Shown piece by piece: positions 1 through 24,833 of a stretch of 24,833 nucleotides of DNA. The position numbers and the translations under genes are program-made. The DNA lies in IMG/VR virus record IMGVR_UViG_3300030012_003100, positions 1 through 24,833 of that record. One strand, written 5' to 3'. This DNA is from a virus. The stretch's first letter is position 1. Each line of letters starts with the position of its first letter. The notes beneath the pieces were generated by a model, which worked only from the letters and a program-made list of their open reading frames with translations, was not told the DNA's origin and did no database searches.

Positions 1-697
1 CGCCTCCACCGCCAGCACGAGCGTCAGATCCTGTGTCTTCATCACGGCCGCCACCACCGCCACCGCCACCACCGAATCCACATACAATTAATCCACCACC
101 TTCAATTGAGACTGCAGTTCCGTTATATTCAATTCCTAATGCACTTGTTCCATCTCCACCATTATCCCCATTATTTCCACCATCATTTCCCTCTCCACCA
201 TCTCCACCAGGCCCACCAGCACCTATAATTTTTCCTGAACCACCAACATCTAATGCCACTGAAGTTCCAGATTCAAATGATCCTGTTCTTAATGCACAAT
301 TATCTACACTACCTAATGCTGACCCGATTGTTTTATTAACTCTAATGAAAACTTTATGACCTGAAGAATCACTTGCATTTCTACTTGCTGCAGGACTTGT
401 TAGCGTTCCACTTCCTACACAATTTACATTATTATTATTATATTCAGTTCTTGCATTTACTCTAGTGTTAGCACAATCTGTATGACAATCGACTACAACG
501 TTTAGTTTTTTCCCATGAAAATCACCAAACTTTATTGTTCCAGATGAGGGAATGCCAGTATCTAAAGTGCTAAAACTTTTACCACCATAAGTTTCTGCAC
601 TAATTCTATAAGCACCAAGGTTATTGTTTGGAGCTCCACCAAACTCAGATTCTATCTCGCTAAATTTTATTGGATTTCCGCTAGTGGGTAATGCCAT
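1..697 (-). CDS. glycine-rich tail-fibre/adhesin-like protein, C-terminus outside window
   Basis: The minus-strand frame opens with ATG at 697-695 and stays open to the window edge (232 codons), so the C-terminus is missing. The N-terminus (MALPTSGNPIKFSEIESEFG) and the later FGDFHGKK segment resemble the start of many cyanophage virion proteins. From about residue 155 it becomes glycine-rich, with GGDGG-type repeats and then a run of about nine glycines. Poly-glycine loops are known in gp38-type adhesins of T-even phages, which bind host surface receptors, so receptor binding is a reasonable inference. It follows the S74 fibre gene directly (TAA then ATG with no spacer). GGAGGGATAA just upstream of the ATG is a good ribosome-binding site. 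A plus-strand proline-rich frame here is its shadow. Confidence 0.75.
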   Translation of the reverse strand, partial: MALPTSGNPIKFSEIESEFGGAPNNNLGAYRISAETYGGKSFSTLDTGIPSSGTIKFGDFHGKKLNVVVDCHTDCANTRVNARTEYNNNNVNCVGSGTLTSPAASRNASDSSGHKVFIRVNKTIGSALGSVDNCALRTGSFESGTSVALDVGGSGKIIGAGGPGGDGGEGNDGGNNGDNGGDGTSALGIEYNGTAVSIEGGGLIVCGFGGGGGGGGGRDEDTGSDARAGGGG

Positions 698-1270
698 TTA
701 TCCCTCCAAAGATTTAACTTTAGTATCTAATTCTTTAATTGCTTCGATTAATAAAGGAACTAATCTGTCGTATCTTACTGCCTTTGTTCCATCTTGTCTT
801 GTTTCAGTTACACCAGGTAGTCCGAGTGCTTCTATTTCTTGTGCGATTATACCAGTTCCTTCTTCACCATTGTAAATTGATTTTTTATTCCATGTGAAAG
901 TATTACCACTGATGGAACGAACTTTATCAACCGCATTTGATATTGGAGTAATATTTTCTTTGAGGGTTGCATCGGAAGATGCAAACGCAGTGATATCACC
1001 TTGACATTTAAATTCTGGAGTGGTATTGGTTAATTTAAATTCTGCTATGTTAGTAAAACTACCTGCATTATTAGAACCTTGACCATCAATAAGAAGTCTA
1101 CTCACATTGCTAGTATTTCCCGTTATTCTTATTGTAGAATCACCATTACTTCCACTTGCAGCAGTTGTTGTTAATTTTATTTGACCAGGAACTACTATAT
1201 TATCTGCTCCTGGTATTTCTTGGATTTGATTTGCACTTGGATTTACAATCAATGGAAATCTATCTGCCAT
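698..1270 (-). CDS. virion tail-fibre protein with C-terminal S74 (endosialidase chaperone) domain
   Basis: This is a 190-residue protein. Residues about 97-190 match the intramolecular chaperone of endosialidase (peptidase S74): SSDATLKENI at 98-107, followed by the IAQEIEALG and DRLVPLLIEAIKEL helices. In known family members this domain trimerises a fibre or spike and then cleaves itself off at the conserved Ser before Asp (here S99-D100). The N-terminal part (MADRFPLIVNPSANQIQEI) is the kind of start seen in cyanophage structural proteins and is followed by a beta-rich shaft. At 190 residues it is short, so it is probably a small fibre or a modular tip. It is first in a late minus-strand unit and is followed without a gap by the glycine-rich adhesin. 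Confidence 0.88.
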   Translation of the reverse strand: MADRFPLIVNPSANQIQEIPGADNIVVPGQIKLTTTAASGSNGDSTIRITGNTSNVSRLLIDGQGSNNAGSFTNIAEFKLTNTTPEFKCQGDITAFASSDATLKENITPISNAVDKVRSISGNTFTWNKKSIYNGEEGTGIIAQEIEALGLPGVTETRQDGTKAVRYDRLVPLLIEAIKELDTKVKSLEG

Positions 1271-1291
1271 TTTTTCAACATACTTTTTCTA

Positions 1292-1299
1292 TATTTATG
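1292..1299 (-). promoter_or_regulatory. T4-type late promoter (CATAAATA) for the tail-fibre genes
   Basis: Read on the minus strand the sequence is CATAAATA, matching the NATAAATA late-promoter motif of T4-like cyanophages (recognised by the gp55-type sigma factor). It lies 21 bases upstream of the ATG at 1270, so transcription would start just before the fibre gene. It is only 8 bp from the -35 box of a divergent sigma70 promoter. Confidence 0.7.
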
Positions 1300-1307
1300 C
1301 AGGATAG

Positions 1308-1336
1308 TTGACAAGTATATTTAAATGATGTATAAT
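1308..1336 (+). promoter_or_regulatory. consensus sigma70 promoter driving talC
   Basis: TTGACA at 1308-1313 and TATAAT at 1331-1336 are separated by exactly 17 bp. This is the full bacterial consensus, expected to be read by host SigA-type RNA polymerase. The predicted start is near 1343, about 200 bases before the talC ATG. Confidence 0.85.
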
Positions 1337-1342
1337 AGGTTT

Positions 1343-1545
1343 GTTGGACGCAACGTTGGGAGTGACTGAATAATCTTTCTGGCAAACGCTGGATAAGGTG
1401 ATGAGACACAGGTGGTGCTGCTTCGAGAGAAGAATCGACTTACCAGTCGGGTCTCAGGCAAGAACGTATTTTACTCTGTAGTAATGCCCGTTCTTTGTTG
1501 GTATACAGTAATCCAACCTCCCTTTTTATTATTTTATCTTTTCAA
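1343..1545 (+). promoter_or_regulatory. structured ~200-nt 5' leader upstream of talC (candidate cis-regulatory RNA)
   Basis: No convincing gene lies here, but the predicted transcript folds well and is richer in GC than its surroundings. Visible helices: GTTG/CAAC at 1343-1346/1351-1354; TGAGAC/GTCTCA at 1402-1407/1451-1456, enclosing CTTC-GAGA-GAAG (1421-1432, a GNRA loop) and CGACT-TACC-AGTCG (1436-1449); and AAGAACG/CGTTCTT at 1460-1466/1489-1495 with TTACT/AGTAA inside. That makes a closed multi-branch domain plus a long hairpin, as in riboswitches and structured phage leaders. No intrinsic terminator follows. It could belong to a known cyanophage RNA motif class (manA or wcaG type), but I cannot test this. 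Confidence 0.55.
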
Positions 1546-2220
1546 ATGCAAATTTTTCTAGACACCGCTGACACACAAGTTATTCAAAATGGATACAATA
1601 CAGGTTTAGTTGATGGTATTACAACAAACCCCACATTGATAATGAAGAGTGGTAGAAATCCAGAAGTTGTATATCAAGAACTAATTGATATGGGTTTTAC
1701 AGATGTGAGTATGGAAGTTGTCGGTAATAGAAAAGAAATGTATGAGGAAGGTAATAGACTTGCAAAGAAGTTTGGAAAATCTGCAACAATTAAGGTTCCT
1801 TGCACACCAGATGGTTTAGCAGTATGTAAAGAGTTATCGAGAAAGTTAATTAAGGTTAACGTAACTCTTATATTTTCACCATCACAAGCAATCCTTTCAG
1901 CGAAGGCAGGTGCCAAATATGTTTCACCATTCGTAGGTAGAGTTGATGATAATTCATTTGATGGACTTTCTCTTATCCGAGATATTTCAAACATATATAC
2001 TAAACAGCAAGTATTTAAAACAGAAATATTAGCAGCATCAATCAGAAGCGTTGCAGACGTAAGCAAAGCATTTGAGTATGGTGCTCATATTTGTACAATA
2101 CCTCCATCAGTTTTTGATAAGATGTATAGGCATGTTTTGACTGACGCTGGACTAGCACAATTTGATAAGGACTGGGAGAATGTTAAAAGTAAGGTGCAAA
2201 GTTTGCGGGAAGGAACTTAG
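1546..2220 (+). CDS. talC: transaldolase, short phage/FSA-like type (TalC)
   Basis: TalC transfers a dihydroxyacetone unit between sugar phosphates in the pentose phosphate pathway. Cyanophage TalC is established as an auxiliary metabolic enzyme that favours NADPH and ribose production during infection. The 224 residues form one (beta/alpha)8 barrel: MQIFLDTADT at the start, GITTNPTL at 24-31, the Schiff-base lysine K83 in TIKVPCT, then NVTLIFSPSQA and the SPFVGRVDD segment. I chose ATG 1546 because MQIFLDTADT is the family N-terminus; an upstream TTG (1495) would add 17 unlike residues. No clear Shine-Dalgarno sequence is visible. A consensus promoter and structured leader precede it, and the next gene overlaps its 3' end by 41 bases. 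Confidence 0.95.
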   Translation: MQIFLDTADTQVIQNGYNTGLVDGITTNPTLIMKSGRNPEVVYQELIDMGFTDVSMEVVGNRKEMYEEGNRLAKKFGKSATIKVPCTPDGLAVCKELSRKLIKVNVTLIFSPSQAILSAKAGAKYVSPFVGRVDDNSFDGLSLIRDISNIYTKQQVFKTEILAASIRSVADVSKAFEYGAHICTIPPSVFDKMYRHVLTDAGLAQFDKDWENVKSKVQSLREGT

Positions 2221-2434
2221 CAATGAAAATGGAAAAAGTCAATGCTGTGGATGTTCTAATATCACATCCATAATAAATGATAGAATCACAGCAAAGGATT
2301 TATCTAAAGTGGTTATACTATCAAATACTAACAATACAAAAACAAATAAATCAGTTCTTAGTGATTCTGATATTGCTTGGCATGAGTCCAGAAGGCATAG
2401 AAAAATACGTAAGTTGGATTTTGAAGTTCGCTAA
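2180..2434 (+). CDS. small zinc-ribbon-like protein
   Basis: An 84-residue protein. Near the N-terminus CKVCGK (about residues 6-11) and QCCGCSN (about 21-27) make a four-to-five-cysteine cluster of CxxC...CCxC type that could bind one zinc ion. The rest is polar and ends in a basic HESRRHRKIRK stretch, which suggests nucleic-acid contact. ATG 2180 is preferred over an upstream TTG because the cysteine knuckle starts just after it. It overlaps the end of talC by 41 bases in another frame, so it is probably co-transcribed and translationally coupled. Function unknown. Confidence 0.7.
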   Translation: MLKVRCKVCGKELSNENGKSQCCGCSNITSIINDRITAKDLSKVVILSNTNNTKTNKSVLSDSDIAWHESRRHRKIRKLDFEVR

Positions 2435-2509
2435 ATAAAAATACTTAGATCTAGAACTCACTGGCAGAACATTTGTGGGGAGGTCATAAGGGAAGATTTT
2501 TTAACAAGA

Positions 2510-2662
2510 ATGGATATTAACAAAGAACTTTTAGAAGTTCAGAAAAAACTTGACTCTATTAAAAAGAGTCAGGAAATGTTAAGTAAATTGCAGGAAATGC
2601 AAGAAAGACAACAAAAAATGAAGGGTGAAAAACCTTTTAGTAGAAATTATGAAATGATGTGA
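2510..2662 (+). CDS. 50-residue coiled-coil protein
   Basis: Encodes 50 residues, almost entirely one charged helix (about residues 3-40) rich in Lys, Gln and Glu with leucine/isoleucine heptad spacing. A strong GGGAAG purine stretch lies about 17 bases upstream and there is GGGGAGG further up. No family is recognised. Its stop overlaps an extended -10 element for the next gene. Possibly a small phage regulator or scaffold, but this is not supported beyond the coiled coil. Confidence 0.55.
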   Translation: MDINKELLEVQKKLDSIKKSQEMLSKLQEMQERQQKMKGEKPFSRNYEMM

Positions 2663-2668
2663 TATAAT
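2660..2668 (+). promoter_or_regulatory. extended -10 promoter element TGATATAAT
   Basis: TG-A-TATAAT overlaps the stop of the coiled-coil gene and sits 21 bases before the ATG at 2690. No good -35 is visible, which extended -10 promoters can tolerate. Confidence 0.45.
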
Positions 2669-2689
2669 ACATATAGAAAAGCAACAATC

Positions 2690-3061
2690 ATGATTAAAAC
2701 TTTTATTAGAGACTTTCCGATTACAACAGTAACTAATCCGAGAGACTTTACCGAACAAAAAATAAAAGATATCGCTTATACAAAAGAGCAGGTTGATGTT
2801 CTGATTGCTGCTGCTGTGCAAGATGCAGTTGATCAAGCAAGAGAGATTGATGAAGCATCAATGGCAAAACATAATCGTGATGCAACTGTCATTAGTATGA
2901 TATTAGGATTTACTACTCTTGCATTATTTGTTGATGGTCTACTTCGATTGCTTGGTATCATTCCACCGTTTATGGATCTTGATGTTAATATTTTAGAAAA
3001 GATAGAAAGTGATATTATAGATAAGGTAAGAAACATTCCGATCAGAAAACTCTGGCACTAA
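2690..3061 (+). CDS. conserved-looking phage membrane protein, unknown function
   Basis: A 123-residue protein. Residues 1-65 are soluble and acidic with a helical AAAVQDAVDQAREIDEAS stretch. One membrane segment runs from about 68 to 92 (ISMILGFTTLALF to LLGII), followed by a short amphipathic tail ending RKLWH. ATG 2690 is the only sensible start and lies just after an extended -10. The single-span topology and context suggest a host-envelope or virion-associated protein. No family recognised. Confidence 0.65.
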   Translation: MIKTFIRDFPITTVTNPRDFTEQKIKDIAYTKEQVDVLIAAAVQDAVDQAREIDEASMAKHNRDATVISMILGFTTLALFVDGLLRLLGIIPPFMDLDVNILEKIESDIIDKVRNIPIRKLWH

Positions 3062-3063
3062 AC

Positions 3064-3225
3064 ATGAAAACAAAAATTAAGTGTGAAACCATTGATGATT
3101 ACGACCCATCAAAGGATTACACGTATTTGTTGTGCAAAAAATGTGGCATGTGTAAGTGTCATGCTTGCAAATGTGGTGATGATGAAATCATCCGAATACA
3201 TACCACACATAATGATGGGTGCTAA
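3064..3225 (+). CDS. 53-residue cysteine-rich, metallothionein-like protein
   Basis: The 53 residues contain eight cysteines, six of them packed in CKKCGMCKCHACKC (about residues 24-37), a CxxCxxCxCxxCxC array. That density resembles small metallothioneins or a metal-binding knuckle, and the histidines nearby (CHAC, IHTTH) could also coordinate metal. It starts two bases after the preceding stop, so it is probably co-transcribed with it. The spacing does not fit a standard zinc ribbon. Metal binding is inferred; the cellular role is unknown. Confidence 0.6.
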   Translation: MKTKIKCETIDDYDPSKDYTYLLCKKCGMCKCHACKCGDDEIIRIHTTHNDGC

Positions 3226-3228
3226 CCC

Positions 3229-3257
3229 TTGACTAATATACTTTTTTCTACTATAAT
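3229..3257 (+). promoter_or_regulatory. near-consensus sigma70 promoter
   Basis: TTGACT (3229-3234), a 17-bp spacer and TATAAT (3252-3257). The predicted start near 3264 gives a 16-base leader for the gene at 3280. Confidence 0.8.
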
Positions 3258-3279
3258 ACTAAGGTAACGATCAAAGGTA

Positions 3280-3498
3280 ATGACACTTATTACAAAGTTT
3301 AAAAAAGAAATAAGCATTTTAACTGATGCTGTAAATAATAATATATTTCTAGATCTCAAGCATCCAAAACTTTACAAAAAAATTTGTAGATACTATCAAG
3401 ACGAAGTATGCCTAGACGGAGAAGATCCAGATAGAGATTACAGTCTTATTATAGAATGTATTAGACAGGACTTAGAAGACGTTATGGAGGTTTCATGA
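3280..3498 (+). CDS. hypothetical 72-residue protein
   Basis: Small, acidic and predicted helical, with two Cys (KKICRYYQDEVCLDG). It is the first gene behind a near-consensus promoter and overlaps the next gene by ATGA (3495-3498), which indicates translational coupling. No family recognised. Confidence 0.6.
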   Translation: MTLITKFKKEISILTDAVNNNIFLDLKHPKLYKKICRYYQDEVCLDGEDPDRDYSLIIECIRQDLEDVMEVS

Positions 3499-3752
3499 CA
3501 CCAAAAGTGATTTACGAAAGATCACCATACCGTTATGTTGAGTGTGGGTCCTTAAGAAATGGTTTTCCAGATTACAGGATTCAAAAATATAATGATACAA
3601 CACAAAAATATCAAGATATATATTTACTAGATAGTAGCGATCAACTTGAATACGCTATTGAAGATTTTGAATACACTAAATGGTTAGACCCTGATGGCAT
3701 CCCCTGTTACAAAAAAGATGAGCATAGTGAACAAACCTTGGGGGACTTATGA
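3495..3752 (+). CDS. hypothetical 85-residue protein
   Basis: Aromatic- and charge-rich, with no membrane segment. The pattern YRIQKYNDTTQKYQDIYLLD looks like short beta strands. It overlaps the upstream gene by 4 bases and the downstream cupin gene by 35 bases, so it sits between coupled genes. No family recognised. Confidence 0.6.
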   Translation: MTPKVIYERSPYRYVECGSLRNGFPDYRIQKYNDTTQKYQDIYLLDSSDQLEYAIEDFEYTKWLDPDGIPCYKKDEHSEQTLGDL

Positions 3753-4056
3753 AGTTCTCCTTGATGAACCAAATTACAAGGTAAAAAGAATAATCGTAAA
3801 TCCATATGAACGATTTTCTTTACAATATCATAACTGTCGTGATGAGCATTGGGCAATTGTAGAGGGTTGTGGACAGATTCATATTGCAGGTAGAACCCAT
3901 GTGGGTGATGTAGGATCTCACTGGGTTATAAAACGTCATCAGGTGCATCGTGCAACCGCAGGTGTAGATGGTTTAGTTTTTATAGAAACACAAATAGGAG
4001 ATTGTCGAGAAGAAGATATTGTAAGATTAGATGACGATTATGGAAGGATGGGTTGA
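3718..4056 (+). CDS. phosphomannose isomerase type II-like cupin
   Basis: A 112-residue single-domain cupin resembling the C-terminal isomerase half of bifunctional ManC/AlgA enzymes, which interconvert fructose-6-P and mannose-6-P. Visible motifs are KPWGTYEVL at 6-14, the cupin metal site QYHNCRDEHW at 36-45 (likely ligands H38, E43 and H44), and the second cupin motif around KRHQVHRATAG. It would supply mannose-6-P to the GDP-mannose pathway used by the next gene. ATG 3718 is preferred because the protein then begins just before the conserved PWG; ATG 3694 would add eight residues. Its final codons and stop lie inside a terminator hairpin, so it ends the transcription unit that starts near 3264. 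Confidence 0.85.
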   Translation: MSIVNKPWGTYEVLLDEPNYKVKRIIVNPYERFSLQYHNCRDEHWAIVEGCGQIHIAGRTHVGDVGSHWVIKRHQVHRATAGVDGLVFIETQIGDCREEDIVRLDDDYGRMG

Positions 4057-4073
4057 ATAATCCCATCCTTTTT
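4044..4073 (+). terminator. intrinsic terminator overlapping the cupin stop codon
   Basis: A perfect 9-bp stem, AAGGATGGG (4044-4052) / CCCATCCTT (4062-4070), has a 9-base loop and a following T run. The TGA stop of the cupin gene is in the loop. Confidence 0.8.
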
Positions 4074-4081
4074 GCTATAAT
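4053..4081 (+). promoter_or_regulatory. sigma70 promoter of the glycan island, nested in a terminator
   Basis: TTGAAT (4053-4058), a 17-bp spacer and TATAAT (4076-4081) preceded by TTTGC. The -35 occupies the loop of the upstream terminator and the -10 follows its T run. The predicted start near 4088 leaves a leader of about 21 bases before the epimerase gene. Confidence 0.75.
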
Positions 4082-4108
4082 ACATATATTGGTAATTAAT
4101 TAAAATTC

Positions 4109-5188
4109 ATGACGAAAAAGGCATTAGTATTAGGTGCTGGTGGTTTCATTGGAAGTCACATGGTAAGAAGACTCAAGAGAGATGGATATTGGGTGAGAGG
4201 AGTAGATCTCAAAAGACCTGAGTTTTCTTCAACTTATGCAGATGAATTTATACAAGGCGATTTAAGAGAAGCAGATTTTGTTCGTAAGTGCTTGGAGTAT
4301 AAAGGAACTGGTGGTAAATTTTACGAGGAAGTTCCTTACAAGTATGTTCATGCTTTTGATGAAGTATATCAGTTTGCTGCTGATATGGGTGGTGCAGGGT
4401 TTGTATTTACAGGAGAGAATGATGCAGAGATAATGCAAAACTCTGTAATGATTAATCTTAATGTATTGGAGCAACAGAGATTATTAAATAGAGAGCACGG
4501 TAGAAATTATACAAAAATATTCTATTCTGGATCAGCATGTATGTATCCAGAACATAATCAACTTGATCCTAACAATCCAGACTGTCGTGAAGAATCCGCT
4601 TACCCTGCTAACCCTGACTCCGAATATGGATGGGAAAAACTCTTCTCGGAAAGATTATATCTCGCTTATCATCGTAACCATAATATACCTGTTCGTATTG
4701 CTCGCTACCATAATATATTCGGTCCAGAAGGAACATGGGATGGAGGAAGAGAAAAAGCACCTGCAGCAATCTGTAGAAAAGTTGCAGACTTACCCGATGT
4801 CGGAGGTGGAATCGAAGTATGGGGAGATGGAGAGCAGACAAGATCATTCCTCTATATTGACGAATGTATTGAAGCAACTAGAAGACTTATGGATTCGGAG
4901 TTCCTCGGACCCGTCAACATCGGATCGGAAGAAATGGTAACTATCAATGAACTTGTGAAGATTACAGCAAAGGTTGCAGGAAAGGCAGTGTCAAGGAGAC
5001 ATAATTTAGATGCACCTCTAGGTGTTCGTGGACGTAATTCAAATAATGATCTTGTAAGAGAGAAGTTAGATTGGGATTATGAACAATCACTTGAGGAAGG
5101 AATTCGTAGAACTTATGGATGGATTAATGAACAAGTTCAAACACGTAAACTAAGACAACAAAACAAAGAAAAAGTAGTAACAGTTTAA
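4109..5188 (+). CDS. gme: GDP-mannose 3,5-epimerase (GME-like SDR)
   Basis: An extended SDR of 359 residues. GAGGFIGSH at 9-17 binds NAD(P). SGSACMYPE at about 140-148 carries the Ser and Cys, and YGWEK at 173-177 is the YxxxK pair. FAADMGGAGF, GGREKAPAA, EVWGDGEQTRSF and GVRGRNSNNDL closely match plant GDP-D-mannose 3',5'-epimerase, which makes GDP-L-galactose and some GDP-L-gulose. The length matches that family (about 370). This is a more specific call than a generic WcaG-type epimerase. It is first in the glycan operon, just downstream of the phosphomannose-isomerase-like cupin. The other enzymes needed to reach GDP-mannose would have to come from the host or from elsewhere in the phage genome. 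Confidence 0.9.
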   Translation: MTKKALVLGAGGFIGSHMVRRLKRDGYWVRGVDLKRPEFSSTYADEFIQGDLREADFVRKCLEYKGTGGKFYEEVPYKYVHAFDEVYQFAADMGGAGFVFTGENDAEIMQNSVMINLNVLEQQRLLNREHGRNYTKIFYSGSACMYPEHNQLDPNNPDCREESAYPANPDSEYGWEKLFSERLYLAYHRNHNIPVRIARYHNIFGPEGTWDGGREKAPAAICRKVADLPDVGGGIEVWGDGEQTRSFLYIDECIEATRRLMDSEFLGPVNIGSEEMVTINELVKITAKVAGKAVSRRHNLDAPLGVRGRNSNNDLVREKLDWDYEQSLEEGIRRTYGWINEQVQTRKLRQQNKEKVVTV

Positions 5189-5202
5189 ACTAAAGAATTA
5201 TT

Positions 5203-5790
5203 ATGACTAAAATTAGAAAAAAATCAATTGACATTGATAAGGATGTTGTTAAAAATTTAGATGTAAGTCATTTATACGATCTTGCATTAAATAAAAATGA
5301 TTGGCAAGAACCTGGTCGTTGTGAGTATAGACTTTATTCTTACTTGTCTACGTTTTTTAATAACACGACTATTTTAGATGTAGGATCTAGAACTGGTGGA
5401 TCTGGTCTTGCACTATCATACAATAAAAAAAATCAAGTTATTAGTTATGATTTACAAGAACAAGGAGCATCAAATATTAAAAAAGATAACATAACATGGA
5501 AGATACAAGATTTTCGTTATGATGATACACTTGATTATGATAGAATTTCTATTATTATGATTGATGTTGATCCTCATGATGGAGTTCAAGAAGAAGAAAT
5601 GTTTACATTTTTAGAAGAAAAAGAATGGCAGGGTCTTGTGTTATTAGATGATATCGGACCAGAATGGCCTGAAATTGAAGATTTTTGGAATAGAATTACA
5701 TTTCCCAAATTAGATTTATCTGAAATTGGTCACATCAGTGGCACAGGAATAGTTAGTTTCGATTCAAAACATACACTTGGTTGGGTTTAA
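5203..5790 (+). CDS. SAM-dependent methyltransferase-like protein
   Basis: A 195-residue protein. ILDVGSRTGGSG at 57-68 is a glycine-rich motif I of class I methyltransferases. An acidic strand (SYDLQE) and IIMIDVDPHDG around 115-127 would hold motifs II to IV. LVLLDDIGPEWPEI later resembles motif V of the Methyltransferase_24 type. It lies in the glycan operon 14 bases after the epimerase, so a sugar or glycan methyl group is a plausible target, but the acceptor is unknown. Confidence 0.65.
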   Translation: MTKIRKKSIDIDKDVVKNLDVSHLYDLALNKNDWQEPGRCEYRLYSYLSTFFNNTTILDVGSRTGGSGLALSYNKKNQVISYDLQEQGASNIKKDNITWKIQDFRYDDTLDYDRISIIMIDVDPHDGVQEEEMFTFLEEKEWQGLVLLDDIGPEWPEIEDFWNRITFPKLDLSEIGHISGTGIVSFDSKHTLGWV

Positions 5791-5800
5791 TACAAAGATC

Positions 5801-6655
5801 ATGAAAAAAAGAATTTTAATACTAGGATCTGGTGGACAGATTGGAGCATATCTAACTGATTATCTTAATAAAAGAGGTTATGAAGTTTTAGAATTTGATG
5901 TGGTAAATGGATTGCATCAAGATATGACAGAGATACCTAATCCAGAACTTCATCGTCAAATCATGAGATCTCATTTTGTATATTTCCTTGCGTTTGATGT
6001 GGGTGGATCTCACTATCTAAAGAAGTATCAGCATACTTTTAAATTTATTGATAACAATACAAGAATGATGGCAAACGTATTTGGTCTTCTTGAGAAATAC
6101 AATAAACCATTTGTATTCGCATCATCACAGATGAGTAATATGTCATACTCACCTTACGGTGTGATGAAAAGAGTTGGAGAATTATATACTAAATCTCTTG
6201 GTGGTTTGATTGTCAAGTTTTGGAATGTATATGGTATCGAAAAAGACATGGAAAAGGCACATGTCATCACAGATTTCATTCGCAAAGGGTTTGAAACTGG
6301 TGTCATAGATATGATGACAGATGGAACAGAAGCAAGGGAGTTTCTTTATGCAGAAGACTGTTGTGAAGCATTGGAAATCATCATGGGGCACTATGATAAA
6401 CTCAGTTCTGATGATGAACTTCATATTACTACTGGTAGTCATACAACTATATTGGAAATTGCACGAATCATTCAAAGACTATTTTCCACAATCGACAAAG
6501 AAGTTGTGATTACAAGATCAGAATGTATAGATGAAGTACAGAAAGATGCTCGTAATGAACCAGATCCTTACATACAAAAATTTTGGAGAGCAAAAACTTC
6601 AGTAAAAGAAGGATTATCAAAAGTATTTTTCAAGATGAGAAATGATTATGAGTGA
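5801..6655 (+). CDS. NAD-dependent epimerase/dehydratase (extended SDR)
   Basis: A 284-residue protein. The Rossmann motif GSGGQIG is at 9-15, ASSQMS at 108-113 holds the catalytic Ser, and YGVMK at 119-123 is the YxxxK pair. WNVYG and the later REFLYAEDC motif are typical of nucleotide-sugar epimerases, dehydratases or reductases. ATG 5801 is chosen because the dinucleotide-binding strand starts at once (MKKRILILGSGG); earlier in-frame starts add unlike residues. It may modify the GDP-sugar made by the first gene of the operon, but sequence alone does not fix the substrate. It overlaps the next small gene by 8 bases. Confidence 0.85.
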   Translation: MKKRILILGSGGQIGAYLTDYLNKRGYEVLEFDVVNGLHQDMTEIPNPELHRQIMRSHFVYFLAFDVGGSHYLKKYQHTFKFIDNNTRMMANVFGLLEKYNKPFVFASSQMSNMSYSPYGVMKRVGELYTKSLGGLIVKFWNVYGIEKDMEKAHVITDFIRKGFETGVIDMMTDGTEAREFLYAEDCCEALEIIMGHYDKLSSDDELHITTGSHTTILEIARIIQRLFSTIDKEVVITRSECIDEVQKDARNEPDPYIQKFWRAKTSVKEGLSKVFFKMRNDYE

Positions 6656-6791
6656 TAAAAAACAATACTATGAGTTAGTTTATAAAGATGGCATGACTCA
6701 TTCATCATTTAATTATGAACTTATAAAAGAGATATGGAATCAAGATAGAGATCTCATATCTCATATGAAACAAAGGGAGTGTAATGAGTAA
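6648..6791 (+). CDS. hypothetical 47-residue protein
   Basis: A short open frame that overlaps both neighbours by 8 bases, as expected of a real gene in a coupled operon. It is polar and helical, rich in Tyr, Lys and Glu, with no motif. Without it there would be a gap of about 130 bases in an otherwise gapless operon. An AGGGAG sequence at its 3' end serves as ribosome-binding site for the glycosyltransferase that follows. Confidence 0.5.
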   Translation: MSDKKQYYELVYKDGMTHSSFNYELIKEIWNQDRDLISHMKQRECNE

Positions 6792-7584
6792 GTATAAAAT
6801 TAATTTATTCTGTGGTGATAATTTAGAACCATCTAGTTCTGCTCTTAATGCTACAAAACATGTGGAGTGGGTATATGATGGCACTGGAGAGATAAACATC
6901 TATGTCAGTCAAAGAGCGTTAGATGCTATAAATGATGTATCAGGTAAACCTACTTATATTTGGTTGTTAGAATCAAAACAAATAATATCATATTTTTATC
7001 AATGGGTAATTAATAATTATGAATTTGTTGCATCAAGAGTTAATGGTATATTCAGTTGTGATAAAGAATTGTGTGCAAAGTATCCAAAAATATTTTACTC
7101 ATTGAGTAATGCAGCTCCTTGGGTACAAGATCGAAAGGTTCATGATAAAACTAAATTAGTTTCAATGATTGCGTCAAATAAAAAAATGTGTGAAGGACAT
7201 TCAAGGAGGTTGCAATTTGTTGATAAGTTTAGAGATAAGTTAGATTTTTATGGTCGTGGTTTTAATGAGATATCATGTAAAGAGGATGGGTTAAGAGATT
7301 ATATGTTTTCGGTAGGTATTGAGAATGCAGTTTACGATACTTACTTTACAGAAAAACTAACTGATTGTTTTGCTTGTGGAACTATTCCTATATTTTACGG
7401 TTGTAAAGGTGTAACTGAATACTTTAATGAAGATGGTATCATATTTTTAGATGATGATTTCGATTTATCTACCTTGACAGAAGACTTATATTACTCTAAA
7501 ATAGATGCTATAAAGGATAACTTTGAACGATCAATTAATCTTCCTGTTGCAGAAGATTATCTATACACGGAGTATTTTAAGTGA
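6784..7584 (+). CDS. GT10-like (alpha-1,3-fucosyltransferase type) glycosyltransferase
   Basis: A 266-residue protein. Residues about 121-222 resemble the C-terminal donor-binding half of GT10 enzymes: KLVSMIASNKK, then YGRGFN, a VGIENAVYDTYFTEKL stretch and FACGTIPIFYG, matching the family pattern ENS..YVTEK...A...VPV.YG. GT10 enzymes transfer L-fucose from GDP-fucose. With GDP-mannose 3,5-epimerase in the operon, GDP-L-galactose is a possible alternative donor. There is no signal peptide, so it is cytosolic like bacterial homologues. ATG 6784 has a good AGGGAG site upstream. Confidence 0.75.
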   Translation: MSKYKINLFCGDNLEPSSSALNATKHVEWVYDGTGEINIYVSQRALDAINDVSGKPTYIWLLESKQIISYFYQWVINNYEFVASRVNGIFSCDKELCAKYPKIFYSLSNAAPWVQDRKVHDKTKLVSMIASNKKMCEGHSRRLQFVDKFRDKLDFYGRGFNEISCKEDGLRDYMFSVGIENAVYDTYFTEKLTDCFACGTIPIFYGCKGVTEYFNEDGIIFLDDDFDLSTLTEDLYYSKIDAIKDNFERSINLPVAEDYLYTEYFK

Positions 7585-8231
7585 GTGATCAATTTTCCTA
7601 TTTTCAAAATAATAAAATTTCTTTGAATGGTGTAATTCATGTTGGAGCACATCGTGGCGAAGAAATTTTTTACTATGAAAAATTGGGTGCTAAAAAAATT
7701 ATTTGGGTTGAACCTAATCCAGATGTATTTAAAGAAATGGAAGTATTCCTTACAGAAGCATCAGCATGTGTGGAATCTACCGCTTTTGAATATGCTGTAA
7801 GTAATGTTGATCATGAAGAAGTAAATTTTCATTTATATTATGGACCTGATGCAGGATGGTTAGTTGGAAATAAAGGATGTTCTTCTTTACTTAAAGCAAA
7901 AGGCAGATTTGAATCATGGCATAAAAAAACAATTAAGGTTGAAACTATTACCATTGATACTTTAATAGAGGAAAATGGATATACAATATCGGATTTTCAA
8001 TTGTTGAATCTGGATGTGCAGGGAGCAGAACTATTAGCGTTGGAGGGAGCATCAAAAGTTTTAGATAATATTAAATATATTTCTACAGAAGCAACTTGGA
8101 ATAACCCAGATTATATTGATAATGTAATGTATGATGAGTTAAAATCATTCCTTGAATCTAAGGGATACATAGAACAAGAAATAATAAATCATGGACCCGA
8201 TTGGGGTGACGCTCTCTTTGTAAAAAATTAA
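7581..8231 (+). CDS. FkbM-family methyltransferase
   Basis: A 216-residue protein. GVIHVGAHRGEE at 17-28 is motif I, VEPNP at 43-47 holds the acidic ribose-binding residue, and LLNLDVQGAELLALEGA around 140-156 is the hallmark of FkbM enzymes. Family members O-methylate sugars and other small molecules. The start is a GTG overlapping the previous stop (GTGA), in line with translational coupling. In this operon it probably methylates the glycan or its nucleotide-sugar precursor. Confidence 0.88.
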   Translation: MSDQFSYFQNNKISLNGVIHVGAHRGEEIFYYEKLGAKKIIWVEPNPDVFKEMEVFLTEASACVESTAFEYAVSNVDHEEVNFHLYYGPDAGWLVGNKGCSSLLKAKGRFESWHKKTIKVETITIDTLIEENGYTISDFQLLNLDVQGAELLALEGASKVLDNIKYISTEATWNNPDYIDNVMYDELKSFLESKGYIEQEIINHGPDWGDALFVKN

Positions 8232-8972
8232 ATGAACAGAATTAAAAACTACTCTAAATTAAAAACTGATGTATCAGATTGGATGGCAGATTATATTAAA
8301 TCATCTGGTCTGAATTGTTTTGTTGTAGGTGTCTCAGGTGGCATTGACTCTGCAGTTGCATCTACTCTTGCAGCAGAAACAAAATATAATGTAATCGCAT
8401 TAAGTATGCCGATACACCAAGATTCATATCAACAAAGTTTATCGGATGCACATCTTAGATGGTTATCAGGAAAGTATATCAACGTTAAAGCAGAGAAGAT
8501 TGATTTAACAAATACTTTTGAAACATTTAGAAAAGATCTTGAAAGATATGCAACTGATGATCATGCACTTGCAAATACAAGATCTAGATTAAGGATGATG
8601 ACTCTCTATCAATTTGCAGGACAATATAAAGGTATAGTTGTTGGTACAGGAAATAAGGTAGAAGATTATGGTGTAGGATTTTATACAAAGTATGGTGACG
8701 GTGGTGTAGATATCGCTCCGATTGCTGATCTATATAAAACAGAAGTATGGGAACTTGGTAAACACTTAGGTGTCGATTCTAGAATCATAGAAGCAAAACC
8801 AACTGATGGTTTGTGGGATGATAAAAGAACAGACGAAGACCAATTGGGTGCTACCTACGCTGATCTAGAAGAGGCAATGGAGTATGGAACTGGCAATGCA
8901 GTGAAAATACTTGAAGTTTTTAATAGAATCAACTCCCATAAGATGAATCCGATTCCTACGTTTAAGTTATGA
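8232..8972 (+). CDS. nadE: NH3-dependent NAD synthetase-like protein (NadE)
   Basis: A 246-residue protein. The ATP-pyrophosphatase loop is SGGIDSAV at 35-42, and VGTGNKVED plus TKYGDGGVDIAPIADLYKTEV are typical NadE deamido-NAD/ATP motifs. NadE converts deamido-NAD to NAD+. It has no glutaminase domain, so free ammonia or a host partner would donate the nitrogen. It is directly followed, with a 4-base overlap, by an NAD-consuming sugar dehydrogenase, and epimerases in the operon also use NAD. It may raise NAD for glycan synthesis or restore NAD after host depletion defences. Action on a different carboxylate cannot be excluded. Confidence 0.85.
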   Translation: MNRIKNYSKLKTDVSDWMADYIKSSGLNCFVVGVSGGIDSAVASTLAAETKYNVIALSMPIHQDSYQQSLSDAHLRWLSGKYINVKAEKIDLTNTFETFRKDLERYATDDHALANTRSRLRMMTLYQFAGQYKGIVVGTGNKVEDYGVGFYTKYGDGGVDIAPIADLYKTEVWELGKHLGVDSRIIEAKPTDGLWDDKRTDEDQLGATYADLEEAMEYGTGNAVKILEVFNRINSHKMNPIPTFKL

Positions 8973-10114
8973 AAATTGGTGTAATAGGAGCAGGTAGATT
9001 AGGACTCTGCCTTGCTCTTTTGATAGAAGATGCAGGTTATGATGTTATTGCATCTGATATGAGACCTGATTATGTTAATCATCTTAATGAGAAAAAAGTT
9101 AAAACTAGTGAACCAGATGTTCAGGAGTATCTTAAGAAGGCAAATAAAATACAATTCACAACTGATAATATTAGAGTTATCACTGAGTGTGATATTATAT
9201 TCACTCTTGTTGCAACACCTTCATTAGAAGATGGTAGTTACGATGTTAGTTCAGTGTGGAAAGTTGTAAAAGATTTTAAAACTGCGTCTAAAAATACACA
9301 GGTATTTAATAAATCATTAGTAGTGGGGTGCACAACTAATCCAGGAGATTGTAATGAGATACAAGATTACCTAAGTGTAGATCCAGATACATTTGGGGTA
9401 AATGTATTTTACAATCCAGAATTTATTGCACAGGGAACTATCATAAAGGATTTACAGAATGCGGATACAGTTTTAATCTGTGGTGATAAATTTATTACAG
9501 AGCATGATCATGTAACAGTATTGAAAAAGATATACGAACACATACAATCTGGAAATTGCTCTGTTCATTATATGAGTACTAAAGCAGGTGAGATAGTCAA
9601 GATTGCTATCAATACTTTCTTAACAACTAAGATCAGTTATGCAAATACAATCGGACAGGTACTTGCTCTATCTGAATTAGATGATGAAATAGATTCTGTA
9701 TTAGAGGCGATAGGTAATGATAGTCGGATAGGAACTAAGTATCTCAAGTTTGGATTTGGTTTTGGTGGACCATGTTTTCCTAGAGATAATAGAGCGTTCG
9801 CAACATATGCAAATCGAGTAGGAGTAGAATTTAATATAGGTCAAACAACAGATGATTTTAATGAAGAACATGCAAAGTTTTTATTTTCATATTTTACTAA
9901 AAAGAATAAAAATAATTTACCATTTGTTTTTCCTTCTGTTGCGTATAAAAGAGGAACTGATATAATAGAAGAGAGTCAGCAATATCGTTTGTGTTTGGAT
10001 TTATTAGATGCAGGATATAAAGTTCATGTGTTGGATGATTCTACTAAACATATTTGCGATGATAGAATACTATATTCTAAACCAACTGGATATTTTTTTA
10101 ATGTAGATTTATGA
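8969..10114 (+). CDS. UDP-glucose/GDP-mannose dehydrogenase family
   Basis: A 381-residue protein of the usual family length. The Rossmann motif GVIGAGRLG is at 4-12, NPEFIAQG at 149-156, the EIVKIAINTF catalytic helix near 208-217, and the catalytic cysteine C269 in GFGGPCFPRD. The C-terminal third is the UDP-binding-type domain. The enzyme oxidises a nucleotide hexose twice to a uronic acid using two NAD+. UDP-glucose to UDP-glucuronate is the commoner reaction, but GDP-mannose to GDP-mannuronate fits the GDP-mannose theme of this island. The ATGA overlaps on both sides show tight coupling. Confidence 0.88.
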   Translation: MKIGVIGAGRLGLCLALLIEDAGYDVIASDMRPDYVNHLNEKKVKTSEPDVQEYLKKANKIQFTTDNIRVITECDIIFTLVATPSLEDGSYDVSSVWKVVKDFKTASKNTQVFNKSLVVGCTTNPGDCNEIQDYLSVDPDTFGVNVFYNPEFIAQGTIIKDLQNADTVLICGDKFITEHDHVTVLKKIYEHIQSGNCSVHYMSTKAGEIVKIAINTFLTTKISYANTIGQVLALSELDDEIDSVLEAIGNDSRIGTKYLKFGFGFGGPCFPRDNRAFATYANRVGVEFNIGQTTDDFNEEHAKFLFSYFTKKNKNNLPFVFPSVAYKRGTDIIEESQQYRLCLDLLDAGYKVHVLDDSTKHICDDRILYSKPTGYFFNVDL

Positions 10115-10971
10115 TTGGATACAACAGATTAGGATCAAATGGTCGCCTCGGAAATCAAATGTTTCAGTATGCATCACTGAGAGGAATCGCTGCTGCAAGA
10201 AACTATGATTGGAAAATACCACCAGAAAATTACCAACATAAAGATAACTATGGATTGTTTGAAACATTTGAAATGTCAAATGTAAAACCAGAAAATTTAG
10301 GATTTGTAAATGGTCAAAATGTTCAAGAAAATAATCATTGCTTTGCTCCTGAGTTTTTGACTGACTGTCCAGATGATTCTAATTTGGAGGGTTACTTTCA
10401 AACAGAAAAATATTTTACAAATATTGAAGATAAAATTCGTCAGGACTTTACATTTAAAAAAGGATACTTAGATCCATGTAAAGAATATATTGAGTCATTA
10501 GATAAACCACCAATATTTTTACATGTTAGACAATCTGATAATATTGGTAGAGAACAATATCATCCAATACTTCCAATATCGTTTTTTGATGAATGCTTAA
10601 AAGAGTTTGATGACGATACTCCATGTTTTGTTTTTACTGATGATTTAACATGGTGCAAATCACAAGAATATTTCAATCAAGATAGATTTTTATTTAATGA
10701 AAATGTAGAAAGATATTCATATAGTACTGTAGATGGTTTAGGAAAGATGCAAAACACTTTGTTACCACAAGTTGATTTATGCTTGATGTCTTTATGTTCT
10801 GGTGCTATAATAGCAAATAGTTCTTTCTCATGGTGGGGTGCTTGGTTGCAGAACAATCGTGGAAAGGTCATTGCCCCAGATCCTAAAAAGTGGTTTGGAT
10901 CATCAATGACACATTTAGATACATCAGACATTGTGCCTGATCGTTGGTTAATTAAGCAATGGAGTAAGTAA
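10111..10971 (+). CDS. GT11-family fucosyltransferase-like protein, copy 1
   Basis: A 286-residue protein. GRLGNQMFQYA at 11-21 and IANSSFSWWGAWL at 234-246 are hallmarks of GT11 (alpha-1,2-fucosyltransferases using GDP-fucose). The donor-binding HxRRxD motif is altered to HVRQSD at 138-143, losing the second Arg, so activity or donor choice may differ. It is one of three GT11 paralogues in the operon and is followed by an FkbM gene rather than a GT-A gene. The start overlaps the upstream stop (ATGA). Confidence 0.88.
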   Translation: MIGYNRLGSNGRLGNQMFQYASLRGIAAARNYDWKIPPENYQHKDNYGLFETFEMSNVKPENLGFVNGQNVQENNHCFAPEFLTDCPDDSNLEGYFQTEKYFTNIEDKIRQDFTFKKGYLDPCKEYIESLDKPPIFLHVRQSDNIGREQYHPILPISFFDECLKEFDDDTPCFVFTDDLTWCKSQEYFNQDRFLFNENVERYSYSTVDGLGKMQNTLLPQVDLCLMSLCSGAIIANSSFSWWGAWLQNNRGKVIAPDPKKWFGSSMTHLDTSDIVPDRWLIKQWSK

Positions 10972-11639
10972 TGCTTGACTACAAAACTTTAGATTACAAA
11001 AATGACGTTGGAGCAGGAGGTCTACAAGACATATATGCTTTAGTGGTTTTTGGTAAAGAATATAAAGGAACTTTTATTGATATCGGATGTCGTCATCCAG
11101 TGTATCATAATAATACATATCTTCTTGAAAAATATGGTTGGAAAGGTTATGCTGTTGATCTTGCCAATTACACTACAGAATGGGATACATATAGACCAAA
11201 TACTGTATATGAAAATAAAGATGCTTTTTCTGTAAATTATGAAGAACAAGTTAAAAATTTAAATGAGGAACCACTAATAGATTTTCTTTCAATTGATCTT
11301 GAAGTTCCTGGTGAAAGATTTAATATTCTTAAAAGAATTTTTGATACTGGATATGAATTTAAAGTGATTACAATTGAACATGATGCGTATTGCCATCCAG
11401 TAGAATCTGAAAAAATTCCTCAAAGAAAATTTCTAACAGAGAAAGGTTATGTTCTTGTTAAAAAATGTGAGGTGATTGAAGATTTTTGGATCAATCCTAA
11501 GTATATTAATGAGGAACAATATAAAATTTTAATACAACACAATACAGGTGATCCAGAAGTTCTTCCCTGGAAATTTTTAAAGAGTGTTGGGTGTGACTGG
11601 ACACATTTTTATGATAAAATTGATCTTAAAAACTTATGA
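10971..11639 (+). CDS. FkbM-like methyltransferase, second copy
   Basis: A 222-residue protein. GTFIDIGCRHPVYHNNT around 33-49 matches the FkbM/Methyltransf_21 start, followed by GWKGYAVDL and FLSIDLEVPGERFNIL, the family motif with Glu near the sugar-methylating active site. It is only distantly similar to the FkbM gene at 7581. The start overlaps the previous stop by one base (TAATG). It probably methylates a sugar of the same glycan. Confidence 0.78.
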   Translation: MLDYKTLDYKNDVGAGGLQDIYALVVFGKEYKGTFIDIGCRHPVYHNNTYLLEKYGWKGYAVDLANYTTEWDTYRPNTVYENKDAFSVNYEEQVKNLNEEPLIDFLSIDLEVPGERFNILKRIFDTGYEFKVITIEHDAYCHPVESEKIPQRKFLTEKGYVLVKKCEVIEDFWINPKYINEEQYKILIQHNTGDPEVLPWKFLKSVGCDWTHFYDKIDLKNL

Positions 11640-12523
11640 CTATATCATTTAATGGATTGGGTAATGAAGGTAGACTGGGCAATCAGTTGTTCCAGTATGC
11701 CTTTATTCGTGGTATGGCAGCAAAGTGCAATGTTGATTGGATGATTCCAGAATCAGATGCTCCCAGATATGATAATTATGGATTATTTGATTGCTTTGAA
11801 TTGTTTGGATGTAAGCGAACAGGTGAAAGTAATTTTCCTACAATAGAATGCCGAGACACTTTATTTCATCAAGAATTTTTTAAAGAGTGTGGAGATAATA
11901 CTAATTATTCTGGTATATATCAAACAGAAAAATACTTTGAGCATATTTCAGATGAAATAAGAAAAGATTATACTTTTAAAAAGGGATATTTAAATCCATG
12001 CAAAGAATTTATTGACAGTCTTGGTGGAAAAGATAATTGTATTTTTCTTCATGTTCGCAGGGGCAATCCTAACGTGACTGGACGTAGGGGAGAGAAATGG
12101 TCATATCAAATGTTACAAGAGTTTCATCCTTTATGCAAACCAGATTATTATCTAAAAGCACTGAAAGAGTTTCCAGAAGATAAAAATGTCATAGTTGTAT
12201 CGGATTTAATTGATTGGTGTAAACGTCAAGAGTGGTTGCAAGGAGATAGATTTCATTTTTCTGATTCATCTTATGAAACGTTTGGTGATGGTGCTAGTGT
12301 TCCTTATGTGGATTTATGTTTGATGTCACTTTGTAGTGGTGCTATCATCGCTAATTCATCTTTATCTTGGTGGGGTGCATGGTTACAAAATGATACGGGA
12401 AAAGTTATCGCACCAGAACCTTGGTTTGGTTCAGCAAATGCACATCTTGATACAAAGGACATGATTCCAGATAGATGGATAAAAATTCATAATGATCCTA
12501 CACCAATTCCACCAGTTTCATGA
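11636..12523 (+). CDS. GT11-family fucosyltransferase-like protein, copy 2
   Basis: A 295-residue protein. GRLGNQLFQYA at 12-22 and IANSSLSWWGAWL at 238-250 identify GT11. The donor motif reads HVRRGN (139-144), with Asn in place of the usual Asp. It is followed with a 4-base overlap by a GT-A gene, and this pair is repeated just downstream. The C-terminus ends in a proline-rich tail not seen in the other copies. Confidence 0.9.
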   Translation: MTISFNGLGNEGRLGNQLFQYAFIRGMAAKCNVDWMIPESDAPRYDNYGLFDCFELFGCKRTGESNFPTIECRDTLFHQEFFKECGDNTNYSGIYQTEKYFEHISDEIRKDYTFKKGYLNPCKEFIDSLGGKDNCIFLHVRRGNPNVTGRRGEKWSYQMLQEFHPLCKPDYYLKALKEFPEDKNVIVVSDLIDWCKRQEWLQGDRFHFSDSSYETFGDGASVPYVDLCLMSLCSGAIIANSSLSWWGAWLQNDTGKVIAPEPWFGSANAHLDTKDMIPDRWIKIHNDPTPIPPVS

Positions 12524-13326
12524 ATCTAACATTTTTAATTCCAGTAAAACTTGAATCTGAAGATAGAGTCAGAAATTTAATTACTGTCTTGACATATATT
12601 TTAACTAAATTTGATGCAAAAATTATAGTAAAAGAATGTGATATTGAAAATAAATTTTCAAAACTTATTATGCCATATCTAGTAAAAAGATTTGGTATCA
12701 TTAGTCATAGATTTGATTACATGTATGAAAAGCAAACCACTAATTATTTTCATAAAACTAAAATACTAAATGATCTGATTCAGAAATCTGATACTGAAGT
12801 GGTGTGTAACTATGATACTGATGTTTTACTTCCAATTACAAGTTATACTTTAGCATATGAAATGATAATGAGGGGTCAATGTGATGCAGTATACCCTTAT
12901 GGTTGTGGAATATATCAAAAAGCAGTTAAGTATGATAATAGTATATTTGATAATTTTATCAATTCAGATTTGGACGTAAAACAATTAGATACATATAGTA
13001 GTTCTACTTGCTCAACAATAGGATGGTGCCAATTTATTCGTAAAGAGAATTATATTCATTCTTATATGATGAATGAAAACTTTCATGCATGGGGCCCAGA
13101 AGATTGTGAACTATACTACAGACTAAATGTATTAGGAAATAGAGTCGTTAGAGTAAACGATTATGTTTACCACTTAGAACATGGTAGATCTACCGACTCA
13201 TGGTTCAGTAATCCTATGTGGCAGAGAAATACTGAACTATGGAATTGGATTAGATCTCAATCCAAAGAAGATCTTTTAAGATATTATGAATCACAAGATT
13301 ATGTCAAGAGGAGGACTAAATTATGA
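12520..13326 (+). CDS. GT-A glycosyltransferase (Glyco_transf_7C/GT2-like), copy A
   Basis: A 268-residue protein. It opens with FLIPVKLES, a typical GT-A first strand. YDTD at 98-101 provides the metal-binding DxD, and NENFHAWGPEDCELYYRL at 185-202 matches the galactosyltransferase C-terminal WGxED motif that supplies the catalytic base. No membrane segment. It is the second member of the duplicated GT11+GT-A pair, and its partner copy at 14180 has exactly the same length with the DxD at the same residues. The donor sugar is probably a UDP-hexose or hexosamine (inference). Confidence 0.82.
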   Translation: MNLTFLIPVKLESEDRVRNLITVLTYILTKFDAKIIVKECDIENKFSKLIMPYLVKRFGIISHRFDYMYEKQTTNYFHKTKILNDLIQKSDTEVVCNYDTDVLLPITSYTLAYEMIMRGQCDAVYPYGCGIYQKAVKYDNSIFDNFINSDLDVKQLDTYSSSTCSTIGWCQFIRKENYIHSYMMNENFHAWGPEDCELYYRLNVLGNRVVRVNDYVYHLEHGRSTDSWFSNPMWQRNTELWNWIRSQSKEDLLRYYESQDYVKRRTKL

Positions 13327-14180
13327 TTGGATTTAACAATCTCGGTAACATGGGTAGATTGGGAAACCAAATGTTTGAATATGCAGCATTACGAGGTATT
13401 GCAGCAAATAAAGGATATGATTGGTGTATTCCACCATTCACTAATAAAGGAATAGAAAATTATAGTTTAGATCGAGCGTTTACTTTACCCTCAGTAACAT
13501 CGACTAATTTAAGATTATTAGATAATGGATATGCACCAGTTGTAGGAGAAAGACAGTTTCATTTTGATGAAGAATTATTTAACCTCTGTCCCAATGAAAT
13601 TAGTTTGAATGGTTTCTTTCAATCTGAAAAATATTTTAAGAATATTGAAAATGAAATAAGAAGAGAATTTACATTTCACAGTGATATAATAGAACCATGT
13701 AGAGAAATGATAAACTCATTAGACCCTGCACCTATATTTTTACATGTCCGTAGAGGAGATCCTAATCTAGTAGATCCTCGTGGTTTTAAGTGGTCATATA
13801 CAGAGTGTTCCGATCAACACCCCCCACAATCTCTTGAGTACTACGAAAAGGCATTGCAAGCATTTCCAGAAGATACACCTGTTGTCGTCTGCTCAGACTC
13901 TCCTGAGTGGGTACAGGAACAAGAGATATTTAAACCTGATAGATTTGCTATCTCAATACCAGAAGATAAGTATGATGACGGATCTTATGAACCGTTTATT
14001 GATTTATGTTTAATGTCGCTATGTTCTGGTGCTATAATTGCGAACAGTTCGATGAGTTGGTGGGGTGCATGGTTGCAAAATGGAAGAGGCAAGGTAATCG
14101 CACCTAAGACATGGTTTGGTCCTGCGTATCCAAATAATGATACTAAAGATTTATATTTAAATGACTGGATATTAATCTAA
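13323..14180 (+). CDS. GT11-family fucosyltransferase-like protein, copy 3
   Basis: A 285-residue protein. GRLGNQMFEYA is at 11-21, the intact donor motif HVRRGDP at 141-147, and IANSSMSWWGAWL near the C-terminus. It is the only one of the three copies with canonical HxRRxD, so it is the best candidate for an active alpha-1,2-transferase using GDP-fucose or GDP-L-galactose. It overlaps the upstream GT-A gene by ATGA and its stop overlaps the next start (TAATG). Confidence 0.9.
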   Translation: MIGFNNLGNMGRLGNQMFEYAALRGIAANKGYDWCIPPFTNKGIENYSLDRAFTLPSVTSTNLRLLDNGYAPVVGERQFHFDEELFNLCPNEISLNGFFQSEKYFKNIENEIRREFTFHSDIIEPCREMINSLDPAPIFLHVRRGDPNLVDPRGFKWSYTECSDQHPPQSLEYYEKALQAFPEDTPVVVCSDSPEWVQEQEIFKPDRFAISIPEDKYDDGSYEPFIDLCLMSLCSGAIIANSSMSWWGAWLQNGRGKVIAPKTWFGPAYPNNDTKDLYLNDWILI

Positions 14181-14986
14181 TGGATATATCTTTTATCATT
14201 CCAATTCGTATTGAATCTAATGATAGGTTAAGAAATTGTATTTCTATATTAACCTATCTTTCAAATACAATTCCTACAGCAAAAATTTATTTAAAAGAAG
14301 TTGATAGTGAATCTGTTTTTAAAAATGTAGCATATCCAGAAATTAAAAAGTATGCAGATACTAGTAACATTATTCATACTTTTGAATATAAAGATGCTAA
14401 TACATTATTTCATAGAACAAAATATATTAATGACTTATTTGATCAAACTAAATCTAAAGTTGTTTGGCACTATGATGTCGATGTAATTTTTCCAAAGAAA
14501 ACATATATAGAGACTTATAAATTAATAGATCAACAAGGGTATGATTTTGTATATCCATATGGATGTGGTGTATATCAAAATGCAGTCAACTACAATCAAG
14601 AAATATATTCAAAGTTTATCCAATCTAATTTTGATTTATCAATATTAAAATCTAATTCTTTTAGATTACCCTCAACTGTAGGATTCTCTCAAGTATTCAA
14701 TCGACAATCATATATTAATTTTGGTATGATGAATGAAAACTTCATGTCATGGGGATGTGAAGATTGTGAATTGTATTATAGAATGATGTGTCTACAGTAT
14801 AAAGTTGGTAGAGTATGGAATGATGTTTATCATTTAGAACATTCAAGAACTTTTAATTCTCATTATAATAATCCTAAATTTATAGAGAACGATAGGTTGT
14901 GGCAATGGTTTAGAAAACAAGATAAAAATACAATAATACATTACTATCAAAATCAAGAGTATCTCAAAACGAGGTTATCTAAATGA
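14180..14986 (+). CDS. GT-A glycosyltransferase (Glyco_transf_7C/GT2-like), copy B
   Basis: A 268-residue paralogue of the gene at 12520, matching it colinearly: FIIPIRIES start, YDVD at 98-101, PYGCGVYQNAV, and MMNENFMSWGCEDCELYYR with the WGxED acid pair, then VYHLEHSRT. It has diverged clearly in the middle, so the two may add different sugars or act on different acceptors. It overlaps the epimerase gene that follows by 4 bases. Confidence 0.82.
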   Translation: MDISFIIPIRIESNDRLRNCISILTYLSNTIPTAKIYLKEVDSESVFKNVAYPEIKKYADTSNIIHTFEYKDANTLFHRTKYINDLFDQTKSKVVWHYDVDVIFPKKTYIETYKLIDQQGYDFVYPYGCGVYQNAVNYNQEIYSKFIQSNFDLSILKSNSFRLPSTVGFSQVFNRQSYINFGMMNENFMSWGCEDCELYYRMMCLQYKVGRVWNDVYHLEHSRTFNSHYNNPKFIENDRLWQWFRKQDKNTIIHYYQNQEYLKTRLSK

Positions 14987-15690
14987 AAGTATTAGTTACA
15001 GGACATCTTGGTTTTATAGGAAGTCACGTTTACGAATATCTCCTATCACATGGACATGAGGTTGATGGATATGATATCCCATATGATTTGGGTGATTTTA
15101 AAACAAATAAAAAGTACGATGTAGTTATTCATCTTGCAGCAAATGCTGCGATACGTGAGGCAATTGAAAACCCTGATTTGTTTTGGGAAAATAATGTCGT
15201 AAAATCTAAACCTATATTTGATTATTGTAGAGATAATAATGTAAGATGTTTGTATGCAAGTTCTGCATCTGTATATGAATGGTGGATAAATGCTTATGCA
15301 ATATCTAAAAAGGTAAATGAAATACAAGCACCACCAAACAGTGTGGGTATGAGATTCTTTAATGTATGGGCAGAAAAGGTAAGTCGTTCTGATATGCTAT
15401 ATCGTATGTTAGAAGAAAAAACTGCAACTTATCTAACAAGACATAGAAGAGATTGGATTCATGTTAATGATGTTGTAACTGCTATTGCAACTTTGATCAC
15501 TAGCAGTTATAATGGAGTATTAGATGTTGGTACAGGAAATCCTGTATCAGTTATTGATCTTGCAACTAAAATGGGAATGGGTGACTTACCTATCAAAGAA
15601 GACACACCAGGCGAAAGAGATGTCACCTGTGCGAACATTTCACAATTAATGGAACTTGGTTGGGTTCCAACAATAAACATTCTTGATTGA
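14983..15690 (+). CDS. short NAD-dependent epimerase/dehydratase (SDR)
   Basis: A 235-residue protein, shorter than the usual 300-330. The Rossmann motif TGHLGFIG is at 6-13, HLAANAAIREA at 50-60, SSASVYEW holds the catalytic Ser, and YAISK at 105-109 is the YxxxK pair. Then come RFFNVW and a RDWIHVNDV substrate motif. The substrate domain is condensed but every catalytic element is present, so it looks streamlined rather than broken. It probably epimerises or reduces a nucleotide sugar for the neighbouring transferases. Confidence 0.82.
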   Translation: MKVLVTGHLGFIGSHVYEYLLSHGHEVDGYDIPYDLGDFKTNKKYDVVIHLAANAAIREAIENPDLFWENNVVKSKPIFDYCRDNNVRCLYASSASVYEWWINAYAISKKVNEIQAPPNSVGMRFFNVWAEKVSRSDMLYRMLEEKTATYLTRHRRDWIHVNDVVTAIATLITSSYNGVLDVGTGNPVSVIDLATKMGMGDLPIKEDTPGERDVTCANISQLMELGWVPTINILD

Positions 15691-15691
15691 T

Positions 15692-16489
15692 ATGAACAAA
15701 AACAGATCAGCATATAAACTCAAAGGATTGCCTCCAATTTATTATATTAATTTGGATGGTGAACCAGAGAGAAAAATTTACATGGAATCTCAACTTAAGT
15801 ATTGGGAGATAGAAAATTACGAGAGAATCTCTGGATATGATGGTAGAGAGGATGATTTGAGTGATATTATAAAAGGTAGATATCCAGATGGAATGTCCTC
15901 TGGTGAAATTGGATGCACTACGTCACATCTGAAAGCAATTAAACACTGGTATGAAACATCAGACACTCCTTATGCGATTATTGCAGAGGATGATCTTAAT
16001 TTTGAAACTGTCAAATCTTGGAATTTTACTTGGAAAGATTTTTATTCAAGGATACCTTATGATTGGGATGTAGTACAGATAGCAATCATATGCACAGGAA
16101 CATTATTTGCGGTATTACATAAAAGATTTGTAAACGATTTCTCTACAGCAGCATATTTAATTAATAGACATCATGCAGAGAAGTTGTTAAAGTTTCACGT
16201 ACATGGTGATAAGTACAAACTTGATCAAGGGATGAAACCTAGAGCAGTTGCAGATGATTTAATTTATAATTCTGGAAATACATATTCTATCCCTCTTTTA
16301 CTTTACAAATTGGAAATGGGATCATCAATACATCCAGATCATATAGAAATATTCCACAGACAGAATCATGAGGGTATTTTAAATTTTTGGCAACAGAATG
16401 GGATTAACTTTTCAATTGATACATTAATGAATTATGATCCGTATCTGGGTAGAGTAACCGATTCTCAACCACCGAATCAACCAACTTAG
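15692..16489 (+). CDS. GT25-family glycosyltransferase (LPS biosynthesis type)
   Basis: A 265-residue protein. YYINLDGEPERK at 17-28, ERISGYDGRED at 44-54, SSGEIGCTTSHLKAI at 69-83 and IIAEDD at 96-101 follow the order of motifs of GT25 enzymes, which add galactose and similar sugars to lipooligosaccharide cores. It supports a surface-glycan target. ATG 15692, one base after the previous stop, is preferred over an upstream TTG. It is the last gene of the glycan operon; a terminator follows within 40 bases. Confidence 0.88.
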   Translation: MNKNRSAYKLKGLPPIYYINLDGEPERKIYMESQLKYWEIENYERISGYDGREDDLSDIIKGRYPDGMSSGEIGCTTSHLKAIKHWYETSDTPYAIIAEDDLNFETVKSWNFTWKDFYSRIPYDWDVVQIAIICTGTLFAVLHKRFVNDFSTAAYLINRHHAEKLLKFHVHGDKYKLDQGMKPRAVADDLIYNSGNTYSIPLLLYKLEMGSSIHPDHIEIFHRQNHEGILNFWQQNGINFSIDTLMNYDPYLGRVTDSQPPNQPT

Positions 16490-16504
16490 ATTAGTTTATT
16501 TTAT

Positions 16505-16530
16505 GGGGACCATAAGGTCCCTTTAATTTT
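16505..16530 (+). terminator. intrinsic terminator closing the glycan operon
   Basis: GGGACC (16506-16511) / GGTCCC (16516-16521) with an ATAA loop, extended by a G-T pair and followed by TTTAATTTT. Confidence 0.8.
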
Positions 16531-16556
16531 GTTCGGATATCAGTATGTAAAGTTTC

Positions 16557-16585
16557 TTGACAAAATTTAACATTTTATATATAAT
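16557..16585 (+). promoter_or_regulatory. consensus sigma70 promoter of the hli array
   Basis: TTGACA (16557-16562), a 17-bp spacer and TATAAT (16580-16585). The predicted start near 16592 is about 18 bases before the first hli gene. Confidence 0.85.
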
Positions 16586-16609
16586 ATAGTTACATAACTT
16601 AATAATTCA

Positions 16610-16807
16610 ATGACTACAACAACTGAATCAGGTGGAAGACAAAACATGTTCCCTGCTGAAACTCGTCCATACATTGATGAAACAGTATCATATGAGGGAT
16701 ATCCTCAGAATGCTGAGAAGGTTAATGGTCGTTGGGCGATGATTGGTTTTGTTGCACTTATCGGTGCATACGCAACCACAGGACAAGTTATTCCAGGTAT
16801 TTTCTAA
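16610..16807 (+). CDS. hli: high-light-inducible protein (Hli), 1 of 5
   Basis: A 65-residue, one-helix chlorophyll-binding-type protein of the thylakoid membrane. Residues about 35-65 are the Hli core with AEKVNGRWAM (complete ExxNGRxAM) and a TTGQVIPGIF ending. Hli proteins protect photosystems and assembly intermediates, and cyanophage copies are thought to protect photosynthesis during infection. It has the longest N-terminal extension of the array. Its stop overlaps the next start (TAATG). Confidence 0.95.
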   Translation: MTTTTESGGRQNMFPAETRPYIDETVSYEGYPQNAEKVNGRWAMIGFVALIGAYATTGQVIPGIF

Positions 16808-16932
16808 TGGATCATTCACATCCATATTGGAAATACGCAGAGAAGGTTAATGGCCGTCTCGCAATGCTCGGTTTAATAATCGGCACAGTTAACTACGGAC
16901 TATTCGGTTCGATAGCACCAGGTTTCTTTTAA
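16807..16932 (+). CDS. hli: high-light-inducible protein (Hli), 2 of 5
   Basis: A 41-residue protein, almost only the membrane helix, with AEKVNGRLAM intact and an APGFF ending. The usual TTG...IPG turn is changed to LFGSIAPG. ATG 16807 overlaps the stop of copy 1, and the frame open upstream of it is a shadow. Confidence 0.9.
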   Translation: MDHSHPYWKYAEKVNGRLAMLGLIIGTVNYGLFGSIAPGFF

Positions 16933-16978
16933 AATGAAACTGATTTCACAATTCACAATTACAAAAAGGTACAAACTC

Positions 16979-17086
16979 ATGACACCAGAAGCAGAAAGAT
17001 TTAACGGTTGGGCAGCAATGCTTGGATTCGTAGCAGCAGTAGGTGCTTACGCAACAACAGGAAACATCATTCCAGGTATTTTCTAA
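16979..17086 (+). CDS. hli: high-light-inducible protein (Hli), 3 of 5
   Basis: A 35-residue minimal Hli. The core reads AERFNGWAAM, with Trp where the conserved Arg should be, and ends TTGNIIPGIF. ATG 16979 has AAAAAGG about 10 bases upstream; an in-frame ATG at 16934 would add 15 residues but lacks a ribosome-binding site. Copies 2 and 3 are separated by 46 bases, the only gap in the array. Confidence 0.88.
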   Translation: MTPEAERFNGWAAMLGFVAAVGAYATTGNIIPGIF

Positions 17087-17199
17087 TGTCAAACAAAGAC
17101 ATCTTCTTTAAGGCACAAGGTCGTGCAGCAATGATGGGATTCATCTTCTTATGTGGATCTTACATCTTAACAGGTCAACTCATTCCAGGTTTCGTATAA
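17086..17199 (+). CDS. hli: high-light-inducible protein (Hli), 4 of 5
   Basis: A 37-residue protein. The core FKAQGRAAMMGF keeps Arg but lacks the conserved Glu and has Gln in place of Asn, and it ends LTGQLIPGFV. It overlaps both neighbours by one base (TAATG). Confidence 0.88.
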   Translation: MSNKDIFFKAQGRAAMMGFIFLCGSYILTGQLIPGFV

Positions 17200-17372
17200 T
17201 GTTTGGAACAAGAGCACAAGACGTAGAGAACGTCTCACAACAGGTTAGAAAGCAACCTGAGAAGGAAAAGATTGTAGCAGAGCGTATCAACGGTCAGGCA
17301 GCAATTTTAGGATGCGTAGCACTTATCGGTGCATATGCAACAACAGGTCAAATTATTCCTGGTATATTCTAA
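17199..17372 (+). CDS. hli: high-light-inducible protein (Hli), 5 of 5
   Basis: A 57-residue protein with a charged N-terminal extension, then AERINGQAAI (Arg changed to Gln and Met to Ile) and TTGQIIPGIF. The ending is nearly the same as copies 1 and 3, which points to origin by duplication. Its stop overlaps the next small gene. Confidence 0.9.
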   Translation: MFGTRAQDVENVSQQVRKQPEKEKIVAERINGQAAILGCVALIGAYATTGQIIPGIF

Positions 17373-17464
17373 TGATTAAAAGAGTAAAGAGTGTCAGACC
17401 ATTTTTATATTTTCTTACCCTTTACTTTGTGGTAGGGTCCTGTATATCAGGAACTTGGGTCTAA
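17372..17464 (+). CDS. 30-residue hydrophobic peptide after the hli array
   Basis: A basic start (MIKRVKSVRP) followed by one hydrophobic helix (FLYFLTLYFVVG) and a short tail. It overlaps the last hli stop (TAATG), which is the main reason to accept it. It resembles no photosystem subunit that I can name. Confidence 0.5.
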   Translation: MIKRVKSVRPFLYFLTLYFVVGSCISGTWV

Positions 17465-17473
17465 ATTTTTTTT
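17396..17473 (+). terminator. possible branched terminator after the hli operon
   Basis: AGACC (17396-17400) pairs with GGTCT (17458-17462) around two inner hairpins, including TCCTG/CAGGA (17438-17452). A run of eight T starts at 17466. The outer stem is short, so this is tentative. Confidence 0.35.
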
Positions 17474-17527
17474 CACTCAAAACTTTACAAAACTAAATAA
17501 TTATTCGCAAACGTTTACAATAGGTGT

Positions 17528-17707
17528 ATGATAGAACTTCAACTAGTAGCAAATTCATTTCCAGTGTGGAAAGCAGTGCTCTGGGTATTTTACCCAATGA
17601 CAGTGCTTGTTGCTCTAGAGGTGTTCTTAAATTCAGTTAATGATGATGATGACGATGATGGAGGTGGTGGAGTAATGCAACCTGTATATTCAGGTGCAAG
17701 TGCTTGA
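17528..17707 (+). CDS. 59-residue membrane protein with poly-Asp tract
   Basis: One membrane segment (about 13-35, VWKAVLWVFYPMTVLVALEVF) is followed by six Asp, four Gly and a short C-terminal tail. The soluble tail is strongly acidic. The -35 of the next promoter overlaps its stop codon. It lies among hli and other tiny membrane genes, so a thylakoid or cytoplasmic-membrane location is likely. Function unknown. No clear promoter is seen just upstream. Confidence 0.65.
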   Translation: MIELQLVANSFPVWKAVLWVFYPMTVLVALEVFLNSVNDDDDDDGGGGVMQPVYSGASA

Positions 17708-17732
17708 CAGAGAGTAAAAATACCTATATAAT
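17704..17732 (+). promoter_or_regulatory. consensus sigma70 promoter for the micro-membrane-protein genes
   Basis: TTGACA (17704-17709, overlapping the preceding TGA stop), a 17-bp spacer and TATAAT (17727-17732). The predicted start is near 17740. Confidence 0.85.
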
Positions 17733-17750
17733 ATTAATAAGTATTTTTAC
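17714..17750. repeat. perfect 10-bp inverted repeat spanning the -10 box
   Basis: GTAAAAATAC (17714-17723) and GTATTTTTAC (17741-17750) are exact inverted copies with a 17-base spacer holding TATAAT. The arms flank the site of promoter melting and the start site, as an operator for a dimeric repressor would. Confidence 0.65.
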
Positions 17751-17755
17751 CTATC

Positions 17756-17836
17756 ATGTATCAAACAATTTTTATCTCTGGCATCGCTGCATATATTTTT
17801 CTTAACGATTCAATCCTACAATACGTTTATTCTTAA
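17756..17836 (+). CDS. 26-residue hydrophobic peptide
   Basis: It encodes 26 residues (MYQTIFISGIAAYIFLNDSI and six more), one short membrane helix. Its position 16 bases after a consensus promoter start supports it. No family recognised. Confidence 0.45.
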   Translation: MYQTIFISGIAAYIFLNDSILQYVYS

Positions 17837-17865
17837 ACACAAATAGCTGAGGAGCACAAGCATAA

Positions 17866-17967
17866 ATGACTCAATTTTTATTAAAGAACGCAGGTTACAT
17901 GTCTGTGTTTGAATTTATATTTTTCGTTGTAGTCGGTGTGACTGCAGGTTCATTGGGAATGATCTAA
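17866..17967 (+). CDS. 33-residue single-span membrane peptide
   Basis: One helix (VFEFIFFVVVGVTAGSLG). GAGGAG about 12 bases upstream is a good ribosome-binding site, and the stop overlaps the next start (TAATG). It is comparable in size and topology to small photosystem or cytochrome b6f subunits, but no match is recognised. Confidence 0.55.
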   Translation: MTQFLLKNAGYMSVFEFIFFVVVGVTAGSLGMI

Positions 17968-18083
17968 TGACTTATCATGATGTTATGGAAGTATACAAAC
18001 GTCCTATGTCGGTCAAGTATATTCCTTGGTTTTATACAGGTTCAATAATAATAATACCTTTAAGTATAGCAGGTTTAACATGA
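17967..18083 (+). CDS. 38-residue single-span membrane peptide
   Basis: A polar N-terminus (about 18 residues) and one helix (FYTGSIIIIPLSIAGL). It is coupled to both neighbours by TAATG and ATGA overlaps. The layout loosely recalls small photosystem subunits, but the haem- or pigment-binding histidine in the helix is absent. Function unknown. Confidence 0.55.
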   Translation: MTYHDVMEVYKRPMSVKYIPWFYTGSIIIIPLSIAGLT

Positions 18084-18346
18084 TTCCTTTATTATTAACA
18101 GCATCAAGTTTCTTAAACTTTGTCTTCTACATATATGCAATAGGATTTGTAGTTGCATTGGGTTTGGAACAGTTCGTGAAACAAACAGACAACCAAAGAA
18201 ATATCTTTATTGTGCAAACAAATAGAAGATATCTTTGGAGACAGGCATGGATTGTAAATGTTAATTGGTTTCTATGTAATGTAGGACTATACTTTTTTTC
18301 AAAGAACATGCAACCTGTAACAGACAATTTTTGGCAAGGTATGTAA
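18080..18346 (+). CDS. 88-residue two-span membrane protein
   Basis: Helices at about 4-29 and 56-72 are joined by a charged loop (EQFVKQTDNQRN). It starts at ATG 18080 overlapping the upstream TGA; the frame open before it is a shadow of the previous gene. It is the largest of this run of tiny membrane proteins. No family recognised. Confidence 0.6.
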   Translation: MIPLLLTASSFLNFVFYIYAIGFVVALGLEQFVKQTDNQRNIFIVQTNRRYLWRQAWIVNVNWFLCNVGLYFFSKNMQPVTDNFWQGM

Positions 18347-18347
18347 G

Positions 18348-18455
18348 ATGATTAGTTATTTGCATATATTTCAAATGGTCGGCATGATATTAGGAGGAAC
18401 CGCAATGGTGACTCTGTGTTGGATCACAATGATGTCATACATGATGGAAGAATAG
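18348..18455 (+). CDS. 35-residue methionine-rich membrane peptide
   Basis: One helix with eight Met in 35 residues and a -MMEE end. It starts one base after the previous stop and lies before a terminator, so it is probably the last gene of this unit. Function unknown. Confidence 0.5.
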   Translation: MISYLHIFQMVGMILGGTAMVTLCWITMMSYMMEE

Positions 18456-18493
18456 TAATGTTATAGTTCTAAAACATAATAATAACTTATCAG

Positions 18494-18532
18494 ACACTCT
18501 GTGCTTAAATATGTACAGAGTGTTTTATTTTT
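18494..18532 (+). terminator. intrinsic terminator ending the membrane-peptide operon
   Basis: A perfect 9-bp stem, ACACTCTGT (18494-18502) / ACAGAGTGT (18515-18523), has a 12-base loop and is followed by TTTTATTTTT. Confidence 0.85.
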
Positions 18533-18697
18533 ATGAACGGTAGACTAGACAAGGTTGCTATGACTAATAAACTCATGCAACTGAAAAGAGAGTTACACTA
18601 CAAATGCGAGATAGGCGAGAAGGGAGAATGGGAATGTAATGGTGCAAATGAGTACCTTAATAAGGTATTTGATGTCTTAGATGAATATTGGCAATAA
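18533..18697 (+). CDS. hypothetical 54-residue protein
   Basis: A charged helical protein with two Cys (YKCEIGEKGEWECN) and an EYLNKVFDVLDEYW ending. Its ATG abuts the T run of the terminator, so it needs either readthrough or a promoter hidden in the hairpin. I see no clear -10. No family recognised. Confidence 0.55.
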   Translation: MNGRLDKVAMTNKLMQLKRELHYKCEIGEKGEWECNGANEYLNKVFDVLDEYWQ

Positions 18698-18704
18698 CTG
18701 ACAT

Positions 18705-18738
18705 TTGACAACCTCATGGGATCATGTTATAATAAATA
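18705..18738 (+). promoter_or_regulatory. overlapping consensus sigma70 and T4-type late promoters
   Basis: TTGACA (18705-18710), a 17-bp spacer and TATAAT (18728-18733), with TG at 18725-18726 making an extended -10. The same bases run into AATAAATA (18731-18738), the NATAAATA late motif. Both polymerase forms could start transcription within a few bases of each other. Confidence 0.75.
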
Positions 18739-18740
18739 TC

Positions 18741-18840
18741 ATTACATAGAACGAAGGCCCGAAAGATCGTCCCCTGCGTAGAATGTAAAAATCTTTATGT
18801 CGAAAGATTTTCCATCCGCAGGATTTTTTGTCTGCGAGAT
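18741..18840 (+). promoter_or_regulatory. leader with mutually exclusive hairpins (attenuator or riboswitch-like)
   Basis: A 5' domain closes with TTACAT/ATGTAA (18742-18747/18783-18788), a symmetric AGA/AGA internal loop and ACG/CGT. CCTGCG (18773-18778) can pair with CGCAGG (18817-18822), just before ATTTTTT, giving a terminator with AAAATCTTT/AAAGATTTT (about 18788-18810) nested inside. The same 3' strand can instead pair with CTGCG(A)GAT (18832-18840). The forms compete, as in attenuators. No ligand can be assigned. Confidence 0.55.
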
Positions 18841-18852
18841 ACTTATAAAAAA

Positions 18853-19227
18853 ATGTTTACTAAATCAACAATCGCTGCAACAGCAGCATCTCCATTCCTA
18901 TTCGCTGGTGCAGCCTTTGCTGGTCCATACGTGAATGTCGAAGCAAATGGTTCATACCCTGATGGCACATACACATCTGGAAATATCGAACTCCAAGTTG
19001 GATACGAGGGAACAACTCCTAACGGAATCAACTGGTACGCATCTGTAGGTCCTACAGTTCAGCACACAGAAACTGCTGATGAGTTCGGTGATGTCGAAAT
19101 CGCTGGATACTTAGGTGGTGGTAAGTCACTAACAGAGAAAACATCTGTATACGGTGAAATCTATGGTGCTTCAAACAATGACGACGTTGATTGGGCAGGA
19201 AAAGCAGGTCTTAGATATGCTTTCTAA
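18853..19227 (+). CDS. secreted outer-membrane beta-barrel-like protein
   Basis: A 124-residue protein. Residues 1-23 look like a signal peptide with an alanine-rich core and an AFA cleavage site (mature start GPYV). The mature part has alternating hydrophobic/polar strands (YVNVEANGSY, NIELQVGYEG, INWYASVGPTVQ, KTSVYGEIYGAS) and ends GKAGLRYAF. A C-terminal strand ending in Phe is the BAM recognition signature of Gram-negative outer-membrane proteins. At about 100 mature residues it would be a small barrel of about eight strands. A role in the host envelope, such as receptor masking or superinfection exclusion, is inferred. It has the strongest promoter of the window, an attenuator-like leader and its own terminator. 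Confidence 0.75.
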   Translation: MFTKSTIAATAASPFLFAGAAFAGPYVNVEANGSYPDGTYTSGNIELQVGYEGTTPNGINWYASVGPTVQHTETADEFGDVEIAGYLGGGKSLTEKTSVYGEIYGASNNDDVDWAGKAGLRYAF

Positions 19228-19254
19228 CTAAATATCTTTAGTTCGAGATGGATC

Positions 19255-19283
19255 AGACCTCTGCATTGCAGGGGTCTTTTTTT
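19255..19283 (+). terminator. intrinsic terminator after the barrel gene
   Basis: AGACCTCTGC (19255-19264) / GCAGGGGTCT (19268-19277) form a 10-bp stem with one G-T pair and an ATT loop, followed by six more T. Confidence 0.88.
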
Positions 19284-19293
19284 ATGCTATAAT
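19266..19293 (+). promoter_or_regulatory. sigma70-like promoter nested in the terminator
   Basis: TATAAT (19288-19293) with extended TGC is 16 bp after TTGCAG (19266-19271), which is part of the terminator loop and stem. The predicted start near 19300 coincides with the next ATG, so the transcript may be leaderless. Confidence 0.55.
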
Positions 19294-19299
19294 GTTCTT

Positions 19300-19491
19300 A
19301 TGAAAAAACTATTACAAGTTATCACTCATCCTGTTACCTATTCCAACTTACTGATTATAGGTACATTAATATTGATAGAGTTCTTCCATACAAAGGCACA
19401 TTATAAAATGGAGGTAGATGTTCATGGATATTGTCATCAATATAATATTAAGAATCCAAACGCATTTGTTGACGATGAGGACGATTGGTAG
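19300..19491 (+). CDS. 63-residue single-span membrane protein
   Basis: One helix (about 14-28, YSNLLIIGTLILIEF), then a His-rich segment (HTKAHYK, HGYCHQY) and an acidic end (DDEDDW). The His/Cys-rich region could bind metal. It probably has a leaderless message (see the nested promoter). The -35 of the next promoter lies inside its 3' end. Confidence 0.6.
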   Translation: MKKLLQVITHPVTYSNLLIIGTLILIEFFHTKAHYKMEVDVHGYCHQYNIKNPNAFVDDEDDW

Positions 19492-19497
19492 TATAAT
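19469..19497 (+). promoter_or_regulatory. near-consensus sigma70 promoter inside the preceding gene
   Basis: TTGACG (19469-19474), a 17-bp spacer and TATAAT (19492-19497), just after the TAG stop. The predicted start near 19504 is 14 bases before the next ATG. Confidence 0.75.
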
Positions 19498-19517
19498 AGA
19501 ATCATTGACCTAATACT

Positions 19518-19688
19518 ATGACTGATTATACAGAAGAAAAAATGAACCTCAGAAGAGATGTTCTTAAAATTCTGCTTAAAAAATTTAATGATAACAGGTC
19601 AATCTATGAATGTGCTGACGATTGGGTGAGTAAGCAGGTTACAACCTCTGGACTCGTTAAATACTATGAAGCATACTATGATAAATAA
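19518..19688 (+). CDS. hypothetical 56-residue protein
   Basis: A charged helical protein (MNLRRDVLKILLKKF) with a CADDWV segment and a tyrosine-rich end (KYYEAYYDK). It is the only gene directly behind the promoter at 19469-19497. No family recognised. Confidence 0.6.
   Translation: MTDYTEEKMNLRRDVLKILLKKFNDNRSIYECADDWVSKQVTTSGLVKYYEAYYDK
19680..19687 (+). promoter_or_regulatory. T4-type late promoter GATAAATA
   Basis: GATAAATA matches NATAAATA and overlaps the stop of the preceding gene. A start near 19697 would lie 12 bases before the ATG at 19709, making the next three genes late. Confidence 0.55.
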
Positions 19689-19708
19689 ATTGCTATTTAA
19701 ATAAAAAC

Positions 19709-19954
19709 ATGTTACAAAAAATTGTAAATGGAATCGCTATCGCTAGTGGGGTTGTATCTCTCACCGTTGTTGGTACTATCGGTTTTGTATATATCAATAA
19801 AGATGCTATTATTGATAAAATTAAAACCGAAGCACTAAAATCTGTAGGTGGTGCAGCACTTGGTGGAATTGGTGCAGATCTTGTTCCATCATTACCATCA
19901 CCTGCAACACCAGAATCAGGTGGCCAGGGAGGTTTATCTTTACCAAGTTTCTAA
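19709..19954 (+). CDS. 81-residue membrane-anchored protein, probably late
   Basis: An N-terminal helix (about 8-28, IAIASGVVSLTVVGTIGFVYI) acts as a signal or membrane anchor. A glycine-rich SVGGAALGGIGADLV motif and a Pro/Ser/Gly tail (PSLPSPATPE) follow. It is placed after a late promoter and before two other membrane proteins, so a virion or lysis role is possible. No family recognised. Confidence 0.65.
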   Translation: MLQKIVNGIAIASGVVSLTVVGTIGFVYINKDAIIDKIKTEALKSVGGAALGGIGADLVPSLPSPATPESGGQGGLSLPSF

Positions 19955-19965
19955 AAAAAATCTAG

Positions 19966-19986
19966 GTGTCTATATATGTTAGACAC
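19966..19986. other. 7-bp hairpin between late genes
   Basis: GTGTCTA (19966-19972) / TAGACAC (19980-19986) with a run of eight A upstream. On the minus strand this reads as a hairpin plus T run, a minus-strand terminator shape, though no minus-strand gene is nearby. Confidence 0.35.
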
Positions 19987-19995
19987 TCTGGATTC

Positions 19996-20427
19996 ATGGC
20001 GGAAGAAAAGAAAAAACCACAAGGTCCTTTAGGTAGACTGAAGGAATTAGCAACAGACAAGGAAGAACAGTTAGAATTGCTAAGTGTATTAGTAAGAATA
20101 ATTGTTCTTTTTTGGTCAGGAGCTATACTGTCGTTAAACTATGTGACAATTCCAAATTATGAGAAAGATAAGATTGATCCAACCTTCATAGCCTCAGTAT
20201 TTACAGGGGTTTTGGCTACCTTTGGAATTGAGACGGCTAAGAAAAGAGGGGATGGTACAATGAAAGTAGGTGGAGGTAGTGGTCCTGGTGGAGCAGTATC
20301 AAAACAAGATATGGAAAAGTTGATTGAGAAAGCAACTCAAGCAGCACCTGCTCAAACAATACGTATCGAGCAAGCACCATTAGTTCTATCACCACAACCA
20401 CCCAAAGACGATAGTAAAAAAGCATAA
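19996..20427 (+). CDS. membrane protein with two spans, possible holin-like
   Basis: A 143-residue protein. A charged N-terminus (MAEEKKKPQG) leads to membrane segments at about 28-52 (LLSVLVRIIVLFWSGAILSL) and 63-80, then a basic, glycine-rich and proline-rich soluble tail with an MEKLIEKATQAA helix. Two spans with a charged tail and probable late timing would fit a holin, but that is only an inference; a structural role is equally possible. ATG 19996 is chosen over upstream starts that would run through a hairpin. Confidence 0.6.
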   Translation: MAEEKKKPQGPLGRLKELATDKEEQLELLSVLVRIIVLFWSGAILSLNYVTIPNYEKDKIDPTFIASVFTGVLATFGIETAKKRGDGTMKVGGGSGPGGAVSKQDMEKLIEKATQAAPAQTIRIEQAPLVLSPQPPKDDSKKA

Positions 20428-20429
20428 TT

Positions 20430-20981
20430 ATGAATAATACAAAATGGACTAAATTATTTGTAATTGGATTAGGGGGAGTCATTGGTCTCTCCCACATTGG
20501 GATGATAGGTTTATTATCTAATCGTGAAAGTAAACTACCATCATTAAATGTGCCAGTAGGTCCATATACATCATATAAAGCAGAAGTAACAAGAGAAGGG
20601 TATAAAATTGCATATAAGGCAAATGATCCTAAGACAATGTTTATTACAAAGGATATTAAAAAGAAAGGTGGTTTCTTAGGACTTGCAAATAATACAGAAC
20701 AAGTAGTAGAAGAATATACAATGGATGGTGCAGTCCACACCAAAAGTGGATCAACCGAGACGACTGCCAGTAGTAGATCAGAAGCATGCATCAAAGCAAT
20801 CGGAGGAGCAGAAAACACAGGCAGGTTGGTTGGTTCCAGTGTTGGTGCTAGTGTTGCTCCCAGTGTTGCTAACATTCCTTTTATTGGTTGGGTGGCTGCT
20901 GGTTGGGTAACTATGTTTAGTGGTAACCAAGGGGCAGAAATAGGCGGTGGTATGGCAGAAGATTTAAATAAGAATTGTTAA
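20430..20981 (+). CDS. membrane-anchored protein with glycine-zipper C-terminus
   Basis: A 183-residue protein. The N-terminal helix at about 9-29 (LFVIGLGGVIGLSHIGMIGLL) is a signal anchor, followed by a soluble beta/charged domain (30-120). A C-terminal GxxxG-rich hydrophobic region (GRLVGSSVGASVAP, then GNQGAEIGGGMAE) resembles glycine-zipper membrane-active proteins. It starts two bases after the previous stop, so the two may act together at the envelope. A 212-residue antisense frame overlaps it and is rejected. Confidence 0.65.
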   Translation: MNNTKWTKLFVIGLGGVIGLSHIGMIGLLSNRESKLPSLNVPVGPYTSYKAEVTREGYKIAYKANDPKTMFITKDIKKKGGFLGLANNTEQVVEEYTMDGAVHTKSGSTETTASSRSEACIKAIGGAENTGRLVGSSVGASVAPSVANIPFIGWVAAGWVTMFSGNQGAEIGGGMAEDLNKNC

Positions 20982-21030
20982 GCAAATCTAAAGCGGGTAT
21001 TAAATGTTTAAATAATTAGATGGACACTAA

Positions 21031-21204
21031 ATGGATTGGGATATTGAAGTAAAATTATCTAAACTGGAAAGCATGATTATTGTTTACGAAGAACACATTG
21101 AAAACCTTGAAAAAGAAAATCAAGCATTGAAAGCACAAGTTGCATTTTTAAAAGAGCAACTTCAACATAAAACATTTGGAAAACCAAAATTTGAGGAGGA
21201 TTAG
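21031..21204 (+). CDS. 57-residue coiled-coil protein
   Basis: A long amphipathic helix (about 6-46) with leucine/isoleucine heptads (KLSKLES, ENLEKENQALKAQ, AFLKEQL), similar in layout to the small protein at 2510. It probably forms a dimer or trimer. Its GAGGAGGATTAG end supplies the ribosome-binding site for the next gene. Confidence 0.6.
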   Translation: MDWDIEVKLSKLESMIIVYEEHIENLEKENQALKAQVAFLKEQLQHKTFGKPKFEED

Positions 21205-21205
21205 T

Positions 21206-21352
21206 ATGAGTGGAGACATAGGACTACACGATCAACCAATCATTTTTTATCATAAAAGAATGACTGCTGCCAAAAAAATTCTTTTAGAACACAAAGGAAT
21301 CAAATTAGATTTTTTAGAAAAAAGTAAAATAGAGTATGGCAAACTAAAATAA
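21206..21352 (+). CDS. hypothetical 48-residue protein
   Basis: Basic and soluble, with a MTAAKKILLEHKGIKLDFL helix. GAGGAGG lies just upstream. Its stop is in the loop of a hairpin that abuts the next promoter. No family recognised. Confidence 0.6.
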   Translation: MSGDIGLHDQPIIFYHKRMTAAKKILLEHKGIKLDFLEKSKIEYGKLK

Positions 21353-21364
21353 GTTTGCTATAAT
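21339..21364 (+). promoter_or_regulatory. hairpin abutting an extended -10 promoter
   Basis: GCAAACT (21339-21345) / AGTTTGC (21352-21358) ends directly at TATAAT (21359-21364). TGC before it makes an extended -10, repeating the TTTGCTATAAT string seen at 4071-4081. There is no T run, so the hairpin is more like an operator or mRNA 3' stabiliser than a terminator. Confidence 0.55.
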
Positions 21365-21386
21365 ATAGATACACAAAGATTTTATC

Positions 21387-21533
21387 ATGAACGATTTACT
21401 CAGCAACACCACGCTTGATCGTATTGCAGATTCTCTTGAGAGGATTGCTAATTCTTTAGAACATCTTCATATTGAAGAAATTGAACACAATCATGTTGAA
21501 GGAAAGATACATACTCATGAAGACAAGTGGTAA
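21387..21533 (+). CDS. 48-residue protein with His-rich C-terminus
   Basis: A helical N-terminal half (LDRIADSLERIANSLEHLH) with leucine spacing, then His/Glu-rich residues (HLHIEEIEHNH, HTHEDKW) that could bind metal. It sits 16 bases after a predicted start site and overlaps the next gene by 17 bases. Function unknown. Confidence 0.6.
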   Translation: MNDLLSNTTLDRIADSLERIANSLEHLHIEEIEHNHVEGKIHTHEDKW

Positions 21534-21801
21534 CAAGTTCTTCGAGTTCTTAGGACACGTACAAATGCAATTAACTAAATCAAATGTAGAAGCATCCTTT
21601 CGCAGAATGAAAGATTATCTAGCAGAACAAGAAATTACTGCTGAGTTTGTAGATATAGATTATAATTATTATGCTAACCCAAGTGAATTAATGGGACCTG
21701 TAATTACGTTCAAAACAAACAAACCTGATTTAGATTGGTATGTTCAAGTTAAACTAGAAGAAGAATTTCCTGGTATTATAGGAGCAATTCGGGTAAGTTA
21801 G
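21517..21801 (+). CDS. hypothetical 94-residue soluble protein
   Basis: A mixed alpha/beta protein with helix NVEASFRRMKDYLAEQ, strands TAEFVDIDYNYY and PVITFKTN, and a YVQVKLEEEFPG tail. It could be a small ferredoxin-like fold. ATG 21517 is chosen to give MKTSGNKFFEFL; upstream ATGs lie within the previous gene. No family recognised. Confidence 0.6.
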   Translation: MKTSGNKFFEFLGHVQMQLTKSNVEASFRRMKDYLAEQEITAEFVDIDYNYYANPSELMGPVITFKTNKPDLDWYVQVKLEEEFPGIIGAIRVS

Positions 21802-21816
21802 TGAGTCCACATATAG

Positions 21817-21844
21817 TTGCGTAATTATACCTACATGGTATAAT
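21817..21844 (+). promoter_or_regulatory. sigma70-like promoter with 8-bp dyad over the -10
   Basis: TTGCGT (21817-21822), a 16-bp spacer and TATAAT (21839-21844). ATTATACC (21824-21831) and GGTATAAT (21837-21844) form a perfect dyad with a 5-base centre, so the -10 is one arm of a possible operator. It heads the ndh-containing gene chain. Confidence 0.6.
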
Positions 21845-21874
21845 ATATAATATGTACTGGAGTTGAAAAGAATC

Positions 21875-22036
21875 ATGTCCCATTACGAACTAGGTTGGCA
21901 CGACCAAAACAACGAACACCATGAAATTGGTGAATATGCCGAAGATGCTTTCGAGGCAGCAAGAAATGCAAGAGAGGATGTACCGTATCTACAGGCACAT
22001 CCTTTTTCTCTGGATTCAATTAAGGAGATTAAATGA
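21875..22036 (+). CDS. hypothetical 53-residue protein
   Basis: An acidic, His-containing small soluble protein (GWHDQNNEHHEIGEYAEDAF) with a helical middle. First gene behind the dyad promoter; GGAG lies 16 bases upstream. Its stop overlaps the next start (ATGA). No family recognised. Confidence 0.6.
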   Translation: MSHYELGWHDQNNEHHEIGEYAEDAFEAARNAREDVPYLQAHPFSLDSIKEIK

Positions 22037-22122
22037 AAAATCTACCAATAAGATCTAGCATTATTATACTAGGATCAATTACTTTAGCACTCTACATACT
22101 GCCTAAATATGCATATGTATAG
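22033..22122 (+). CDS. 29-residue membrane peptide
   Basis: A basic start then one helix (SSIIILGSITLALYIL). It is coupled by ATGA to the gene before and followed after 11 bases by the next. Function unknown. Confidence 0.5.
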   Translation: MKNLPIRSSIIILGSITLALYILPKYAYV

Positions 22123-22133
22123 TTAACTATTTC

Positions 22134-22340
22134 ATGAGAGAACAAATTATTAAAGCACTCATTGCACACGCTCAAGGAGATATACAAAAGCATGTGGCAA
22201 ACATTGAGGTGTATTTGACTAATCCCGCAGGAATAGGTGAGCATTCTGATGTGATGGAAGCAATTGAACACGAACTGGATCAAGTTGCAAAATACATGGA
22301 TCAGATCGAAGTTATCCAAAAATACATTCAGAAAAAATAA
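22134..22340 (+). CDS. hypothetical 68-residue helical protein
   Basis: Two amphipathic helices (REQIIKALIAHAQGDIQKH and the C-terminal MEAIEHELDQVAKYMDQIE stretch) with His and Glu at regular spacing, which suggests a helical hairpin. Its stop overlaps the start of the NdhP-like gene (TAATG), so it may be coupled to the ndh genes. Confidence 0.65.
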   Translation: MREQIIKALIAHAQGDIQKHVANIEVYLTNPAGIGEHSDVMEAIEHELDQVAKYMDQIEVIQKYIQKK

Positions 22341-22492
22341 TGGAATTAGGAACAGTATTGATTTTTGCAGCATTACCTTTCGTAGGTCTGACACTCTTTT
22401 TTGGAACTAAGGGTGGATTCTATGATAGTAATGATTATGATGGTCACGGAACCGCCCATAAGGTACTGATAGATGATGAGACGAGTATTTGA
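22340..22492 (+). CDS. ndhP: NdhP-like small subunit of the NDH-1 complex (tentative)
   Basis: A 50-residue protein. One N-terminal membrane helix ([15 protein letters not shown]) is followed by [19 protein letters not shown]. From memory this resembles the C-terminal signature of NdhP, a single-span subunit of cyanobacterial NDH-1 needed for stable respiratory and cyclic electron transfer. A ten-residue extension follows. Adjacency to ndhI, with a 20-base overlap, strengthens the call. If the call is wrong it is still a coupled single-span membrane protein. The identity rests on motif memory, not on a search. Confidence 0.55.
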
Positions 22493-23060
22493 TTATCTAA
22501 AAGAAATTAGAGACTCTGCAAAATATCTTTTGCAGGGTTTTTCTGTAACTTTATCTCACATGGGCAGAAGACCTGTCACTGTGCAGTATCCTTATGAGAA
22601 ACTAATACCATCAGAAAGGTATCGTGGACGCATACACTATGAGTTTGACAAGTGTATTGCATGTGAAGTATGCGTAAGAGTATGCCCTATCAATCTACCA
22701 GTGGTTGATTGGGTGATGAACAAAGAGACAAAGAAAAAAGAATTAAGAAATTACTCAATTGACTTTGGTGCTTGCATTTTTTGTGGTAATTGTGTAGAAT
22801 ATTGTCCTACCAACTGTCTATCCATGACGGAGGAATATGAACTCGCTACATTTGACAGGCACAACCTTAACTATGATAACGTCGCTCTTGGACGACTTCC
22901 CACTAATGTTACAAGTGATCCCACTGTTAGGTCACTTCGTGAACTTACATATCTTCCCAAGGGTGAAATGGATCCCCATACAGTAAAAGACTCAGACCCA
23001 AGAGTCGGAAAATTACCACCAGAAGTATTGGAGTGGATGACAAGTGGAACTAACAACTAG
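22473..23060 (+). CDS. ndhI: NDH-1 subunit I, 2x[4Fe-4S] ferredoxin-type protein (NdhI)
   Basis: A 195-residue protein with the length and sequence of cyanobacterial NdhI. The N-terminus ([15 protein letters not shown]) is the membrane-surface helix, [20 protein letters not shown] is highly conserved, and two clusters follow: C61, C64, C67 with C71, and C101, C104, C107 with C111. In photosynthetic NDH-1 this subunit carries electrons from ferredoxin towards plastoquinone for cyclic flow, proton pumping and CO2 uptake. All eight ligands are intact, so it should be functional. It starts within the NdhP-like gene and overlaps the Nfu gene by 17 bases. It was presumably acquired from a cyanobacterial host. 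Confidence 0.96.
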
Positions 23061-23280
23061 TAACGTAATTGAATCACTATCTGAGATTGCACCATACATA
23101 GAAGCAGATGGTGGTTATTTACAGTTTGTAGAGATAGAAGAAGAGACTAATTTTGTTAAGGTTAGATTAGGTGGTGCTTGTTCGAGTTGTGCAATGAGTG
23201 CCATGACATTAAAACAGGGCATTGAGAAGAAATTGTTTCAAGATTTTCCTGATTGTAATGGAGTTATTCAAGTATTATGA
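23044..23280 (+). CDS. nfu: Nfu-type iron-sulfur cluster carrier
   Basis: A 78-residue NifU C-terminal-like (Nfu) domain. It starts MELT as in cyanobacterial homologues, [11 protein letters not shown] is at 20-30, and the cluster motif [18 protein letters not shown] has C46 and C49. Two protomers share one [4Fe-4S] cluster and pass it to target proteins; in plastids and cyanobacteria Nfu feeds photosystem I and other 4Fe-4S proteins. The start is GTG, overlapping the end of ndhI by 17 bases. Physical coupling to a 2x[4Fe-4S] subunit suggests it helps mature NdhI or ferredoxin-type centres (inference). Confidence 0.92.
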
Positions 23281-23483
23281 AGTCTGTAATTCTCATATCT
23301 TGTTTTTTACCGCTTGTAATCATCTACATAATTATGAAGGTAGCAGTATGGTTGTCTGCTACTAGTGCAGAGTCCACTTATGTTAAGGAAGAATCTAAAA
23401 AACCTCATGGACCATATCTGGCAGACGCATATGCAGACGTTGATGAAGAGGAAGAGGAGTATTGGAATATCTCAGATAATTGA
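23277..23483 (+). CDS. 68-residue single-span membrane protein with acidic tail
   Basis: The N-terminal helix (ILISCFLPLVIIYIIMKVAVWL) carries Cys near the membrane edge. A soluble tail has KKPHGPYLADAYADVDEEEEEYW, highly acidic. ATGA overlap with nfu. It could be a membrane partner for the ndh/nfu genes, but this rests on position only. Confidence 0.6.
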   Translation: MKSVILISCFLPLVIIYIIMKVAVWLSATSAESTYVKEESKKPHGPYLADAYADVDEEEEEYWNISDN

Positions 23484-23601
23484 TAGTACCATTTATGAAT
23501 GGTATTCTGAGAGAGGAATGGAGGTGCCTAATTGGAAAATGAAAACTGATCCTGATTGGTGGATTGAATATCTTGAGGAACTTGAAAAAGAAACATCATG
23601 A
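23479..23601 (+). CDS. 40-residue acidic protein, unusual start
   Basis: The readable product is IDSTIYEWYSERGMEVPNWK followed by an aromatic, acidic tail (DPDWWIEYLEELEKE). No ATG fits the boundary. ATT at 23479 overlaps the upstream TGA exactly where an ATGA would be. The other options are ATG 23365, with 119 bases of overlap and an unlike N-terminus, or ATG 23518 (27 residues). Translational coupling to a rare ATT start is the best fit but is not proven. The 3' end overlaps the next gene by 4 bases. Confidence 0.45.
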   Translation: MDSTIYEWYSERGMEVPNWKMKTDPDWWIEYLEELEKETS

Positions 23602-23771
23602 TTGTTTGGTCTGTAGTTATCATGGTTGCATTGCTTATAATAATAGTATCTTGGTATATCTACTATATACTAAGAATGTCATATATGGAGATGAATGATG
23701 GGAGCAATGACCCCACCAAGTCGGAAGAGTTGTTACAACTTCCGAGTGATCGAGATCAACAGAGTGGTTGA
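23598..23771 (+). CDS. 57-residue single-span membrane protein
   Basis: One N-terminal helix (about 3-24, VWSVVIMVALLIIIVSWYIYY) and a polar tail (EMNDGSNDPTKSEELLQ). It overlaps the downstream nuclease gene by 77 bases in another frame, which is long for this genome. Function unknown. Confidence 0.55.
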   Translation: MIVWSVVIMVALLIIIVSWYIYYILRMSYMEMNDGSNDPTKSEELLQLPSDRDQQSG

Positions 23772-24159
23772 TGGAGATACCATAGATGTAACAATAGACT
23801 TAGGTTTTGATCTATACAAAAAAGAAAGAGTTCGGGTGGCAGGAGTCGATACACCTGAGAAGAGAACAAGAGATTTAGAAGAGAAGGCACTAGGGATCGA
23901 TGCGACTAACTGGCTTAAAGAAAAATTGGAAGGGGCTATTGACGGTAACGATGATCTCGTTATTCGGACTGAACTTGATGGTGGAGTCGGAAAGTATGGC
24001 CGTCTTCTTGGTTGGTTGTATATTGGGGACGGGACTGTATCGCTTAATGAAGAAATGATTGGTGAGGGATATGCATGGCCCTACGACGGTGGTACAAAAC
24101 AAAAAGATTTTGAAGAACTTAGAGAAATTCGTAGATCTCGTGGAACATTAACGGAGTAA
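23695..24159 (+). CDS. staphylococcal-nuclease-like (thermonuclease) protein
   Basis: A 154-residue SNase-fold protein: VVDGDTIDVTIDLGF at about 24-38, VRVAGVDTPEKR at 46-57 and GKYGRLLGW at 99-107. The catalytic trio Arg35/Glu43/Arg87 of the Staphylococcus enzyme corresponds to R47, E55 and R103 here, and the calcium-binding Asp residues are present, so it should cleave DNA and/or RNA. There is no signal peptide, so it acts inside the cell or in virions. It may degrade host nucleic acid for reuse. The start is ATG 23695 or 23698; GGAG upstream fits the second slightly better. Confidence 0.88.
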   Translation: MMGAMTPPSRKSCYNFRVIEINRVVDGDTIDVTIDLGFDLYKKERVRVAGVDTPEKRTRDLEEKALGIDATNWLKEKLEGAIDGNDDLVIRTELDGGVGKYGRLLGWLYIGDGTVSLNEEMIGEGYAWPYDGGTKQKDFEELREIRRSRGTLTE

Positions 24160-24162
24160 ATT

Positions 24163-24372
24163 ATGTTTGCTGTTTTATCTGATGCTGCTAATGCATACAA
24201 TGCTATTTCATGGCCAGATGCCATACCATTTTTGATTTGTATTATTGGACTTTATTGGATTAAAGTTAAAATAGATACAAGAGCAGGGATTGGTAAGAAA
24301 AAAATGAAAGAATTAAAAAGACTTATTAGAGAAGCAATAGATGAGTCAGAATTAATTGATAGACTCAAATGA
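24163..24372 (+). CDS. 69-residue single-span membrane protein
   Basis: A membrane helix at about 18-36 (PDAIPFLICIIGLYWIKV) and a basic amphipathic tail (KKKMKELKRLIREAIDESEL) that could lie on the membrane or bind nucleic acid. It starts 3 bases after the nuclease stop and overlaps the next gene by ATGA. No family recognised. Confidence 0.6.
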   Translation: MFAVLSDAANAYNAISWPDAIPFLICIIGLYWIKVKIDTRAGIGKKKMKELKRLIREAIDESELIDRLK

Positions 24373-24557
24373 ATCTTATAAGTAAAATTGCTATTGGTGC
24401 GTCTGCTCTTGCCAATATCTTAGTCATGAGTCTTCTTGTATATACACACTTGTCTTATGATAAAAGAGTTGAGAGTAATCGAAAGTTTATTCGAGAAGAG
24501 ATAACAAAACAAATTATACAATCCATGCCTCATGCAACTGGAGAAGTAAAAAGATGA
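24369..24557 (+). CDS. 62-residue single-span membrane protein
   Basis: An N-terminal helix (about 5-27, KIAIGASALANILVMSLLVY) and a basic helical tail. It is coupled by 4-base overlaps to both neighbours, forming a trio of one-span proteins with similar topology. Function unknown. Confidence 0.6.
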   Translation: MNLISKIAIGASALANILVMSLLVYTHLSYDKRVESNRKFIREEITKQIIQSMPHATGEVKR

Positions 24558-24784
24558 ATGATGTCACTGTTTTTCTATACTTAGTATTTTTCGTAGGGTT
24601 GCTCGGTGCAACCTTTGCGTTTACGTTTACTATGATGAGAGAGACAATGAAAGAATTCAATAAACCGAGAAGAAATATACATCCAGAAATGGAGGATGTA
24701 AAATCAGGAGAGCAGTTATTAGTTTTTAATCGAAAGAAAGATGACGATGATGATGAAGAGGATGTGATTATTGTTAGAAATTAA
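24554..24784 (+). CDS. 76-residue single-span membrane protein with acidic C-terminus
   Basis: A membrane helix at about 4-27 (VTVFLYLVFFVGLLGATFAF), a basic ETMKEFNKPRRN segment, and an acidic run of five Asp and two Glu near the end. Its layout recalls the poly-Asp protein at 17528. The sequence resembles small cyanophage membrane proteins I have seen without assigned function. Last complete gene in the window. Confidence 0.65.
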   Translation: MNDVTVFLYLVFFVGLLGATFAFTFTMMRETMKEFNKPRRNIHPEMEDVKSGEQLLVFNRKKDDDDDEEDVIIVRN

Positions 24785-24786
24785 TT

Positions 24787-24833
24787 ATGGAAATACATAG
24801 GATTCAAACTTTTAAAATTAATAATGTAAACAG
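24787..24833 (+). CDS. start of a gene running off the window
   Basis: An ATG two bases after the previous stop opens a frame of 15 codons (MEIHRIQTFKINNVN) to the window edge. It continues the gene chain. Too short to identify. Confidence 0.5.
   Translation, partial: MEIHRIQTFKINNVN

Follow-up and report, generated by a model that had tools for sequence, protein, structure and literature searches.

A candidate transcription attenuator in the leader of a cyanophage outer membrane protein gene, and the recurrence of its 5' hairpin at other phage genes

The outer membrane protein gene and its leader

The window analysed here, the whole stretch of 24,833 nucleotides of the viral record IMGVR_UViG_3300030012_003100, carries a gene for a cyanophage outer membrane-type protein (OMP; Table 1). 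Its product matches PF24653 (cyanophage outer membrane protein like beta barrel; Phage_OMP) with an E-value of 1.6e-35 as well as PHROG 417, and in annotated phages the gene goes under the names DUF680, T4-GC 241 or PhCOG173. Relatives are encoded in 384 phage records. During evolution of S-TIM4 on Synechococcus WH8102 the gene accumulated loss-of-function mutations (PMC6224464). The 3' end of the gene is conserved as GTTCGAGATGGATCA and is followed by a GC-rich terminator (window 19233-19284; 2029-2075 in the P-SSM2 locus L083). The same P-SSM2 locus holds a second Phage_OMP paralogue (PSSM2_247, 2256-2612), which lies directly before pstS and has no leader. Elsewhere in the window, a manA RNA (RF01745, 180.7 bits) at 1342-1527 overlaps the start of a transaldolase-like open reading frame, and three similar fucosyltransferase-like frames are interleaved with glycosyltransferase-like ones at 10111-14180.

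The leader is the interval between the sigma-70-type promoter and the ATG of the OMP gene. A promoter site with at least 9 of the 12 consensus letters was found in 126 of 153 leaders of the form that we call A (see below), compared with 15% in shuffles, and the T4-late-like NATAAATA in 129 of the 153, compared with 4% in shuffles.

The initial annotation of this DNA had pointed to CGCAGG (18817-18822) as a segment with two alternative partners, CCTGCG upstream (18773-18778), which would give a hairpin before ATTTTTT (18823-18829), and CTGCGAGAT downstream (18832-18840). The letters are found at these positions and both pairings form in folding, so that the observation is confirmed, while the interpretation attached to it is supported in part, as described in the following. 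The AGA/AGA internal loop of the 5' domain does occur in the minimum-energy fold but is not conserved in relatives, where the outer stem P1 is weak too (arm-swap test, z -1.9); both were rejected as conserved parts of the leader.

Taken alone, the window leader is not folded beyond chance in either its full or its terminated form (z -1.58 and -1.50; 15 and 19 of 200 shuffles were as stable). The finding therefore depends wholly on comparison: over a diverse set of 95 homologous leaders, the structures exceed chance by a wide margin. No family of Rfam 15, T-box and known riboswitches included, matches the leader at gathering or permissive thresholds, in agreement with the annotation, which had recognised no known riboswitch class. 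Leader RNAs described from cyanophages are manA, wcaG and PhotoRC-II (PMC2864571, PMC9964418). Like the OMP leader, manA (RF01745) and wcaG (RF01761) are candidate cis-regulatory RNAs of T4-like cyanophages, but neither matches it. The OMP leader is not described in the cyanophage RNA and DUF680 literature that we covered, which included few subscription papers. It thus appears to be an uncatalogued candidate regulatory RNA before a gene of hundreds of cyanophages, linked to psbA by a shared hairpin. Few viruses of the ocean are as common as the T4-like cyanophages.

Table 1. Positions in the window of the features discussed
Feature	Position	Strand	Basis
Sigma-70-type promoter, TTGACA-17-TATAAT, upstream of the leader	18705-18733	+	12/12 consensus
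T4-late-promoter-like AATAAATA, overlapping the sigma-70 promoter	18731-18738	+	consensus only
P1, outer stem of the 5' domain: TTACAT 18742-18747 / ATGTAA 18783-18788, AGA/AGA loop	18742-18788	+	fold
S1 hairpin: ACG/CGT; AGG 18755-18757 / CCT 18773-18775; CGA 18760-18762 / TCG 18767-18769	18747-18781	+	R2 match (training copy); covariation in form A and across gene contexts
T, predicted terminator stem: CCTGCG 18773-18778 / CGCAGG 18817-18822, enclosing H2	18773-18822	+	comparison
H2 hairpin, GUCG in loop (loop 18797-18802)	18788-18811	+	covariation
H3 hairpin: CGCAGG 18817-18822 / TCTGCG 18831-18836, ATC/GAT extension, U-run in loop	18814-18840	+	
U-run after T; predicted 3' end of short RNA	18823-18829	+	tied to S1 leaders
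OMP gene, cyanophage outer-membrane-type beta-barrel protein (DUF680, T4-GC 241)	18853-19227	+	Pfam PF24653, PHROG 417, homologues
Further copy of S1, around the start codon ATG 21875	21851-21887	+	R2 E 1.7e-6 (training copy); conserved in relatives
Small gene T4-GC 224 (PHROG 8866, no assigned function), second gene with S1	21875-22036	+	

Two forms of the leader and their conserved stems

The leader of the OMP gene recurs in cyanomyoviruses in two forms. Form A consists of the 5' hairpin S1, the hairpin H2, the predicted terminator stem T with its U-run, and the hairpin H3, in this order. Form B keeps H2 and H3, is without S1 and terminator, and usually has a Shine-Dalgarno sequence. Form A was found in 29 annotated records, all of them Prochlorococcus phages or single-cell marine virus records whose host is unstated. 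About 282 cyanophage records carry form B; nearly all are Synechococcus phages, and P-RSM4, a phage from Prochlorococcus MIT9303, is also among them. Between H3 and the ATG, a Shine-Dalgarno sequence is present in none of 171 form A leaders versus 97 of 110 form B leaders, while long open reading frames have one in about 30% of cases in both sets. This is a concrete, host-linked difference in the control of the same gene between related phages. Some form B leaders (e.g. L023, L034, L088) have a longer 5' extension with TTCCGAATGNCTCAATTACTC and a hairpin of its own. In genome contigs the pattern of the form A tail gave no match, and the S1 pattern gave two, one on the phage contig of a Prochlorococcus single cell and one in a full OMP-type leader in a metagenome-assembled genome.

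Of the 255 distinct leaders found, 254 lie upstream of the OMP gene, although two of the searches relied on DNA patterns that do not contain it. That both forms are tied to one gene, and that form B has no terminator, argues against the idea that the terminated RNA of 88-90 nt is a trans-acting small RNA of the phage, with readthrough being incidental. We regard this as very unlikely, even though such an RNA would have its own promoter and terminator as well as the conserved GUCG loop and S1.

Across 95 form A leaders, the pairs of S1, H2 and H3 are formed in 90.2% of cells, versus 82.5% in shuffled and 26-48% in slid controls, and double changes occur in 201 cells versus 75 in controls, kinship among the leader sequences being retained in these counts as in the arm-swap statistics below. 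H2 shows compensatory changes in seven of its eight pairs. T is paired in 90% of cells (95 leaders) with zero compensatory double changes, as expected for a stem of which each arm also serves a second stem. When arms were swapped between form A leaders, the native arms gave the better duplex for H2 (z -23), H3 (z -7.7), T (z -4.3) and S1 (z -3.7); in form B the same held for H2 (z -22) and H3 (z -11.7). H3 has compensatory changes across both forms, and in form B its arms occur as UGCGG/CCGCA, UGCUG/CAGCA, CGCAG/CUGCG and UGCAG/CUGCA. Comparison of homologous leaders, which the annotation had proposed as a check, hence shows the four stems, and with them the competing pairings, to be conserved. 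A loop-loop pairing of GUCG with S1 or CAUC was considered by eye and rejected, as the partner is not conserved.

Order of folding and the case for attenuation

S1, T and H3 are mutually exclusive and form in that order as the RNA lengthens. With the window RNA folded at growing length, S1 and H2 are present up to 18821, T at ends of 18826-18831 and S1, H2 and H3 from 18836; the hairpin that the annotation had placed before ATTTTTT is thus predicted to form at the U-run. We extended this stepwise equilibrium folding to 94 leaders. In all of them S1 is predicted before the arm. At the U-run, T is predicted in 90%, a share that fell to 35% once the 5' part had been shuffled, and the complete sequence of S1, T and S1 with H3 is predicted in 58 (62%). 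The 3' strand of S1 is the 5' strand of T, so that the upstream structure excludes the terminator, and the attenuator-like architecture described in the annotation, a compact 5' domain sharing a strand with the terminator, is upheld in this respect. T stands directly before the U-run, as in an intrinsic terminator; its stem is short and encloses H2, and a scan with a simple terminator consensus, allowing loops of 3-8 only, did not list it.

The U-run goes with S1. Of the 171 leaders that have S1, 163 carry a U-run directly behind the arm; no leader lacking S1 does so. Four leaders flagged as class B have a U-run in mid-loop and not directly after the arm, and three flagged as lacking S1 carry a variant of it, with CAGA for CGA. 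L036 and L038 have the CGCAGG arm without S1 and without the U-run, L071 has lost both, and L347 and L358 are among the few leaders with S1 and T in which the U-run is lost. Mapped on the protein tree, S1 switches state some seven times, three of these switches falling on firm branches, and the U-run changes with S1 or stays, never in the opposite direction. With three firm independent swaps only, the sign test of this link (p 0.25) cannot reach significance.

According to the annotation, the downstream partner would undo the terminator. This does not hold for H3, because its 3' arm is transcribed after the U-run; H3 can therefore neither be the antiterminator nor decide termination. As H3 is also found in the terminator-less form B, its main role has to be sought elsewhere; what remains for it is to lock the readthrough state or to influence translation. 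The folding model leaves S1 as the candidate antiterminator.

The position of H2 and H3, 16-20 nt upstream of the AUG, raises the question whether translation or mRNA stability is the main target of the leader, through these two hairpins, with little or no termination and with the U-run of form A being merely the loop of H3. Beyond these two, the forms A and B share no part, and covariation is strongest in H2. However, a U-run is found only where S1 and the T 5' strand are present, the H3 arm is the same in L036 and L038, which have neither, and T is predicted at the U-run in nine tenths of the leaders. Hence, we consider this explanation rather unlikely.

The exclusive folding of S1, T and H3 in order, together with the occurrence of the U-run with S1, makes a transcription attenuator the best reading. 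We think it probable, if by no wide measure, that the leader is a cis-acting attenuator of the OMP gene, with S1 as the element through which a small phage regulon senses or binds its factor. RNA polymerase would start near 18741, and S1 would fold first. The emerging CGCAGG would then invade S1 and form T before the U-run, and transcription in the cell would stop near 18829, which we infer to be the default-off state. If S1 were held by a bound factor, a protein or a small molecule, T would be blocked and the polymerase would read through. H3 would subsequently form, leaving CCTGCG in S1 and locking T off, and the gene would be translated.

In fluoride and ZTP riboswitches one strand is common to the 5' domain and the terminator, so that stabilising the domain gives readthrough. 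The OMP leader resembles them in that its predicted terminator invades the 5' domain; it differs in its sequence and in a third hairpin that forms after the U-run. A chain of mutually exclusive hairpins is also seen in trp/his-type attenuators, but in the leader the U-run precedes segment 4 and the terminator would be the central pairing, 2:3. A trp-type mechanism with a leader peptide is in our opinion highly improbable: short AUG-started frames exist in some leaders, but their position and length are not conserved, and a contained frame of at least six codons was found in only 64 of 153 leaders. By this modelling, the OMP leader would work like an attenuator whose terminator invades the 5' domain, and it matched none of the named RNA families against which it was tested.

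S1 at other phage genes

R1, a model built for the leader as a whole, picked up a second site in the window, though weakly (E 0.016), and further sites in relatives. A second model (R2) was built for S1 from 42 copies, including those of the window and of the loci L083, L085 and L097. On inspection, the R1 sites revealed S1-like hairpins over the start of the small gene T4-GC 224, which is the second copy in the window, and in a psbA leader just 5' of PhotoRC-II, so that the 5' hairpin is portable, a feature which the annotation had missed. In 5.3 Mb of sequence, a strict S1 pattern had 199 hits at OMP leaders, 23 at psbA and 217 at T4-GC 224, the last count being inflated as one search pattern included S1 and GGG starts were counted twice, and little else; it had no match in 1.18 Mb of shuffled sequence. 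Among the start regions of T4-GC 224 found without that pattern, 21 of 25 have the hairpin.

At T4-GC 224 the pairs of S1 follow the coding sequence. Codon 2 pairs with the 5' strand as CCC with GGG in 115 cases and as UCC with GGA in six, also in the unbiased subset, and the non-coding strand of S1 thus follows the coding strand. The inner pair is C-G at OMP and psbA and U-A at T4-GC 224, where its A belongs to the AUG, so that CGA/UCG becomes UGA/UCA where an AUG is required. Outer-stem pairs of the types CG, GC, AU and UA occur across the gene contexts. Although conserved and portable, S1 is very small, with a short stem, a conserved A-rich loop and an internal loop of variable sequence. 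In P-SSM2, petE follows T4-GC 224.

S1 stands directly 5' of PhotoRC-II in 11 of 107 PhotoRC-II copies, the other 96 being without it. Examples are L340 (653-685, minus strand) and P-HM2 (171605-171640), and a further hairpin lies upstream. PhotoRC-II (RF01717) is, like the OMP leader, a leader RNA of cyanophages, found at psbA, and in some Prochlorococcus phages S1 overlaps its first bases. S1 lies outside the Rfam model, however, and RF01717 matches the psbA locus L340 but not the OMP leader. As no terminator adjoins S1 in the psbA leaders, and as S1 overlaps the AUG at T4-GC 224, attenuation cannot be its only use. The recurrence of S1 at other genes including psbA suggests a phage-wide RNA switch.

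Genome-wide scans with R2 agree with this distribution. P-HM1, P-HM2 and MED4-213 have three sites, at OMP, T4-GC 224 and psbA, the P-HM2 loci other than psbA being the leader of PHM2_229 (from 178216) and PHM2_219 (175314-175348); P-TIM68, P-SSM2, P-SSM3, P-SSM7, AG-345-F15 and AG-345-L05 have two, P-SSM4 and P-RSM6 one, and P-RSM4 a single weaker one at T4-GC 224. Most Prochlorococcus phage genomes scanned thus have two or three copies, confined to these three genes. R2 found none in S-PRM1, MbCM1, Sf-FS3 and S-RIM44, a match in syn9 lies within a coding gene and is put down to chance, and the five Synechococcus phages scanned have no credible S1. RNA data for P-HM2 exist as GSE79359 (PMC5082946). 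Among 300 genomes drawn from the family to which the single-cell Prochlorococcus genome G001 belongs, S1 was found only on the phage contig of G001, apart from two weak matches (E 2e-4 and 6e-4) that look like chance on inspection.

These data bear on what may read S1. It is quite conceivable, as a tentative refinement, that S1 is a hairpin for an RNA-binding protein, which would repress T4-GC 224 by covering the AUG and favour readthrough at OMP without any small ligand. The AUG lies within the hairpin in about 120 T4-GC 224 leaders, the stem is short and the A-rich loop conserved, and the lack of S1 from about 300 host-family genomes points to a phage system. Hairpins over a start codon are known as translational operators of the MS2 coat protein and T4 gp43, although S1 differs from these in sequence and is also used at a predicted terminator. 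Against the proposal, the analysis brought up no candidate protein, which might come from phage or host; the product of T4-GC 224 contains no recognised domain and many acidic residues.

Alternatively, S1 might serve as aptamer in a small riboswitch whose platform varies, a terminator at OMP and the start codon at T4-GC 224. Combining one domain with several platforms is typical of riboswitches, and manA, wcaG and glutamine RNAs are already present in cyanophages (PMC2864571, PMC9964418). But S1 is very small and simple, its internal loop varies in sequence, and there is no Rfam match; we consider this version unlikely. The protein and the metabolite version both refine the attenuator reading and are not exclusive of it. 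With due caution, we propose that S1 may mark an RNA-level regulon of T4-like Prochlorococcus phages. A single trans-acting factor or ligand might bind this hairpin in the OMP, T4-GC 224 and psbA leaders, with opposite results that depend on the platform: antitermination in one leader and a block of the start codon in another, since the same binding at T4-GC 224 would prevent translation, while Synechococcus phages would control the OMP gene through the Shine-Dalgarno version without S1. S1 could serve as a bait to find the factor that reads the hairpin.

At two further loci (L325, position 11200, and L431, minus strand), S1 lies a few bases before a membrane-type open reading frame of 37 codons, the start of which resembles the signal peptide of PetE.
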